The notes beneath the pieces were generated by a model that saw nothing but the letters and a program-made list of their open reading frames with translations, was not told where the DNA came from and searched no databases. Of a stretch of DNA of 64,000 bases, positions 1 to 64,000 are shown in pieces. The position numbers were made by a program, and so were the translations under genes. Each line of letters opens with the position of its first letter. Position 1 is the first letter of the stretch. The DNA lies in the NCBI RefSeq assembly GCF_000473205.1, contig NZ_KI421507.1:113074-177073 (forward strand), written 5' to 3'. Source of the stretch: Pseudophaeobacter arcticus DSM 23566 (GTDB taxonomy: Bacteria > Pseudomonadota > Alphaproteobacteria > Rhodobacterales > Rhodobacteraceae).

Positions 1-175
1 CCTTCAGATACCAAATCACTGAAGGAACAATCGTCTCTAAACCTAACGGTAAAGACAACAAAGGGCTTAACTAGCGAAAGCGATAGCCCAAACATAAGGT
101 CCTCAAGTAGCCGATAGGCGATAGGACAAACATATGTCCTCAAGTAGCCAATAGGCGATAGGACAAGAATACTGT
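1..175 (+). repeat. tRNA leader with two tandem hairpin-forming repeats
   Basis: This spacer lies just upstream of tRNA-fMet. It holds a 31-nt direct repeat, 99-129 and 136-166, with a single mismatch. Each copy starts GTCCT and ends AGGAC, so each can fold on itself. A further inverted repeat, CCTTCAG (1-7) with CTGAAGG (19-25), opens the window. In Rhodobacterales the initiator tRNA usually closes the rRNA operon, so this is probably the 5S-to-tRNA spacer; no 5S sequence is visible, so that part is inference. The repeats may act in transcript processing. No coding potential seen. Confidence 0.5.
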
Positions 176-253
<78 letters not shown>

Positions 254-281
254 AATTTACATATCAATAACAGATACTTGC

Positions 282-303
282 AGCCACCTACGGGTGGCTT
301 TAC
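282..303 (+). terminator. Island-borne terminator behind tRNA-fMet
   Basis: A 7-bp perfect stem, AGCCACC (282-288) with GGTGGCT (293-299), encloses a TACG tetraloop closed by C-G, the very stable UNCG class, and is followed by a short T run. It lies 29 nt past the tRNA. The tRNA's original terminator (9549-9564) was displaced 9.3 kb by the island, so this hairpin probably takes over termination and shields the island from rRNA/tRNA read-through. Confidence 0.65.
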
Positions 304-337
304 GCGTTGCTGCTATATGCGCAGTGCTACAACGGTG

Positions 338-1210
338 CTAGGCCAGGTAATCGCGAAACACCTTGGAGCCGGTGGCCCAGTTCTCAAGATGCCCCTGGCG
401 GGGAAGGGTTACGTAAGGTTCGCCCTGTGGTGTCTTCCACAGCTCCAGGTCATCAACCCGTGCCCGGTCCTGGTCCGTATCGTTACCTATACGTAGGGCG
501 GCTTCCTCGGCGCTGTCCCCCCTATACCTATACGTAGGGGCGAGCGGCGCATTTGCCGCTGTTCCAGCCTGTATCGTAACGTACGGGATCGTTGCATCGG
601 GAAGGTCGCAGAACACCCCGTTGATCAGGCTGTCAATCTCGCCACAGCCCCAGCCCGCCGTGATAGCATCGGCAACGTCCCACCCCTTGGGCAGCGGTTG
701 GGGGAGGACCCCGGTCCGATCATGGGATTTAATCAGGGCGTCGGTGATCGGCAGCAAGAGCGGCGTCGCTTTATGTAACGTAACGAGATCTTGTGCGAGC
801 TGTTTGGCATAATCCTGCCCTGGCGCGTCAAGATCAGGCCAGATGATGACCCTGCGCCCTGCCAGTGGCGACAGGTCGGTTTTTGCCAGGGCCTTGCTGC
901 CGCCAAAGCTGGTGGAGGCCAGGTATCCGAGATCTGTGAGCGCATCGGCGCAGGTCTCACCTTCCACCCAAAAGATCGGCTGGTCTGGCGCGGCCTGGGC
1001 GATTTTGTCCAGGTTGTAGATGGGGCGTGATTGCGGTGCTTTCCATGCAGCTTTGGCCACATCATAGGGCAGGAAGAACTTGCGCTGTCCCGTGCCGTTT
1101 CCTTCATAGCGATTGGCGACCAGAAGGGGTGTTCCTGTTTGGTCGGTGTAGATATGCTGTTTGTCAGCCAGACCCGCAGAGGGGTGGCGCAGATCTTGCA
1201 GCGCGCTCAT
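338..1210 (-). CDS. Toprim-domain primase subunit (phage/island type)
   Basis: Protein of 290 aa. The start is taken at 1210, where ATG overlaps the stop of the upstream gene (ATGA, 4 nt), indicating translational coupling; a longer open frame upstream is out-of-frame shadow. The central part has a Toprim pattern: a V-E-G-E-T-C-A-D-A-L segment (catalytic Glu), then GGSKAL, then the acidic IIWPDLDAPG segment. This fits the catalytic half of a small island-type primase. The zinc/primase N-terminal region is encoded separately by the upstream gene, so the two polypeptides probably act as one enzyme. The C-terminal third is not recognised. Role in autonomous replication of an excised island is inference from family. 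Confidence 0.75.
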   Translation of the reverse strand: MSALQDLRHPSAGLADKQHIYTDQTGTPLLVANRYEGNGTGQRKFFLPYDVAKAAWKAPQSRPIYNLDKIAQAAPDQPIFWVEGETCADALTDLGYLASTSFGGSKALAKTDLSPLAGRRVIIWPDLDAPGQDYAKQLAQDLVTLHKATPLLLPITDALIKSHDRTGVLPQPLPKGWDVADAITAGWGCGEIDSLINGVFCDLPDATIPYVTIQAGTAANAPLAPTYRYRGDSAEEAALRIGNDTDQDRARVDDLELWKTPQGEPYVTLPRQGHLENWATGSKVFRDYLA

Positions 1211-1515
1211 GGCTGCACCCCAAAGCGCTGCGCCAGTGCGCGTGCGGCCTGTCCCTGCTGTAGCCCATTCAGGTAGGCAAAGAGGCTGATGGCATCGCCG
1301 CCCCTGTCGTCGGTGGCAAAGTCCGCCCAAAGACAATTATCCATGTTGATCCGGAACGACCCTGGCGAGCGATCCGCGCGGGTGGGGTTTAACGCCACCC
1401 AATCGCGCCCCATACGCCGCCCATCGGGCAGCCATTCCGCCAGAAGGCTGTGCAGGTTGACCCGGCACAGTTCTGCGATGGCGGCAAACTCAATTGGCTT
1501 CCAGTTACCAGTCAT
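1207..1515 (-). CDS. Primase N-terminal-like small protein
   Basis: 102 aa, between the HTH gene (11-nt overlap) and the Toprim gene (4-nt overlap). The stretch from about residue 35, G-R-D-W-V-A-L-N-P-T-R-A-D, and the later D-F-A-T-D-D-R-G-G-D-A-I-S-L resemble the nucleotide/DNA-binding N-terminal part of phage primases. The cysteine pairs of a full CHC2 zinc finger are missing; a single Cys is seen near residue 16. Start ATG at 1515 was preferred over the longer upstream frame because that extension lies wholly in the HTH gene. A split primase is the simplest reading. Confidence 0.65.
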   Translation of the reverse strand: MTGNWKPIEFAAIAELCRVNLHSLLAEWLPDGRRMGRDWVALNPTRADRSPGSFRINMDNCLWADFATDDRGGDAISLFAYLNGLQQGQAARALAQRFGVQP

Positions 1516-1714
1516 TTGCAACCACCTCCCGCAGGCGAGAAATCTCAAAGGCTTCGACGTCGCCAGCACGGTAGCGCACCAGGCGACCAACTTTGACATA
1601 AGCCAGCGGGTAGCGCTTGGTGCAGCGCCAGGTCGCAAGCGTGGTCGGCGAAACCCCAAGCCGATCTGCGACTTCCTGCGGGGTCAGCAGCGCGTTTTGT
1701 TTTGGATTGCTCAT
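1505..1714 (-). CDS. AlpA/excisionase-type HTH protein
   Basis: 69 aa, a single MerR/excisionase-like winged helix. L-L-T-P-Q-E-V-A-D-R-L-G-V-S, then a recognition helix T-T-L-A-T-W-R, then K-V-G-R-L-V-R-Y-R-A-G-D-V, is the common pattern of AlpA and Xis-like DNA-binding proteins of P4-type islands. First gene of the operon leading into the split primase. Likely role: control of integrase expression or directionality of excision; not testable from sequence alone. Confidence 0.8.
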   Translation of the reverse strand: MSNPKQNALLTPQEVADRLGVSPTTLATWRCTKRYPLAYVKVGRLVRYRAGDVEAFEISRLREVVANDW

Positions 1715-1789
1715 AGTTCATCACTCCCTTTCAATGTGTGAGTGATGAGAGAAGTAGCCAGAAACATTGGGCAAATGCCAACAAACTGA

Positions 1790-1830
1790 ATCGTAAGAAT
1801 GGGGCGGAAATCCTTCCCCATTCTTACGAT
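1790..1830 (-). terminator. Strong hairpin, terminator of the 1835-2680 gene
   Basis: A 15-bp perfect inverted repeat (1790-1804 with 1816-1830; arm ATCGTAAGAATGGGG) with an 11-nt loop. It sits 5 nt beyond the stop of the leftward gene ending at 1835 and upstream of the HTH operon. Downstream on the minus strand the sequence is only moderately T-rich, so the hairpin could also act as an RNA-stabilising end or a DNA-binding site. Confidence 0.6.
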
Positions 1831-1834
1831 GAGC

Positions 1835-2680
1835 TTAGAGCTTACCGTCTTCGCGCAGCTTGCGGATGGTGCTCGCCACCCGTTGCGGCGTTATCTCGGT
1901 GTCGATCCGTTCGACAATCGGATGAAGTGTTGCAATGGTTGCCGACAGGTTCTCTTGCAGTTCCTTGAAATACATTCCTTCAGTGAAGGGGAGGTTTGAG
2001 TTGGATTGCCAATGTGGCAAGACCGAACGCAGAAAGCACTGCAGCGGGTGGTCTCTGCCCAGCTTGCGGGCCTGACTGCGTCGCTTCCAGGCCTCAGTGT
2101 CCAGTTCATATTGTTCTTGAGCGTTCGGCCGGTCGCCAAAGAGGTACTCGTTTGAATAGTCTTCCTTCTTTGGCTGGTGGTTGCGAGTTGCTTCCGCACA
2201 AGCCTGTAAATCCACCAGCATGTCCTGCAAGTGGTGAAATATTTTCCGGCGTGTGCCGATCAAGTCGGGCAGGGATAGGCCATTAGGGGTCTCGGCCAGC
2301 GCGTGAAACCCTCGAATGCGGTCCTCCAGCTGGGTCTCCAAGTTAGGGTGATCGACAAGCTCCAGTAAGGCACTTTCAAGCTGTTCAGCTTTGGCTGCGA
2401 CTTTGGAGAGCGCTGCATTGTCCTGCTTTGCTGAACGTTGCTCAAAGCGCTCTATTATACCGGAGAAATAGGTGTTCGCCGCGTCTAGCAGAATTGCCCG
2501 CCCGCTTTCCGGTGGAAGGCCCAGGCAATTGGAAAAGCTATCGATAGCTTCTTGGGGAACGATCTGATCAAACTGCCCTTTGGTGTCCTCTGTAAGGTCG
2601 AATGTAAGAGAGGGGTAGAAAGCGGCCAAGCGCTCGGATTGGGTTAAAACGTCTGGATGGGACAAAGCAAGCCTCAACAT
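1835..2680 (-). CDS. Hypothetical protein of the island
   Basis: 281 aa, soluble, mostly helical, rich in Leu, Glu and Gln. No signal peptide, membrane segment, cysteine cluster or catalytic motif is apparent. The middle, residues about 80-165, looks like a helical bundle with heptad character. A strong hairpin immediately follows the stop. It lies between the primase operon and the rightward membrane-protein gene. I do not recognise the family. Confidence 0.65.
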   Translation of the reverse strand: MLRLALSHPDVLTQSERLAAFYPSLTFDLTEDTKGQFDQIVPQEAIDSFSNCLGLPPESGRAILLDAANTYFSGIIERFEQRSAKQDNAALSKVAAKAEQLESALLELVDHPNLETQLEDRIRGFHALAETPNGLSLPDLIGTRRKIFHHLQDMLVDLQACAEATRNHQPKKEDYSNEYLFGDRPNAQEQYELDTEAWKRRSQARKLGRDHPLQCFLRSVLPHWQSNSNLPFTEGMYFKELQENLSATIATLHPIVERIDTEITPQRVASTIRKLREDGKL

Positions 2681-3030
2681 TCAACGGAAAGCTCTGTCGT
2701 TGTCGGGCATTCAAGATAAAAATACCAGAGGCTGACAGTGCTGACAGCAAAGACAGTGATGCAGCGGCTAATTTACAAAGAAACCAGAAGAAGCTCTAAG
2801 GGCCGCAGTCAGCCTAAAGCGGACATGCCCCGCGCCCCTGATCCGAGGCCTGTATTCAGTCACGTAGGGCGGAAACTGGTCATTGGCTGCGCTTGCAAAA
2901 TGGCTCCTTCGAAACTCGAAAAGCTGCCGTTGAGTTGGGTTCCACAAACTTTCACCCTCAATGCTAGTATACGCCAACGGCAGGCACTATATTATGCAGA
3001 AAGCGGCGAGGCGACGACAAGGTGTAGACG
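2681..3030. other. Divergent intergenic region, no gene seen
   Basis: 350 bp between a leftward gene (2680) and a rightward gene (3031), so it should hold both promoters. Short open frames here lack ribosome sites and family resemblance. The stretch around 2960-3005 is relatively AT-rich and is the likely promoter area for the rightward gene. No clear operator or repeat seen. Confidence 0.4.
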
Positions 3031-4152
3031 ATGAGTGATGAAGACACCGGCAATGAGAAACCCAAAATTTTCGACATTTCCAAGTTAAACATGGAAATGA
3101 GCGATGAAGACCGGGCGGCTGCGGATGAACGCCTGAGGGAACAGTTCAAGGAAATGACGGAAGGAAGCGCTGTTATGAAGGACGCATTGCGCGGTATCGG
3201 CGGCGTCAGCGCGCTACAGGAAGCCATGGGTTCCGTGACCAGTTTGCAAGATGCGATCAACGCGAGCGGGATTGGCAGCATACAAGACGCAATCAATGCC
3301 AGCGGCATACACAGCATGCAGGATCAAGTGCGCGACGCTATGAGCGGCTTGGCGACAAGCGGTATCCAAGACCATATGTCCGCCCTGACGGGTGCAGGTA
3401 TAATGGATCATCTCAGCGCCGAACGCTCAGCGATAGAAGAAGCCCGTAAAGCGGCCTTAGGCGGCTTGCCAGAAGGATATTTGGATAACCTGACCGGGGC
3501 TACCGGTGCAGCCGCGTTAGCAGCGTCAGGGCTACAAGATCGGATGCGCGGTCTTGGCTTGGGCGAAGAGTCATCTTTCTCACGCATAGCCGCCGGGATT
3601 GCAGAGCAACAAAGTGTCTTGGACCAGATGAATCAAGAGCGGCTTGAAGTAATGCCCCCGGTCATCGATCTGCCAAGAATTGAAAACCCGCTTATCGAGA
3701 CAAACAAGCGCCTTGAGCGCATTGAACATCGCTTTGATCAAATCTCGCACGTTGCCGAAACGTCCGCGCAGACAGCGACAGAGCTTCAATTGGCGGCGGC
3801 GGAATTTCTGAGAGACTTCAAAGAAGCTGCATCGAAGAACGATGAAGCGGCGGCAGACGCCATCCGGCTTGGCAAGCGTGCCATGTGGGCCGCGATAGTC
3901 ATTCCGTTCCTTGTGTTTGGTGCGCAGTACGCTGCAAATACCTATTTGCCAAATCAGCAAACGGAAGCGCTTCAACAGACGATTACTGGGCTACAGACTG
4001 AGATTGATGCGATGCAGGCCGCTGACGCGGCGCAGACGGAACGCTTGATAGATGGTATCGCAGCGTCCAATGAAGCCACGGCGGCGGCAGTCTTGGAAGG
4101 TCTGAGGGCGTTGCAGCCGCCTGCCGCTGGCGCGGCTGAGACAGCCGACTAA
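3031..4152 (+). CDS. Coiled-coil, single-pass membrane protein with internal repeats
   Basis: 373 aa. Residues about 65-130 contain degenerate repeats built on S-I-Q-D-A-I-N-A-S-G-I, S-M-Q-D and G-I-Q-D-H-M, giving a pseudo-periodic helical region. Residues about 210-280 are acidic/basic coiled coil. One transmembrane segment lies near 287-305 (W-A-A-I-V-I-P-F-L-V-F-G). A second coiled coil follows, then an Ala/Pro-rich tail. There is no signal peptide, so the long N-terminal part is probably cytoplasmic. Its stop overlaps by 4 nt the stop of a convergent gene. Family not recognised; the shape suits a membrane-tethered sensor or scaffold, which is inference. Confidence 0.7.
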   Translation: MSDEDTGNEKPKIFDISKLNMEMSDEDRAAADERLREQFKEMTEGSAVMKDALRGIGGVSALQEAMGSVTSLQDAINASGIGSIQDAINASGIHSMQDQVRDAMSGLATSGIQDHMSALTGAGIMDHLSAERSAIEEARKAALGGLPEGYLDNLTGATGAAALAASGLQDRMRGLGLGEESSFSRIAAGIAEQQSVLDQMNQERLEVMPPVIDLPRIENPLIETNKRLERIEHRFDQISHVAETSAQTATELQLAAAEFLRDFKEAASKNDEAAADAIRLGKRAMWAAIVIPFLVFGAQYAANTYLPNQQTEALQQTITGLQTEIDAMQAADAAQTERLIDGIAASNEATAAAVLEGLRALQPPAAGAAETAD

Positions 4153-4553
4153 AGGTAGAATTTGCCTTCTGCGCCGAAACCATTAGGGGCTTCCCACGGC
4201 AGAGCTTCCACATCTGCGCGTCTATCCTTAGCGCATGAGGCCGTCAGGCCGTTCGATGTTTGCAGCCACGCGCCGTCTTTACGTTCGAGCCACGCGGACG
4301 TGTAGAAACCGCCCATCTTCCTGCGCATCGCTGATCCCGATACGGCGGCGGCGATAAATCTCTTTCCCTGATCCGTGGGCCAAAGCGCGACCTTAATAGA
4401 AATTTCGCCATGCCCAGCGTCATGTGCGTGTCCGATTCCCGGAATTCCATCCATCTCAAATTCAATCGTTGGAGATTCCGCAAAGTTATTTGCGTCGGGC
4501 GTCAGCCCGAATTTGTCGCGCCGTAGAAATTCATTGATTGTGCGCACAAGCAC
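4149..4553 (-). CDS. Hypothetical protein, convergent with membrane protein
   Basis: 134 aa, small and soluble, with a His/Gly-rich stretch (G-I-G-H-A-H-D-A-G-H-G) near residues 40-52 and a probable beta-rich C-terminal half. Stops overlap tail to tail with the preceding gene. No known domain is recognised. The His-rich stretch might bind metal, but no complete motif supports this. Confidence 0.5.
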   Translation of the reverse strand: MLVRTINEFLRRDKFGLTPDANNFAESPTIEFEMDGIPGIGHAHDAGHGEISIKVALWPTDQGKRFIAAAVSGSAMRRKMGGFYTSAWLERKDGAWLQTSNGLTASCAKDRRADVEALPWEAPNGFGAEGKFYL

Positions 4554-4660
4554 CTTTTGTCGAGTTTGTCTTTTGCGCTTAGTTTAGGCATTCTCGATTT
4601 CTCCGTTCACATGCTAATTTATCGTTAACTCAGATTTTTTCTTTCTTTACCGGCGCGCGG

Positions 4661-5920
4661 CTACCGGGACGCCCTTTCTTGCGTCTCTTTGAAATATTTG
4701 ATTGGCCACTCAGTTGGTGTGAAAATCTCATGGAAGTCACTGTCAACATTGCTTGCGATACGTGCAAGCAAACCAATTAGGCGATGCGCGTTTTCGCGGG
4801 TCTCACGTAATAGGGTTCCCTCTACCGCAACATCATCGCCGCTGCGTTCGACGTATCTACTGTCGATGACACCCGCATTGTGTTCAAAGACGTGCCTGCG
4901 CTCCATCATCAACCTGATAAAGCGAGTATCTTTATCCGCTATTCCTTTAAACGGGTTCAGGTCGAAAAAGTCTTTCAAACGCTTGAATGTTTCCGACTCA
5001 ATGTCATGAAAGACTAATCTAGAAAGCGCTTCTTTCCGCGCGGCCTTCATCGGAGTCCGGCGCATAAGTTGTTTGGCAAAGTCACGGCAAGCTGCATCGA
5101 ATGCAGAAACGCTTTGGCCTACGGCTGCCTCTGATTGCGCTTGTCCCCTATTTAGAGATTGCCTGATTTCCTCAAGCCGACCGGAAAGCATCTGTATGTT
5201 ATTCCGCCACCCGCAAGCGGCGCAGTAGCCATAGAGTCCCCTGATATCGTTGAACTCGCCGCAGTGATCACACTTGTATCGCGTCTGTTGGGTCTGTGAC
5301 GCGTAGTAGAAATCGGGCTTGGGTTCATCTGCGGCCTGTTTGACGATGCTTTCCATGTCGATTTCTACTTGTCGCTCTGTCCCCTTTTCATCGGGGGCAG
5401 CTAATTCTTCCTCCAAAGTCTCCGCAAGGTGAGCTAAGAACCGTCGCTGTGCTGGTGTGAGAAATTGAAATGCTGCCGTTCTCAGGCCGCAATAAGGACA
5501 AGTTTGCGGATAAATCGCAGCATGGTTTCCATTGCGAAAGTACCCATTGCACTGCGGACACTGGTGGCCCCAGCATCCAAGCGAGTCGGACCCTATGATT
5601 GCTGGAACACATCCCTCTGGTGGTGGCGGGTCAAACGATTGCCCAATTCCACCCAATTTGAAATCAGACACTGGAATTCCATGTGGAAGTAAGATGTAGA
5701 CGCCAACGGCAGTCATCGGCCCCGGACTACGCCCGACAATTCCAAACGCCGCGCCCTTTCGCCCTTCGGCATCGCATGCGATATTTATCGTGGTATTGGC
5801 ACCGCAGTGGGCAACCTCTTTGAAATCTTGGTCGTAATACGCCATTGCCTGCATCGGTCCACTTACTGAATCTGGTATTGATCTTTCGAGATTGTAGCTT
5901 GCCCGCAACGCATGGACCAT
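4661..5920 (-). CDS. Zinc-ribbon protein with HEPN-like C-terminus
   Basis: 419 aa. Two CxxC-type zinc ribbons are visible: Cys121/124 with Cys141/144, and Cys217/220 with Cys233/236. The C-terminal part, about residues 250-415, is all-helical and carries R342-H-V-F-E-H347 followed by N-A-G-V-I-D. That matches the Rx4H signature of HEPN domains, which are RNases or RNA-binding modules common in toxins and abortive-infection systems. Family knowledge makes an RNA-targeting role plausible. Placement as island cargo fits a defence or addiction function, but no antitoxin or partner is recognised. Function remains inferred. Confidence 0.6.
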   Translation of the reverse strand: MVHALRASYNLERSIPDSVSGPMQAMAYYDQDFKEVAHCGANTTINIACDAEGRKGAAFGIVGRSPGPMTAVGVYILLPHGIPVSDFKLGGIGQSFDPPPPEGCVPAIIGSDSLGCWGHQCPQCNGYFRNGNHAAIYPQTCPYCGLRTAAFQFLTPAQRRFLAHLAETLEEELAAPDEKGTERQVEIDMESIVKQAADEPKPDFYYASQTQQTRYKCDHCGEFNDIRGLYGYCAACGWRNNIQMLSGRLEEIRQSLNRGQAQSEAAVGQSVSAFDAACRDFAKQLMRRTPMKAARKEALSRLVFHDIESETFKRLKDFFDLNPFKGIADKDTRFIRLMMERRHVFEHNAGVIDSRYVERSGDDVAVEGTLLRETRENAHRLIGLLARIASNVDSDFHEIFTPTEWPIKYFKETQERASR

Positions 5921-6219
5921 CGCTGACGTGGTGAAAACAACGAAAGGCTTTCACCCAATCATGGCATCAAGGAAATGTGAAACAAGCAAAGCCATGCACC
6001 TGCAGTTAGAATACAGGTCGATTGGCTGAGCCGCAGCCTTCGAAGTGCAAGCTGGGTGTCCGTTAGAGGGATGTGCCGACCTCTTAACCCTTTAGGCTGG
6101 GTTTTCTCTATTTTTACGAATTCAGCACAAAGATGCGTTGCTGTCTCGCCAAATGTCTCCTATTGCGGGCCGCACCGCAGCATGTCGATCAGTGGGTGAA
6201 AGGCCGCTCTGGGCCGCGA
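5921..6219. other. Non-coding gap
   Basis: About 300 bp upstream of the zinc-ribbon gene and downstream of the small gene at 6220-6579. A weak hairpin, AACCC (6086-6090) with GGGTT (6099-6103) followed by a pyrimidine run, is oriented for rightward transcripts, but no rightward gene precedes it. Nothing else seen. Confidence 0.35.
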
Positions 6220-6579
6220 CTACTTGGTGCCCTTGTCGGGCCTCTGCCCGCCATACGCGTCCAGCACCATCTTGAAGTAGGTCGTCGTTTTGTCGGAGTG
6301 CGCGCCAAGACCGGGCCAGGCGAACGGAAAGGTTCCATCGGTCACCGACCAGTCAATTTCTAACCACAGCATTTTTGCAATAGCCTCAGCCTCAGGCGAC
6401 TCCTTGTCTTCAGGCCAGAGGTCCATGTCCAACGTTATCCACGCGTCGCCGTCATCATCGACCTTGATGTCAGCGCTCAAAGCAGCCAGCCTTTCTCCCA
6501 CGTTGCTTGCGTCATCCAGTAATGCTGCTCGCAACAACAACTCGGCCTTCCTAGCGTCCATGTCCATTGTTAGTGCCAT
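6220..6579 (-). CDS. Small acidic hypothetical protein
   Basis: 119 aa, rich in Asp and Glu and without Cys. The central part, D-I-K-V-D-D-D-G-D-A-W-I-T-L-D-M-D-L-W, suggests a beta hairpin in a compact single-domain protein. No family recognised. It is the last cargo gene before the IS110-family insertion, whose right boundary lies about 115 bp upstream of its start. Confidence 0.5.
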   Translation of the reverse strand: MALTMDMDARKAELLLRAALLDDASNVGERLAALSADIKVDDDGDAWITLDMDLWPEDKESPEAEAIAKMLWLEIDWSVTDGTFPFAWPGLGAHSDKTTTYFKMVLDAYGGQRPDKGTK

Positions 6580-6694
6580 GTCTGTCCTCTCCCTTTGGAT
6601 GAGAGATATGCATTACTTAGCTCGATTAAAGGGCGTATTGTTCCGAGGTACGCTTCGGCGAAGCCGCACTGCGGCGACAGTTTCCCCAACGAGT

Positions 6695-6950
6695 GGCATC
6701 TGTGGGTGGCTCCTGCATTGCAAGCGTTTTCTGTCGGTATTTGCGGTCATTTTCGTCAGTACTGTCGTCTGTCCGGCCTGTTTATGTTTTGGCATTGCCT
6801 CCACTGGCCCTAATGAATTCCGCGAGCGAGGTTCCAATCGGCTTATCGACCTCAGAGGGCCGCAGCCATTCCCGGAGTGTCCTTGCTCTTGGTTGACTTA
6901 AGTCCGCATCATTACTTCAACGTCTTGCATCTGGTAGGCAGTCGGCGCGG
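6695..6950 (-). ncRNA. Probable bridge/seek guide RNA region, copy 1
   Basis: 256 nt of non-coding sequence between the transposase stop and the element end. In the IS1111 subgroup this 3' end is known to encode the structured RNA that pairs with donor and target DNA and directs the recombinase. Identical to 11526-11781 in copy 2. Exact RNA ends cannot be set from sequence. Confidence 0.55.
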
Positions 6951-7970
6951 TTAGAACGCGGGCTGCCTGTATTCCTGTTTCTTTGTGAGCATCGCCCAGA
7001 TGGAACGCGCTGCCTTGTTCGCCATCGCGACGGTTGCCAGCCGGAACGGTTTCTCCGCGATGATCTTCGCCGTCCACAGATCGACTTTTTCAGGTGAGCG
7101 CTTCGCCATTACGGCGCGAGACGTCATGCCCACGACCAGAAGCTTGCGAATGTAGCGGTCGCCAGCCTTTGTGATCTTGCCCAATCGCTCCTTGCCGCCG
7201 CTGGATTTGTTGAGCGGGGTCAGCCCCAGCCAAGCCGCTAGATCGCGCCCGGTGCGGAATTGTTTTGCGTCCCCGATCGTAGCGACAATGGCCGATGCTG
7301 TTATTGGCCCAATTCCTGGCATGCGCATCAATCTGCGCGCATTAGCATTTAGCAGAGCATGTTGCTCGATCATCTTGGAATAGCCAGAGATGCGTTCGTT
7401 CAGGCCGATGAATTGGTAGCACTGTATCCCGAGCATCCCGTTCGCGATCTCAGGCATGTCCGGGTGATCACCGTCAAGGTGGCGCTTCGCAAAGGCCGTT
7501 ACCGCTTCGATCCCGATAGGCAAGATATGCCCGAACTCGCGCAACAGGCTGCGGATCATATTGGCCAGCTGGGTGCGCTGCCGGACTGCCAGATCCCGCG
7601 TGCGGTGGATCGATAGAATAGCCTGTTGATCCTCGGTCTTGATCTCGACAAAGCGCATCGTCGGGCGCCTGACGGCTTCGCAAATTGCCTCCGCGTCCAC
7701 CGCATCTGTCTTTCCGCGTTTGACATAAGGCTTTACATAGTTCGCAGGCATCAACCTGACATCGTGACCAAGTTTGCGCAGTGTGCGCCCCCAATGGTGC
7801 GCTGATCCACAGGCCTCCATTCCGACCATACAAGGCGGCAGCGTCTCGAAGAACGCCAATAGCTTCGCACGCTTGATCGCCTTGTTGAAGATCACGCGAC
7901 CATTCTCGGAAATACCGTGAACTTGAAAAACATCCTTGGCCAAATCTAGGCCGACTGTCTTAACTGTCAT
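6951..7970 (-). CDS. IS110-family transposase (DEDD recombinase)
   Basis: 339 aa, the usual length. The N-terminal RuvC-like domain has the DEDD residues: D9 in V-G-L-D-L-A-K, E52 in G-M-E-A-C, D89 and D92 in K-T-D-A-V-D-A. The C-terminal Transposase_20 domain has M-P-G-I-G-P near 218 and the serine motif N-K-S-S-G-G-K near 254-260. The ribosome site AAAGGAG overlaps AGGAGCCACCCA, a copy of the terminal repeat core directly before the ATG, so the transposase might bind its own leader (inference). Confidence 0.95.
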   Translation of the reverse strand: MTVKTVGLDLAKDVFQVHGISENGRVIFNKAIKRAKLLAFFETLPPCMVGMEACGSAHHWGRTLRKLGHDVRLMPANYVKPYVKRGKTDAVDAEAICEAVRRPTMRFVEIKTEDQQAILSIHRTRDLAVRQRTQLANMIRSLLREFGHILPIGIEAVTAFAKRHLDGDHPDMPEIANGMLGIQCYQFIGLNERISGYSKMIEQHALLNANARRLMRMPGIGPITASAIVATIGDAKQFRTGRDLAAWLGLTPLNKSSGGKERLGKITKAGDRYIRKLLVVGMTSRAVMAKRSPEKVDLWTAKIIAEKPFRLATVAMANKAARSIWAMLTKKQEYRQPAF

Positions 7971-8144
7971 TGGGTGGCTCCTTTCCTAGCAGTTGATGAT
8001 AATTGCACTTTGGCACATTCGATGCCGGTGGAGCAGGAGCCACCCACCTCATCCGCTCCGGGCCGGTCGCGCCCTGCCACTATGCGCGGCGGCTTGGACT
8101 TTGCAAAGTCAGCTTCCTGCGCAGAACTGCCATTGGGGGATATG

Positions 8145-9377
8145 CTACCGCGTCTTCGAGAACATCAGCTCAGTTGCCTTGTCTACGCTTTCACGGACCG
8201 GGTCCAGGTTTAGCCTGGCATAGATTGCGGTCGATTGCTGCGAACGGTGGCCCAGCGATTTTTCGATGATATAGCCATTGGCCCCCGTCGCTGCCTGATA
8301 GCTGCCAAGGGTGCGGCGCAGGTCGTGTATGCGCAGGTTTTCAATGCCTGCCTCTGCCAAAATGCGCGTCCAGGCTTTCTTGGGGTCGGCCAGGTGGCCG
8401 CTCTTGCCGGAGCCAGCAAATACATAGGGGCTGTCTGATTTCAGCTTGCGCTCAATTAGCAATTCAACGGCTTGCTGGGGCAGGTGGACTGTCAGCGGGT
8501 CAGCGTTTTTGGTTTCCTCAATGCGCCAGGTTGCGGCTTCAAAACTGATATCTTTCCACATCATCGCCAGGGTGTTTGATTTGCGCGCCCCGGTCAGCAG
8601 GGAGATCATAAAGAAATCCCGCGCGGCCTCATTTGGTTCATTCGCCAGGGCTTCAAAAAAGCGGGGCAGCTCGTCCGGTTGCAGGAACCTGTCGCGGCTC
8701 TGTTCGCGGAATTTCTTGATCCCGGTTGCCGGGTTTACGCCCTTCCAACCCCATTCGATCCCTTTGTTGAAAATGGAACGAATGCGTTCAAGCAGGCGAT
8801 TGGCCTGATAGATGCCGTTTTCCTTGCCGGTCTTGGCATGCAGCCGTTCGACCTCGGCCCGGTCAATGCTGGAGATTTTACGGCGGAACCAGTGCGACAG
8901 ATACTTGTTCACTTCGCGCTCATCGTATTTCCACGATTTTTTGTGAACCTTGGAGTATTTGTCCATGTATTCGCCGAAGAGCGCGCCAAACGTCATCTCG
9001 TCTCGAATGGCCTTCTTGTCTTTTTGCGGGTTCGCTCCGGCGGCGATGCCGCCTTTGGCCTTGGCGGCAGCTTTGCGGGCTTGCTCTACGGTCATGTCGG
9101 GGAACTTGCCCAAGAGCAGGCGTTCCGGGCGGCCCTCAATTCGTTTGTAGAGGTAAAAGCTCTTTGATCCCGCAGCGGTTACGGCCATCATTAGCCCCGC
9201 TTCACGTTCATCATAGTAATAGTCCCGCGCGCCCTTCCTGGCGGCTGCGGCCTTTAAGAGTGCGGCTTTGGTAAAGTTCAAACGATGGCTGGCCACGCTG
9301 TTCCCCTGAAATGTCTTGGTGCTACGAAATACTATTGGTGCTACACCAGTGCTACACTGACGAGCAAATTTGAACAA
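8145..9377 (-). CDS. P4-type tyrosine integrase of the island
   Basis: 410 aa. The N-terminal DUF4102-like arm-binding part (residues about 30-120, with L-L-L-G-K-F-P-D) is followed by a core-binding region and a catalytic domain containing R265 (L-T-G-A-R-K), H351-x-x-R354, H377 (L-G-H-R) and nucleophile Y386. All catalytic residues are present, so it should be active. A GTG at residue 28 (V-A-S-H-R-L-N-F) is an alternative start nearer the usual family N-terminus. The gene reads away from attR, about 100 bp off. The first IS110-family copy lies just behind its 3' end, leaving the gene intact. Confidence 0.93.
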   Translation of the reverse strand: MFKFARQCSTGVAPIVFRSTKTFQGNSVASHRLNFTKAALLKAAAARKGARDYYYDEREAGLMMAVTAAGSKSFYLYKRIEGRPERLLLGKFPDMTVEQARKAAAKAKGGIAAGANPQKDKKAIRDEMTFGALFGEYMDKYSKVHKKSWKYDEREVNKYLSHWFRRKISSIDRAEVERLHAKTGKENGIYQANRLLERIRSIFNKGIEWGWKGVNPATGIKKFREQSRDRFLQPDELPRFFEALANEPNEAARDFFMISLLTGARKSNTLAMMWKDISFEAATWRIEETKNADPLTVHLPQQAVELLIERKLKSDSPYVFAGSGKSGHLADPKKAWTRILAEAGIENLRIHDLRRTLGSYQAATGANGYIIEKSLGHRSQQSTAIYARLNLDPVRESVDKATELMFSKTR

Positions 9378-9473
9378 TATACGGGTGTGAGTGGTTTAGT
9401 TTGTATGGGTGTAATATATTGATAAATATACAAAGAAATATGTTCAGTAAACTATAGCAATATCACGCCTGTG

Positions 9474-9522
9474 AGGCTCATAACCTGAAGGTCGTAGGTT
9501 CAAATCCTACTCCCGCAACCAA
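9474..9522 (+). other. attR, displaced 3' end of tRNA-fMet
   Basis: A 49-bp exact copy of 205-253. It lacks the 5' half of the tRNA, so it is an attachment remnant and not a gene. The original chromosomal flank, including the terminator, follows. Confidence 0.92.
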
Positions 9523-9548
9523 TATTACCAAATAATCTCAGTAGCATA

Positions 9549-9570
9549 GCGCCCAATCGGGCGCTTCTTG
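9549..9570 (+). terminator. Original tRNA-fMet terminator
   Basis: A six-bp stem, GCGCCC (9549-9554) with GGGCGC (9559-9564), with AATC loop and trailing TTCTTGCGTTT. It lies 27 nt past the tRNA 3' end in the pre-island arrangement. A near-identical copy is at 16487-16508. Confidence 0.7.
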
Positions 9571-9607
9571 CGTTTCGACTCCCTATCCCGTGGAAGCACT
9601 GTGGAAG
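9549..9607 (+). repeat. tRNA downstream flank, copy A
   Basis: 59 bp repeated with one mismatch at 16487-16545. It comprises the terminator hairpin plus a stretch ending GTGGAAGCACTGTGGAAG. Copy A is preceded by attR; copy B is preceded by only the last 10 nt of a tRNA end (CCCGCAACCA, 16451-16460). Confidence 0.85.
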
Positions 9608-9778
9608 CAAACGGAACGCGTTTGGAGCTGTGGTGAATACGCAACACTGCCGTAGGGCATAGGAGTGGCATGCTCACTCAGGGAGACGAGCGCAGGGGCT
9701 GACAAAGCGGGTCGAAGTGTCCCTGCGCGCTCCTGTAATCCGTTTGCTTTCAGTGGCGCTACTTCATACAATTTAGAG

Positions 9779-10405
9779 ATGTTCAGATTTCTTTTCAGAT
9801 CGCTTTGTAAGCCGAGCTATCGGCCTCGGGCTAAGCCACACAAGAAACCGGTTAGAGAAACGCTTGCCTATAAGGCAGGCCGCAGTATTGCCGCTTCTTC
9901 GGCGCAACCAAAAACGCCGCAGTCTCGTGCGCCCAAAAGGGTCGATGCGTTCGATGCAACGACCTCTCACTCAGTCACGCTGCCGCGCGTACTGGAAGGG
10001 CGAGCTTACGTTACGGACGGTGACACAATTACGATCCAAAAGACCCAAGTACGGCTTTACGGAATAGACGCACCGGAACTGCATCATCCCTACGGCAAGA
10101 AGGCCAAGTGGGCCATGGTGCATCTGTGTAAAGGTCATCGTATACGCGCGGAGATCACTGATGAAGACGAATATGGCCGTACAGTTGCAAAGTGCTTCCT
10201 GCCTGATGGTCGTGATCTATCCGAGGAACTAGTAAAACAGGGCCTCGCTATCGACTGGCCAAAGTTCTCAGGTGGTAATTACAGTAATCTTGAGGTCGCT
10301 GGCATCCGTAAGAAGCTTTGGCTTGCCGACGCTCGCCAAAAAGGCCGCATAGATGTTTTGGAAAAATTTGACGCGCGAAAGAATGGTGAAAGCAAAGAAA
10401 AATGA
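9779..10405 (+). CDS. Staphylococcal-nuclease-like (thermonuclease) protein
   Basis: 208 aa from ATG 9779; the frame opens further upstream but that part lacks resemblance. The SNase domain spans about residues 70-190: D80-G-D82-T-I, then V-R92-L-Y-G-I-D-A-P-E100, then E-Y-G-R134. These correspond to the calcium-binding aspartates and the catalytic Arg/Glu/Arg trio of the family, so a Ca-dependent phosphodiesterase cutting DNA or RNA is expected. The N-terminus is short, hydrophobic and basic (F-R-F-L-F-R-S-L), a possible anchor but not a clear signal peptide. The second IS110-family copy begins 14 bp after the stop; the gene is intact. Confidence 0.85.
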   Translation: MFRFLFRSLCKPSYRPRAKPHKKPVRETLAYKAGRSIAASSAQPKTPQSRAPKRVDAFDATTSHSVTLPRVLEGRAYVTDGDTITIQKTQVRLYGIDAPELHHPYGKKAKWAMVHLCKGHRIRAEITDEDEYGRTVAKCFLPDGRDLSEELVKQGLAIDWPKFSGGNYSNLEVAGIRKKLWLADARQKGRIDVLEKFDARKNGESKEK

Positions 10406-10493
10406 AAAACCGGCCCAATGCGGATGAGGTGGGTGGCTCCTGCTCCACCGGCATCGAATGTGCCAAAGTGCAATTATCATCAACTGCTAGGAA

Positions 10494-10505
10494 AGGAGCC
10501 ACCCA
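10494..10505 (+). promoter_or_regulatory. Ribosome site overlapping a copy of the IS terminal repeat
   Basis: AGGAGCCACCCA immediately precedes the transposase ATG and repeats the core of the subterminal inverted repeat (right-end copy at 11762-11773). If the transposase or its RNA binds the repeat, it could block its own translation start. Known: the repeat. Inferred: autoregulation. Confidence 0.4.
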
Positions 10506-11525
10506 ATGACAGTTAAGACAGTCGGCCTAGATTTGGCCAAGGATGTTTTTCAAGTTCACGGTATTTCCGAGAATGGTCGCGTGATCTTCAACAAGGCGAT
10601 CAAGCGTGCGAAGCTATTGGCGTTCTTCGAGACGCTGCCGCCTTGTATGGTCGGAATGGAGGCCTGTGGATCAGCGCACCATTGGGGGCGCACACTGCGC
10701 AAACTTGGTCACGATGTCAGGTTGATGCCTGCGAACTATGTAAAGCCTTATGTCAAACGCGGAAAGACAGATGCGGTGGACGCGGAGGCAATTTGCGAAG
10801 CCGTCAGGCGCCCGACGATGCGCTTTGTCGAGATCAAGACCGAGGATCAACAGGCTATTCTATCGATCCACCGCACGCGGGATCTGGCAGTCCGGCAGCG
10901 CACCCAGCTGGCCAATATGATCCGCAGCCTGTTGCGCGAGTTCGGGCATATCTTGCCTATCGGGATCGAAGCGGTAACGGCCTTTGCGAAGCGCCACCTT
11001 GACGGTGATCACCCGGACATGCCTGAGATCGCGAACGGGATGCTCGGGATACAGTGCTACCAATTCATCGGCCTGAACGAACGCATCTCTGGCTATTCCA
11101 AGATGATCGAGCAACATGCTCTGCTAAATGCTAATGCGCGCAGATTGATGCGCATGCCAGGAATTGGGCCAATAACAGCATCGGCCATTGTCGCTACGAT
11201 CGGGGACGCAAAACAATTCCGCACCGGGCGCGATCTAGCGGCTTGGCTGGGGCTGACCCCGCTCAACAAATCCAGCGGCGGCAAGGAGCGATTGGGCAAG
11301 ATCACAAAGGCTGGCGACCGCTACATTCGCAAGCTTCTGGTCGTGGGCATGACGTCTCGCGCCGTAATGGCGAAGCGCTCACCTGAAAAAGTCGATCTGT
11401 GGACGGCGAAGATCATCGCGGAGAAACCGTTCCGGCTGGCAACCGTCGCGATGGCGAACAAGGCAGCGCGTTCCATCTGGGCGATGCTCACAAAGAAACA
11501 GGAATACAGGCAGCCCGCGTTCTAA
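10506..11525 (+). CDS. IS110-family transposase, identical second copy
   Basis: 339 aa, identical to the copy at 6951-7970, with D9, E52, D89, D92 and the N-K-S-S-G-G-K serine motif intact. Identity indicates a recent transposition or ongoing homogenisation by recombination between the two inverted copies. Both copies appear functional. Confidence 0.95.
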   Translation: MTVKTVGLDLAKDVFQVHGISENGRVIFNKAIKRAKLLAFFETLPPCMVGMEACGSAHHWGRTLRKLGHDVRLMPANYVKPYVKRGKTDAVDAEAICEAVRRPTMRFVEIKTEDQQAILSIHRTRDLAVRQRTQLANMIRSLLREFGHILPIGIEAVTAFAKRHLDGDHPDMPEIANGMLGIQCYQFIGLNERISGYSKMIEQHALLNANARRLMRMPGIGPITASAIVATIGDAKQFRTGRDLAAWLGLTPLNKSSGGKERLGKITKAGDRYIRKLLVVGMTSRAVMAKRSPEKVDLWTAKIIAEKPFRLATVAMANKAARSIWAMLTKKQEYRQPAF

Positions 11526-11781
11526 CCGCGCCGACTGCCTACCAGATGCAAGACGTTGAAGTAATGATGCGGACTTAAGTCAACCAAGAGCAAGGACACT
11601 CCGGGAATGGCTGCGGCCCTCTGAGGTCGATAAGCCGATTGGAACCTCGCTCGCGGAATTCATTAGGGCCAGTGGAGGCAATGCCAAAACATAAACAGGC
11701 CGGACAGACGACAGTACTGACGAAAATGACCGCAAATACCGACAGAAAACGCTTGCAATGCAGGAGCCACCCACAGATGCC
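11526..11781 (+). ncRNA. Probable bridge/seek guide RNA region, copy 2
   Basis: Non-coding 3' end of the element. Two short internal matches fit a guide: CGGCCC at 11614-11619 matches the shared target core, and GATGCGGA at 11566-11573 matches the junction expected if the element circularises across its GC core (right end CAGAT, core GC, left end GGATGAG). Guide assignment is inference; RNA borders are unknown. Confidence 0.55.
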
Positions 11782-11860
11782 TTTCACACGGACCAGGGTC
11801 GCTGCAACGCAGCTTCTCCAAAGCGGACCTCCTCTGTCTGGGGAGGCGCTTCCATAGGGG

Positions 11861-12094
11861 GTGATCTATGCCCTGCTACGCGAACGCGCTCCGGTTGAAG
11901 CCGTGAGCGACATCAACCAGAGCAAGCTAGGGCGTTTCCTCGCAGGAACCCGGCTGCGTGTCTGCGCGCCCGAGGAGGTTTTGCCAAACCTGCCCCGGTC
12001 TGCAAGAATCCTTGATATGAACCCGAATTACTGCGAGGAAATCCGGAATATGTCGAACGACGCATTTACATATGTTGAGGTGGGAAATGACTGA
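11861..12094 (+). pseudogene. 3' fragment of a sugar C-methyltransferase
   Basis: 77 codons from a GTG. The tail, V-C-A-P-E-E-V-L-P then I-L-D-M-N-P-N-Y-C-E-E-I-R, is typical of the C-terminal domain of SAM-dependent methyltransferases acting on nucleotide sugars (Methyltransf_14-type end). The SAM-binding and zinc-binding domains, about 300 residues, are missing; sequence upstream to the IS110-family end at 11781 encodes nothing related. The parent gene was therefore truncated before or during the IS insertion. Its stop overlaps the next gene by 8 nt, so the two were once one operon. Confidence 0.65.
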
Positions 12095-12857
12095 ATTTAA
12101 GCAAGAGATCGCAGGCCGCATCGCGGAAATGATGAACAACAAGCCGTTGAACGACTTGGCTATGACATTTCTGCAAGCCACGACCCAGCCAAAGTATTCG
12201 TATAACTACCACTGGCAAGATCGCCCGATCATTCAATACCCGCAAGATATCGTAGCGATGCAAGAACTCATCTGGAGCATCAAGCCCGATCTGATCATCG
12301 AGACGGGTATTGCGCATGGTGGGTCGCTGGTCTTCAGTGCGTCCATGCTTGCGTTACTGGACATGTGCGATGCCATTGAGGCGGGCACTGTCATTGACCC
12401 ATCGAACTCGTCCCGCAAAGTTCTGGGTATCGACATCGACATCCGCGCGCACAACCTTACCGCTATTCAGAAGCATCCAATGGCCTCTCGCATTGAGATG
12501 ATCGAGGGGTCCAGCATTGACCCAGACATCTTCGCCAAGGTTAATAAGGCTGCTGAAGGATACGAGCGCGTCCTTGTCTGTCTAGATTCAAACCACACTC
12601 ATGATCATGTCCGGAGCGAACTGGAGCTTTATGCGCCGCTCACGTCGGTCGGAAGTTATTGCGTCGTCTTCGACACGCTAATCGAGGACATGCCTGCAGA
12701 CGAGTATCCCGATCGCTCCTGGGGACCGGGCAACAATCCAAAAACTGCGGTTTGGGACTATCTCAAGACCCACTCCGAGTTCGAGATTGACAAGAGCATC
12801 CCCGCGAAACTGCTGATCACGGTCGCTCATGATGGTTTTCTCAAACGGGTCCGGTAG
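12087..12857 (+). CDS. CmcI-type cephalosporin hydroxylase-like / O-methyltransferase family protein
   Basis: 256 aa from ATG 12087, which has GAGGTGGG as ribosome site; a GTG-like upstream start at 12072 is less likely. The motif R-P-I-I-Q-Y-P-Q-D followed by D-L-I-I-E-T-G-I-A-H-G-G-S, a Rossmann-type SAM site, and G-I-D-I-D-I-R are the hallmarks of the CmcI/rhamnosyl O-methyltransferase family. In surface-polysaccharide loci such proteins methylate sugars, so O-methylation of a glycan is more likely than antibiotic hydroxylation. It follows a truncated C-methyltransferase and faces a glycosyltransferase tail to tail, 1 nt apart. Confidence 0.8.
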   Translation: MTEFKQEIAGRIAEMMNNKPLNDLAMTFLQATTQPKYSYNYHWQDRPIIQYPQDIVAMQELIWSIKPDLIIETGIAHGGSLVFSASMLALLDMCDAIEAGTVIDPSNSSRKVLGIDIDIRAHNLTAIQKHPMASRIEMIEGSSIDPDIFAKVNKAAEGYERVLVCLDSNHTHDHVRSELELYAPLTSVGSYCVVFDTLIEDMPADEYPDRSWGPGNNPKTAVWDYLKTHSEFEIDKSIPAKLLITVAHDGFLKRVR

Positions 12858-12858
12858 A

Positions 12859-14118
12859 TCAAAGCTGGCGCTGAAAACCCTTGGACCGACGCTTGGCCGC
12901 CTTCCAGGCCAAGCGAGGCGTCATATCGCCTGACAGAACCGCGCCAAAATCTTGCCCCAAGATCGCATCTATCATATGGGCTGCCGTAAGAATGGTGTTT
13001 TCGCCTCCCTCGGTTGCGGACACCCTGAAACTCGATAGTTGCCCCTGCGCACGGGCGAAGCGCTCTTTCAGGCTTCGTTTGGCCTGAGGCGGGCCTTGCA
13101 GAGCGGCGTCCAGGAGGGATTGTGTGCCCTTCGCTGCGGCGTGGTCCCCCAGAATGCCACGCATTTGCTCTGCTAGCGCTGGGTTCTTTCTGGTCGATCC
13201 ACGAACATACTTATACCAGCTGAGGTAGTCGGGTTGAAATGCCTCAAGGGCATGGTTGCGCCGCAAGGTCTCCAGGGTCGAGAAAAACGCCAATGGGACT
13301 GATCCGGCATGGGGAAACACATCGCTCATCGGGTCGGTAATGTTCTCTTTTGCAAAAAGCTTGCTGCTGCTGGTCCCAGAACAATTGTTTTGTTCGGCTC
13401 CGTGGCCACCGCCGGTGCTGGCCGGGCTGTATCCGTTGATCGAGAACGGGTGGTCAACTCCGATGAAATGGCCGTCTTTCAAGATGGATCTATAGGATAG
13501 GTTGACGTCAGGAATGGCGCTGTCGAAAACCGTTCTCCCGTCCATCGAAGTCTTGAGCATGTAGGCGCGCGAAAGGCAGCCGTGATATATATCTGGAACC
13601 GGACGCAGGTTGGATACGTCTGCCGTCATGAGTTTCTGTAGGTTTTCCGCGCCGTGAAAAGCCTTCGGAGAGCCGAAGCAATTGCTGCGGTAGAATCTGA
13701 CACCGCCGGTCTTCCTTCCATACCCTTCAATGGGCCAGCCATAGGTTGCCTTGATCCAACTCAGACCATCAGGTCTGTTGGCCTCCAAAAGCTGCCGCAA
13801 GTAGGGGAACTGTTTTGGTAGCATCCCATCGTCATCGCCGAAGTAGATCAGATAATCACCTGTCGATGCTTTGAAAGCCGTTTCAAAGTTCTGCCGCATT
13901 GACAACCGCGCCCCCGTATTCACGTAGACCAGTCGGCTGTCATCAAACTCTTGCATGAGTTCCTTGGTCCCGTCGGAGCTGGCATTGTCGCTTACAATGA
14001 TCTCAATGTTGTCATCGTCGATCTCGAGAGCAGTCTGAACGGAATGCCGCAAATACTGGCCTCGTTCTCGGGTTGGAATGGCAATGCTGACTTTCAATTT
14101 GAAGAGCTCCTTTTGCAT
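12859..14118 (-). CDS. Family 2 glycosyltransferase
   Basis: 419 aa. GT-A fold at the N-terminus: V-S-I-A-I-P-T-R-E-R from residue 9, I-I-V-S-D-N-A-S-S-D-G-T near 40-52, and the metal-binding Y-F-G-D-D-D-G motif near 92-98. No membrane segment, so cytosolic. The C-terminal third (about residues 280-419) is not recognised. It lies convergent with the CmcI-like gene and probably belonged to the same surface-glycan locus, now isolated by insertion sequences. Donor and acceptor cannot be deduced. Confidence 0.85.
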   Translation of the reverse strand: MQKELFKLKVSIAIPTRERGQYLRHSVQTALEIDDDNIEIIVSDNASSDGTKELMQEFDDSRLVYVNTGARLSMRQNFETAFKASTGDYLIYFGDDDGMLPKQFPYLRQLLEANRPDGLSWIKATYGWPIEGYGRKTGGVRFYRSNCFGSPKAFHGAENLQKLMTADVSNLRPVPDIYHGCLSRAYMLKTSMDGRTVFDSAIPDVNLSYRSILKDGHFIGVDHPFSINGYSPASTGGGHGAEQNNCSGTSSSKLFAKENITDPMSDVFPHAGSVPLAFFSTLETLRRNHALEAFQPDYLSWYKYVRGSTRKNPALAEQMRGILGDHAAAKGTQSLLDAALQGPPQAKRSLKERFARAQGQLSSFRVSATEGGENTILTAAHMIDAILGQDFGAVLSGDMTPRLAWKAAKRRSKGFQRQL

Positions 14119-14549
14119 TATCTAACGTAGGGAAAATCTTTAATCTTATGCGATTTTTCTGGGTCGAAGTGAAGCCGGCTTCCCAAGTCTACCCGCATTC
14201 CAAGAAATACAAATCTCAGAGCTACGATGAATTTATAATGGATGGCCGAAGTCCAGACAACAAAGAACTATTTAGGGTCTTCGTTTCTCTTCGCAGCTTC
14301 AGTCACGATCAGTTTGATGGACTTGTTGTGAAGGACATCTCTGAGCTGTAAGCTAATGTGCTGTGCTAACCCAGCTTTAGGCTAGAAATCTGGAAGGTCT
14401 GCTTCCGCTTGTTGTAACGGAGATTTCGTGCCCGCAGCGAGGGTTCGCTCCCCGCCCGTTTTACTTAAACCGATACCGCGCGGCTGCCTTGCTGAGGCGT
14501 TCTGGCAGGGGCGTAGGGTGTTCTGCGGATAGTCTTCGATATGGCTATC
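14119..14549. other. Gene-free stretch before IS5-family element
   Basis: About 430 bp. A 67-codon open frame (14148-14351) has no family resemblance and begins close to the start of the divergent glycosyltransferase gene; I do not support it as a gene. A hairpin-prone GC segment lies around 14425-14465. Otherwise nothing recognisable. Confidence 0.4.
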
Positions 14550-15404
14550 TAGGCCGTGTTGACAAAAGGGATTCACAACGCTCTGTTGGCGTGCTTCAAG
14601 CTGGTATCTGCTCTGGAGGCCAGCTTGGCACGAGACTTGATGACCGACGATGAGTGGGCGTTTTTCGAAGATTTCATCCTCGCTACCCGCGCACCGAACG
14701 GGCGCAAACCGGCCAACCATCGCCTTGTTCTGGATGGGATTTTCTGGATCGCCCGGACAGGATCTCCTTGGCGTGACCTGCCGGAGGAGTTCGGAAAGTG
14801 GTCAAGTGTTTACCGCCAGTTTCGCCGATGGACCTTGACTGGGCTTTGGGAGGGCATTCTTGATACCCTCAACCAGAGCGGGGCCGTCCCAGAGGCCCTG
14901 CAAATGGTCGATAGCACCGTCATTCGCGCCCATCATCAGGCAGCGGGCGCTAAAGGGGGACTCCTCGACAGGGTTTTGGCCGTTCAAGAGGTGGGTTCAC
15001 GACCAAGATCCGCCTCCGTGTCAACGCGCATGGCCTGCCAATGAGAACGCAAATCACACCGGGCCAAACGTCGGATTATCTCGGTTTCGACCTGGTCATG
15101 GCCGACAACCTGCCGGGGCCCAAGGTGCTGCTGGCAGATCGGGGTTATGATGCTGACCGCATTCGGAAAACCATGGATGAGCGCGATATCCTCACTCAAA
15201 TTCCAATGCGCAAGACCCGCAAGATGCGCGTGGGGGTAGATCACAGACTTTACCGGCGGCGCAACATGGTTGAGCGATGCTTCAACAAACTAAAGAATGC
15301 CCGGCGCGTCGCAACCCGCTATGACAAGACTGCTGAAAGCTTCCTGGGCTTCATCGACATCCCATCAATCCGCCTTTGGCTCCGGCATTTGCCAACATGA
15401 CCTA
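14550..15404 (+). mobile_element. IS5-family element (IS427-like)
   Basis: Ends are imperfect inverted repeats: TAGGCCGTGTTGACAAA at the left against TAGGTCATGTTGGCAAA read from the right. About 855 bp, with a transposase in two overlapping frames. Size, ends and frame arrangement fit the IS427 group. Target duplication is not resolved; short CTA motifs occur at both ends. Confidence 0.8.
14640..15400 (+). CDS. IS5-family transposase in two frames
   Basis: The first frame, from ATG 14640 (M-T-D-D-E-W), encodes the helix-turn-helix part and the first DDE Asp (M-V-D-S-T). The second frame, ending at 15400, has the second Asp (L-L-A-D-R-G-Y-D) and the Glu motif with R-R-N-M-V-E-R-C-F. Joining them needs a -1 shift near the A3G5 run around 14950-14958. 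Such slippage is known in IS427-type elements, so the element may be active. The first frame alone ends at 15044 in unrelated residues. Confidence 0.75.
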
Positions 15405-15982
15405 ATGATTGTCCGCTTCGGGAGTACTTCAGCGCAGCGTTGCGACACCGTGTGAATGTCCGGTCTGGGCCGGTCGCTTCGGTCCACTAGGTTGCCGGTA
15501 AACCATGCTTCGCTGCACCCTGGTCGGATGTCAGCGAAGCGCAGGTAGCGAGCTTTGCAAAGTCATGGTGGCACACCAGAGCGTCAGGCGCGACTGGCCC
15601 AAAGCTACCGCTCAATCGAGTTGTAAGAAACCGCAGTTAACGCCGCAAATGCGGACATTTGAATGAAGCGCCAACCAATTTAATCTCGGCACTTCGCAGG
15701 CGGCTTTGATCTGTGGCAACGTTTACAACCCGGGTTTGGAGAGCGCTTGGCGACAGCGCGGCCTGGTGCGGGACGCTGCGGGAGGTGTGTTGCGTGACCA
15801 CACGCAAACAGGGAGTCTTGAGCTGACGCCTCAGATTTAAGCGGATTCTTCGTTGTTTACCTGCTAGCCAATCGCATTGAAAGCAATGAAACACGTGGGG
15901 AAGGTGATGCCGTTCAATCCTTGGCATACTGTTGTGCTGGCCTAGCACAAATCTCTTTACACTTAAGTACTAGTCCAAAATT
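15405..15982. other. Gene-poor accessory stretch
   Basis: About 580 bp without a credible gene on either strand. Phrases such as TGTCCGGTCTGGGC (around 15457) recur as TGTCCGGTTTGGGC near 16353, suggesting decayed repeat copies. A 103-codon leftward open frame (15637-15948) has no family features. Sequence composition is mixed, typical of scrambled remnants. Confidence 0.4.
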
Positions 15983-16225
15983 TTGAGGACAGAAATCAAG
16001 TTTAGGAAACCGACAGTGACAAAGTTTTACAAAGATATGCTTAGAAGGCACCCTGGAATCACCATAATCTTGTCGGTTGCTTCTTACTTTTCTTCCATCC
16101 TCATACTGAAATTTTTTGACCTAATGCTCGGACCCATAGGCGGCATAATAGCTGTTCTGCTGTGCGGATTTTGGATGATTTTTTCCGCCATTCAAATCTT
16201 CCTTAAATTGCGCAGTATTTTTTAG
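15983..16225 (+). CDS. Small two-helix membrane protein (tentative)
   Basis: 80 aa from a TTG start, or 63 aa from the ATG at 16036. Two hydrophobic segments, I-T-I-I-L-S-V-A-S-Y-F and G-I-I-A-V-L-L-C-G-F-W-M-I-F, are joined by a short polar turn. AT-rich compared with its neighbours, a sign of foreign origin. No family recognised. Confidence 0.35.
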   Translation: MRTEIKFRKPTVTKFYKDMLRRHPGITIILSVASYFSSILILKFFDLMLGPIGGIIAVLLCGFWMIFSAIQIFLKLRSIF

Positions 16226-16486
16226 AAAAAATTCTAAATCCACCCAAAATTCAAATAAACAAGAAAATTAAATGGAGTTGTCCATGGCTGGTCCGCGTTC
16301 GGGAAGCTCAGGTTCATCGGTTAATATGCATTGCTTGAACACATGGATGCAATGTCCGGTTTGGGCTGATTTCGGACCTCGCTGGACTTAGAGCAAGTGA
16401 GGTCTGGCACTCTTCTCCCGGTTGGAATGAAACAGGGACCAATGCGAGTTCCCGCAACCATAAACCATAATAATATAAACACCTTA
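16226..16486. other. Decayed junction with 10-nt tRNA end
   Basis: AT-rich and gene-free. It includes CCCGCAACCA (16451-16460), the last 10 nt of tRNA-fMet, then 26 AT-rich bases before flank copy B. This mirrors the spacing behind attR (27 bases), marking a second historic tRNA-fMet junction. Confidence 0.5.
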
Positions 16487-16545
16487 GCGCCCCATCGGGC
16501 GCTTCTTGCGTTTCGACTCCCTATCCCGTGGAAGCACTGTGGAAG
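16487..16545 (+). repeat. tRNA downstream flank, copy B
   Basis: Copy of 9549-9607 with one mismatch (A to C in the hairpin loop), including the terminator hairpin GCGCCC (16487-16492) with GGGCGC (16497-16502). Cut off at 16545 by an IS3-family remnant, while copy A continues into other sequence. Confidence 0.85.
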
Positions 16546-17178
16546 TGACCTGCCCCTATTTTCAGGGCCACCCATAAATCGAGTTTGCTCAACATTCGTG
16601 TGCCATCATTCGGCGGCGTGAGCAATGGGCGTGGGCGCGCCAGATACGTCAGGCTTGATCTGGATATCCCAACAAGCCTGCATGCCCGCCGCTCGGTGAA
16701 TTGGTGATCGCGCACCAGAGTTCTCACGGCATCCCGGCGGGCAGCAGGCGTCAGGAGGGTCCGCAGGCTCACTCGAACGCATGGCGTTTGCCTGCTTCCA
16801 TTGCCAACAGCCCCTTGAGACCGGCGTTATCAAGCATGGCGTCGGCCAGGAGGCGCTTCCGTTCCGTGTTCTCTGCCTCAAGATTCTTCAACCGCCGCAG
16901 CTCGGATACTGTCATGCCGCCATACTTGGCTTTCCACTTGCACAAGGTGGCGTCCGACATTCCGTTCGGCGCGACAAACGATCCCCCGGATCGTTTGCTT
17001 TACGCTTGAACTGCGGCAAAGCTCCGAGACTTTGGCTCCCGCCGCATACTCCTGCAAAATCCCGACAATTTGTTCCTCTGTGAACCGTGACTTGCGCAGT
17101 CTTCGTTCTCCTCGTTGCTTTGAACGTTACGAGAACAAACTCTCAATTTGAATGGCCCAAAATCTTGGGGACACGTCA
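16546..17178 (-). mobile_element. Internally deleted IS3-family element
   Basis: Related ends remain: TGACCTGCCCC at 16546 and, read from the other side, TGACGTGTCCCC at 17178. Between them are only about 630 bp, half the usual IS3 length. Contents are orfA pieces and the first part of orfB in broken frames. Non-functional. Confidence 0.75.
16560..17130 (-). pseudogene. IS3-family orfA/orfB remnants
   Basis: Read leftward, the frames give an F-T-E-E-Q-I-V-G-I-L start (about 17095), then, after a frame break with an inserted near-palindrome GATCCCCCGGATC, C-K-W-K-A-K-Y-G-G-M with the leucine-zipper region E-L-R-R-L-K-N-L-E-A-E-N, and finally R-R-A-C-R-L-V-G-I-S-R-S-S-L of orfB. The DDE catalytic domain is deleted. 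Confidence 0.75.
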
Positions 17179-17525
17179 GAATCGCCAATCCAGGTCATTG
17201 TGAGGGCGCTGCCATTTGTTCAATTTCCCTGCCGAATTCAAATAAAATGGCGACACTCAGAGTTGAGGTCAAAACTACCTGGGCGAGAATGTTTTTGCCA
17301 TAAATTACAATCCTATACCATATGCAGTATGTAGTGGGGGCTGATAACACAATTATCTAAACTTTATTGAAAGTTTTATTATATTGTGACAGGATGGTGT
17401 TCTGGAAGCCGTAGTAACATTAGAACTGACGAGTTCGAAATTGTCGGAAATATCACGCACTTCCAAATCGCATATATGCCAATAGCTGCCTTGTTTTCTC
17501 GGACGTTTCCTGGGGGGGACTGCAT
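17179..17525. other. AT-rich promoter region of the exopolysaccharide operon
   Basis: About 350 bp, markedly AT-rich from 17280 to 17390, with no credible gene. It lies directly upstream of the first sugar-nucleotide gene and must hold the operon promoter. No operator repeat was found by eye. Confidence 0.45.
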
Positions 17526-18533
17526 TTGCGTACCAATGTATTGCCGCGTGTCGTTACACGAAATCACAAAGTTATCCTTATTGCCGGTGGAGCCGGCTTT
17601 GTGGGATCGAACCTAAGCAGTCGATTGTTGGATGACGGACACGAAGTTATCTGCGTCGATAATTTTCAAACCGGTTGTAGGCGCAACATCGCGCCATTTT
17701 TACAGAGACGCAATTATCGCCTGATCCAGCACGACATTTGTAATCCGATTGATATATCGGGACCTGTCCATGAGATTTATAACATGGCCTGTGCTGCCTC
17801 ACCCGATCGGTATCAGGAAGGTCCGATCCACACCTCCAAGACCTGTTTTCTAGGCGCGCTCAATTTGCTTGAGTTGGCCCGCAGCAAAAAAGCCCGGATT
17901 TTGCAATCCTCCACCTCGGAGGTCTATGGCGACCCGGAAATTTCGTTGCAGGATGAAAGCTACCGCGGCTGCGTCAATACCTGCGGCCCCCGCGCCTGCT
18001 ATGATGAAGGCAAGCGCGTAGCGGAAACTTTGTTCTGGGAATATGGCGCGCACAAGGGGGTTGAAACGCGGATTGCCCGGATATTCAACACCTACGGTCC
18101 CAACATGGATCCAGAAGACGGACGCGTTGTGTCAAACTTCATCGTGCAGGCCCTAAAAGGAGAGGATCTGACCCTTTACGGCACCGGCACGCAGACCCGC
18201 TCTTTTTGCTATGTGAGTGATCTTGTTGACGGGTTGATCCAGCTAATGGCATCGGATGAGAAGATGCCGGTTAACCTGGGTAACCCCTGCGAATTTACCA
18301 TGCTGGAACTTGCCGAAAAGGTCGTCAAAATGGTGCGGTCGCGGGCAGGCGTCACGTTCCGACCGCTGCCGCAGGACGATCCCAGACAACGCAAACCCAA
18401 TATTGAGCGCGCCAAGAGGATTTTGGGATGGGTGCCGAAAGTGAGCCTGAACGAGGGGCTGAGCACCACAATTGAGTGGTACCGTGAACGATTGGCGGTG
18501 GATAAGGAAGCGGAGGCACCAGTAGGACAATGA
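17526..18533 (+). CDS. UDP-glucuronate decarboxylase (UDP-xylose synthase)
   Basis: 335 aa, extended short-chain dehydrogenase. NAD site G-G-A-G-F-V-G at 21-27; active-site pair Y159/K163 in C-Y-D-E-G-K-R; substrate segments Y-N-M-A-C-A-A-S-P, S-S-T-S-E-V-Y-G-D-P and R-I-F-N-T-Y-G-P-N-M typical of UXS enzymes. Known reaction: UDP-glucuronate to UDP-xylose and CO2 in the cytosol. The TTG start follows a G-rich ribosome site (around 17512-17518); the first 14 residues are not conserved-looking and translation might begin later. First gene of a four-gene overlapping operon, so it supplies a pentose donor for the polysaccharide made downstream. Confidence 0.88.
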   Translation: MRTNVLPRVVTRNHKVILIAGGAGFVGSNLSSRLLDDGHEVICVDNFQTGCRRNIAPFLQRRNYRLIQHDICNPIDISGPVHEIYNMACAASPDRYQEGPIHTSKTCFLGALNLLELARSKKARILQSSTSEVYGDPEISLQDESYRGCVNTCGPRACYDEGKRVAETLFWEYGAHKGVETRIARIFNTYGPNMDPEDGRVVSNFIVQALKGEDLTLYGTGTQTRSFCYVSDLVDGLIQLMASDEKMPVNLGNPCEFTMLELAEKVVKMVRSRAGVTFRPLPQDDPRQRKPNIERAKRILGWVPKVSLNEGLSTTIEWYRERLAVDKEAEAPVGQ

Positions 18534-19525
18534 GCCAGGCCTCCTCAATCCTTGTTACGGGCGGCGCTGGGTTTATCGGCTCGCATAGCTGCAAGGCCTT
18601 GAAAATGGCCGGGTATCTTCCCGTTGTTTTTGATAATTTGTCTACCGGACATGCAGAGGCCGTCCGTTTTGGCCCCTTCGTGCGGGGCGACATACGCGAC
18701 TGCGATGCGGTTGTGGCCGCGATCTCAAAGCATAAGATCACTGCCATTTTGCATTTTGCAGCCTCCGCCTATGTCGGAGAAAGCGTGCAGCAGCCCAATG
18801 CCTATTACGACAATAACGTCGGCGGCATGATTTCATTGCTAAAAGCCGCAAGCGCAACCGGCATCAAGCGGATAGTCTTTTCATCAAGCTGTGCCACCTA
18901 TGGTGTGCCCGAAACCTTGCCAATTGACGAGGCCACGCCACAGCTGCCGATCAATCCCTATGGTCGGACCAAGCTGATTGGCGAGCAGATGCTGGAAGAT
19001 CTTGCCCGTGTGACAGATCTGACATTTGCCTGTTTGCGGTACTTTAATGCCGCAGGGGCGGACCCCGAAGGCCAGCTGGGCGAGCAACATGATCCCGAAA
19101 CCCACCTTGTTCCACTTGCCCTGATGGTCGCGTCGGGGCAGCGGGATGTCTTGTCGATCTTTGGTGATGATTACCCAACGCCGGATGGAACCTGCATTCG
19201 CGATTATATTCACGTGGCTGATCTGGCCAGAGCGCATGTTCTGGCGCTGCAGCACCTGATGCGCGGAAAGCCGTCGATCAAGCTGAACCTGGGCAGTGGG
19301 AGGGGCCATTCGATCCTTGAAATCGTGCGCGCCATCGAGGCGAAGACCGGCCGGAAATTGCCTGTCCGGATTGAACCCCGTCGCGCTGGTGATCCACCCT
19401 CGCTGACAGCAGATCCTTCGCGCGCTGCCGAGGTACTGGGGTTTCGCGCCGAGCTGTCCTCGCTTGACCGGATTATTGAAGATGCAGCTCCCTGGTTCGG
19501 GCTGAAATGCAATGTCGCGGCCTGA
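18530..19525 (+). CDS. galE: UDP-glucose 4-epimerase
   Basis: 331 aa. NAD site G-G-A-G-F-I-G at 11-17; catalytic S-S-S at 118-120 and Y144-G-R-T-K148; the R-Y-F-N-A-A-G-A and D-G-T-C-I-R-D-Y-I-H-V motifs of GalE. Interconverts UDP-glucose and UDP-galactose. Starts in the stop of the preceding gene (ATGA) and its end overlaps the next gene by 14 nt. Paralogous enzymes for other UDP-sugars look similar, so exact substrate is less certain. Confidence 0.88.
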   Translation: MSQASSILVTGGAGFIGSHSCKALKMAGYLPVVFDNLSTGHAEAVRFGPFVRGDIRDCDAVVAAISKHKITAILHFAASAYVGESVQQPNAYYDNNVGGMISLLKAASATGIKRIVFSSSCATYGVPETLPIDEATPQLPINPYGRTKLIGEQMLEDLARVTDLTFACLRYFNAAGADPEGQLGEQHDPETHLVPLALMVASGQRDVLSIFGDDYPTPDGTCIRDYIHVADLARAHVLALQHLMRGKPSIKLNLGSGRGHSILEIVRAIEAKTGRKLPVRIEPRRAGDPPSLTADPSRAAEVLGFRAELSSLDRIIEDAAPWFGLKCNVAA

Positions 19526-21332
19526 CCCCGGATATCACAACCTGTCCCGCATCATCGTGGGACGTAAACGGGTGCTGTTCTGGGCCCTGCTGGGGATATG
19601 GGCGGCGGCGACGCTCTGGTTCTGGACCTGGTGGTTTGCACCTGAACATATCGCGTCGCCCTGGCGGTTTGCACTGGTGACCGGGCTATTGGGGTGGCTG
19701 AGTTTCCTGCAATGCTATTTCATCTATTTTGCGATGCGCGCCGTTCGCTCCAGCGCGCCCGATCCCGTACCGGGGCAGTTCCGCGTGGCGATGATCGTGA
19801 CCAAGACGCCCTCAGAGCCGTTTGAGGTTGTTCAGACCACCCTTGAGGCGATGCTGGCACAGGACTATCCCCATGATACCTGGCTGGCAGATGAAGATCC
19901 CAGCGCAGATACCATAGATTGGTGCAACCGCCACGGTGTCAGGATTTCCAGTCGCAAGGGGGTTGAAGACTATCACCAGGCGGTCTGGCCAAGGCGAACA
20001 CGCTGCAAGGAAGGCAATCTTGCCTATTTCTACGATCACTGGGGCTATGCGAAATACGATATCGTAAGCCAGCTAGATTCCGATCACGTGCCGCAGCCGG
20101 GATACCTGCGCGAAATGTTGCGCCCCTTTGCGGAGGCGGACGTGGGCTATGTAAGTGCGCCATCAATCTGTGCCTCGAATGCTTCCCGGAACTGGGCGGC
20201 GCGTACGCGACTGCACACCGAGGGGGCGTTTCACGGGGTGCTGCAGGCGGGTTATACCGCCGGGTTTGCGCCGATGTGCATCGGATCCCACTATGCCGTG
20301 CGGACCTGCGCCTTGCAGGAGGCTGGCGGCTTGGGCCCTGAACTGGCCGAGGATCATTCCACAACAATGCTGATCAATGCGGCAGGCTGGCGGGGGGTGC
20401 ATGCGCTGGATGCGATTGCCATTGGCGACGGCCCGACAACGGTGGCCGATCTTGCTATTCAGGAATTCCAGTGGTCCCGCAGCCTGGTGACCCTGTTGTT
20501 GGTACATACGCCGCGCTATCTGCAACAAATGCCAATGCGGCTGAAATGGCAGTTCCTGTTTTGTCAGCTGCTTTATCCGATATTCGGTGTGACTTTTGTG
20601 CTGATGTATCTATTGCCGATCCTGGCGGTTGTGTTCGATTTCCGTTATGCGGAAATTACTTTCCCACAGTATGTGTTGCACGCGATGCCACAGATCGCGG
20701 CCTTGCTGCTGCTGGCAAGTGCGCTGCGGCGGCTCAAGGTCTTCCGGCCGGTGGATGCCCCCCTTATCAGCTGGGAACGGACCTTGTTCCTGATGCTGCA
20801 ATGGCCCTGGGTTTTGTGGGGCTGCATTTCGGCCGTGCGGGACAGTTTGACAGGGCGCTTTGTCGATTTCCGGATCACCCCCAAGGGCGACACCGGGCCA
20901 ACCCGTTTGCCGGTCAAGGTCTGGGCAGTCTATGCGATTCTGGCTTTGGGGTGTATCCTGCCCGTATTGCTGGCCGGAAACCTGGAACAGGCGCAGGGGT
21001 TTTATCTTCTGACGTTATTTTCCGGGAGCCTTTATACCGCGACGCTCTCCGTGACGGTGTTGAGACATTTTCACGAGAACGGATGGCCCGTGAAACTGCA
21101 GTGGCGCGATGTTGTGGTGCAGGCAGGTGTTGTCGCCACCACAGCGGCTTTGCTGTTTAGCGCCTTTACGATCCGCGCAGCAGAAAGCGTCTATGCGCTG
21201 TCGATTGGCCTTGAACCGGTGACGATCGTTGAGGTGCAGGTCAACGTCGCGGGAGCGGGTAGCGCAAGTCGTGATCCGTTTGGATATAGATTTAATTTTG
21301 ACTGGGGTGATGAAAGCGCCCCAGTGTGGTGA
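19512..21332 (+). CDS. Membrane family 2 glycosyltransferase (cellulose-synthase-like)
   Basis: 606 aa. Two N-terminal membrane segments (about 20-41 and 52-75); GT-A domain with D-E-D (127-129), the D-S-D-H metal site (189-192), E-D-H-S (280-283, catalytic-base region) and Q-E-F-Q-W (317-321), a variant of the QxxRW motif of processive synthases; then about six membrane segments. A short periplasmic C-terminus follows. This is the architecture of inner-membrane synthases that polymerise and export beta-glycans. The substrate may be glucose, galactose or xylose given the upstream enzymes. No PilZ domain is present, so direct c-di-GMP control is not evident. Confidence 0.85.
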   Translation: MSRPDPGYHNLSRIIVGRKRVLFWALLGIWAAATLWFWTWWFAPEHIASPWRFALVTGLLGWLSFLQCYFIYFAMRAVRSSAPDPVPGQFRVAMIVTKTPSEPFEVVQTTLEAMLAQDYPHDTWLADEDPSADTIDWCNRHGVRISSRKGVEDYHQAVWPRRTRCKEGNLAYFYDHWGYAKYDIVSQLDSDHVPQPGYLREMLRPFAEADVGYVSAPSICASNASRNWAARTRLHTEGAFHGVLQAGYTAGFAPMCIGSHYAVRTCALQEAGGLGPELAEDHSTTMLINAAGWRGVHALDAIAIGDGPTTVADLAIQEFQWSRSLVTLLLVHTPRYLQQMPMRLKWQFLFCQLLYPIFGVTFVLMYLLPILAVVFDFRYAEITFPQYVLHAMPQIAALLLLASALRRLKVFRPVDAPLISWERTLFLMLQWPWVLWGCISAVRDSLTGRFVDFRITPKGDTGPTRLPVKVWAVYAILALGCILPVLLAGNLEQAQGFYLLTLFSGSLYTATLSVTVLRHFHENGWPVKLQWRDVVVQAGVVATTAALLFSAFTIRAAESVYALSIGLEPVTIVEVQVNVAGAGSASRDPFGYRFNFDWGDESAPVW

Positions 21333-21355
21333 CCAAAAAACAGGAGGACCGGGTC

Positions 21356-22261
21356 ATGGAGCGTTTCAAACCAGTCTCTCGCGCTAGGCGCATGCTTGCG
21401 GTGGGGGCAATCGCGGGGGCTCCCTTCATTCTGGCCGCGGCGGCTATTCCGCCAGGCAGCATGCCCTATGGCGCATTTGATCCTGTAGGGGATTACAGCG
21501 AGGAAACCGATGTGATGATCGAGCATGTCTTCCTGCCGTGGGAGGACGTGTCGCTGATTTCCCTGCTGGATGCCGATGAATATGCGCTGGAGCGCGGGCG
21601 TGCCCTGATGGTCACGGTGGAACCCTGGACCTGGACGGTGGACGAGCGCAACACACCGGAATTTCTGCGCAATGGCATCCTGAATGGCTATTATGATGCA
21701 AATATGCGCGGCATCTGCCAGGTGCTCAAGGATCTGCAAAGCCCGATCTCTGTGCGGTGGGGGCAGGAAATGGAGCGCGATGAAGGCCAGTTCATCTGGT
21801 CAGGCTGGGAACCGGAGGACTATATCACCTCGTTCCAGCGGATGATTGATATCTGCCGGGACCAGGCCCCCGAAATCAGCGTTGTCTGGTCACCTGCAGG
21901 GGATGACGGGCTGGAGAAATATTATCCGGGTGACGACTACGTCGACCTTGTAGGCCTGTCGATTTTTGGGCTCGAGCAATGGGAGACCGACATTCTAGGC
22001 GGGGCGCGCAAGTATCAGCAGTGGCTGGACGAAACCTATGCCCGCGTAGCCGTCTTTGATAAGCCGGTCATCGTTGCGGAGCTTGGCTATGCCGGCAGTG
22101 CCGCCTATGTGACGCAATGGGAAGGTGAAGTCCGACAGCCCCAGCCCGAAAAACCGCTGTTGTCTGGTGTTGTCTACTTCAACCAAAAAGAGGTCTATCC
22201 TTGGCCAGATGGCTATGGTTTGCCAGATTGGCGCCTGGAAAACCGGGTGATCAGCAATTAG
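21356..22261 (+). CDS. GH26-like secreted glycoside hydrolase
   Basis: 301 aa from ATG 21356 preceded by CAGGAGGA; the GTG at 21326 overlaps the synthase stop but has no better site. An N-terminal hydrophobic segment (residues 12-31) is a signal peptide or anchor. The (beta/alpha)8 catalytic part has the acid/base candidate E138 in R-W-G-Q-E-M and the nucleophile candidate E242 in I-V-A-E-L-G-Y, as in GH26 endo-beta-mannanase/xylanase relatives. Coupled to the synthase gene, it likely trims or releases the polymer in the periplasm, as BcsZ does for cellulose. Confidence 0.78.
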   Translation: MERFKPVSRARRMLAVGAIAGAPFILAAAAIPPGSMPYGAFDPVGDYSEETDVMIEHVFLPWEDVSLISLLDADEYALERGRALMVTVEPWTWTVDERNTPEFLRNGILNGYYDANMRGICQVLKDLQSPISVRWGQEMERDEGQFIWSGWEPEDYITSFQRMIDICRDQAPEISVVWSPAGDDGLEKYYPGDDYVDLVGLSIFGLEQWETDILGGARKYQQWLDETYARVAVFDKPVIVAELGYAGSAAYVTQWEGEVRQPQPEKPLLSGVVYFNQKEVYPWPDGYGLPDWRLENRVISN

Positions 22262-22378
22262 CGAGAATTCGCCACTCATAGAGTCGCCACAAATCAACCG
22301 TTGCTTAACCATATATATGCCCTAATTTAGCGCAACAAAGGTGGGGAGCCACCGAAACAAAGCTAGAGGCAGCGAGCA

Positions 22379-22663
22379 ATGTTTATCAAGACGGCGACGG
22401 ATTGGGTGTCAGTGACACTCAGTGTTGGACTTATTGTGGCGATTTCTGCGGTGCCGATCACTGCAGTTGCCGAGCCAGAGACACCGCGCATTCAGACTGT
22501 TTCTGGTTTCGACTGGATGGCCAACGGCAAGAACGCGAGCACGCGCGAAGCACGTGCACGTCGGGCTGCACGTCGGGCCTCATTGATGAGCACGCGTGGC
22601 GGCGCCACGTGGATTTGTTCTCCGGCGGGGTTTGGTCAACCTTCACGCTGCTATCGCAGCTAG
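22379..22663 (+). CDS. Small secreted cysteine-pair protein
   Basis: 94 aa. The N-terminal hydrophobic stretch (V-T-L-S-V-G-L-I-V-A-I-S-A-V) with A-V-A cleavage site near residue 31 indicates Sec export. The mature part has an Arg/Ala-rich middle and ends G-G-A-T-W-I-C-S-P-A-G-F-G-Q-P-S-R-C-Y, where the two Cys could form a disulfide. This C-terminal pattern recurs in small unannotated rhodobacterial proteins as I recall, with no function known. Separate from the synthase operon by 117 bp. Confidence 0.55.
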   Translation: MFIKTATDWVSVTLSVGLIVAISAVPITAVAEPETPRIQTVSGFDWMANGKNASTREARARRAARRASLMSTRGGATWICSPAGFGQPSRCYRS

Positions 22664-22933
22664 GCTTTGACCGCCGCGATACTGGGTCCAATCTGAACGA
22701 CACTCCCAACAAGATCTAACCTATCCGTTGTGCGCTGCGAGGCTGCAGGCAATCGGGTTGCCCTGCGGCTAGGTACGCCGCGAATGTGGGGGCGATGTAT
22801 GGAAACGGCGTTCTGCCAAAAGACGCCATAGCTCAGGACAACTCCCCATAACCGCGCCGACACCCCGGATTGGACTGCTGGGTGTCGTACGGGTCGGCAG
22901 CCCGCTGTGAATCCGGTGTCAGGGCGGGGGGTC
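22664..22933. other. Non-coding gap between convergent genes
   Basis: 270 bp between the small secreted protein and the leftward Sel1-repeat gene. GC-rich with short imperfect hairpins; no gene or clear T-tailed terminator seen. Confidence 0.35.
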
Positions 22934-24379
22934 TTACCGCTGAGCCAGCAACTCTCCAATGATTTTGGGTTGCATAACGGTATCACGACAGGGGTGTGCA
23001 TAGGGCAGTGTCCGGCAGGCTCTTGATAGGGCTTTCAGGGTGCGCCTACCTGCATATCCGTCCGGAGGGCCAACAGCCTTGCCTTGTTGTTTGAGCCTTG
23101 ATTGCAGTACGTAAATTGCAAAATTCGGGTTGCTTGCAAAGATATCCATGCCAAAGTCGGGGGTCTTCAGGTCTGGTCGGCTTTCAAATTCCGTGGTGAA
23201 TTCATCAAACTGGTCAAAACGCCGCGTGCCCGCCAGCTTTAGGGTAAAGCCCAGCCGCTCCCGATCCGCCGGGTCAAGAAGGTGGGAATATTGCTCTAGG
23301 TAAATTGCAGCCTGTTCCGGTGCCTTTCTGACATTGAGCCGGTTGCCATCGCGGACCAGCTGGATCAGGAATTTGGCGGCGTCGGCGTTGCCATCCGCTG
23401 ATGCCTGCTCCAGCATGTGGATCGCATCCGGGCCGCTTGCGCGCATATTGATGCCGTATAGCTGGCGCAGAGCCTCCAGCTTGGCGACACTGGTTTCCCC
23501 CGCCGCACGTGCCTTTTCGGCAAAGGTTTCAAATTGTCCGCGCCGGTCCTTTCCAAGGAAGCCGAACATCGCACCTTCAGCCAGGGTTGCCCAGGCGGCG
23601 CCGGTCCCCAGCTCACCACTTTGGATCAGCAGGGCTTTTGCAGCCTTGGGATCAACCCGGCGCCACATCATATCCGCGCCGAGGTGGTGGAGCCCCTCGC
23701 CATTGCCCGCCTTTGCGGCTTCTATGAAAAGTGCGCTGGCGCGGGGCCGGTCTTTTGGCAGGCTGCCGCCGTAAAGCAACAGTGAGCCAAGAGCAATCTG
23801 GGCCTTTGCATCGCCCGCGTCCACGGCACGTTCCAGTAGCAGGACTCCGGCTGCAATGTCTTGGTCCATGATCCGGCCATCAATAAGTTGTTCACCCAGG
23901 ATGCGCATCGCATCCGGGCTTCCCTTCATCGCTGCTGAATTCAGATAGGTCTGCGCCTTGATCGGGTCGGCCGGTGTGCCTTCCCCCCACAAGAACGCCC
24001 GTCCCAGGGTTTCCTCTGCCAGCCGATTGCCTTTGCCGGCGGCCGCCTGCAAGAGACGCAGCCCCGTTTCCGGGTCAGCCTCGACATAAAACCCATCCAG
24101 CAAAACTTTGCCCAACACCGCTTGCGCTGCCGTGTGTTCCGCATTTGCCGCTTGTGAAATCAGCGCCATCCCCCGGGCCTTGTCTTGGGGCAGACCCCTG
24201 TTGCCATAAAGCAGGATCTCGCCAAGCTGAAGTTGCGCCTCAACGGCCCCCGCATCTGCGGCAGCATTCTGCAAGGCTTCAAACTCAAGTGTTTGGGCGT
24301 GGAGGGCAGGCCCGGTTGTACTGATAAATACAACAAGACTGATGCCAATCATTTTTAAGTGAGAAGGGCGTGTAGACAT
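22934..24379 (-). CDS. Secreted Sel1/TPR-repeat protein
   Basis: 481 aa from ATG 24379, which has a GGGGGG ribosome site 7 nt upstream; the frame opens 19 codons earlier without one. Signal peptide in residues about 10-30. At least seven Sel1-like repeats follow, recognisable by the A-A-x-x-G-x-x-x-A-x-x-x-L-G spacing. The C-terminal 90 residues (L-Q-S-R-L-K-Q-Q-G, P-D-G-Y-A-G-R-R-T-L-K-A-L) resemble a peptidoglycan-binding-like fold. Such periplasmic scaffolds (compare AlgK and other EPS proteins) assemble export complexes. Placement next to the synthase operon supports that role; it is not proven. Confidence 0.78.
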   Translation of the reverse strand: MSTRPSHLKMIGISLVVFISTTGPALHAQTLEFEALQNAAADAGAVEAQLQLGEILLYGNRGLPQDKARGMALISQAANAEHTAAQAVLGKVLLDGFYVEADPETGLRLLQAAAGKGNRLAEETLGRAFLWGEGTPADPIKAQTYLNSAAMKGSPDAMRILGEQLIDGRIMDQDIAAGVLLLERAVDAGDAKAQIALGSLLLYGGSLPKDRPRASALFIEAAKAGNGEGLHHLGADMMWRRVDPKAAKALLIQSGELGTGAAWATLAEGAMFGFLGKDRRGQFETFAEKARAAGETSVAKLEALRQLYGINMRASGPDAIHMLEQASADGNADAAKFLIQLVRDGNRLNVRKAPEQAAIYLEQYSHLLDPADRERLGFTLKLAGTRRFDQFDEFTTEFESRPDLKTPDFGMDIFASNPNFAIYVLQSRLKQQGKAVGPPDGYAGRRTLKALSRACRTLPYAHPCRDTVMQPKIIGELLAQR

Positions 24380-24681
24380 TTTATTCCCCCCAATATTTGC
24401 CCAACTATTAGACGCCTTTGGGGGTGTATTTGTCAAATGAATACGGCAGGCATAAATTTATGATCATAAAATGCCATGAGGGGGAGAATTGTGATTGTTG
24501 GTTTTCTAATTTTGCCGAAATTACTATAGCGTGTAAATCTGCAGTGAAATTCTAATTCAAGTCGTTCCCAATAGGGTTGACCTGAAGGATTCATGAATAT
24601 TCCAGCGTATATGTACCTGAATACAGGAATAGGCAGGCAGAGATCATCTGGCGGAGATCATAAAGTGAAAATAATAGTCCG
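24380..24681. other. AT-rich intergenic promoter region
   Basis: About 300 bp, AT-rich, upstream of the leftward Sel1 gene and downstream of the leftward hydrolase gene. Likely holds the Sel1 promoter. No gene seen. Confidence 0.4.
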
Positions 24682-25512
24682 CTAATTTTCCCGGCTGGAA
24701 ACTTGAAGGGCCTCCATTCTACTTAGAATTCTGTCAAATGCCCGACCCGTTGCGGTCAGGGTCAGATCATCATTGACCAGGTTCAGCTGCGGATTGTGAC
24801 CATGCCAAGTATAGGGATTGGCCGCAAACCAGGCATGTCTTTCCACGAATGACAGACCCTCCATCATGTGGATTGCCTCTTCAACAAATTTGGCATTCTT
24901 CTGATAGGTTGTGGTTCCGGGGCGGTGCCAGTCAACATAGGCAAATTCAGTAACCCAGATGGGGCGATTGTATTCCGCGTGTACGGCTTTCAGCCAGTCG
25001 CGAAACTCTGTCACGCTTCCGTTTTCAGAGTAGTAATGTACCGCCATGAAATCAACGCGCAGCCCGCGCGCTTCCACTTCGTTCATGAAGCGGCGTTGCC
25101 AGGAATTTTTCCCCAGGGTTCCGCCCTGTTTGGTGGCAGGGCTGCCAAGGCGAAGGCCGCGCCGTTCCAGCTTGGGCCACAGTTTGATCGCACGCGCAAC
25201 AGACAGCCTGCGTTCGCCGTCTGGTTCGTTGAAACCCAGAAGATGCCGCAGGGGGAGGTCAGATTGTATCGGCTTGTCCACATCCGACACATTGTGGATC
25301 ATGGGGACGAATTCCACACTGCGCTGATGGCGGGATCTGGAATACATCTGATCGGGGCGCCAGTTGTAATACCAGCCAAGTGCCGGCGTATCTTCCAGCC
25401 AGTTCAACATGGTGTAACTGGAGTTTTCCCAGGCGCCGACGCCGGCCTTCTGAGCGTCTGCTGGTCCAACCATCATCATGGCCAAAAGTGTCGCAAACAC
25501 ATAGCGCAGCAT
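24682..25512 (-). CDS. GH128-like secreted glycoside hydrolase
   Basis: 276 aa from ATG 25512, with GGAG 14 nt upstream. Signal peptide (residues 1-20, cut after A-D-A). The TIM barrel carries L-L-G-F-N-E-P with E96 (acid/base) and W-V-T-E-F with E189 (nucleophile), the signature of the Asl1-like/GH128 family, whose known members cut beta-1,3-glucan. Y-T-W near 248 adds aromatic subsites. Probably acts outside the inner membrane on the polysaccharide made by the neighbouring synthase, or on external glucans. Confidence 0.82.
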   Translation of the reverse strand: MLRYVFATLLAMMMVGPADAQKAGVGAWENSSYTMLNWLEDTPALGWYYNWRPDQMYSRSRHQRSVEFVPMIHNVSDVDKPIQSDLPLRHLLGFNEPDGERRLSVARAIKLWPKLERRGLRLGSPATKQGGTLGKNSWQRRFMNEVEARGLRVDFMAVHYYSENGSVTEFRDWLKAVHAEYNRPIWVTEFAYVDWHRPGTTTYQKNAKFVEEAIHMMEGLSFVERHAWFAANPYTWHGHNPQLNLVNDDLTLTATGRAFDRILSRMEALQVSSREN

Positions 25513-25781
25513 GGGCCAGCCTCTCCAAGTTGTTGTCAACTCAAGCCACCTGACACGGCTTGGGGTGCAGGTGGTCTAACGTGTTAGAGTGGCCATTCTG
25601 GGGCGAGAAATAGGTGGAAATCGTTAATTCTGGCGCTTGGTTTTGGTCCTGCAGTCCGATTTTATGCTTAAGTATTGAGGCAACTTTTGAAGAGTTGACT
25701 GCTGAGGTGGAAATCTCGATCACGTTTCAAAACCCTTTGGAACCGTTTGGGCCTGTCTTCTCGGCGCCACTATCACTGCCA
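25513..25781. other. Intergenic region, no gene
   Basis: Upstream of the GH128-like gene; holds its promoter. A 64-codon rightward open frame (25614-25808) has no support and runs into the IS remnant. Confidence 0.35.
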
Positions 25782-25970
25782 GGCTCTGTTGCACAAATCG
25801 GGGTCTGATCGTAGTTCCGGTTTTCTCGGACGGGTTTATTCCGCGCGCTCTGTGACATGTATGCCAAGCGCGGTGGAACCGTTCCGCACGGCAATACGGA
25901 CTTGTAATTCGGCCACCAGTTGATCGAAATTGCGGACCAGCAATGCCTACCCAGCAGTGCTTCAACGCTG
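25782..25970 (-). pseudogene. C-terminal scrap of an IS5-family transposase
   Basis: The right boundary motif GGCTCTGTTGCACAAA at 25782 is a common IS5-family terminal repeat in this group. Read leftward from about 25965, the frame gives N-F-D-Q-L-V-A-E-L-Q-V-R-I-A-V and then T-A-L-G-I-H-V-T-E, the usual transposase C-terminus, with a stop inside. Only about 190 bp survive. Confidence 0.6.
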
Positions 25971-26050
25971 GCAGGTGAGGATGGCGGCCCCTCTGAACCG
26001 CAGCTAAAGCAGCTATTTGCCGCGATCTTGGAAGCGGAAAATCTGGCTGC

Positions 26051-26141
26051 CTGGTCTGGCCGACTGGTCTGGCGGACTGGTCTGGCCGATTGGTCTGGCG
26101 GACTGGTCTGGCCGATTGGTCTGGCGACCTGATCTGACGGA
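26051..26141 (+). repeat. 13-bp tandem minisatellite
   Basis: Seven consecutive 13-bp units based on CTGGTCTGGCSGA, with later units diverging. The C/G at position 11 alternates between neighbouring units, giving a 26-bp higher-order repeat. It lies in a gene-free stretch between an IS remnant and a LysR gene. No spacers, so not CRISPR. Confidence 0.85.
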
Positions 26142-26307
26142 CGGGCTGGAAGTACAGTTTCTGATCACCGGCCGGGGACTTCGGGGTCCCTGGTTCCCTG
26201 GTTCACGGGCAAAGCTGCGATGACCGCTTTGTGTGTCCCAAGCCTGGTCATGCGCCTACATTTGAGCTGAGCAACTCAGGCAGTGCAGACCGCGACCTGG
26301 CCTGTGC

Positions 26308-27219
26308 TCAGACCACCAGGCCCTGGCTGCGCAATTGCGCGATTTCGGTGGCGATCACGTCCGAGAATGCCTTCCCCACCGCGCTGAGGGGGCGGTCCCG
26401 GGGGGTGAATTGAGCGATGTCCCAACTGATAGTTGGAAGGAGCGGCCGATCCACCACCCGGGCCGGATCCAGCAGGCGACAGGCCACTGGATCGATGATG
26501 GCCAGCCCCAACCCCATTTCTACCAGTTTGACCACACCGCGTAGATTGCGCATCTCGGCGGTGATGTTTCGCTGCACGTCGATGGTCTGCATCAGGTAAT
26601 CCACCCGGGTGCGCAGCGGGCTGCCCGGAGCCAGATCGACAAAGCTCTCGCGGCGCAGGCGGGGCAGGGGGATTTCGCCGGGTTGATTCAACGGATGATC
26701 CACCGGCAGGATGCAACGCGCTTCGCAGCGGGCCAGAGTGCGGGCAGTGGCACCAAAGGACTCGGCCTCCAGGGTGATGCCAAGGGCGAGATCGCAGCTG
26801 CGTTCGGCGATCATGCGCATCATTTCCTCCATGCCGACATCGACCAGACGGATGCTGACGCCCGGGTGGCTGCGGCGGAATACGGCAATGGCATCCAGAA
26901 GAAAGGTGTCGCAGAACACCGGCTGGGCTGCGATCACCAGATGGCCGAGCTGCTTGTTGGCGATGGCGGTGGCTTCCTCTTGGATGTCGCGCATGGCGGC
27001 CAGGGCGCGTTGCACCGTCAGGTGATATTGAAAGGCCTCGGGGGTTGGGGCCAAACGGTTGCGTTTCCTCAGGAAAAGAGAAAATCCCACGTGTTCTTCA
27101 AGCGCGCTGAGCAGGCGGCTGACGGCAGGTTGGCCCAGCCCCATGACTTCACCGGCAGTCTGGACGCTGCCCAGGCGCATGAAGGCATCAAAGGCCTCGA
27201 GTTCCCGTAACTTGATCAT
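26308..27219 (-). CDS. LysR-family regulator of the tct operon
   Basis: 303 aa. N-terminal winged helix (residues 1-60: L-R-E-L-E-A-F-D-A-F-M, then Q-P-A-V-S-R-L-L recognition helix) and a two-lobe periplasmic-binding-like effector domain from about residue 90. Divergent from tctC across 127 bp that hold a dyad TCAGTAT-N11-ATACTGA. By family precedent it senses the transported carboxylate or its metabolite and activates the divergent operon while repressing itself. Confidence 0.9.
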   Translation of the reverse strand: MIKLRELEAFDAFMRLGSVQTAGEVMGLGQPAVSRLLSALEEHVGFSLFLRKRNRLAPTPEAFQYHLTVQRALAAMRDIQEEATAIANKQLGHLVIAAQPVFCDTFLLDAIAVFRRSHPGVSIRLVDVGMEEMMRMIAERSCDLALGITLEAESFGATARTLARCEARCILPVDHPLNQPGEIPLPRLRRESFVDLAPGSPLRTRVDYLMQTIDVQRNITAEMRNLRGVVKLVEMGLGLAIIDPVACRLLDPARVVDRPLLPTISWDIAQFTPRDRPLSAVGKAFSDVIATEIAQLRSQGLVV

Positions 27220-27231
27220 CTTGATGCTCCC

Positions 27232-27285
27232 TCAGTATTCGTTTTTAACATACTGAAAGCGTTGCTTGTCAATATAGGAATACTG
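27232..27285. promoter_or_regulatory. LysR box in the lysR-tctC divergent region
   Basis: Perfect inverted repeat TCAGTAT (27232-27238) and ATACTGA (27250-27256), 11-nt spacer, fitting the T-N11-A rule. A further half site ATACTG lies at 27280-27285. The dyad is 13 nt upstream of the regulator's start, suited to autorepression; the extra half site is nearer tctC, suited to an activation site. Confidence 0.7.
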
Positions 27286-27346
27286 TGGAAGAGGAAGCGC
27301 ATCGTGAATTCCGGTCGGGCTCCCGGCCGCATTGTGGGAGGATACC

Positions 27347-28321
27347 ATGAAAAAACTCATCTCTGGCCTTGCTCTGGCCGTCTCGATGGCCGCTGGCGCT
27401 GCCGTGGCCGCCGACTACCCTGAAAAGGCTGTTACCCTGGTGGTACCCTATGGCCCCGGCGGTGCCTCCGATCTGGCAGGGCGCGCCCTCTCCGAAAGCG
27501 CAAAGCCCTATCTGGGCCAGCCAGTGACCGTGGTGAACAAGCCCGGCGCAGGCGGTATGAACGGCGCGCGTTTCGTTTCCGACGCGGATGCGGATGGCTA
27601 CACGATGCTGCTGGCCCGTGTTGGCATGGCGCTGACCCCGGCAGTGAACCCGCAGGCGACGGTTGACTGGGACGACTACACCTTTGTTGGCGGCCTGGAA
27701 GCCACCCCGATGATCCTCGCGGTGAAGGGCGATGCGTCCTATGACAGCGTGCAGGATCTGGTCGCCGCAGTGAAAGCAGCCGAGGGCCGCATGGCCTATG
27801 CGGCCTCCGGTGCCACCGCGATCGACGGGTTTACCGTGCAGTCGCTGCTGTCCGACGCCGGTCTGGACCCGCTGACCGCCGCGACCCTGGTGCCCTACAA
27901 GGGCGGTGGCGCATTGGCGACCGCGCTTCTGGGTGGCCATGTGGATTTCCTGGCGATCTCGGCGGGCTCGCTGATGCCGCATATCGAGAGCGGCAGCATG
28001 AAGCCGCTGATGGTCTTTGCCCCCGAGCGCATGGACAAGCTGCCCGATGTTCCGACAGCTGCCGAGCTGGGGTTTGAGCAGGCCGGTCAGGTCACCGGCT
28101 GGAGCGCGCTTTATGCGCCCAAGGGTCTGCCTGAGGACGTGATCGCCAAGTGGCAGGACGTGCTGGGCCAGATGGCCACCGACGAAACCTGGCTGACCCT
28201 GGCGGAACGCCGCGGTTCCATCTCGACCGTGGGCGCCGTGGATATGCCTGCCTATGCCAAGGCGCAGTACGAACTGTTCAACGGCCTGGCAAAGAAGTTC
28301 GGCTACCTACCGGCTGAATAA
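27347..28321 (+). CDS. tctC: TTT-family solute-binding protein (TctC)
   Basis: 324 aa from ATG 27347 with GGGAGGA ribosome site. Signal peptide residues 1-22 (A-A-V-A-A). Periplasmic carboxylate binder of the Bug/TctC family: V-T-L-V-V-P-Y-G-P-G-G-A-S-D near 29-42, N-K-P-G-A-G-G near 63-69. Captures citrate-like or other carboxylates and delivers them to TctAB. Gene order binder, small subunit, large subunit is classic. Confidence 0.92.
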   Translation: MKKLISGLALAVSMAAGAAVAADYPEKAVTLVVPYGPGGASDLAGRALSESAKPYLGQPVTVVNKPGAGGMNGARFVSDADADGYTMLLARVGMALTPAVNPQATVDWDDYTFVGGLEATPMILAVKGDASYDSVQDLVAAVKAAEGRMAYAASGATAIDGFTVQSLLSDAGLDPLTAATLVPYKGGGALATALLGGHVDFLAISAGSLMPHIESGSMKPLMVFAPERMDKLPDVPTAAELGFEQAGQVTGWSALYAPKGLPEDVIAKWQDVLGQMATDETWLTLAERRGSISTVGAVDMPAYAKAQYELFNGLAKKFGYLPAE

Positions 28322-28351
28322 GTCCATAGCGCCTTTACTCACAAGACTGGA

Positions 28352-28385
28352 GCGGCCCCGCCCCCTACCGGGCTGGCGGGGCTGC
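28352..28385 (+). promoter_or_regulatory. Intercistronic hairpin between tctC and tctB
   Basis: An 11-bp GC-rich stem, GCGGCCCCGCC with GGCGGGGCTGC (one G-T pair), without a following T run. In transporter operons such hairpins behind the binding-protein gene protect its mRNA and keep binder in excess over membrane subunits. Confidence 0.55.
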
Positions 28386-28410
28386 GCCTCCTTCAGCGAA
28401 AGATCGAGCG

Positions 28411-28908
28411 ATGACCAAACCTCTCTTTCGCGGCCTTTTGATCGCAGCCGTTTTTGCCCTAGTGGCCGCCGTGCTGATCCCGGTCTATGTGCCGCGCCCT
28501 GCATTCATTCCCGGATTTGCCCCGCCGCCCGACATGTGGCCGCGCACGGTGGCGCTGATCGGAACTGGCCTGGGCCTGCTGGCCATTTTCCAGGCGGTAC
28601 TGGGCCGCGGCCTGCCTGACGAAGCTCCAGTCAAAACCGATGGCGCCCCTGTGGCGACCATGGTGCTGCGGGCTCTTGGCGCCATGGCTGCCTTTACCGG
28701 CTTTGTTCTGATGGTGCCATTGGCGGGCTTTCCGATTGCGGCGATGGCTCTGACTGGGCTTTGCATCCTGCTGACCGGCGAGCGCGGCCACGTCCTGTGG
28801 GCGCTGGCAATTTCCATCCTGGGACCGCTCATCCTGCTGGCCTTTTTCCAGCAGGCGCTTGGCACGCAATTTCCCAAAGGGTTGCTGACGACGGCGATCG
28901 GGATCTGA
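28411..28908 (+). CDS. tctB: TTT-family small membrane subunit (TctB)
   Basis: 165 aa with four predicted membrane segments (about 7-28, 45-64, 84-105, 118-150). Short, poorly conserved small subunit, recognised mainly by its place between tctC and tctA and by the P-R-P-x-F-x-P-G-F-A-P-P start of the first loop. Works with TctA as sodium- or proton-driven symporter. Confidence 0.85.
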   Translation: MTKPLFRGLLIAAVFALVAAVLIPVYVPRPAFIPGFAPPPDMWPRTVALIGTGLGLLAIFQAVLGRGLPDEAPVKTDGAPVATMVLRALGAMAAFTGFVLMVPLAGFPIAAMALTGLCILLTGERGHVLWALAISILGPLILLAFFQQALGTQFPKGLLTTAIGI

Positions 28909-28921
28909 AGGGACTGACAAC

Positions 28922-30412
28922 ATGATGAATGACATTCTGATCGCCTTGCAGGCGGTCGCCACACTTGAAAACCTGCTGATCATGGCTGCCGGTATCTGGG
29001 GCGGTGTGATCATTGGCGCCATTCCCGGCATGACCGGAACCATGGCGGTGACGCTGGCGCTGCCTTTTACCTTTTACATGGCACCGGTGCCCTCGATCCT
29101 GCTGCTGGTCGCGCTCTACAAGGGATCGACCTATGGTGGCTCGGTTTCAGCCATCCTGATCAAGACGCCGGGCACCGCCTCGGCCGCCTGCACCGCACTG
29201 GACGGCTATCCGCTGGCGCAGCAGGGCAAGGCGGGCAAGGCGCTGAATATGGCGCTCTATTCCTCGGTCACCGGCGATTTCATCTCGAACCTGTCGCTGA
29301 TCTTCCTCGCCGCGCCGCTGGCGCTGCTGGCGCTGCGCGTTGGTCCCCCGGAGTATTTCATGCTGATGCTCTTTGCCCTGACCACAGTTGCCGGGGTGTC
29401 CGGAAACTCGCTGCTGCTGGGGCTGGTATCGGCCGCCATGGGCCTGCTTTTGACCACCGCCGGAGAAGACATGTACGGCTCGTTCCGCTTTGCCTTTACC
29501 GATGACATGCAGGCGGGACTGTCGGTGGCGCCTGTGCTGATCGGTCTGTTTGCGCTGCCGGAACTGATCAAGATGATCGTCATGCGGGCGGCGCCTGACA
29601 AGGAAACCGCCAAGCTGGGCGATCAGAGCGTCAGCCGCGCCGAATTCCTTGGATCGCTGAAATCAATCCTGCGCGGCAGTTCCATCGGTGTGATTTTGGG
29701 CGCGATCCCGGGCATTGGTCCCTCGGCGGCGGCCTTCTTCTCTTACGGCGAAGCGCAGCGGAGCTCGAAGAACGGCAAGAACTTTGGCAAGGGAGAGCTG
29801 GAAGGTATTGCCGCCTCAGAAAGCGCCAACAACGGGGCCTGCGGGGCGACGATGATCCCGCTTCTGGCGCTGGGCGTGCCCGGTGATGTGATCACCGGGG
29901 TGATGTTGGGCGCCTTCATGATCCAGGGCCTGACCCCCGGTCCGCTGCTGTTCCAGACCAACATGCACGAGATCTACATGCTGTTCATCGGTATGCTGTT
30001 CTCCTCGGTGCTGCTGTTTGGTGCGGGCAAGCTGACGATGCGGATGTTCTCTTATGTGGCGCATATTCCGCAGACCCTGCTGACGCCGACGGTGCTTCTT
30101 TTGTGCCTGTTCGGGATCTATTCGATCTCATCCAGTATGTTTGACGTGACGGTGCTTTTGGTGATGGGCTGCGTAGGCTTTGCCATGTTCCTGCTGAATA
30201 TCCCGGCAGCCCCCTTCCTTATCGCCTTTATTCTGGGGCCGATGATCGAAGAGAACCTGCGCCGGGCGCTGGCCCTGTCGCGCGGCGAGCCGGGCATTCT
30301 CCTGTCCTCCCCGATCACCTGGGTGTTTGCTGCCCTGATCGTTTTTGTGGTGGGCCTGACCGTGCGCCGCGAAATCCACAAATCCAAAGACCGAAAGGCC
30401 CTGATCTCATGA
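28922..30412 (+). CDS. tctA: TTT-family large permease subunit (TctA)
   Basis: 496 aa, about 11-12 membrane segments. Two family repeats each contain the I-P-G loop: G-A-I-P-G-M-T-G near 36-43 and G-A-I-P-G-I-G-P-S-A-A near 260-270; also Y-G-G-S-V-S-A-I-L-I-K-T-P-G. These mark the Na+/solute path. ATG-ATG double start. Its stop overlaps the start of the M20 deacylase (ATGA), so transport and hydrolysis are translationally coupled. Confidence 0.93.
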   Translation: MMNDILIALQAVATLENLLIMAAGIWGGVIIGAIPGMTGTMAVTLALPFTFYMAPVPSILLLVALYKGSTYGGSVSAILIKTPGTASAACTALDGYPLAQQGKAGKALNMALYSSVTGDFISNLSLIFLAAPLALLALRVGPPEYFMLMLFALTTVAGVSGNSLLLGLVSAAMGLLLTTAGEDMYGSFRFAFTDDMQAGLSVAPVLIGLFALPELIKMIVMRAAPDKETAKLGDQSVSRAEFLGSLKSILRGSSIGVILGAIPGIGPSAAAFFSYGEAQRSSKNGKNFGKGELEGIAASESANNGACGATMIPLLALGVPGDVITGVMLGAFMIQGLTPGPLLFQTNMHEIYMLFIGMLFSSVLLFGAGKLTMRMFSYVAHIPQTLLTPTVLLLCLFGIYSISSSMFDVTVLLVMGCVGFAMFLLNIPAAPFLIAFILGPMIEENLRRALALSRGEPGILLSSPITWVFAALIVFVVGLTVRREIHKSKDRKALIS

Positions 30413-31602
30413 GCCAGCCTGCGCGCGCCATCACCCCCAGCCATCCGCAACTGGAAACGGCCAAACAGCACCTGGGTGAGCTGATCAGCTTTGACACCGT
30501 GTCGAAGAATTCGAACCGGGCCTTGATCGACCATATGGCGGTCCAGTTCGGCAGGTTGGGGGCCGAGATCACCTTCTTGCCCGACGCGACCGGGGAGAAG
30601 GTGAATCTGGTGGCGCGGTTTGGCCCCGAAGGCCAGCCGGGGGTGGTCCTGTCGGGGCATACCGATGTGGTTCCCGCCGAGGAAGACAGCTGGCTCACGC
30701 CGCCCTTTGCCATGCAAGAGCGCGACGGCCGCCTCTACGGGCGCGGGGCCTGTGACATGAAGGGTTTCGCGGCCTGTGTCATGGCTGCAGCACCAGCCAT
30801 TGCCGCCGCAGATCTACAGCGTCCGCTGTACCTCTGCTTTTCCTATGACGAAGAGGTCGGCTGCCTTGGCGCACCGGATATCGCCCGCCATCTGGCGGCG
30901 TTGCCGGTGCCCCCTGAGTTCGCCATTATCGGCGAACCCTCTGAGATGAAGCTGGTTACCGGCCAGAAGGGCAAGATCGCCATGCGCGCAACTGTCACCG
31001 GCACCTCGGGGCATTCGTCCTTTTCGCCGCGCCATGTGAACGCAGTGGAATACGCCGGCCGGGTGCTGCAACTGATTACCAAACGGGCGGCAGAGTATGA
31101 GACCGCGGGACCGTTTGACCGGGAATTCACCGTGCCTCATGCGACCTTGCTGGCGACCATGATTTCGGGCGGAGTGGCCACCAACGTGACCCCGGATCAT
31201 TGCAGTTTTACCTTCGAATTGCGTTCGATAGGGGAGAATGACCCCGAGGGAGAGATGGCGGCCCTGATCGAAAGCGCCGGTGAAATCAACGCCGAAATGC
31301 AGCAGCGAGCGCCCGGATGCGGCATCGCATTTAGTCGCATCTTCGCCTATCCGGCGATGAACGACGCTCGCAACAGCGCTGGTTTTCGCACACTGGCGGA
31401 TCTGATGCCCGAATATGGCGGTAAGGTTTCCTACGGCTCCGAAGGGGGCGTGTTCGAACAAATCGGTGGTATCCCCTCTGTCATCGTGGGCCCGGGTTCG
31501 ATTGAACAGGCACATAAGCCCAATGAATTTGTCGAGATCAACCAGATTGAGAACTGCCTGGAGTTCCTGGACGGGCTCACCGCGCGCCTGAGTGGGGTTT
31601 GA
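30409..31602 (+). CDS. M20-family deacylase, acetylornithine deacetylase-like
   Basis: 397 aa. Zinc site pattern: L-S-G-H-T-D-V-V-P near 80-88 (His, Asp), G-R-G-A-C-D-M-K-G near 107-115 (bridging Asp), S-Y-D-E-E-V-G-C near 144-151 (catalytic Glu pair), I-I-G-E-P-S-E near 175-181, and a C-terminal His in E-Q-A-H-K-P. Removes an acyl group from an N-acyl amino acid in the cytosol. ArgE-type by resemblance, but its coupling to tctCBA suggests a catabolic role on the imported carboxylate, with no arginine biosynthesis gene nearby. Confidence 0.85.
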   Translation: MSQPARAITPSHPQLETAKQHLGELISFDTVSKNSNRALIDHMAVQFGRLGAEITFLPDATGEKVNLVARFGPEGQPGVVLSGHTDVVPAEEDSWLTPPFAMQERDGRLYGRGACDMKGFAACVMAAAPAIAAADLQRPLYLCFSYDEEVGCLGAPDIARHLAALPVPPEFAIIGEPSEMKLVTGQKGKIAMRATVTGTSGHSSFSPRHVNAVEYAGRVLQLITKRAAEYETAGPFDREFTVPHATLLATMISGGVATNVTPDHCSFTFELRSIGENDPEGEMAALIESAGEINAEMQQRAPGCGIAFSRIFAYPAMNDARNSAGFRTLADLMPEYGGKVSYGSEGGVFEQIGGIPSVIVGPGSIEQAHKPNEFVEINQIENCLEFLDGLTARLSGV

Positions 31603-31639
31603 AACTGACCTGAACCGTCGCAAGACACGCAAACGGATG

Positions 31640-31666
31640 GGCCGGGGTGAATACTCCGGCCTTTTG
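31640..31666 (+). terminator. Terminator of tctCBA-deacylase operon
   Basis: Stem GGCCGG (31640-31645) with CCGGCC (31656-31661), 10-nt loop, followed by TTTT. It lies 38 nt behind the deacylase stop. About 230 bp of gene-free sequence follow before the convergent LysR gene. Confidence 0.65.
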
Positions 31667-31896
31667 CCTGCGAGCCTTGCCTTGCCCTTGTGGGATGCCG
31701 CAGAAATATAGCGGCGCACCGCAGCAAGACTGTGCGTCCGACAAAGAAGCCCGCGATGAAAAGTCGCCAGCTTTGCAAGGCCAGCGCTGTTTGGTCTGTT
31801 GCACAGTCAACGTCTGGTCGCTGCGTGTTTTTGTGCCCGCCATTTGTGCCCGCCATATGGGGCTAGATGGCGTGGAAACAGGCCCCGTTGAAATCG

Positions 31897-32823
31897 TCAG
31901 ATCGGTGTCAACGCATCCGGCAGGACCTGGCCTGCCGTGTTGAAGAAGAAATCGATCAGAGCGTTTTTTTCATCGGCAAGGGCAAAGACGACCTCGTCCA
32001 CGCGAGAGCGGAATTCCGGGACACTGATCCGGCGCACGGTGTCTGCTCTGTAGGTTCCATAGCGCCACATGAAACCGACACCGATCCCAAGCGCCACTGC
32101 TTCGTAGACCGCATCGCGGGTGTCCGCAGTCAATCGCGGTTCCGGGACCAGGCCCGCTTGCCGGAAGCCACGGTCGACCACCTTCTGAGTGGAGGACCCC
32201 GGAGACCGGAACACCAGCGGGCTGGCTGCAAGCTGCGTCAGCGACACCTCACTTTTCTGCGCCATCGGGCTATCTGGTGACACGATTGCCACGACTTCCT
32301 GCGAAAGGACTGGAAGGCGGCGGAAGCGCGGATCAGCGGGCAGGTCGGGCAGGAGGGCAACGTCGACCTCGCGGCGGGACACGGCAGCCATGATCTCTTG
32401 ATGTGATCCGCTTTCGACTGTCACCGTCAGCGATGGGTTCAGATCAAGCACGCGGCTGACAATGGCGATACCGGGCATCGAGTTCCCGAGCCCGATCCGC
32501 AGGCGGTGTTTGCCCGAGGGGCCGCGCCGCGCCAGGACACGTTCGGCGTCCCCCTGAGCCCGCTGCATGCGATGCGCGATGTCGCAGAGTTCCAGGCAAG
32601 CGGGGGTAGGGGTCATCACCCCACGCAGCCTGTCGAACAGGTGGATGTCATAGGCGCGTTCCAGATCGCGGACCTGCTGCGCGACAGCGCTGTGGGAAAT
32701 GCCGATTCTCCGTGCGGCGGCGGAGTAGGACCCCTCTTCGGCAACCGCCGTGAGGGCCCGCAAACGCGAAAGCGACAGGCCCGAGGCCGTTTCTGAAACC
32801 GATACCTTCATGACCTGCAACAT
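31897..32823 (-). CDS. LysR-family regulator of the organophosphate-type importer operon
   Basis: 308 aa (ATG 32823, or 32811 for a slightly shorter form). Winged helix at residues about 18-75 with S-Y-S-A-A-A-R-R-I-G-I-S-H-S-A-V-A-Q; effector domain from about 105, including V-S-P-D-S-P-M-A and G-V-G-F-M-W-R-Y-G. Divergent from the HAD-phosphatase gene, with a 136-bp shared promoter region. Likely controls the importer operon in response to its substrate. Confidence 0.88.
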   Translation of the reverse strand: MLQVMKVSVSETASGLSLSRLRALTAVAEEGSYSAAARRIGISHSAVAQQVRDLERAYDIHLFDRLRGVMTPTPACLELCDIAHRMQRAQGDAERVLARRGPSGKHRLRIGLGNSMPGIAIVSRVLDLNPSLTVTVESGSHQEIMAAVSRREVDVALLPDLPADPRFRRLPVLSQEVVAIVSPDSPMAQKSEVSLTQLAASPLVFRSPGSSTQKVVDRGFRQAGLVPEPRLTADTRDAVYEAVALGIGVGFMWRYGTYRADTVRRISVPEFRSRVDEVVFALADEKNALIDFFFNTAGQVLPDALTPI

Positions 32824-32846
32824 AAGCTTTCATCCGTAACACCCCG

Positions 32847-32864
32847 GTTACAGTTGGGCGACAG
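32847..32864 (-). promoter_or_regulatory. Pho-box-like direct repeat (weak candidate)
   Basis: On the minus strand the sequence reads CTGTCGC-CCAA-CTGTAAC, two CTGT-headed 7-mers spaced as in PhoB sites. It points towards the LysR gene and ends only 24 nt from its start codon, closer than usual, and it would be backwards for the importer operon. Treat as a candidate only. Confidence 0.3.
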
Positions 32865-32959
32865 AAAGCGAACAACAGCCGCACAACCGGTCCAACAAAA
32901 ACAGCAACACCGTGCCAGCTGGCGCAAACGGGGATTTCCCCGAACAGAGAGATATTGGC

Positions 32960-33730
32960 ATGGCACAACCGATCCGATTGCAGCAGTTTCTTGACAGCCC
33001 CTGGCCCGACCGAGCGGCCATTCTGGCCGATCTGGACGGCTGCCTGGTGTCCGGTGATACGGTGCTGCCGCAGGTTCCAGAACTGTTCGCACGCTGTGAT
33101 GATCGGTTGTGGATCGTGTCCAATAATTCCACCGACACTGCGCAGACTCTGGCGACACGGCTGGACAGGCTGGGGATTGGTCTGTCGCAAAACCGACTGC
33201 TTCTGGCCGGGGAAATGACCCTGCGCGCCCTGCAGCGGAACTGCCCCGGTGCCCGGATCGCGCTTTATGCCAGTGATCCCCTGCAGGATCTGGCGCGCCA
33301 GCTGGGGCTGGTGCCCGACCGCAGCGCGCCCCAACGGGTGGTGCTGGCGCGCGACACTGCGCTCAGCTTCTCCGATATCGCCCGTATCGCCGAATACGCC
33401 CATGCAGGCATCCCGGTCACCCTCGCCAATCCGGATAGGAGCCACCCCGCTGCTGACGGCACCCCGGTGCCCGAAACCGGTGCGCTTTGGGCGGCGGTGT
33501 CGGCCATTGTACCGCAGGCGCGGGTGACCAGCCTTGGCAAGCCCGCGCCCGATATGCCGCGCGAGGCGCTGCGTCGTGCGGGCGTTGCAGCCGGGGCCGC
33601 CGTCTTTATCGGAGACACCGCCGAAACCGACGGCATGGCGGCAGCCGCTGCCGGTGTCGAATTTGTCCATCTGGCGCGTCCGGGCGGCGTCTCTGTCTGC
33701 CCTGCCATACCCGGAGCCAAAACATGCTGA
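32960..33730 (+). CDS. HAD-IIA phosphatase (NagD/phosphoglycolate-phosphatase-like)
   Basis: 256 aa from ATG 32960; an earlier start 16 codons upstream lacks a ribosome site. HAD motif I A-D24-L-D26-G (nucleophile and acid), motif II S-N-N-S (54-57), motif III Lys in G-K-P-A-P, motif IV G-D-T-A-E-T-D. The cap domain sits between motifs II and III, as in subclass IIA. Hydrolyses a small phosphoester in the cytosol. First gene of an importer operon, overlapping the permease start by 7 nt; this position suggests it acts on the imported compound. Confidence 0.85.
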   Translation: MAQPIRLQQFLDSPWPDRAAILADLDGCLVSGDTVLPQVPELFARCDDRLWIVSNNSTDTAQTLATRLDRLGIGLSQNRLLLAGEMTLRALQRNCPGARIALYASDPLQDLARQLGLVPDRSAPQRVVLARDTALSFSDIARIAEYAHAGIPVTLANPDRSHPAADGTPVPETGALWAAVSAIVPQARVTSLGKPAPDMPREALRRAGVAAGAAVFIGDTAETDGMAAAAAGVEFVHLARPGGVSVCPAIPGAKTC

Positions 33731-34653
33731 GCTATGCCCTGCGCACCCTGATCCGGATGGCGCTGACCTTCTTTGTGATCGTCACCATCGTGTTCTTCGC
33801 CACCCGCCTGTCGGGCAATGCGATCGACTTTGTCATCGGCGAAGGCATGACGAGCGAAGATCGCGACTTGTTGATCACATACTACGAACTCGACCGCCCG
33901 GTTCTGTCGCAGTATTTTGCCTTCCTGCGCTCTTTCACCGACGGCCAGTTTGGCCTGTCCTTTATCGAACGTCGCCCCGTTGCGGAAATTGTGATGGAGC
34001 GCATCTGGCCGTCGACCCAGCTTTTGCTCTCGGCGGTCGGGCTGACCCTGCTGGTGTCGATGCCGCTGGGCATCGCCGCCGCGATCTGGCGCAAGAGCTG
34101 GATCGGCAGCGCGGTCATGGTCATGGCCTTCCTCGGCTACGCAGTGCCCAACTTTGTGCTCGCGACCCTTATGGTGCTGGTCTTTTCCTACTGGCTCAAC
34201 TGGTTGCCGGTGGTGGGTAACGGCACCGCCCTACATTTCATCATGCCCACTGTGGCCCTGTCGGGGGGGCTGATCGCGGCGCTGACCCGTTTCACCCGCA
34301 ACGCCATGCTGGACGTGCTGGGACAGGATTTCATGCGCACCGCACGCGCCAAAGGGCTGCCGGAACACATGGTGATCGTCAAACACGGGCTGCGCAACGC
34401 GGGCATCACCATCCTGTCGGTGATCGGGCTGCAGGTGGCCGGGCTGGCGGCATCCGGATCGGTGGTGATCGAGGCGATTTTTGCCTGGCCTGGCATCGGC
34501 GATCTGCTGGTCACCTCGGCCCTGCGCCGCGACTATCCGGTGCTGCAATTCGGCGTGCTCACCGTCGCCTTGGCAGTGATCGTGATCAACGCGGTCATTG
34601 ATCTTGCCTATGCCTGGGCAGATCCGCGCCTGCGCCACACCCTGAAAGGCTGA
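33724..34653 (+). CDS. Peptide/opine-type ABC permease (DppB-like)
   Basis: 309 aa from ATG 33724, overlapping the phosphatase stop. Six membrane segments; N-terminal helix F-F-V-I-V-T-I-V-F-F-A-T-R-L-S-G typical of DppB; EAA loop with R-T-A-R-A-K-G-L near 205-212 that contacts the ATPase; A-W-P-G-I-G near the fifth helix. Forms the inner-membrane channel with the next gene's product. Confidence 0.92.
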   Translation: MLSYALRTLIRMALTFFVIVTIVFFATRLSGNAIDFVIGEGMTSEDRDLLITYYELDRPVLSQYFAFLRSFTDGQFGLSFIERRPVAEIVMERIWPSTQLLLSAVGLTLLVSMPLGIAAAIWRKSWIGSAVMVMAFLGYAVPNFVLATLMVLVFSYWLNWLPVVGNGTALHFIMPTVALSGGLIAALTRFTRNAMLDVLGQDFMRTARAKGLPEHMVIVKHGLRNAGITILSVIGLQVAGLAASGSVVIEAIFAWPGIGDLLVTSALRRDYPVLQFGVLTVALAVIVINAVIDLAYAWADPRLRHTLKG

Positions 34654-34657
34654 TCCC

Positions 34658-35545
34658 ATGACCCATCCCGCCGTTCCCTCGACCTCGGCCCCAGCCGCCG
34701 CATTGCAGCTTTGGCGCGGCGCTGACGTGATCCAAAAGACCGCAATCGTGATCGGACTGTTGCTGGTGTTTCTCGCCATCTTTGCGCCGCTGATCGCGCC
34801 CTTCGATCCCAGTTCGCAAAGCCTGATTTCACGTCTGCGCCCGCCACTGGGGTTCGAGCGCGCCAAGGCAGGCTATCTTCTGGGCACTGACGAGCTGGGC
34901 CGTGACGTGTTTTCGCGCAGCCTTTATGGGCTTAGGCTGACGCTGATGCTGGCGGGTCTGGGCGCAACGCTGGGACTGCTGATCGGCGGCGCGCTGGGCC
35001 TGCTGGCGGGCATCGTCGGCGGTCGCACCGAGGCCGGTATCATGGCCGCAGTCGACACTCAGATCGCGGTTCCCTTCACCCTGGTTGCCCTATTCCTGCT
35101 GGCGATCCTGGGGTCGTCGATCGAGGTGATCGTGCTGGTACTCGGCCTGGCCGGCTGGGAGCAATACGCCCGCATCGTGCGCGGTGAGGTGCAGCGGCTG
35201 ATGAACATGCCCTTCATCGAGGCTGCCCGCGCCGCCGGGGCCGGTTCGCTGCGCATCGCCCGGCATCACCTGCTGCCCAATATCGTATCGCCCATCGTGG
35301 TGCAGTTCACCCTGTCCCTGTCCAACATCGTGCTGCTGGAAAGCACCCTGTCCTTCCTTGGTCTTGGCGTACAGCCGCCCACCGCGACGCTGGGATCAAT
35401 GGTTGGGATCGGTCGCGACTACATGCCCACCGCGCCGTGGATCGTGGCCGCCCCGGCGATGATGATCCTGCTGATCACCTTCGCGGTGCAGATCCTTGGC
35501 GACTGGCTGCGCGACGGCGCCGATGTGCGGCTGCGCAAAAGGTAA
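34658..35545 (+). CDS. Peptide/opine-type ABC permease (DppC-like)
   Basis: 295 aa. DppC-type N-terminal segment followed by L-L-G-T-D-E-L-G-R-D-V-F-S-R near 71-84 and the EAA loop E-A-A-R-A-A-G-A near 187-194. Six membrane helices. Pairs with the DppB-like subunit 4 nt upstream. Confidence 0.92.
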   Translation: MTHPAVPSTSAPAAALQLWRGADVIQKTAIVIGLLLVFLAIFAPLIAPFDPSSQSLISRLRPPLGFERAKAGYLLGTDELGRDVFSRSLYGLRLTLMLAGLGATLGLLIGGALGLLAGIVGGRTEAGIMAAVDTQIAVPFTLVALFLLAILGSSIEVIVLVLGLAGWEQYARIVRGEVQRLMNMPFIEAARAAGAGSLRIARHHLLPNIVSPIVVQFTLSLSNIVLLESTLSFLGLGVQPPTATLGSMVGIGRDYMPTAPWIVAAPAMMILLITFAVQILGDWLRDGADVRLRKR

Positions 35546-35622
35546 CCCCGAACATACCAACAACAGAGGCGCAAACGCCCGCTTCCTTCAAACGTCTATT
35601 CAATCCTTACGGAGACAAGACA

Positions 35623-37176
35623 ATGCTGAGACTGCTGCTTTCCACCGCCCTCGCCGCAGGGGTCGCCTCGGGCGCCTGCGCCCAGGAAATCACCGTTGGC
35701 GCCGCCAATGTGTCGAGCTATCTCGACCCCGGCCGCGATCATTCCAACGTCGGGTCGCAATTCTACTACAACAGTTTTGACACGCTGATCGGCAAGAACC
35801 ACGACACGCTGGACACCAAATGGGTTCCGGCCCTGGCCACCAATTGGGAGCTGGTCGACCCCAAGACCATGGAACTGAAGCTGCGCGACGGCGTGACCTT
35901 CCACAACGGTGAAGTGATGAACGCCGACGACGTGGTGTTTTCGCTCAACCGTATGTACCAGGCCGATTTTCCGCCCTACGTGGTGCGCTCGCGCGACCGG
36001 CTGTCCAACTTCGTCAAGGTCGAGAAGGTCGACGATCTGACCGTGCGCATCATGGTCGAAAGAGAAGAACCCCTGTGGGAAACCTTGCTGAACCTGCAGC
36101 AGGTCATGATCCTCCCCGAGGACTATACCAAAGGCCTGACTGGCGATCCCATGGTTGCCGAGCATGACGATTTCGAAGCCTTTTCGCTGGCGCCCGTCGG
36201 CACCGGTCCTTACCGCATTTCCGAATTCGTGCCGGGCGAACGTGTCGTCTATGAACGGTTCGACGATTTCTGGGGCGACAAGGCGCCGCTGGCCAAGGCC
36301 ACCGTACAGCATATCCCCGAAACCGCATCCCGGGTGACGGCGCTGAAAACCGGTGAGGCGCAGATCGTCACCAATATCGCCCCCGATCAGCTGTCGCTGA
36401 TCGAAAGCGACCAGAACCTGCGCACGGTAGGCAGTGCTACGCCGCTGTTCCACGTCATGATCATGAACGTGAACCACCCCAAGCTGCGCGACCCGCGCAT
36501 CCGTCAGGCGCTGAGCCTGGCCATCGACCGCGACACGCTGAACGAGGCGCTGTGGCTGGGCAAGGCGGTGGTTCCCTCCACCCACACCCTGAAGGAATAC
36601 GGCGATCTCTACATGCCGGAGCTGAAGACCTTCGAATACAATCCCGAAAAGGCCAGGGCGCTGTTGAAGGAAGCCGGGTACGACGGCTCTGAGATCACTT
36701 TTGACACCCATCCGACCTATTACACCAACGGCATGCTGGCAGCTCAGGCCATTGCCGAGATGTGGAAAGAGGTCGGTGTCAACGGTCGTGTCAACATCGC
36801 CGAGAAATGGACGGGCCGCGCGCCCGAGATGATGACCCGCAACTGGTCGAACCCGATGTATTTCGCCGACCCCTTTGGATCCTTCGGCGTGATGTGGGCC
36901 CCCAATGGCCCATCCGAGGGTGAAGGCCGCTTCAATACCGATGCAGGCTATGCCGAAATCTGGGAACGCTTCCGCTTCTCCAAAGACGTCGCAGCCCGCA
37001 AGCTTGCCTATGGCGAGCTGATGGAGCGCATCAAGCAGGACCCACCAGTGCTGCCTCTGTACCGCCCGTTTGAAAGCTGGGCGATGCGCAAGGACGTGAT
37101 CTGGGCGCCAAAGCCAGGCCACATTCCCTATGTGCTCGACTTCCGCGCAGGCTCTATCTCTTTCGCATCGAACTGA
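35623..37176 (+). CDS. Family 5 extracellular solute-binding protein
   Basis: 517 aa from ATG 35623 with GGAGA upstream. Signal peptide residues 1-21 (A-C-A-Q). SBP_bac_5 fold: L-A-T-N-W-E-L near 71-77, L-R-D-G-V-T-F-H-N-G-E near 87-97, G-T-G-P-Y-R-I-S-E near 193-201, D-P-R-I-R-Q-A-L-S-L-A-I-D-R near 290-303. Members bind peptides, opines, nickel-chelates or glycosides; here two phosphoesterases in the operon favour a phosphorylated ligand. Confidence 0.9.
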   Translation: MLRLLLSTALAAGVASGACAQEITVGAANVSSYLDPGRDHSNVGSQFYYNSFDTLIGKNHDTLDTKWVPALATNWELVDPKTMELKLRDGVTFHNGEVMNADDVVFSLNRMYQADFPPYVVRSRDRLSNFVKVEKVDDLTVRIMVEREEPLWETLLNLQQVMILPEDYTKGLTGDPMVAEHDDFEAFSLAPVGTGPYRISEFVPGERVVYERFDDFWGDKAPLAKATVQHIPETASRVTALKTGEAQIVTNIAPDQLSLIESDQNLRTVGSATPLFHVMIMNVNHPKLRDPRIRQALSLAIDRDTLNEALWLGKAVVPSTHTLKEYGDLYMPELKTFEYNPEKARALLKEAGYDGSEITFDTHPTYYTNGMLAAQAIAEMWKEVGVNGRVNIAEKWTGRAPEMMTRNWSNPMYFADPFGSFGVMWAPNGPSEGEGRFNTDAGYAEIWERFRFSKDVAARKLAYGELMERIKQDPPVLPLYRPFESWAMRKDVIWAPKPGHIPYVLDFRAGSISFASN

Positions 37177-37214
37177 TCATGACATGGCCCGCCGTCCAGG
37201 TGGCGGGCCTCCGT

Positions 37215-37270
37215 CCTCTAAATTCTGGCCTCTAAATTCTGACCCTCAAATTCTGGTCCCCAAATTCTGG
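37215..37270 (+). repeat. Four 14-bp tandem repeats before the phosphoesterase gene
   Basis: Four units around an invariant AAATTCTG core, for example CCTCTAAATTCTGG, with exact 14-bp spacing, ending 12 nt before the phosphoesterase ATG inside an otherwise tight operon. It may be a translational or RNA-binding element, or simple slippage; a ribosome site is not evident between the repeats and the start. Confidence 0.8.
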
Positions 37271-37282
37271 AAAGTCCCCACT

Positions 37283-38155
37283 ATGAGTGTTCGCCTTGCC
37301 ATCGTTGCCGATATCCACCACGGAACCCCTTCTGCCACCAAGCGCGGCGATACCGCCATGGGGCTGATGGATGAATTTTCCCATTATGTGCGCGACGCCA
37401 ATGTCGATCAGGTACTGGACCTGGGCGACCGGATTTCCGATGTCGACCACGACACTGACCTGCGGCTTGAAGCAGAGGTGGCCGAGGCCTTTCGCGCCGT
37501 CGAGAAACCGATCTGGCATCTCAATGGCAACCACGACCGCGACCACCTGAGTGTCGCGGAAAACGAACAGATCCTTGGCCAGTCGCTGGGCCATGAAACC
37601 CGGGATATCGGCGGTTGGCGTATCGCGCTGTGGCGGGCAGACACCCGTATTCTGCGCAGGCCGGAACACAGCGGTTTTGTGCTGCACGAAGCCGACCTGT
37701 TGTGGCTGTCACGCACGGTGCAAGCCGCAGACTGTCCCCTTCTTGTGGTTAGTCACGTGCCGCTGTCGGGCCATTCCCAGATCGGCAACTACTACTTTCA
37801 GAACAATCCGGGCCTTTCCACTTATCCGATGGCCGATCGCGCCCGTGCTGCCCTGGCGCAGGCCAGGGTGCCGGTGGTCTGCCTGTCGGGGCACGTGCAT
37901 TGGAACACCGTCACTACCGTCGACGGCATCCCGCATCTGACCCAGCAATCGCTGACCGAAAGCTTCACCACCCAAGGCTCTCCCGCTGGTGCGATGGGGG
38001 TGATCGACCTGGGCGAAACCGTGCGGTGGGACGTGGTCGGCAAAGATCCTTATCGCGCCGAAATCACCCCGTCCGTCCGGCGCTGGACCCCGGTCATGCC
38101 CGATTTCCGTGACCATCCCGAACAGCGCACCCGCATCCCAAAGACCGAGAGCTGA
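37283..38155 (+). CDS. Calcineurin-like metallophosphoesterase
   Basis: 290 aa from ATG 37283. Metal-site motifs in order: D10-I-H12-H, L-D-L-G-D45-R, L-N-G-N-H-D near 82-87, V-V-S-H near 154-157, and C-L-S-G-H-V-H near 197-203. Soluble, no signal peptide, so cytosolic. Expected to cleave a phosphodiester or phosphomonoester with two metal ions. It sits between the binding protein and the ATPase genes (3 nt to the latter), so it very likely acts on the imported substrate before or after the HAD phosphatase. Confidence 0.87.
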   Translation: MSVRLAIVADIHHGTPSATKRGDTAMGLMDEFSHYVRDANVDQVLDLGDRISDVDHDTDLRLEAEVAEAFRAVEKPIWHLNGNHDRDHLSVAENEQILGQSLGHETRDIGGWRIALWRADTRILRRPEHSGFVLHEADLLWLSRTVQAADCPLLVVSHVPLSGHSQIGNYYFQNNPGLSTYPMADRARAALAQARVPVVCLSGHVHWNTVTTVDGIPHLTQQSLTESFTTQGSPAGAMGVIDLGETVRWDVVGKDPYRAEITPSVRRWTPVMPDFRDHPEQRTRIPKTES

Positions 38156-38158
38156 GCC

Positions 38159-40009
38159 ATGACCCGCATCCCGCTTCTGAGTGTCGACAATCTTTGCCTG
38201 AACTTCGGATCACATGAGGCTGTCAAAGGCATCTCCTTTGACATCGCCAAGGGGGAAACGGTGGCCCTGGTGGGGGAATCCGGGTCCGGAAAATCTGCAA
38301 CGGCGCTGGCGCTGCTGCGGCTGATCGAACGCGAAGGCGGCCGGATTGCGGGCGGCACCGTCACCCTGCACGGCACACCGGACCTGCAACTCTCCGCGCT
38401 CAGCGACCGTCAGATGCAGCAGGTGCGCGGCAACCGGGTGTCGATGATTTTTCAGGAGCCGATGACGGCGTTGAACCCGGTGATGACCCTGGGTGATCAG
38501 GTGGCCGAGGTGCTGCGGCTGCATCAGGGGCTGGATGCGGCGCAGGCCCGTGCCGCAGCGCGCGAGGCATTTGAGCGGGTGAAGATCCCCGAAGCGGACC
38601 GCCGTCTGAACCAGTTCCCGCATGAATTGTCGGGCGGGTTGCGGCAGCGGGTGATGATCGCCATGGCGCTGGCCTGCCGCCCTGATCTGTTGATCGCGGA
38701 CGAACCGACAACGGCGCTCGACGTGACGACCCAGGCTGAAATTCTGACCCTGATCCGGCAGTTGCAGGAGGAGATCGGCACCGCCGTTCTGTTCATCACC
38801 CATGATATGGGCGTGGTCGCCAATATCGCCGACCGCGTGGTGGTGCTGAAACAGGGCGACAAGGTCGAGGAAGCTCCGGTCACCGACATCTTCACCCGGC
38901 CGCAGGCTGCCTATACACAGCACCTGATGGCTGCCACCCCAAAACTTGGCAGTGGCGCGCCCAGGCCTTTGCTGCGCCCCGCCGCTCCGGTGCTTGCGGT
39001 TGAAAACCTCGCGGTGCGTTTTCCGGTGCAACGTGGACTGCTGCCTGGTGGACATCTTGACTATCACGCAGTGAACGGTGTCTCGCTCTCCATCGCGCCG
39101 GGGGAAACCCTGGGGCTGGTGGGCGAATCCGGCTGCGGAAAATCTACTCTGGCCCGCGCCGTGTTGCGGCTGATTGATCCCAGCCAGGGCCGCATCCGGT
39201 TGGAGGGGCGCGACATTACCGGGCTGGATGCTGCCGGCATGCGTCCCCTCCGTCAGCGGGTCCAGATGGTTTTTCAGGACCCGTTCGCCAGCCTTAACCC
39301 GCGCATGCCCGTGTGCGACCTGATCACCGAACCGGCCCATATCCACCACCGCCTGTCGCACCGCACCCGCAAGGCACTGGCAGCGGACCTTTTGCAAAAG
39401 GTCGGGCTGGAACCGGCTGCCGCGGACAGGTTCCCACATCAGTTTTCCGGCGGCCAGCGACAGCGGCTGTGTATTGCCCGCGCACTGTCGGTCCGCCCAG
39501 CCCTGATCGTCGCCGATGAAGCGGTGTCGGCGCTGGACGTGTCGGTTGCGCGCCAAGTCACCGATTTGATGGCGCGGTTGCAGGCCGAGGACGGGGTGTC
39601 CTTCCTGTTTATTTCACATGACATCGCCGTGGTCGAACGGGTCAGCCACCGGGTCGCCGTGATGTGGGCTGGTCGAATTGTCGAAACCGGCCCCACCGAA
39701 GCGGTGCTGCATAATCCGCAGCATTCCTACACACAGCGTCTCCTTGCAGCGGTGCCGGTCCCCGATCCATCGCTCCGTCACGCGCGGCGCCCGACCCTGT
39801 CGGCCGTGCAGCCGCCAAAACTGGTGCTTCCGGTGGGACAAACGCCGGAACCTTCAGTGATGAGAGAGGTGAGCCCCAGCCACTATGTCGCGGTTCAGCC
39901 CCCTGTCGATGCGCTTATTTTTGGGACCCCAAAGCAGATGCCGGGAGAGAATGCGACAGAGCCCGCAGGCACGCCATTTGTACCGGAAAGCCAGCACGAA
40001 CAGGTCTGA
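38159..40009 (+). CDS. Fused double ABC ATPase (DppD-DppF type)
   Basis: 616 aa with two complete ATPase domains. First: Walker A G39-E-S-G-S-G-K-S, signature L-S-G-G-L-R-Q-R near 159-166, Walker B L-L-I-A-D-E-P. Second: Walker [10 protein letters not shown] near 321-329, signature F-S-G-G-Q-R-Q-R near 427-434. The first linker carries the oligopeptide-transporter C-terminal segment. Powers the importer. A C-terminal tail of about 60 residues shows no domain. Last gene of the operon. Confidence 0.93.
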
Positions 40010-40179
40010 GGCCGGAATTCTGCGCGCGGCAGATATGGTGCGAGTAGCGACTAAAACATGCGGGCAGCGGGGCAGGGGGCTGTTGCCGTTTGGGAGCTCT
40101 TTTTGCTGTATCACCAGCCCCCAATCTGTGGGCAACCGGAGGCCCAGCCTCGCGCCTGGATTGGGTGGTCTCCGACACC

Positions 40180-40431
40180 TCAGACGGTCAGCCATTGTTC
40201 CAGCTTGGCCGCATCAGGAAGCCCGCCAGCGTGGACAAGCGTGCCATCAACCGCAACCCCGGGTGTCGACATGACACCCGCCAGTGCGATGGATTTTGCA
40301 TCGCTTACCTTTTCGATGGTGACTTCGATTCCCAGTGTCGCCGCGACGTCGCGTACCATCTTTTCGGTTGTGTCGCACCGCTGGCAGCCAGGGCCGTAGA
40401 TTTTGACAGATTTCACAGAATGTCCTTTCAC
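40180..40431 (-). CDS. Small thioredoxin-fold redox protein
   Basis: 83 aa. K-I-Y-G-P-G-C16-Q-R-C19 active site near the N-terminus and M-S-T-P-G-V-A-V-D-G with the cis-proline loop, as in redox-active disulfide protein 2/glutaredoxin-like proteins. Start overlaps the permease stop by 4 nt (40428-40431). Such proteins regularly accompany UPF0718 permeases and may reduce or carry the exported metalloid. Confidence 0.85.
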   Translation of the reverse strand: MKGHSVKSVKIYGPGCQRCDTTEKMVRDVAATLGIEVTIEKVSDAKSIALAGVMSTPGVAVDGTLVHAGGLPDAAKLEQWLTV

Positions 40432-41486
40432 AGGATAGCGTTAAAAAGATAGCCGGTGGCGAGGATGCCAGCCGAAACCACGGCGAGGAAGATCGCGATC
40501 AGGCGTAATTTGAGCACCTGTTTGAGGATAATCATTTCCGGCAGTGACAAGGCGATCACCGACATCATAAAGGCCAATGTGGTGCCAAGAGCGGCGCCCT
40601 TGCCGAGCAGTGCCTCGACGATGGGGATGACGCCCGCAGCATTGGTGTACATCGGCACGCCAACAACGACCGCAGCAGGCACCGACCACCAAGCCTCGCC
40701 CCCCATGATTTTCAGCATCACCGCTTCGGGGACATACCCATGGATCAATGCACCAATACCAATCCCGATCAACACCCATATCCAGACCTTGCCGACAATT
40801 TCACGGACTTGCCCGGTGCCGATCTTGAGGCGGTCGACGAAGGAGAGTGTTTCCTCGGGTAGATTGCCAACAGGCCCGGTGTTCAACTCGCGTACCCAGT
40901 CTTGCAGATGGCGTTCCAACCCCATCTTCCCCATCACATATCCAGCGAGAGTGGCAATCGAGAAGCCGAAGACAAGGTAGATCGTGGCAATTTCCCAGCC
41001 AACCAATCCATATAGCAGCCCAAGCCCGACAGGGCCGACCATTGGACCCGCGATCAGGAAGGAAAACGTCACTCCAAGCGGAACCCCGGCGGAGACAAAG
41101 CCGATAAAAAGCGGCACCGACGAGCAGGAGCAGAACGGTGTCAACACCCCCAGCATTGCGGCCAGCGGGTAGCCAACAATCTGGCGCTTGCCAGCCAGGA
41201 TTGCGCGGGTTTTCTCAGGGCTGAACCAGCTTCGCAGAACGCCGGTCACAAAGACGATACCAGTCAGCAGCAAAAGCACCTTTGGCACATCATAGACAAA
41301 GAACGCGATCGCTTCGCCGCTGTGGCTGTCGCGAGGGACTGGGAACCAGGCGGTGACCCAGTTCGCGAACGGGATCAACTGACCGTAGGCGAGCCAGCCA
41401 AGACCAGCAAGGACAGCGATACCCGCACCCCAAACCCAGTCTGGTGCGCCGTGCTTTTGCATGGTTTCATGAGTTTCTATTGTCAT
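40428..41486 (-). CDS. UPF0718/ArsP-type permease
   Basis: 352 aa from ATG 41486, overlapping the regulator stop. About eight membrane segments in two repeats. Segment T-P-F-C-S-C-S-S-V-P-L near 115-125 contains the C-S-C-S cysteine pair of DUF318 permeases, matched by Y-T-N-A-A-G-V-I-P near 270. ArsP, a characterised family member, exports trivalent organoarsenicals; other members have unknown cargo. ArsR control and the redox partner point to a metalloid or thiol-reactive substrate. Confidence 0.85.
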   Translation of the reverse strand: MTIETHETMQKHGAPDWVWGAGIAVLAGLGWLAYGQLIPFANWVTAWFPVPRDSHSGEAIAFFVYDVPKVLLLLTGIVFVTGVLRSWFSPEKTRAILAGKRQIVGYPLAAMLGVLTPFCSCSSVPLFIGFVSAGVPLGVTFSFLIAGPMVGPVGLGLLYGLVGWEIATIYLVFGFSIATLAGYVMGKMGLERHLQDWVRELNTGPVGNLPEETLSFVDRLKIGTGQVREIVGKVWIWVLIGIGIGALIHGYVPEAVMLKIMGGEAWWSVPAAVVVGVPMYTNAAGVIPIVEALLGKGAALGTTLAFMMSVIALSLPEMIILKQVLKLRLIAIFLAVVSAGILATGYLFNAIL

Positions 41487-41770
41487 GGCATTTCCAGTCC
41501 AAGGGCTTGTTCTGCATCCAACACGGCGCGGATCACCGCAATGACTTCGGGAGCAATATCCGGATTGCGCCGATATCGAACCCACTGGGCATCGCGCCGG
41601 TCAGTCACGAGGCCTGCCTCGCGCAACACCTTCATATGGCGCGACATGCGGCTTTGGCCTGTATCAAGCCGGTCCATCAACTCGCAGACGCAATGTTCCC
41701 CTCCAGACCAGAGGATGGAGAGAGCCGCACGGCGTGTCGAATCGCAAAGGGCGTTGAGGATCTCTTGCAT
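41483..41770 (-). CDS. ArsR-family metalloregulator
   Basis: 95 aa winged helix. L-C-D-S-T-R-R-A-A-L-S-I-L at the N-terminus, then C27-V-C29-E-L-M-D-R-L, the CVCEL thiolate site that binds As(III) or Sb(III) in ArsR proteins, and the recognition helix Q-S-R-M-S-R-H-M-K-V-L. First of three overlapping genes. A near-perfect dyad 9 bp upstream is its likely operator. Confidence 0.9.
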   Translation of the reverse strand: MQEILNALCDSTRRAALSILWSGGEHCVCELMDRLDTGQSRMSRHMKVLREAGLVTDRRDAQWVRYRRNPDIAPEVIAVIRAVLDAEQALGLEMP

Positions 41771-41779
41771 AGGTTATCA

Positions 41780-41799
41780 ATATGCGCATTGGCGCATAT
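41780..41799. promoter_or_regulatory. ArsR operator
   Basis: Inverted repeat ATATGCGC-ATTG-GCGCATAT, 8-bp arms, 10-29 nt ahead of the regulator start. Position suits derepression by metalloid release. Confidence 0.7.
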
Positions 41800-42396
41800 G
41801 CGTCTTGACCCATATCAATTTACCCTTTGGTCGTGCCGCGTCAAAGAATGGCGCCATTGACAGGGACGCATTGCTCCTGCGCATCGCGGTATGCCGCCTT
41901 TCATTTGCTGCAGGATCCCCATGATCTGGGCTTCGGTGAAACATGCCCAGCCCATCGAAACCTCATCACTGATGAGGCCGATAAAATTCCACCTCGGCAT
42001 CCCGCTAAGATCGGGGTGGATTGCCCAGGGATCAGGTGCGACGGCAGACGGACGCCCCGAAATGGTCTCTAGCCAAACAGCACCTGCGCGCGCCGTTCCT
42101 CGGCTTTGGCCGACATCCGGACAAATTTGGTCACTTTGGCGGGACAGAACCGCGCAGGCGGGGCGTCCGCGCGAAACGTTGTTGCAAGGGCCGCGCCCAA
42201 GTCACGTGAAGCATTGCATTAAACCGGCCCAAGATCGAGGTGACCCAATGGAATTCCGGTCAGGATATTGGCCGCCAGCCTGTGGCACGGTGATCCGGAT
42301 GGATCAAAAGACGAGAATGTACTAACACTTGTTCAGGATCAGTCAGGCAAGGCTCGAAAGTGGAGCCCCTGTCTCGGCTGCGTCCATGTATTCGTT
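41800..42396. other. Gene-free region with IS scrap
   Basis: About 600 bp. Apart from the IS3-like scrap near 41875-41955 nothing is recognised; the open frame running into the next gene (from 42268) lacks signal-like or family sequence before ATG 42397. Contains the promoter of the sugar-type binding protein. Confidence 0.4.
41875..41955 (-). pseudogene. IS3-type orfA N-terminal scrap
   Basis: Read leftward: F-T-E-A-Q-I-M-G-I-L-Q-Q-M-K-G-G-I-P, the usual beginning of IS3-family orfA proteins, then loss of similarity. No ends visible. Confidence 0.45.
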
Positions 42397-43692
42397 ATGG
42401 AAAGAAGATTACCAGTGGTTTCCCGGTTTGGACGTATCATACCCGTGCTTGTGTCCCTGACTGTTGGGACGGTTGTCTCGGCGCAAACAGAGCTGAGCAT
42501 GTGGTATCATGGCTCTCAGAATGAATTTGAACGGGAGATCATTGTTGAGATTGTCGAGGATTTTAATGCCAGCCAGCCGGATTGGAAGGTCATCCTCAAG
42601 AGTTTCCCTGAAGGCAGCTACAATGACTCGGTGGTCCAGGCGGCGCAGACCGGAAACCTGCCTGATATAATCGACGTAGATGCGCCCGTGGTCGCAAATT
42701 GGGCGTGGCTGGGATATCTGCAGCCTCTGAACTTAACGGAAGCCGAGGTCGCGGCCTTCCTGCCATCCGCCGTCGGGCGCTGGAATGGTCATATCTATTC
42801 GGTTGGCCTGTGGGAGGCTGCTCTGGCGATCCTGACACGCAAATCAACCCTGGAAAAATATGACATCCGGCTGCCAAGTCTTGCTGCCCCCTGGAGCGCT
42901 GATGAATTTGAAACAGCCTTGGTCAAAATCAAGCAGTCCGGGGATTTTGAGTACCCTCTGGACCTGGGGCTGGCCAGAGAGGGCGAGTGGTTTCCATATG
43001 CGATAAGCCCATTTTTGCAAAGCTTCGGCGGCGATCTGATCGACCGATCTGCCTATGACACGGCACAGGGCGTGTTAAATGGTGAGGCCGCGTTGAAATT
43101 TGGCAGATGGTGGCAGTCTTTGTTTACACGCGGTCTGGTTCCTGGCCCAAGAGAGCCTCAATCAGACCGCACGGCCGCGTTGATCGAGGGAAGATATGCC
43201 ATGGCCTGGGACGGCAATTGGAGCGTCCTGGATTTTATCGAAGCCTTCGGGGAGGATGCGGTGTTTTTGCCCGCCCCCAATTTTGGCAATGGAAGCGTCA
43301 TCGGTGCAGGCAGTTGGCAGTTTGGGGTTTCAGCCACCTCAAAGCATGTTGACGGAGCCAGTGCCTTTGTTGAGTTCGCGATCCAGGACAGATACCTTTC
43401 CACCATTGCAGATGAGCTGGGGTTAATTCCACCCACGCCTGCAGCGGCAAGCGCCTCTGTAAACTATGGCCCAGAGGGGCGGTTGTCGGGCTTTGTCGAT
43501 TTGTCGCGCCAACAGGCTTTGCTCCGTCCGGTATCCCCCAGCTATGTTGTGATTGCAAAGGTGTTTGAAAGAGCACTGGTTGAGATCGCCGAGGGGGGCG
43601 ATGTGAAAACAGTGCTTGATGAAGCAACCGATGATATCAATCGAGATATCAAGCGAAATGCAGGGTATGTAAACCAATTGGGCGTTGAGTAG
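42397..43692 (+). CDS. Family 1 (sugar-type) extracellular solute-binding protein
   Basis: 431 aa from ATG 42397. Signal peptide in residues 1-30 (V-G-T-V-V-S-A-Q). SBP_bac_1 features: L-S-M-W-Y-H-G at the mature start, P-D-I-I-D-V-D-A near 90-96, G-R-Y-A-M-A-W-D-G-N-W near 265-275. Members bind sugars or polyols for ABC importers, but no permease or ATPase gene is nearby. The next gene is a sensor kinase with its own periplasmic domain, so this binder may present ligand to the kinase, as in ChvE-VirA-like pairs (inference). Confidence 0.85.
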   Translation: MERRLPVVSRFGRIIPVLVSLTVGTVVSAQTELSMWYHGSQNEFEREIIVEIVEDFNASQPDWKVILKSFPEGSYNDSVVQAAQTGNLPDIIDVDAPVVANWAWLGYLQPLNLTEAEVAAFLPSAVGRWNGHIYSVGLWEAALAILTRKSTLEKYDIRLPSLAAPWSADEFETALVKIKQSGDFEYPLDLGLAREGEWFPYAISPFLQSFGGDLIDRSAYDTAQGVLNGEAALKFGRWWQSLFTRGLVPGPREPQSDRTAALIEGRYAMAWDGNWSVLDFIEAFGEDAVFLPAPNFGNGSVIGAGSWQFGVSATSKHVDGASAFVEFAIQDRYLSTIADELGLIPPTPAAASASVNYGPEGRLSGFVDLSRQQALLRPVSPSYVVIAKVFERALVEIAEGGDVKTVLDEATDDINRDIKRNAGYVNQLGVE

Positions 43693-43770
43693 ATGAAGCC
43701 ATCCTGTCTGGTGAAGGCTTGGGGAGGCGTTGAGAACAGACCGGGTGGGATACCTTAGAGGGTGGATTGA

Positions 43771-45846
43771 GTGATAGAGGGCATTCTATACAGACTTTAC
43801 TTCACCACTAAGCTATTGCGTGCCTTCCTGGGCATGATGGTTCTTGCTGCCCTGCCAGGGCAATTGAACGCAGAGCCGCTGCGTGTCGGCTTTTATGAAA
43901 ACCCCCCCAAGATTTTTCGAGATGCAGATGGTCAGCCTGCTGGGTTCTGGCCGGAGGTGACCGAAGCCATACTCTCTGGGTTGGGCTATGAATTTGAATA
44001 CATCGACTGTGAATGGGAAGCCTGCCTGGAAATGGTGAGGCAAGGTCGGCTCGACCTGATGCCGGATGTGGCCTTTTCCGAAGAGCGCGCAGAGCAGTTC
44101 CAGTACATCAACGAGGCGCTGATTTATTCATGGTCTACAATTGTCACCTCCCAAGAGGTTGAGATTGCATCTCTGGCGGATTTTGAGGGCAAGAGAATTG
44201 CCGTTCTCGCAAACAGTATTCAGGAGCGTGACCTGAGGCGGGTTTTGCGTAAAGAGGGGATGAAGAGCAAGCTGATCTGGACCTCATCAGTGCAGGGTGC
44301 GATTGATGCGATCATGGTTGGTGATGCGGATATGGCAATTACCAATACGTTTTTTGCGGTGCAAATGGCCGAAGAGAACAGTTTGCGGATCCCTGAACTG
44401 CCCTTCCAGGTCAATTCGTACCATTATGTCGTCCCGCCAGATGCCCCCAGAAGCTTTGTTCAGGCGATGAACCTGGCCAGCTACCGGCAGCAAATGACCT
44501 TTGGTTCGGAATTCCATTCCGCTGAATATGAATGGATTTCCTTCCACAAAGCACCGCCGCCGCGCTGGCTGGTGACCGTGCTCATCGTGGCATTTTCTGT
44601 CCTGCTGTTGTCTGGGGGGCTAATTCTCATCCTGCGCCGTGTTGTTCGGGCGCGAACCTCGGATCTTGCAACCACGGTTGATGCGCTGAGTGCAGAAATG
44701 GATCTTCGCAAAAAGGCAGAGAAATTTGCCCTGGAGACCCAGAAATTTGACGCGATAGGGCGGCTTGTCGGTGGAGTTGCCCATGATTTCAACAATCTGC
44801 TGTCCGTGATCATGGGCAATCTGGAATTGGTAAAAGACCAGGGCGGACTTGATGCCGCATCCTTGAAGTTTACCGATCAAGCGCTGTCAGCGACCAAACG
44901 GGGGGCCAAGCTTTCCTATGATCTGCTGTCTTTTGGGCGACGCGCTCAGCTTGTGCCCCAAGTGTTGAGGATCGACCTGGTTTTGCGTGGTGTTGAGGAA
45001 ATGCTGCGCCGGACCCTGCCAGAAAACATATTTGTGGAATTCACATATGGCTCTCATGTGAAGGCCGTTCTGCTGGATCAGGGACAGCTGGAGAATGCGA
45101 TTTTGAACCTGGTGCTGAACGCACGTGATGCGATGCCAGACGGGGGGAAACTGACGCTTTCTGTCTCGAACCTGCGTTCGGATCAGATCGATGATGGTGA
45201 GCTCTCAACCGACGAGGTAGTGGTCTCGGTGACGGACACCGGAGTGGGGATCAAAGAAGATGCTTTGAGCAAGGTGTTTGAACCATTTTTCACAACAAAA
45301 GAATTCAACAAGGGGTCGGGTATGGGCCTGGCGATGGTCCATGGCTTTGTCACCCAGTCGGGGGGAAAGATCCGTCTGCGCAGTGTCTGGGGGCAGGGGA
45401 CAACGGTGGAGCTGAGGTTCCCTGCAACACTTGAGATCGCGGATCAGGCTGCGGGAGCCGACATTTCCGCAGGTCTTTTGGGTGATGAACGGGTCTTATT
45501 GGTCGAAGATGACGCAGATGTCCGAACGGCGCTGAGCCAACGGCTTTCGACCTCTGGATTTCGCGTGACGGAAGCCCGCGATGGCACAGAGGCCCTGGAA
45601 CTGATCAAAGTTGCGCCTGAATTTGACTTGCTGGTGACTGACCAGACCATGCCTGGGCCCATACAGGGGATGGATTTGGCACATCAGGTCAGAGAGGCGC
45701 TTGGTGAAATTCCTATTGTGATACTCACAGGTTATGGCACTGATGCTCTTGATAGTTTTGCGGGTCTTTCAAAATTCACTCTGCTGAACAAACCGGTTAT
45801 AGGACCTGTTCTGATCTCTAAAATCCGCTCTCTTCTGGACAGTTGA
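43771..45846 (+). CDS. Hybrid histidine kinase with periplasmic binding domain
   Basis: 691 aa. Order: signal/anchor helix (about 13-34), family 3 solute-binding domain (36-255), membrane helix (267-289), short coiled linker, HisKA with H338 in G-V-A-H-D-F-N-N-L-L, HATPase with N-A-R-D-A (450-454), D-T-G-V-G (489-493) and G-S-G-M-G-L (515-520), then a receiver domain with D624 in V-T-D-Q-T-M-P-G. The H-D-F-N-N-L box is typical of hybrid kinases that phosphorylate a separate regulator or hold phosphate on their own receiver. GTG start. No output regulator lies nearby. Confidence 0.9.
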   Translation: MIEGILYRLYFTTKLLRAFLGMMVLAALPGQLNAEPLRVGFYENPPKIFRDADGQPAGFWPEVTEAILSGLGYEFEYIDCEWEACLEMVRQGRLDLMPDVAFSEERAEQFQYINEALIYSWSTIVTSQEVEIASLADFEGKRIAVLANSIQERDLRRVLRKEGMKSKLIWTSSVQGAIDAIMVGDADMAITNTFFAVQMAEENSLRIPELPFQVNSYHYVVPPDAPRSFVQAMNLASYRQQMTFGSEFHSAEYEWISFHKAPPPRWLVTVLIVAFSVLLLSGGLILILRRVVRARTSDLATTVDALSAEMDLRKKAEKFALETQKFDAIGRLVGGVAHDFNNLLSVIMGNLELVKDQGGLDAASLKFTDQALSATKRGAKLSYDLLSFGRRAQLVPQVLRIDLVLRGVEEMLRRTLPENIFVEFTYGSHVKAVLLDQGQLENAILNLVLNARDAMPDGGKLTLSVSNLRSDQIDDGELSTDEVVVSVTDTGVGIKEDALSKVFEPFFTTKEFNKGSGMGLAMVHGFVTQSGGKIRLRSVWGQGTTVELRFPATLEIADQAAGADISAGLLGDERVLLVEDDADVRTALSQRLSTSGFRVTEARDGTEALELIKVAPEFDLLVTDQTMPGPIQGMDLAHQVREALGEIPIVILTGYGTDALDSFAGLSKFTLLNKPVIGPVLISKIRSLLDS

Positions 45847-46024
45847 ACCTGTGTAAATGGCGCGACTCGCAGGAGAAACATGGAGACTGTTCTGTCTTTC
45901 CCTTGTGATTTTGTTGCACCTTTGGGCGTTGCCCTGATGCCGTGATGTCGCCGTAACTGACTGATCCCAATTTCGTTTCCCCCTTCGACAGCCTCACTTT
46001 GCGGCGGGGGCGAATGGATTGAGA

Positions 46025-46042
46025 CTGTCACGGTTCTGTTAA
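46025..46042 (+). promoter_or_regulatory. Pho box of the betaine-lipid operon
   Basis: CTGTCAC-GGTT-CTGTTAA: two 7-mers in 11-bp register, matching the PhoB consensus, 49 nt upstream of the plcP start where it would replace the -35 element. Phosphate-starvation induction of these genes is known in related bacteria. Confidence 0.75.
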
Positions 46043-46091
46043 AACGATGCGTTACCTCAAGATGCGACGCAAGTGACAGCGGGCGACGCGC

Positions 46092-46889
46092 ATGAAATAC
46101 CGAACCATATTCCTGTCCGATATCCACTTAGGCACACCGGGATGTCAGGCTGAATTATTGCTGGATTTCCTCAACTGCCACGAAGCAGACACCTACTATT
46201 TGGTTGGTGATATTGTGGATGCCTGGCGCATTCGGCGAAAAGGTTTCCTATGGCCGCAGGCGCATAATGACGTGGTGCAAACGCTCCTGGCCAAGGCCCA
46301 TGGCGGCGCCCGGATTTATCTTATCCCCGGCAACCATGACGAGTTCCTGCGCTCCTACTTTGGCACTCATTTTGGCGGTATTGAGGTGGTTGGATCTGCG
46401 GAGTTCACCGCACGCGATGACAAATGTTATCTGGTTACCCATGGTGATCAATTTGATGCCGTGGTGACCAACGCCAAATGGCTGGCGCATCTTGGGGACC
46501 AAGCCTATGAGTTCATGCTGTGGCTGAACACCCGCATAAACCGGCTTCGGCATCTCTGGGGCGGGCAGTACTGGTCGTTGTCAAAATGGGCAAAGCACCA
46601 GGTTAAGCAGGCTGTCAATTTTATCAGCGAGTATGAAACCGTGCTGACCGCCGAGGCGCGGCGCGGCGGCTATGACGGGGTGATCTGCGGCCATATCCAT
46701 AGCGCTGCCATCCGAGACATGGATGGGGTGATTTACGTGAACACCGGCGATTGGGTCGAAAGCTGCACCGCTGTTGTTGAGACAGCGGATGGCAGCCTTA
46801 TGCTCATTGATTGGGAGCGTTCCGCTCGACGGTCCCGTCACCGGGCACGCAGGGCCCAGCACAAAGAAAAAATTCTCGAAAACGTTTAG
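46092..46889 (+). CDS. plcP: PlcP-type metallophosphoesterase (phospholipase C for lipid remodelling)
   Basis: 265 aa. Metal-site motifs D10-I-H12, V-G-D40-I-V-D, P-G-N-H-D near 76-80, T-H-G-D near 116-119, C-G-H-I-H near 197-201. The fold is like the UDP-diacylglucosamine hydrolase LpxH, but the Pho box upstream and btaA 12 nt downstream identify the PlcP group, which cleaves membrane phospholipids to diacylglycerol during phosphate limitation. That diacylglycerol is the substrate of BtaA. LpxH-like activity is the alternative. Confidence 0.85.
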   Translation: MKYRTIFLSDIHLGTPGCQAELLLDFLNCHEADTYYLVGDIVDAWRIRRKGFLWPQAHNDVVQTLLAKAHGGARIYLIPGNHDEFLRSYFGTHFGGIEVVGSAEFTARDDKCYLVTHGDQFDAVVTNAKWLAHLGDQAYEFMLWLNTRINRLRHLWGGQYWSLSKWAKHQVKQAVNFISEYETVLTAEARRGGYDGVICGHIHSAAIRDMDGVIYVNTGDWVESCTAVVETADGSLMLIDWERSARRSRHRARRAQHKEKILENV

Positions 46890-46901
46890 GGGACACACCC
46901 G

Positions 46902-48119
46902 ATGAATACTTCCGCCCAGGCTCAATTGGACGCGGCTGTTTTACAGGAAAGCGATGCCGCAACCGGATGGCTTGAACGTCTGTTCTCGCGTCTGTTTCTG
47001 GGGTTGGTCTATCCGCAGATCTGGGAGGATCCGGTGGTCGACATGGCGGCTCTGGAGATTACGTCAGAGGATAATCTGGTCTGCATCGCCTCTGGCAGCT
47101 GCAATCTAATGTCCTATTTGACCGCAGGTCCGGCTTCGGTCACTGCGGTTGATCTGTCGCCTGCCCATGTGGCCTTGGGGAAACTGAAGCTGACCGCCGC
47201 CCGTGTTTTGCCGGACTATGCCGCCTTTTATCAGTTCTTTGGCCGGGCAGACCTAGCGAGCAACGCCGTTCTGTATGAGCGCTATATCCAACCCAATCTG
47301 GACCCCAGCGCACGGGCGTTTTGGGAGGGGCGGCAGCTGATAAACCGCCGCATCTCGTTGTTTCAAAAGGGGCTATATAAACACGGGGTGCTTGGCCGCT
47401 TTCTGGGGGCGGTGCATTTGGTCGCGGGTCTGGGCCGGGTTAGTTTTGCGCCTTTGCTGGCCGCGCGCAGCCTACAGGAACAGCAGGCGTTTTTTGATCA
47501 GAAGATCACGCCCTTGTTTGACATGTGGTTGGTGCGCAAGCTGGCTGGGTTTCGCGCCGCACTTTTTGGCCTGGGTATTCCCCCGGCGCAGTATGACAAA
47601 TTGGCCGCTGATGGCGGTGGCGACGTGTTGCCGGTGCTGCGTGAACGGGTCCGCAAGCTGATGTGTGATACCCCGATCCGGGACAATTATTTTGCCTGGC
47701 AGGCCTTTGCGCGCTGCTATGACCCGGCCCCGGATGGATCTCTGCCGCCCTATCTGCAACAGCGCAATTTTCAGGCGCTGCGGGACTTTGCCGACCGAGG
47801 CCGTATCGTGAACCGCTCCCTCACCGACCAGTTGGCGCTGGAGCCGGGTGGTTCGAAACAGGGCTATATCCTGCTGGATGCCCAGGACTGGATGAACGAC
47901 AGTCAGCTGAATGCGCTCTGGCAGCAAATCACCCGCACGGCAACACCTGGCGCAAAGGTGATTTTCCGCACTGGTGGCGCCGAGGACATCCTGCCGGGCC
48001 GGGTGTCGCCTGACATCCTGGGGCGCTGGGTCTACGACACAGAGGTCTCCAAGCAGGGAACCAAACAGGATCGCTCAGCGATCTACGGCGCCTTCCACCT
48101 CTATCGTTTTCAGGGCTGA
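46902..48119 (+). CDS. btaA: BtaA, diacylglycerol 3-amino-3-carboxypropyltransferase
   Basis: 405 aa, DUF3419 family. L-V-Y-P-Q-I-W-E-D-P near 35-44, then a SAM site I-A-S-G-S-C-N-L near 63-70 with V-D-L-S-P-A-H near 84-90; the late motif R-I-V-N-R-S-L near 302-308 is also typical. Transfers the aminocarboxypropyl group of SAM to diacylglycerol, giving diacylglyceryl-homoserine. Membrane-associated but without membrane helices. Confidence 0.92.
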   Translation: MNTSAQAQLDAAVLQESDAATGWLERLFSRLFLGLVYPQIWEDPVVDMAALEITSEDNLVCIASGSCNLMSYLTAGPASVTAVDLSPAHVALGKLKLTAARVLPDYAAFYQFFGRADLASNAVLYERYIQPNLDPSARAFWEGRQLINRRISLFQKGLYKHGVLGRFLGAVHLVAGLGRVSFAPLLAARSLQEQQAFFDQKITPLFDMWLVRKLAGFRAALFGLGIPPAQYDKLAADGGGDVLPVLRERVRKLMCDTPIRDNYFAWQAFARCYDPAPDGSLPPYLQQRNFQALRDFADRGRIVNRSLTDQLALEPGGSKQGYILLDAQDWMNDSQLNALWQQITRTATPGAKVIFRTGGAEDILPGRVSPDILGRWVYDTEVSKQGTKQDRSAIYGAFHLYRFQG

Positions 48120-48123
48120 TCAG

Positions 48124-48771
48124 ATGAGCGATGCGACCCCCAATGCCCATGCTGCGCTGATGGATCAAACCTATCGCCGTCAACGCATGTTTTATGATCT
48201 GACCCGCAAGTACTATCTGTTTGGACGTGATGCGCTGATTGCTGACCTCGCGCCTGGTGTCGGCGCGCATATTCTCGAATTGGCCTGCGGCACGGGGCGG
48301 AATTTGCATCTGGCCAGGGGGAGATACCCTGATTGTAGCTTTTACGGGCTTGATATCTCGTCAGAGATGCTGATGTCCGCCGGGAAAAAACTGGGCAATG
48401 CGGTTACCCTGGCACAGGCTGATGCCTGTCGTTTTGAGGGCGCAGAGGTATTCGGTCGCGCAGAATTTGACCGCATCTTTATCTCATATGGGGTTTCTAT
48501 GATCCCGGATTGGGAACAGGCCCTGCGCCAGGCCTTTTCACATCTTGCCCCGGGTGGTGTTCTGCATGTTGTGGATTTTTCCAATCTGGAAGGATGGCCC
48601 GGCTGGTGCCGGGGGCTGCTTCACCGTTGGCTGGACAAATTCCATGTGACCCCACGGCTAAAGCTGGAAAGCGTGCTTGACCAGATCGCCGGTGAACTGG
48701 GCGGGAGGGCGCAGTGCCGTCAGCTTTATCGGGGGTATGCGCAATACGGGATTTTGCGCAAGCCGGGTTGA
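48124..48771 (+). CDS. btaB: BtaB, diacylglyceryl-homoserine N-methyltransferase
   Basis: 215 aa from ATG 48124, 4 nt behind btaA. Class I methyltransferase: motif I I-L-E-L-A-C-G-T-G-R-N near 46-56, Y-G-L-D-I-S-S-E-M-L near 70-79, V-V-D-F-S near 146-150. R-Q-R-M-F-Y-D-L-T-R-K-Y-Y near 19-31 is typical of BtaB. Adds three methyl groups to make the betaine lipid DGTS, completing the pathway. Confidence 0.92.
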   Translation: MSDATPNAHAALMDQTYRRQRMFYDLTRKYYLFGRDALIADLAPGVGAHILELACGTGRNLHLARGRYPDCSFYGLDISSEMLMSAGKKLGNAVTLAQADACRFEGAEVFGRAEFDRIFISYGVSMIPDWEQALRQAFSHLAPGGVLHVVDFSNLEGWPGWCRGLLHRWLDKFHVTPRLKLESVLDQIAGELGGRAQCRQLYRGYAQYGILRKPG

Positions 48772-48862
48772 TTGCTTTCTCTTGGGACAGTTTGCCGAGG
48801 CAAATCCGGGCCTAAGATCCAAAACCCAGGTTGGATAAAATTCCGCTCAAGTAGAACCCAAG

Positions 48863-49039
48863 TCAAGAATGGCCGTGCTGCGCCTCGCGGATCAGCGCCA
48901 CAGCCGTGACACCCTGATTATCGGCCCTTGCCTGCGGCGTACCCAGGCCCAGAACCAGCGTTGCAGCTGTCAGCGTTGCACTGCCACCCAGCAAGGTCAC
49001 TGCGATGAATTTGAGGAGAGGCACGAGAGAGCGGTTCAT
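48863..49039 (-). CDS. Small secreted peptide
   Basis: 58 aa from ATG 49039 with AAGGA upstream. The hydrophobic segment L-L-K-F-I-A-V-T-L-L-G-G-S-A-T-L ends with an A-R-A cleavage site, leaving about 22 residues with a His-x-His tail. No family recognised. Opposite strand to its neighbours. Confidence 0.45.
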   Translation of the reverse strand: MNRSLVPLLKFIAVTLLGGSATLTAATLVLGLGTPQARADNQGVTAVALIREAQHGHS

Positions 49040-49218
49040 TGATCTAATCCTTGTGTCAAAATGATGCGCAACATGGCCGTGCGCTTGGCTCCGCAGAGAA
49101 AAGACAGGCCCAAACCCCTTGGATGTGGGGATGAATAAGTGATTTCTGGTGCCAAAATATTGACCGGATGTGCCAAAGACTTGACAGTAAATGCCAAAGG
49201 CTGAACCTTTGATAACGT

Positions 49219-50328
49219 ATGTGTTACTGCGCTTTGATCGCAGCTCGGGCGCTTGGTTGTCAGTTGCGCGCATCAATTTGGAGCCGGGACTTGACCATCG
49301 TTTCGACAATCTACGCCAGAAAACAGATCGAACATGCCGAACGGATACCTGACAAAGGTAAGCTGTTTGATCTTGTCGGGCTGACGCCAGAAACGGCAGC
49401 GGACCCTGCGGTCATGGTGCCGGTTGAGGCCTATCATGATCTGATGGAGGTGATTGCCGAAAGCGAGTTCCCAGACCTGAGGTTTCACATGAAAACCTGT
49501 CGGAGCATGCGCTGCGATGAGTTTGGTGCCTTTGGGCTTGCGCTTAAATCGGCACCCACCTTGCGTCATGGGTTTCAACGTATTTGGCGCTACATACGAT
49601 TGCACAACCGGGTCGCGACCTTTTCAGCCGAGCAAGAGGGCGATCGCTTTTGTTGGTCCATGCAGGCCCCCAAGATAGACCGGCTTGGTGACTTTTTGTC
49701 GAGGGAGGCCGCCATGGGGACGACGCTGACCCTCTGTCGTGAAACGACCACCCAGGATTTACGTCCCTGTCATGTGCAATTTGTCCATGAAAGGGAGGGC
49801 TCTATTGATGCCTTGGTAGAGCATTTTGGCTGCGTGCCTGAATTTGGAGCGCAATCTGATGCTTTGCATTTTGACCTTCATCAGGTTGATCAGCCCTGTA
49901 CCATCGGCGATGCAGGGGTCTGGAATTTCCTGATCTCTCATCTGGATCAGATGCTGGAAAAAGAGCGCGACCAGGAGCAGAGCTTTGAAGTTCGGGTGAT
50001 TGAGGAAATTGCAAAACTGCTGAGTGGCGGGGTGCCTCAGCTGTCCGAGGTCTCCAAAAACATGGGGCTGGGCGGGCGTACCTTTCAGCGCCGGCTGAGC
50101 GAGAGAGGTCACAGTTTTCAGTCCCTCACCGACGCGGCACGCCGAAAGCTGGCCCAGCAGCTTATTCGGTCGTCGACCTATTCCTTCTCGGAGATAGCAT
50201 TTTTGACAGGGTTTTCAGAGCAAAGCGCCTTTTCGCGGGCTTTTAAGCGATGGTCTGGCCAGACGCCCAAGGCCTATCGCAGCGACCTGCGCGAAAGTGG
50301 CGCCACCGGATCCAGACCCGCAGAATAG
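49219..50328 (+). CDS. AraC-family regulator (OruR/arabinose-binding-like N-domain)
   Basis: 369 aa; TTG at 49291, with GGAG upstream, may be the true start and would give 345 aa beginning at residue 25. N-terminal ligand domain of the PF12625 type; C-terminal double HTH at about 260-355 with Q-L-S-E-V-S-K-N-M-G-L-G-G-R-T-F-Q-R-R-L and S-F-S-E-I-A-F-L-T-G-F-S-E-Q-S-A-F. Target unknown; no divergent partner except the small peptide gene. Confidence 0.87.
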   Translation: MCYCALIAARALGCQLRASIWSRDLTIVSTIYARKQIEHAERIPDKGKLFDLVGLTPETAADPAVMVPVEAYHDLMEVIAESEFPDLRFHMKTCRSMRCDEFGAFGLALKSAPTLRHGFQRIWRYIRLHNRVATFSAEQEGDRFCWSMQAPKIDRLGDFLSREAAMGTTLTLCRETTTQDLRPCHVQFVHEREGSIDALVEHFGCVPEFGAQSDALHFDLHQVDQPCTIGDAGVWNFLISHLDQMLEKERDQEQSFEVRVIEEIAKLLSGGVPQLSEVSKNMGLGGRTFQRRLSERGHSFQSLTDAARRKLAQQLIRSSTYSFSEIAFLTGFSEQSAFSRAFKRWSGQTPKAYRSDLRESGATGSRPAE

Positions 50329-50379
50329 GGTCTCTGTTTGGCATTTTGCCTGTCTGCGGGTTTTGGTTGCGTGAAAATG

Positions 50380-50393
50380 CATGACTTGTCATG
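50380..50393. promoter_or_regulatory. MarR operator
   Basis: Perfect dyad CATGAC-TT-GTCATG, 40 nt before the MarR start, in the expected promoter. Flanking bases extend symmetry with one mismatch. Confidence 0.6.
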
Positions 50394-50432
50394 TATAAAT
50401 TTTTCAGGCTTTACTGGGGCGCGGAGGGAATC

Positions 50433-50942
50433 ATGTCAAAGCCAGCCAAGACAAAGACCGAGAAAATCAGGGCCAGGCAGAAGCGGGAAGAGATGAACAT
50501 CTTTTCCCGAATGCCTGCGGCCTATGCGGCGTCCCGCAGTCAGGCGGTGAAACTTCTGCAACGGGCGGGCGGGCTTTCGGTGGTGGAATGGCGGGTGCTT
50601 TGGGATCTCAGCGAGGCTGGCCCCCTGTCGATCCGCGAAATGGCGGCCCTTCAGCGTGTGGATCATTCACAGCTGAGCCGGGCCCTGCCGGGTCTGCAGA
50701 ACAAGGGGCTGGTGATCCTGCAGCGGGACGCAACAGACGGTCGCCAGATGAATGTTACCCTGACGGAGGCGGGGCAGGCGGCCTATGCAAAGGCCGCTCC
50801 TGTCATGAAACAGCGGCGGGATGGGCTGCGACGTGTCTTTTCCCAACAAGAGCTGGAACAATTTGCAGGCTTTTTTGACCGGCTCGAAGCGTTTCTTCGT
50901 ATGCCTGTGGATGAGCTGCTGGAGGAGGAGAAAACACCATGA
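50433..50942 (+). CDS. MarR-family regulator
   Basis: 169 aa from ATG 50433 with GGAGGGAAT as ribosome site; the frame opens 14 codons earlier inside the operator dyad. Winged helix: L-S-V-V-E-W-R-V-L-W-D-L near 47-58, I-R-E-M-A-A-L-Q-R-V-D-H-S-Q-L-S-R near 65-81, wing D-A-T-D-G-R-Q near 97-103. Stop overlaps the start of the sulfatase-like gene (ATGA), so it most likely represses itself and that enzyme. Confidence 0.9.
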   Translation: MSKPAKTKTEKIRARQKREEMNIFSRMPAAYAASRSQAVKLLQRAGGLSVVEWRVLWDLSEAGPLSIREMAALQRVDHSQLSRALPGLQNKGLVILQRDATDGRQMNVTLTEAGQAAYAKAAPVMKQRRDGLRRVFSQQELEQFAGFFDRLEAFLRMPVDELLEEEKTP

Positions 50943-52591
50943 CGACACGCCCCAATGTTTTGTGGATTATGGCCGATCAACTGCGGTTTGATTACCTGAG
51001 CTGCTATGGCCATCCGCATTTGCATACACCGCATATTGATGCTCTGGCAAACCGCGGGGTGCAGTTTAACAAGGCCTATATCCAATCTCCGGTCTGTGGC
51101 CCGTCGCGGATGTCGGCCTATACGGGTCGCTATGTGCGCAGCCATGGGTCAACCTGGAACGGTATGCCGCTGCGGGTTGGCGAGCCCACTTTGGGCGATC
51201 ACTTGCGCGCGGCAGGCGCGCGGGCGGTTCTGGTTGGAAAAACTCATATGACCGCAGATATGGAGGGCATGGCCTGGCTTGGCATTGACCCCAACAGTAC
51301 GATTGGCGTCAGCCGGTCTGAATGCGGCTTTGACCCCTATGAGCGCGACGATGGGCTGCACCCTGATAGTGCCCGCCAGAAATGGTCCGCCTATGACGAC
51401 TATCTGGTGGAAAACGGCTTTAAATCAGAAAACCCCTGGGGTGATTTTGCCAATTCAGGTCTGGATGAGAATGGCGAGCGGCTGTCAGCCTGGCTGCTGA
51501 AAAACTCGCGCTTGCCAGCCGATGTTCCGGAGGAGCACTCCGAGACCGCCTACATGACAAATCGCGCCATTGATTTTATGACCGAGGCCACAGCCGATGG
51601 ACGTCCCTGGATGTGCCACCTGTCCTATATCAAGCCTCATTGGCCCTATATCGTGCCCAAGCCCTATCATGACATGTATGGGCCTGAGCACGTCATGGAT
51701 CCGGTCCGCTCTGACGCGGAGCGCGACACCGATCATCCCCTGATGAAGGCCTATCTGAACGCCCGCGTGTGTCGCAGCTTTGCGCGTGATCATGTCCGTG
51801 AACATGTGATCCCAGCCTATATGGGGCTGATCAAGCAGCTGGATGATAACCTTGGCCGGCTCTTTGCCTGGATGGACAAGGCAGGCTTGAGCGAGAATAC
51901 CATCATTGCCTTCACCTCGGATCATGGCGATTACATGGGGGATCACTGGATGGGCGACAAGGATTTCTACCACGATGTTGCCGCCAAAGTGCCGCTGATC
52001 ATTGCTGATCCCCGCGCCGAGGCAGATGTCTCGCGTGGGTCTGTCTGTGAAGAACTGGTCGAGATGATTGATCTGGCACCAACATTCATGAATGCGCTTG
52101 GTTGCGAGGCAAAGCCACATATCATTGAAGGGCGCGATTTGACCCCGATCCTGAATCGGACCGATGGCTTCTCCAGGCGCTATGCGATCAGCGAACATGA
52201 CTATCACTGGTCCGACATGGCCCGCGAGTTGGGCGTGGCGCAGGAACATGCTCATACGGTGATGATTTTTGATGGACGGTGGAAATTCATCCGCTGCGAA
52301 GGCTTCCGCCCGGTGTTGTTTGACCTTGAAACCGACCCGCAGGAAGTGATTGATCTGGGCGCTTCGGATCAGGCGGACCACAGGGCGGTGCGCGCCCGGA
52401 TGGAAGCGGCGCTGCTGGATTGGGCGCGAAGGCACCATACACGGATAACCGCGACACCTGCGGTGCTCGCCAGCCAGAAAGTCGCGGCAGAGGGCGGTAT
52501 TCTGATCGGGTTCTGGGATGAGCAGGAATACGAAGCGGCCACCGGAAAACCCTTTAGCAGTCTGGTTCCGGCAGGGCGCCCAGAGAGCTGA
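50939..52591 (+). CDS. Sulfatase-superfamily hydrolase, phosphonate-monoester-hydrolase-like
   Basis: 550 aa. Formylglycine motif C53-G-P-S-R57 in S-P-V-C-G-P-S-R; metal ligands M-A-D13-Q near the start and T-S-D-H-G-D near 326-331. No signal peptide, so cytosolic, unlike most arylsulfatases. The middle section (Y-D-D-Y-L-V-E-N-G-F, N-P-W-G-D-F-A-N-S) resembles phosphonate monoester hydrolases/phosphodiesterases of rhizobia more than choline sulfatase. Needs a formylglycine-generating enzyme encoded elsewhere. Substrate, a sulfate, phosphodiester or phosphonate ester, is open. Confidence 0.8.
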   Translation: MTTRPNVLWIMADQLRFDYLSCYGHPHLHTPHIDALANRGVQFNKAYIQSPVCGPSRMSAYTGRYVRSHGSTWNGMPLRVGEPTLGDHLRAAGARAVLVGKTHMTADMEGMAWLGIDPNSTIGVSRSECGFDPYERDDGLHPDSARQKWSAYDDYLVENGFKSENPWGDFANSGLDENGERLSAWLLKNSRLPADVPEEHSETAYMTNRAIDFMTEATADGRPWMCHLSYIKPHWPYIVPKPYHDMYGPEHVMDPVRSDAERDTDHPLMKAYLNARVCRSFARDHVREHVIPAYMGLIKQLDDNLGRLFAWMDKAGLSENTIIAFTSDHGDYMGDHWMGDKDFYHDVAAKVPLIIADPRAEADVSRGSVCEELVEMIDLAPTFMNALGCEAKPHIIEGRDLTPILNRTDGFSRRYAISEHDYHWSDMARELGVAQEHAHTVMIFDGRWKFIRCEGFRPVLFDLETDPQEVIDLGASDQADHRAVRARMEAALLDWARRHHTRITATPAVLASQKVAAEGGILIGFWDEQEYEAATGKPFSSLVPAGRPES

Positions 52592-52774
52592 CTCTTTTCC
52601 TGGCCGATGTGAAGCGATAGCATATCGGCTAAGGCACCTTTGGGCAGGGGTAATCCTGGTTTGGATCATGCTTTGCGGCACTACAGCTGGCCCCGCATCT
52701 ATGGTAAGCTCTGTTCTACAAGCTACTGGCAGGCGGTTTTGATCTGAAACCTATGGAACAGAAATCCACCCATT

Positions 52775-52810
52775 GTCTGATTGAGGGCGAGAGTCTGATT
52801 GAGGGCGAGA
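52775..52810 (+). repeat. 18-bp tandem duplication
   Basis: GTCTGATTGAGGGCGAGA occurs twice in direct succession without mismatch, about 115 bp upstream of the operator. Probably recent slippage. Confidence 0.85.
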
Positions 52811-52925
52811 CCGGACAACCGGACATAAGGCTCGCGTCTGCGAGCTGCACATTGTTTGACCCGCCACATTCTACCCTGCTGCGGATGCAAAAACATTAAC
52901 GCTTGGGGGCTTCTCTTACTCTACC

Positions 52926-52937
52926 GTTAGCGCTAAC
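52926..52937. promoter_or_regulatory. LacI-family operator upstream of pgi
   Basis: Perfect 12-bp palindrome GTTAGCGCTAAC with central CG, the form bound by LacI-family sugar-catabolism repressors. 61 nt before pgi. The repressor gene is not in the window. Confidence 0.65.
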
Positions 52938-52997
52938 TGTGTTGCATAAGAGCAGGAGGTATGATTCGGCTAAGTGGGTTCGTAAAGGTATTCGAAA

Positions 52998-54623
52998 ATG
53001 GACAAAATCTGGTCAGAACTGATTGAACACCGCAGGCGAACCTGCGAAATGCCGATCGCCAAACTGTTCGAGATGGATCACAACAGGTTTCAGACCTTCT
53101 CTTCCCAATTTGACGGGTTGTTGCTGGATTTTTCCAAAACCGCCTTGGATGAAACCGGGCTGAATGCATTGGTTGAGCTGGCCGAAAAGGCTGATCTGGG
53201 TGGCCGGATACAGGAAATGTTCCGGGGGGATCCGATCAATGTGACGGAAAACCGGGCCGTGTTGCACACCGCCCTGCGGGCACAAAGCGGCGCTGCTGTG
53301 ATGGTTGACGGTCAGGATGTCATGCCTGAGATCCACCACACCCTGCAGCGCATGGAAAGCTTTGCCGGCGCCCTGCGCAGCGGTGCGTACAAAAGCGCCA
53401 CGGGGGCGCGGTTCACCGATGTTGTGAATATTGGCATTGGCGGCTCAGACCTTGGCCCTGTCATGGCGACCCGGGCTCTTGCCCCCTATCACGATGGGCC
53501 GCGCAGCCACTATGTTTCCAATGTCGACGGTGCCGATATCACCGATAGCCTGGCTGGGCTGGACCCTCAAACCACGCTGATTATCATTGCCTCCAAATCC
53601 TTTACCACCATTGAAACAATGACCAATGCGGCAACCGCGATCTCCTGGCTGCGTGCAGCACTTGGCGATCAGGCCAGTCGGCATTTGGCGGCTGTTTCAA
53701 CGGCTTTGGACAAGACCGCCGAAATGGGCATTCCCCCGGAACGGGTCTTTGGCTTTGCGGATTGGGTTGGCGGGCGGTATTCGCTTTGGGGTCCTGTGGG
53801 CCTGCCAATTCTGATTGCGGTTGGCCGCGACAATTTTCGCGCCATGCTCAGCGGAGCGGCGGCCATGGATCGGCATTTCCAAAGTGCTGATTTTCGCCAC
53901 AACCTGCCGGTTCTGCTGGGGCTTGTTGGCATCTGGCACAGCAATATCTGTGGCTATACCACGCGTGCAGTACTGCCCTATGAGCAACGGTTGGCGCGCC
54001 TGCCGGCCTATCTTCAGCAGCTGGATATGGAGAGCAACGGCAAAGGTGTCACCCTGGAGGGCACCCCGGTAAGCCGGACCACCGGTCCGATTGTCTGGGG
54101 CGAGCCTGGGACAAATGGCCAGCATGCCTTTTATCAGCTGCTCCACCAGGGCACCCATGTGGTTCCTGCCGAATTCCTTATTGCCGCAGAGGGCCACGAA
54201 GCGGACCTGTCGCATCAGCATGATCTTCTCAAGGCCAATTGCCTGGCGCAATCCGAAGCCCTGATGCTGGGGCGCTCAGCACAGCAGGCCCGCGCAGTGG
54301 CCCAAAGCCGTGGCATCCCCGAGGCAGATCTGGACCGCATGGCAGCGCATCTGACCTTCCCGGGCAACCGTCCGTCGATCACACTGGCCTATCCCCGTCT
54401 TACCCCCTTTGCGCTTGGCCAGATCATTGCTCTTTATGAACACCGTGTCTTCACCGAGGGTGTTTTCTGGGGCATCAACTCCTTTGATCAATGGGGGGTA
54501 GAGCTTGGAAAAGAACTCGCCGTTGATTTGCTGCCGCTTGTTCAGGGTGTCACGGACACCAGCAAGGATGGCTCCACCCTTGGGTTGGTGGCCAAACTGA
54601 CAATGCCGAAGTCCGCAACCTGA
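52998..54623 (+). CDS. pgi: Glucose-6-phosphate isomerase
   Basis: 541 aa, full length. Signature [12 protein letters not shown] near 140-151, the second signature with S-K-S-F-T-T-I-E-T near 201-209, and G-T-H-V-V-P-A-E near 390-397; G-V-E-L-G-K near 500-505. Interconverts glucose-6-phosphate and fructose-6-phosphate. As first gene of pgi-zwf-edd it lets fructose-6-phosphate run back to the Entner-Doudoroff entry. Confidence 0.95.
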
Positions 54624-54668
54624 GGTGCGCCCACAGGGGCGCCATTTGAATCTGGATCTGATATCACC

Positions 54669-56129
54669 ATGGTTTCTCGCGTTATTCCCGTCGACCCCTT
54701 TGATTTGGTTCTCTTTGGAGCCACTGGCGATCTGGCGCGACGCAAGATCCTGCCAAGCCTGTTCCACCGGTTTCAGATTGCCCAGTTCTGCTCCGAAAGC
54801 CGGATCATCGGCACATCGCGCAGCAAGCTGGACCAGGCAGGATTTCAGGATTTTGTGGCCGAGGCCATCCGCGAGTTCGGGCAGGACGGGGAAACCGGAG
54901 ACGAGGATATTGCCGCCTTCGTGCAACTGCTGGACTATGTGCCGCTGGATGCCAAGGGCGACACTGGCTGGCAGGCGCTGAAGAGCCATCTGCGCGATGA
55001 TGTGATCCGGGTGTTCTACCTGTCAGTTGGCCCCAGCCTGTTCCCAGAGATTGCCAGCCGGCTTAGCTCCTGTGGCATTGCCACGCCTGAGAGCAGGATT
55101 GTTCTGGAAAAACCTTTTGGCCATGATCTGGCCTCGGCGCAGGCTCTGAACGCAGCGCTGCGCGATCATTTTGATGAAAGCCAGATCTACCGGATTGACC
55201 ATTATCTGGGCAAAGAAACGGTGCAGAACCTGATGGCGCTGCGCTTTGCCAATTCCCTGTTTGAGCCCCTGTGGAACTCCACCCATATTGATCATGTGCA
55301 GATCACCGTTGCCGAAAGCATCGGAGTGGAGGGGCGGGGGGAATATTATGACCGTTCTGGCGCCATGCGGGATATGGTGCAGAACCATTTGATGCAGCTG
55401 CTCTGCCTGACTGCAATGGAGCCGCCCTCGCGGTTCACTTCCAATGCGGTGCGTGATGAAAAGGTCAAAGTGATCGAAGCGCTGGAGCCGGTGATGCAGG
55501 GCGATCTGGCACGGGGGCAGTATCGCGCTACTCCCTCCAGCTCTGAGCCAGACAGTTATCTGGACCATGCCGGGGATCCCAACAGTCACACCGAGAGCTT
55601 TATCGCGCTGAAGGTACGGGTGGCAAACTGGCGCTGGGCCGGGACGCCCTTTTATCTGCGGACAGGCAAATGCCTGCGGGCCCGCGAAAGTGAAATTGCA
55701 GTCTATTTCCGCGATCCGCCGCATAACATTTTTGAAGGTGCTGAGGGGGTGCATGGCAATGTACTGGTGATCCGTCTGCAACCTGACGAAGGCATTATTC
55801 TACGCACCACAATCAAGGATCCGGGCCCGGGCGGCATGCGCCTCACCGGGGCCAATCTGGATATGACCTTTGCCGACTCCCTGCCCGAAGCAGGACGCCC
55901 CCAGGATGCCTATGAGCGGCTCATCATGGATGTCATTCGCGGCAATCAGACGTTGTTCATGCGGGGTGACGAAGTCGAGGCCGCATGGGCCTGGGCGGAT
56001 CCCATCATTGCCGGCTGGAGCCAGTCCGGCGCCGCGCCCCAGCCCTATGATCGGGGCGGTTCGGGGCCGGAAGATTCACTTTTGTTGATGCACCGCGACA
56101 ACCGGCGTTGGCGCAGCATCGGCAGCTGA
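54669..56129 (+). CDS. zwf: Glucose-6-phosphate 1-dehydrogenase
   Basis: 486 aa. NADP site [11 protein letters not shown] near 14-24; active site R-I-D-H-Y-L-G-K-E near 176-184; substrate segment R-T-G-K-C-L near 330-335. Oxidises glucose-6-phosphate to 6-phosphogluconolactone. 45 nt behind pgi; the lactonase gene usually following is absent here, so it must lie elsewhere. Confidence 0.95.
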
Positions 56130-56211
56130 TAAGATCCACCTAAAAGGATCTGTTGCCGCGCCCTGCCAGCTTTCTGCTCGCCCTCTACCAGACACCCGAA
56201 AGGCCTCTCAC

Positions 56212-58047
56212 ATGGGACTGAATAAAACTCTCGCCGAGGTAACCAACCGGATTATCGCCCGCAGCGCCGCCAGCCGCAAAGCCTATCTGGACCGTATGGA
56301 GGCGGCGGCAGGCAAGGGACCGGCGCGTGCGCATCTCAGCTGTTCGGGGCAGGCCCATGCCTATGCCGCCACCGGAGTGGATCAAGCGACACTGGCCGAG
56401 GCCAACACGGGTCATCTGGGAATTGTGACCGCATATAATGACATGCTGTCGGCGCATCAGCCTTTTGAAACCTACCCGGCCCTGATCCGCGATGCCCTGC
56501 GCCAGGTGGGTGGCACGGCTCAGGTGGCGGGCGGGGTGCCTGCAATGTGTGACGGCGTCACCCAGGGAGAGGCCGGCATGGAGCTGAGCCTGTTTTCCCG
56601 TGATACCATCGCCATGGCGACGGGAATTGCGCTGAGCCACAATGTCTTTGATGCGGCGGTCTATCTGGGGGTCTGTGACAAGATCGTGCCGGGGCTGGTG
56701 ATCGGGGCGCAGGCCTTTGGTCATATTCCGGCGGTTTTCCTGCCCGCGGGCCCCATGACCAGCGGGCTGGCCAATGACGAAAAGGCGCAGATCCGCCAGA
56801 AGTTTGCCGCCGGAGAGATCGACCGGGCGGAATTGCTGAAAGCAGAGATGGCGGCCTATCATGGCCCCGGCACCTGCACCTTTTATGGGACGGCCAATTC
56901 CAATCAGATGTTGATGGAATTCATGGGGTTGCACCTGCCTGGCTCCAGCTTTGTCAATCCCGGCACCGCCCTGCGCGAGGCGCTGACGGTTGCGGGCTCA
57001 AAACGGGCGCTGGGGCTCTCGGCGCTGGGCAATGACTATACGCCTGTCTGCCAGGTCCTGGATGAAAAGACCTATGCCAATGGCATTGTCGGGCTGATGG
57101 CCACTGGCGGCTCCACCAATCTTTTGATCCACCTCATCGCTATGGCGCGCGCCGGGGGGATCATTCTGGACTGGCAGGACTTTGCGGACCTGTCGGAAGT
57201 GGTGCCGCTGCTGGCGCGGGTCTATCCCAACGGCCTGGCTGACGTGAACCACTTCCACGCCGCTGGCGGTTTGGGCTTTATGATCGGCGAACTGCTCGCG
57301 GCAGGCTTCCTGCATGGGGACACCAAAACAGTGGCAGGCGTTGGGCTGGCGAATTATGCGCAAGAGCCCTTTCTGTCAGAGGAGGGGCTGACCTTCCGAC
57401 CTGGCCCCAAGGAGACGTTGAATGCCGCGATTGTGCGCCCGGCTTCGGACCCGTTTCAGGCAACGGGCGGGTTGAAACGGTTGACGGGCTCATTGGGCAC
57501 TGCGGTTATCAAGGTCTCGGCGGTGGATGAAAAGCACCATGTAATCGAGGCGCCAGCGCGGGTGTTCCACGACCAGGAGGACGCCAAGGCGGCCTTTAAG
57601 GCGGGGGAATTCACCGGCGACGTTATTGTTGTGGTCCGTTTTCAGGGCCCCAAAGCCAATGGCATGCCAGAGCTGCACAGCCTGACCCCGATGCTGGCGA
57701 TCCTGCAGGGGCGGGGGCACAAGGTGGCGCTGGTCACCGATGGGCGCATGTCTGGGGCTTCGGGCAAGGTGCCAGCTGCCATTCATGTGGTCCCCGAGGC
57801 CTTGGATGGTGGACCTATTTCCAAGGTTCGCGATGGCGATGTGATCCGGTTGGACGCCACAAGCGGCGCGCTGGAGATCCTCACGGAAGGGGTGCTGGAC
57901 CGCGCCTGCGCCTCTGCCGATCTGAGCGCTTATCAGCAGGGTATGGGGCGTGAAATGTTTGCTATGTTCCGACGCACTGTGACCTCAGCAGACACCGGTG
58001 CCACTGTGTTTGACCTGCTCACCGAGACGCCGACCTCCAAAGGCTGA
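56212..58047 (+). CDS. edd: 6-phosphogluconate dehydratase
   Basis: 611 aa, IlvD/Edd family. Iron-sulfur ligand cysteines in M-C-D-G-V-T-Q-G near 109-116, G-V-C-D-K near 154-158 and G-T-C-T-F near 221-225; [11 protein letters not shown] near 509-519. Makes 2-keto-3-deoxy-6-phosphogluconate. The aldolase gene eda is not next to it. Last gene of the operon. Confidence 0.94.
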
Positions 58048-58089
58048 CCCACAGCACTGTAGGTTATTGCTCGTATTTTTCGGCGTTGT

Positions 58090-58122
58090 GGCACCCCGCG
58101 TACAGTCTGTGCGCGGGGTGCC
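58090..58122 (+). terminator. Strong hairpin behind edd
   Basis: An 11-bp perfect stem, GGCACCCCGCG (58090-58100) with CGCGGGGTGCC (58112-58122), 11-nt loop, 43 nt past the edd stop. No T run, so a Rho-assisted or RNA-stabilising end is possible. Confidence 0.6.
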
Positions 58123-58172
58123 GAGTTCTGTGTGATGTGCAGGGCTTGACTCTTGGGGCCCTTTGCGTGTTT

Positions 58173-58197
58173 TTGAACCAATGTTGAATTGGTTCAA
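58173..58197. promoter_or_regulatory. Candidate GntR operator upstream of the ggt-like gene
   Basis: Inverted repeat TTGAACCAA (58173-58181) and TTGGTTCAA (58189-58197), 7-nt spacer, 80 nt before the gene. TTGG/CCAA-containing dyads are usual for FCD-type GntR regulators, and one closes this operon. Confidence 0.5.
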
Positions 58198-58276
58198 CGG
58201 TTCTGAATGGGTCTGTTTAAGTCTGGACAGACCTGGATAGGCCTAAACAGGTCTCAATGGGTCGCAGGGGGCGAAG

Positions 58277-60067
58277 ATGCAGGGGTTTACCACAAGGCCA
58301 GAAATTCGCGGCTCCTTTGGTGTTGCAACCTCAACCCATTGGATCGCCTCCGCAGTGGGCTTTGGCATTCTGGAGCGTGGTGGCAATGCCTTTGATGCGG
58401 CCGTTGCCGCTGGGCTGGTGCTGCAGGTGGTTGAACCTCATCTGAATGGCCCTGCGGGTGATCTACCAGCCATTTTCCATTCTGCCCAATCCGGCAAGAC
58501 CGCTGTTCTTGCCGCCCAAGGCCCGGCGCCGGCCGGGGCAACAATAGATCACTACCGGGCCCAGGGGCTGGAGCTCATCCCCGGGTCGGGATTGCTGGCC
58601 ACGGTCATTCCCGGTGCCTTTGATGGCTGGATGCTGATGCTGCGCGATCACGGCATCCTGTCGCTGGCACAGGTGATGGAGCCTGCAATCTCTTACGCGC
58701 GCGATGGCCACCCGGTTTTGCCAAGGGTCGCCCATACGATTGCAGGGCTTGCAGATTATTTTGCCGCTGAGTGGCCGACGTCTGCGGCGACCTGGTGCCC
58801 GGATGGCGTGGCGCCCGCGCCAAATGGCATGTTCAGGAACCCGGATCTCGCCCGGACCTACCAGCATCTGGTGGATCTGGGAGAGGCCAGCGGCGAGGAT
58901 CGCGTGGCGCAGATTGATGCGGCCCGCAACGCCTGGGCTGAAGGGTTTGTCGCCGAGGCAATCACGGATTATTTAAAAACCGCAAAGGTGCATGACGTCT
59001 CGGAGCAAAAGAACAGCGCCGTGCTGGCGGCAACGGATCTGGCCCAGTGGCGGGCGCAGTATGAAGAGACGCTGAGCTATGAATATCACGGCTGGACCGT
59101 GCATAAGACCCAGGCCTGGTCGCAGGGGCCTGTCTTATTGCAAAGCCTTGCGATCCTGAAACATTTTGACCTCGCTGCGATGGATCCGATGGGCGCGGAA
59201 TTCACCCATACGGTGATTGAGGCGATGAAGCTCGCCTATGCTGACCGCGAGGCCTATTATGGCGACCCGGATCACAGTGCGGTGCCGATGGATGTGCTGT
59301 TGTCGGATGAGTATAACGCCGGGCGCGCCGCTCTGATTACCGATCAAGCCTCACTGCAGCAGCGCCCTGGACGGGTGCCAGGGTTTGAACATCAGGCTGA
59401 CGCCTATATCGACCGGGCCGCGCGGGACTTTGGCGTCGCAGAGGCGGCTCCACAAGAGCCGACCATGGCGCATCTCACGGAAAAGCGCGGCGATACCGTA
59501 CATTTGGATGTGATTGATCGCTGGGGCAACATGGTCTCTGCAACGCCTTCGGGCGGCTGGCTGCAATCCAGTCCTGTTGTACCCGGGCTGGGGTTTGCGC
59601 TGAACAGCCGTGCCCAGATGTTCTGGCTGGAGGAGGGCCTGCCGACCTCCTTGGCGCCAGGGCGACGCCCGCGAACCACCCTGACGCCAAGCCTGGCAGA
59701 GAAGGACGGCGCTCGGCTGGTCTTTGGCACCCCAGGGGGGGATCAGCAGGATCAGTGGCAATTGATCTGGTTCCTGCGCTTTGTGCACCACGGGCTGGAT
59801 CTGCAGGCGGGCATGGACGCGCCGCTGTTCCATTCGCTGCATTTTCAGGGCAGCTTTTATCCGCGCGCGGCGTTGCCGGGGGAGATGATGATCGAGGCGG
59901 CCTACGGAGCCCCCGTGATCGACGACCTGCGCCAAAGGGGCCATATCGTGACAATTGCCGAGGATTGGACCGTCGGGCGGCTGACCGCAGCCCTGCGCCA
60001 CGCTGATGGCAGCCTGCAGGCCGCAGCCACACCACGGCTGATGCAGGCCTATGCGGTTGGGCGCTAA
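58277..60067 (+). CDS. Gamma-glutamyltransferase-like Ntn hydrolase
   Basis: 596 aa, usual family length. N-terminal A-V-G-F-G-I-L-E-R-G-G-N-A-F-D-A-A-V-A near 26-44; autocleavage/nucleophile T407 in R-G-D-T-V-H-L-D-V; then D-R-W-G-N-M-V-S-A-T and, near the C-terminus, F-G-T-P-G-G-D. No signal peptide, so probably cytosolic, unlike classical periplasmic GGT. Hydrolyses or transfers gamma-glutamyl groups; such cytosolic paralogues sometimes act on other amides. Operon with an exporter and GntR. Confidence 0.85.
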   Translation: MQGFTTRPEIRGSFGVATSTHWIASAVGFGILERGGNAFDAAVAAGLVLQVVEPHLNGPAGDLPAIFHSAQSGKTAVLAAQGPAPAGATIDHYRAQGLELIPGSGLLATVIPGAFDGWMLMLRDHGILSLAQVMEPAISYARDGHPVLPRVAHTIAGLADYFAAEWPTSAATWCPDGVAPAPNGMFRNPDLARTYQHLVDLGEASGEDRVAQIDAARNAWAEGFVAEAITDYLKTAKVHDVSEQKNSAVLAATDLAQWRAQYEETLSYEYHGWTVHKTQAWSQGPVLLQSLAILKHFDLAAMDPMGAEFTHTVIEAMKLAYADREAYYGDPDHSAVPMDVLLSDEYNAGRAALITDQASLQQRPGRVPGFEHQADAYIDRAARDFGVAEAAPQEPTMAHLTEKRGDTVHLDVIDRWGNMVSATPSGGWLQSSPVVPGLGFALNSRAQMFWLEEGLPTSLAPGRRPRTTLTPSLAEKDGARLVFGTPGGDQQDQWQLIWFLRFVHHGLDLQAGMDAPLFHSLHFQGSFYPRAALPGEMMIEAAYGAPVIDDLRQRGHIVTIAEDWTVGRLTAALRHADGSLQAAATPRLMQAYAVGR

Positions 60068-60123
60068 TGGCGCGCGGCAAACCTCAGGCGCGCAAGACAA
60101 ATACAGAAACGAGGAACTGAGCA

Positions 60124-60948
60124 ATGTTTGAAACCGAGACTCTTTTGACTTTGGCGGCTGTTGCGGCCGGGTCGGGCATCCTGGGGGGGGTACTGGCCGG
60201 GCTATTGGGCGTCGGAGGCGGAATTGTCATCGTGCCGGCCCTCTATTTGGCGCTGTCCTTCACTGGGCTGGACAGTGCGCTTACCATGCAGGTGGCCGTT
60301 GGCACCTCGCTGGCGACAATTGTGTTCACCTCGCTGTCGTCGGGCTATGGCCACTACCGCAAAGGTGCCATCGATATGGGCTTGCTCAAGCTCTGGGCGC
60401 CATCAATCCTGATCGGGGTGGCGATTGGTGGCATTCTGGGAGGGGTGGTGTCTGGTAAGGTGCTGATCGCGGTCTTTGCCGTGGTGGCTGCTCTTGTGGC
60501 ACTGGACATGATCCTGCGCACGGGCGCTGACAGCGCAACGCCGCGCAGCTTTGCCAAACCCGTCTGGGCCGCCCTGGGCGTTGTGGCCGGGGCGATCTCG
60601 GCAATGATGGGGATTGGCGGCGGTACCGTCTGTGTGCCGCTCTTGAATTTCCTGGGCTATGACATTCGCAAGGCCGTTGGCACCTCGGCGGCCATTGGGT
60701 TTGTGATCGGTGTCCCCGGAGCACTGATCTATATGGCCACCGGTTTGGGCGCCGAAGGGCTGCCGCCCTTTTCCCTGGGCTATGTGAACCTGTTCCTGGC
60801 AGCGGTGATCATTCCATTGAGCACCAGCTTTGCGCGGGTGGGGGTCAAACTGGCCCATAGCATTCCACGCCGGGCCCTGCGCCTGACCTTTGGCCTGTTC
60901 CTGATGTTCACCTCGGCCCGGATGTTCAAAGACCTTTTGGGTCTGTAA
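60124..60948 (+). CDS. TauE/SafE (TSUP) family exporter
   Basis: 274 aa, about eight membrane segments in two repeats, each with a glycine-rich loop: G-L-L-G-V-G-G-G-I-V near 26-35 and M-M-G-I-G-G-G-T-V near 161-169. TSUP members export sulfite, sulfoacetate or other organosulfonates. Linked to the gamma-glutamyl hydrolase 56 nt upstream and a GntR regulator 6 nt downstream, it may remove a sulfur product formed from a gamma-glutamyl compound such as glutathione (inference). Confidence 0.88.
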   Translation: MFETETLLTLAAVAAGSGILGGVLAGLLGVGGGIVIVPALYLALSFTGLDSALTMQVAVGTSLATIVFTSLSSGYGHYRKGAIDMGLLKLWAPSILIGVAIGGILGGVVSGKVLIAVFAVVAALVALDMILRTGADSATPRSFAKPVWAALGVVAGAISAMMGIGGGTVCVPLLNFLGYDIRKAVGTSAAIGFVIGVPGALIYMATGLGAEGLPPFSLGYVNLFLAAVIIPLSTSFARVGVKLAHSIPRRALRLTFGLFLMFTSARMFKDLLGL

Positions 60949-60954
60949 CCGCCA

Positions 60955-61692
60955 ATGACGGATCGCCCTCCTCAGCGCCCGAGCGGCACAACTGATGCGG
61001 CTCTGCCGCAGCAGCAGCTTGCGACGCGGCTGCAGCGAGAGATTGCAACCGGCGCCGTGCTGCGGGGGGATCGGCTGTTGCCCGAACGGGAGATGGCACA
61101 GCATCTGGGGGTTAGCCGCGCCCGGCTGCGGCAGGCGCTGGATCAGCTCAAGACCGAAGGCGCGCTGTTTCGTCGGCGTGGACAAGGGACCTTTGTGCAA
61201 CCGCCCCCCATTCCGGACGCGGCACGGCTCAAGAGCCTGGCACAACGGGTCAGCCCGCAGGAGGTGATGGAAGTCCGCTTGCAGGTCGAGCCCGCTCTGG
61301 CCGGGCTGGCAGCCCTGCGCGCCGATGACAAGGCGCGCGCGGTCTTTGCCCTGGCGACCCAGGCCACGCTCGATGCGCGGGATCAGCAAAGCTATGATGC
61401 GGCGGATGATGTCTTTCACTACAAAATCGCTGAAATGGCGCAGAACCCGCTGTTTTTGACCGTCTATGAGGCGATCCGATCGGTGCGGGCGCAGGCCAGT
61501 TGGGCCAACACCCGGGCTGCGACCTATTCGCGTGAGGTGACTGCTGTTTTGGGACAGCAACACCAGACCCTTGCCGCAGCCATTCTGCGGGGGGACAGCG
61601 CCGCGGCCACCGAGGCGATGCGGGATCACCTGCGCTGCGTCGCTGAAACACTGTTGCAAGACCGGCCTCCGTCGTCGTCTCTACCGGAATAG
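60955..61692 (+). CDS. FCD-type GntR regulator
   Basis: 245 aa. Winged helix at about 18-85 with L-L-P-E-R-E-M-A-Q-H-L-G-V-S-R-A-R-L-R-Q-A-L; FCD domain from about 100, with E-V-R-L-Q-V-E-P near 104-111 and the D-V-F-H-Y-K metal/ligand region near 145-150, then H-Q-T-L near 203 and D-H-L near 223. Probably represses its own operon at the dyad near 58173 until an acidic metabolite binds. Confidence 0.88.
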   Translation: MTDRPPQRPSGTTDAALPQQQLATRLQREIATGAVLRGDRLLPEREMAQHLGVSRARLRQALDQLKTEGALFRRRGQGTFVQPPPIPDAARLKSLAQRVSPQEVMEVRLQVEPALAGLAALRADDKARAVFALATQATLDARDQQSYDAADDVFHYKIAEMAQNPLFLTVYEAIRSVRAQASWANTRAATYSREVTAVLGQQHQTLAAAILRGDSAAATEAMRDHLRCVAETLLQDRPPSSSLPE

Positions 61693-62017
61693 TGCCGGGG
61701 AGCAGTGCAACAGTCTCGAGCCTGCATAGCTGACCTTTGCACGGTTGGAGTGTGCATGGCGGCGCAAAGGGGGGGGCAAAAAGGGTGGCAGAGCGAAGCT
61801 GGAACTCTGGCGGAAAGGATGTTGTGTCCAGACACTACAGGTCTGGCAGAAAATATCTTTATAATAACGGGAATTACGGAACTCCTTTGGGGGCGAGAAT
61901 TTTTTCGTTGTTGAATTCTTCTGATGCGCTTTTCTGAATTAATATTTTTCTCCGATTTTTGAAATTTTAAGGAACAGATTTTAGAAGGGAGGTTGTACAA
62001 CCAGGCGGAGTGTTGAT
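61693..62017. other. Intergenic region, promoter of the chemoreceptor
   Basis: 325 bp; no gene supported on either strand. A strongly AT-rich run at 61905-61985 probably carries the promoter of the chemoreceptor gene. AAGGGAGG near 61985 is too far from the start to be its ribosome site; GGCGGAG (62004-62010) is better placed. Confidence 0.45.
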
Positions 62018-63871
62018 GTGATCAGGAATATCTCAATAAATGTAAGGCTGCTCATTTCCGGCATTACAGCAGTGTCCTCCATCGTATGTCTCGCCAGTCT
62101 TGCGATTTATAGTCTTTGGCAGAGTGAGCTGGAATTGGAGCGGCAAATTTCAGTCACTGATGCGGTGCGTCAGGAATTAACTGCGGATCTAAAACACGAA
62201 GCGATAGAAGGACTTGTTGTCAACAGTCTGCTTGAGGGGGGGGCGCACTCCAATGCTGATCAGGCGGCGTTGAAAGCGGAGCTTGCAGAGGAGGCAGAGC
62301 TGCTTCTGGCCTCACTGGAAAACCTCAAGGCAACAGAACTCCACCCTGACATTATGGCCCTGATCGCGGCAGCTATGCCATTGACAGAGGCCTATATCGC
62401 TTCAGCGCAGGATCTTCAGGCCCAGGGTTTCCGTGATAGAGCTGCGGCTCTGGCGGTGCTGCCGTCCTTTTTACAGGAGTTCGCTGCATTGAAGCAGGCG
62501 CTCACTCCTCTTGGTCAAAATATCGAAGAGCTTTCCAGTAAAACGGCTGCGGCAGCGCGGGCCCATGATATGGCAATGCTTTATAGCTTGCTGGGGATCT
62601 CCGGCCTGACCATCCTGGTGGTCGTGTATAATGCACGGAAAACGACGCTGACCATCACCAGACCCATTGAACGTCTGCGCATGGCTCTCAAAGATGTGGC
62701 AAAAGGCGATTTTGAACTCAGAATCTCGGAACGAATGCGCCCGGATGATTTTGGGGAAATTGCCCATGATATTGATTTGATTTCTGAACGTGTCGTTCTA
62801 ACGCTCGCTGAACAAGATGCCAGACGTGCCGAAGGCGAGCGTGTCATTGCGCGCCTTGGCAATGGGTTGCAAAACCTGTCGAAAGGGAATTTCAGTGATC
62901 GCATTGGCGAAGTTTTTGATGATGACTATGAACCCCTGCGCGTTGACTACAATGAAACGGTAGATAACCTGAACGAATTGATTTCCAGGGTGGTTCTGGC
63001 CAGTAAGGGAATTCAGGGGCGCTCCAGTGAAATCCAGGTTGCCTCCGAAGATCTGTCGACGCGCACGGCCAGCCAGGCCGCAACGCTGGAAGAGACCGCA
63101 GCCGCGCTGGAGCAGATGGCCATGAGCGTCAATACCGCAGCGCAAAACACCAAAGAAGTCGAGCAGGCTGTGGTCACGGCGCGCAGCGATGTCGAACACA
63201 GCGGCCGGGTTGTTGAGGGGGCCATTGCTGCCATGAATGAAATCGAGGCATCTTCCAGCCGTATTTCACAGATCATTGGCGTGATTGACGACATCGCCTT
63301 TCAGACCAATCTCTTGGCGCTCAATGCCGGGGTTGAAGCGGCACGTGCCGGGGAAGTGGGGCGGGGCTTTGCTGTTGTTGCCTCTGAGGTCCGCGGTCTG
63401 GCACAGCGCTCTTCTGAAGCGGCAAAGGAGATCAAAATTCTGATCGGGACCAGCTCGGGTCATGTTCAGGACGGGGTGCAGCAGGTTGACGGAGCCGGCA
63501 AGGCGCTGGAAGCGGTTGTACAGCAGGTCGCCCATATATCAGAGCTGGTATCGGGTATTTCTGCGGTCTCTGCCAATCAGGCTACGGGTATCAACGAAGT
63601 CAATATCGGCATGTCTCAGCTGGACCAGGTGACCCAGCAGAATGCAACCATGGTTGATGAGTCGAGCGCTGCTATCCAGTCTTTGAACGGCGAAGCCCGT
63701 GGTCTAAACGAGCTGGTCGGCCAGTTTGTGTTGCGCGAGGCGCAGGATCAGGCCGGAGAAAAAGGCCAATGGCAGGACAGCGCCTCTGAGGGGGTTTTTG
63801 CAGAGGCAACTGACGATTTTGAACTGGATGAGATGGGCTATGAGGAAGAGCTGCTGTCTCGGTCTGCCTGA
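62018..63871 (+). CDS. Methyl-accepting chemotaxis protein
   Basis: 617 aa from GTG 62018. Membrane helix 11-34, periplasmic four-helix-bundle-like sensor (35-186), membrane helix 187-205, HAMP about 207-260 (P-I-E-R-L), a second HAMP-like stretch to about 330, then the cytoplasmic hairpin with the conserved tip [13 protein letters not shown] near 424-436 and [14 protein letters not shown]. Glutamine/glutamate pairs flanking the tip ([12 protein letters not shown]) are likely methylation sites. The C-terminus has no CheR-tethering pentapeptide. No other chemotaxis gene is nearby. Confidence 0.92.
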
Positions 63872-63934
63872 GCCATCGACCAGTCAGGACCATCGAAGGC
63901 GATCACAGGTTGGGCGAGATGTCGGATAATAGCC

Positions 63935-63994
63935 GGGAGCGCCCAGTTTGAATTTCAGCCCACAGTTCACGGCTGTTTCAAACGGGGCGCTCCC
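63935..63994 (+). terminator. Long hairpin behind the chemoreceptor gene
   Basis: Arms GGGAGCGCCC-A-GTTTGAA (63935-63952) and TTCAAAC-G-GGGCGCTCCC (63977-63994) pair over 18 positions with one mismatch; the loop itself can pair AGCC with GGCT. No T run, so it may be a REP-like palindrome or bidirectional transcript end. Confidence 0.55.
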
Positions 63995-64000
63995 GCTAAA

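Follow-up and report, generated by a model that had tools for sequence, protein, structure and literature searches.

An IS1111-group element of Pseudophaeobacter arcticus with a predicted guide RNA suited to a dispersed repeat

Introduction

Insertion sequences of the IS1111 group such as ISEc11, ISKpn4 and ISPst6 are described in PMC11187229 as encoding a DEDD transposase of 330-350 aa, bearing subterminal repeats with extensions of 7 and 3 bp and inserting without target duplication. The same paper places a noncoding region downstream of the transposase gene, whose seekRNA contains a complement of the target's top strand followed by a match to its bottom strand, and reports that this guide order is opposite to that of IS110. 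In ISPa11, another IS1111 element treated there, the guide RNA directs insertion to the REP sequences of Pseudomonas, dispersed repeats that contain a small hairpin. For IS621, a member of the IS110 group, PMC11208160 describes a bridge RNA with an internal target-binding loop, found by covariation, in which the guides overlap at a core dinucleotide.

Here, we analyzed a 64,000-nucleotide stretch of the P. arcticus DSM 23566 genome (the window) that carries two copies of one insertion sequence (IS), whose predicted features resemble those listed above for ISEc11, ISKpn4, ISPst6, ISPa11 and the IS621 bridge RNA. Compared with the published accounts, the window element has other targets and guides than ISEc11, ISKpn4 and ISPst6, and its steps are predictions. 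Unlike in ISPa11, its repeat belongs to another family, from Rhodobacterales, insertion occurs 24 bases from the hairpin and some copies of window-type elements sit outside the repeat. Unlike in IS621, the guide order is reversed, the RNA lies at the other end and the subterminal repeats are long. Judging from sequence, we assign a probability of about 92% to the reading that this is an IS1111-group element with a downstream seekRNA, or bridge RNA, that directs insertion by the guides of a target-binding loop.

Results

Two identical copies of an IS1111-group element

The initial annotation described two identical copies of 1,362 bp. The copies are inverted and 100% identical, and the run of shared identity is exactly 1,362 bp long, but the element, which reads GGATGAG...AGA, measures 1,356 bp. 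The six surplus bases (left GC, right TGCC) are flank bases that both sites coincidentally share; the three other copies in this genome are flanked by CC or GC on the left and by AGCC, AGTC or GGCC on the right. The subterminal inverted repeats are 15 bp long and perfect, set in from the left and right ends by 7 and 3 bp, respectively.

6699..8054, minus strand: IS copy 1, 1,356 bp, inverted with respect to copy 2 and of identical sequence
10422..11777, plus strand: IS copy 2, 1,356 bp, with left extension GGATGAG (7 bp) and right extension AGA (3 bp)
10429..10443, plus strand: left subterminal inverted repeat of copy 2, 15 bp (copy 1: 8033-8047)
11760..11774, plus strand: right subterminal inverted repeat of copy 2, 15 bp (copy 1: 6702-6716)
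6951..7970, minus strand: transposase gene of copy 1, 339 aa
10506..11525, plus strand: transposase gene of copy 2, 339 aa, DEDD_Tnp_IS110 and Transposase_20

Several properties place the element in the IS1111 group. By its domains (PF01548 and PF02371) and its length of 339 aa, the transposase fits the DEDD enzymes of 330-350 aa typical of that group, and its translation contains GLTPLNKSSG, an instance of the motif GL-P----S(T)G that PMC11187229 gives for the IS1111 C-terminal domain. The 15-bp repeats correspond to the perfect or near-perfect repeats, usually of 11-13 bp, of IS1111 elements, and the 7-bp left and 3-bp right extensions occur without target duplication, as judged from empty sites of sister copies. 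As in IS1111, the longer noncoding region lies 3' of the transposase gene, with about 250 nt after it versus 84 nt before it. Sequence order and covariation further place the top-strand complement of the predicted guide RNA 5' of the bottom-strand match, as in seekRNAs of IS1111. An IS110 (IS621-like) arrangement does not apply, the RNA being downstream of the transposase gene with the right guide first, while the predicted internal target-binding loop, whose two guides share a core dinucleotide, agrees with a bridge RNA. By sequence, the only relatives of solved structure that were detected are the ISCro4 (PDB 9t56, E 9e-7) and IS621 (PDB 8wt6, E 9e-6) transposases; both are distant from the window transposase, the similarity being reported for the C-terminal domain only (residues 212-280).

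The genome holds five full-length copies (L001-L005), four of them 100% and one 97% identical, plus fragments of relatives, and the window element is a recently active member of the IS1111 group. The fifth copy, L005 (C6:24331-25730), is 1,382 bp long with small insertions near element position 153-211, and its transposase match begins only at residue 43. Searching plasmids with the element returned 527 records, three of which cover at least 80% of the query.

Empty sites define the ends and the targets

Joined flanks, obtained by excising exactly 1,356 bp, were compared with empty sites of sister copies. For L004, three same-genus genomes (L119, L120 and L121) aligned gap-free over 180 columns; for L003, site L233 matched with six mismatches and no gap over 102 columns. 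Since the L003 flank is built of short repeats common in the genus, only L233, whose match spans the junction, was counted for this copy. Another locus, L239, matches the left side of the L003 flanks and crosses the junction gap-free, with a weaker right side. As the empty sites align gap-free once exactly 1,356 bp are removed, insertion took place without target duplication. L004 (C6:3257583-3258944) breaks a coding stretch that is intact in same-genus relatives and which we take to encode an M20-type peptidase.

With the ends set via L003 and L004, the window targets can thus be rebuilt from sequence as ACCGGCCCGGAGC|TGCCACTC for copy 1 and ACCGGCCCAATGC|TGCCTTTC for copy 2; the targets rebuilt earlier, from 1,362-bp copies, were three bases short. 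A GC dinucleotide had also been proposed as the crossover core. However, GC occupies -2,-1 on the left but +2,+3 on the right and is absent from some of the other copies in this genome, so that it is not the core.

8055..8067, minus strand: left target flank of copy 1, ACCGGCCCGGAGC (element strand)
6691..6698, minus strand: right target flank of copy 1, TGCCACTC (element strand)
10409..10421, plus strand: left target flank of copy 2, ACCGGCCCAATGC
11778..11785, plus strand: right target flank of copy 2, TGCCTTTC

Guides of a predicted RNA loop covary with their targets

From public genomes we extracted, for each relative, the element, its noncoding region and the flank on either side. A first set of 78 loci came from the 80 best of 99 relatives. 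Removal of 37 loci without a recognisable repeat pair and four duplicates from 115 loci with a transposase match left 74, and the shuffle test used the 69 with both flanks, L112 excluded. Base-switch and information counts refer to 56 close-family loci. In a wider sample of the order, 142 of 390 genomes had a match at E <= 1e-60. In a larger set, 161 of 185 loci gave ends and 127 were non-redundant with both flanks. Nine of these (L038, L080, L082, L098, L113, L173, L180, L208 and L211) were dropped by judgement after inspection as mis-called or not credible, yielding 118 loci with an effective number of 55, namely 53 distant and 65 close ones (transposase at least 70% identical, own copies included); at least L057 and L067, also with mis-called ends, remain among them.

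In the consensus fold of 52 sequences, stem P1 and a short P2 lead to an internal loop capped by an apical hairpin, P3, whose stem shows GC, CG and AU alternatives. The two sides of the internal loop carry the guides, the 5' side the right one and the 3' side the left one. In the minimum-energy fold of the element's own RNA the two loop sides pair together, the loop being open only in the consensus.

11588..11652, plus strand: part of the guide RNA predicted to form the target-binding loop (copy 1: 6824-6888, minus strand)
11588-11595 and 11645-11652, plus strand: P1 arms of the predicted loop (copy 2)
11603..11612, plus strand: right target guide GGGAATGGCT, predicted to pair with the top strand at +1..+9 (copy 1: 6864-6873)
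11614..11629, plus strand: apical hairpin P3, CGGCCC-TCTGA-GGTCG (copy 1: 6847-6862)
11630..11637, plus strand: left target guide ATAAGCCG, predicted to pair with the bottom strand at -6..+2 (copy 1: 6839-6846)

An Rfam search of positions 5000-13000 gave no match at gathering level; a mir-276 match at 11575-11667 (minus strand), with 19.9 bits versus a gathering score of 62, was taken as chance.

Pairing of guides with their own flanks exceeded pairing with shuffled flanks on both sides: 6.34 versus 5.39 (SD 0.09) for the right guide and 5.80 versus 5.10 (SD 0.08) for the left guide, with 0 of 20,000 shuffles reaching the observed value in either case (69 loci, shared descent ignored). Complementarily, we scored every RNA diagonal against the flanks on both strands in the 118 loci. 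The left-guide diagonal, AUAAGCCG versus -6..+2, was the top bottom-strand diagonal in all three sets, with z scores of 14.5 (all 118 loci), 12.8 (53 distant loci) and 5.2 (65 close loci). The right-guide diagonal, GAAUGGCU versus the first right-hand bases, led among top-strand diagonals in two of the three sets (z 9.0 for all and 8.8 for distant loci), its register moving by one base between subfamilies. Within the close family it came second (z 3.3), behind the P3 region versus -11..-4 (z 4.1).

Single positions followed the same trend. At +3 in the close family, a guide G faces C or T in 23 of 23 cases, and a guide U faces A in 21 of 31, C in eight and T in two; at -2, a guide C faces C in 10 of 10 cases and a guide G faces G in 35 of 46. 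Among distant relatives, L069 matches at 8 of 8 positions for both guides and L066 at 8 of 8 for the right guide, and in L073, L075 and L076 TA replaces NG in guide and target alike. The part of the target read by the guides is approximately WWWSC|NGMCNTTC. Among the five copies in this genome, scores reach only 5.6-6.0 of 8 for the right guide and at best 4.0-5.2 of 8 for the left guide, whose best register differs from the expected one in three of the five; the guide is not callable from this genome without relatives. GCGGCCC, the 5' strand of P3, had been guessed first as the left guide because it equals the CGGCCC of the initially annotated motif, and was ruled out, the covariation scans pointing to AUAAGCCG versus -6..+2.

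Both guides cover +1,+2, the positions corresponding to element bases 1-2; their overlap is not at GC. At +2, the guide base equals that of the element in 114 of 118 loci and fits the target in 112, and element and target agree in 113. At +1 the target varies; in the distant loci, guide and element bases match in 45 of 53 cases, where shuffling would predict 24.5. In the close family, +1 shows a guide C versus an element G, with agreement in just 1 of 65 loci.

Most copies in this genome interrupt a dispersed repeat

The DNA around the two window copies, initially regarded as unrelated, proved in a sequence-model search to consist of copies of one degenerate dispersed repeat. The model was built from an alignment of 23 of 27 excised junctions (L028, L040, L070 and L077 omitted) and found 17 places in this genome at E <= 1.6e-4, 13 uninterrupted and four broken by the IS. 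The broken ones (L001, L002, L003 and L005) were part of the model and match by construction, and the total is a lower bound because 150 of 4066 candidates were scored. The repeat reads approximately CGGCCC-N3-SC-NG-MC-NTTC; some 24 bases to the right of where the element inserts, it contains a small GCTGC...GCAGC hairpin. The genome contains six exact matches to CGGCCCNNNSCNGNCNTTCR, versus one for the reversed control. The repeat loci (C6, L130-L146) include at least 13 uninterrupted copies, several of them clustered at about 1818-1870 kb, at 2770-2785 kb and in the window region. Among open PMC articles, we found none joining IS1111 with Rhodobacteraceae and, judged by title, none on such repeats among the two that mention Roseobacter and intergenic palindromic repeats.

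6151..6220, minus strand: uninterrupted repeat copy (C6:119224-119293, E 9.9e-11)
15408..15482, minus strand: uninterrupted repeat copy (C6:128481-128555, E 1.7e-8)
6645..6706, minus strand: right part of the repeat broken by copy 1, running slightly into the element (C6:119718-119779)
11770..11831, plus strand: right part of the repeat broken by copy 2, running slightly into the element (C6:124843-124904)

Two identical, inverted elements within copies of one repeat could also share their motif through duplication or homologous recombination between repeats instead of independent insertion. We consider this extremely improbable: beyond the motif the flanks differ at most positions, copy 1 lies inside and copy 2 outside a predicted tRNA-bounded island, and L004 occupies a site outside the repeat, at CAAAGC|AGTCATTGG.

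The island in question is probably a 9.3-kb insertion in tRNA-Met. The 3' half of the tRNA-Met gene at 176-252 plus a few bases beyond (202-257) recurs at 9471-9526 with 54 of 56 bases identical, and a tyrosine-type phage integrase gene (8145-9377, minus strand) adjoins this recurrence; copy 2 sits just outside. Elsewhere, three loci of Candidatus Rhodobacter lobularis (L054, L055 and L056) have the same 60-base right flank and different left flanks, a pattern that is unexplained by simple insertion.

Conserved bases beyond the guides

The initial annotation centered on a motif shared by the two targets. Both window left flanks do read ACCGGCCC-N3-GC, but exact ACCGGCCC occurs at just 3 of 65 close-family junctions, two of which are the window copies, and most of it falls outside the guide-read stretch. 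Its CGGCCC portion is more widespread, being exact at -11..-6 in 33 of the 65 junctions and within one mismatch in 37, and positions -9..-6 carry 1.1-1.4 bits each in the close family. GGCCC may be carried simply as part of the repeat, or else the protein or the P3 stem may recognize it.

If the dispersed repeat were recognized by the transposase protein itself, via CGGCCC or the hairpin of the repeat, with no more than an incidental RNA match, both this frequency and this information content would be accounted for, as would the failure of guide score alone to explain the choice within the repeat: in 12 of the 30 repeat loci scored, the guides match a second, unused site 30 to 50 bases downstream at least as well. 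These 30 loci (of 31; L016 has no left flank) were chosen for a GGCC-type left flank, so the count says nothing on the usage of other sites. Such protein recognition is nonetheless very unlikely, as targets vary along with guide bases and close-family sites without GGCCC keep the guide-matched core. Of 16 sites with at least three mismatches to GGCCC, two had mis-called ends; the remaining 14 include L004, within a gene.

RNA-guided targeting might, in turn, involve the P3 stem as a third recognition segment, reading the target at about -11..-7 in addition to the two guides. The conserved GGCCC outside the coverage of both guides and the unused sites with good guide scores are consistent with this, as is the P3 region being the top diagonal in the close family (z 4.1); in L065, L066, L202 and L213 the 3' strand of P3 extends the left guide to about -10 or further (by eye). 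However, no P3 diagonal of the expected register is prominent in the distant set, compensatory changes mark P3 as a stem, and GGCCC may merely accompany the repeat. Nor did we find a better guide match compensating for absent GGCCC (T+B 10.7 versus 11.3, p 0.63; two mis-called loci included). We regard the added P3 reading as possible but unlikely. A fuller version, to which we give somewhat less credence still, would have the P3 stem (CGGCC) read GGCCC at -10..-6 and tell two near-equivalent sites of one repeat apart, with guide, hairpin and repeat family co-evolving as a harmless landing place.

Discussion

Overall, RNA-guided target choice, which the initial annotation had put forward, is strongly supported in its IS1111/seekRNA form by guide-target covariation, a conserved target-binding loop and empty sites, evidence that like the ends and the repeat context is drawn from sequence. 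The argument first given for it, one motif in unrelated DNA plus a GC core, fails as stated, because both sites belong to one repeat, the guides read little of ACCGGCCC, and it is at +1,+2 that they overlap.

In the proposed mechanism, a seekRNA or bridge RNA with an internal target-binding loop would be encoded 3' of the transposase gene. The right half of the target, +1..+9, would be paired through its top strand to the 5' side of the loop (GGGAAUGGCU), and the left half, -6..+2, through its bottom strand to the 3' side (AUAAGCCG), with +1,+2 covered by both. The element would then be inserted between -1 and +1 without target duplication. By analogy with the relatives covered in PMC11187229, the RNA is presumably made, bound by the transposase and needed, and movement would proceed via a circle. 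As the guide suits a repeat of these bacteria, many copies would land in it.

The mechanism was already published in 2024, and the element is a good example of it, not a new principle. What the analysis contributes is a natural set of IS1111 guide-target pairs, 118 loci with position-by-position support for guide reading, including a left guide that would extend two bases past the point of insertion, along with a guide that fits a dispersed repeat. Such a set may be of use in annotating or reprogramming the IS1111 group, and allows the role of bases outside the guides to be tested.
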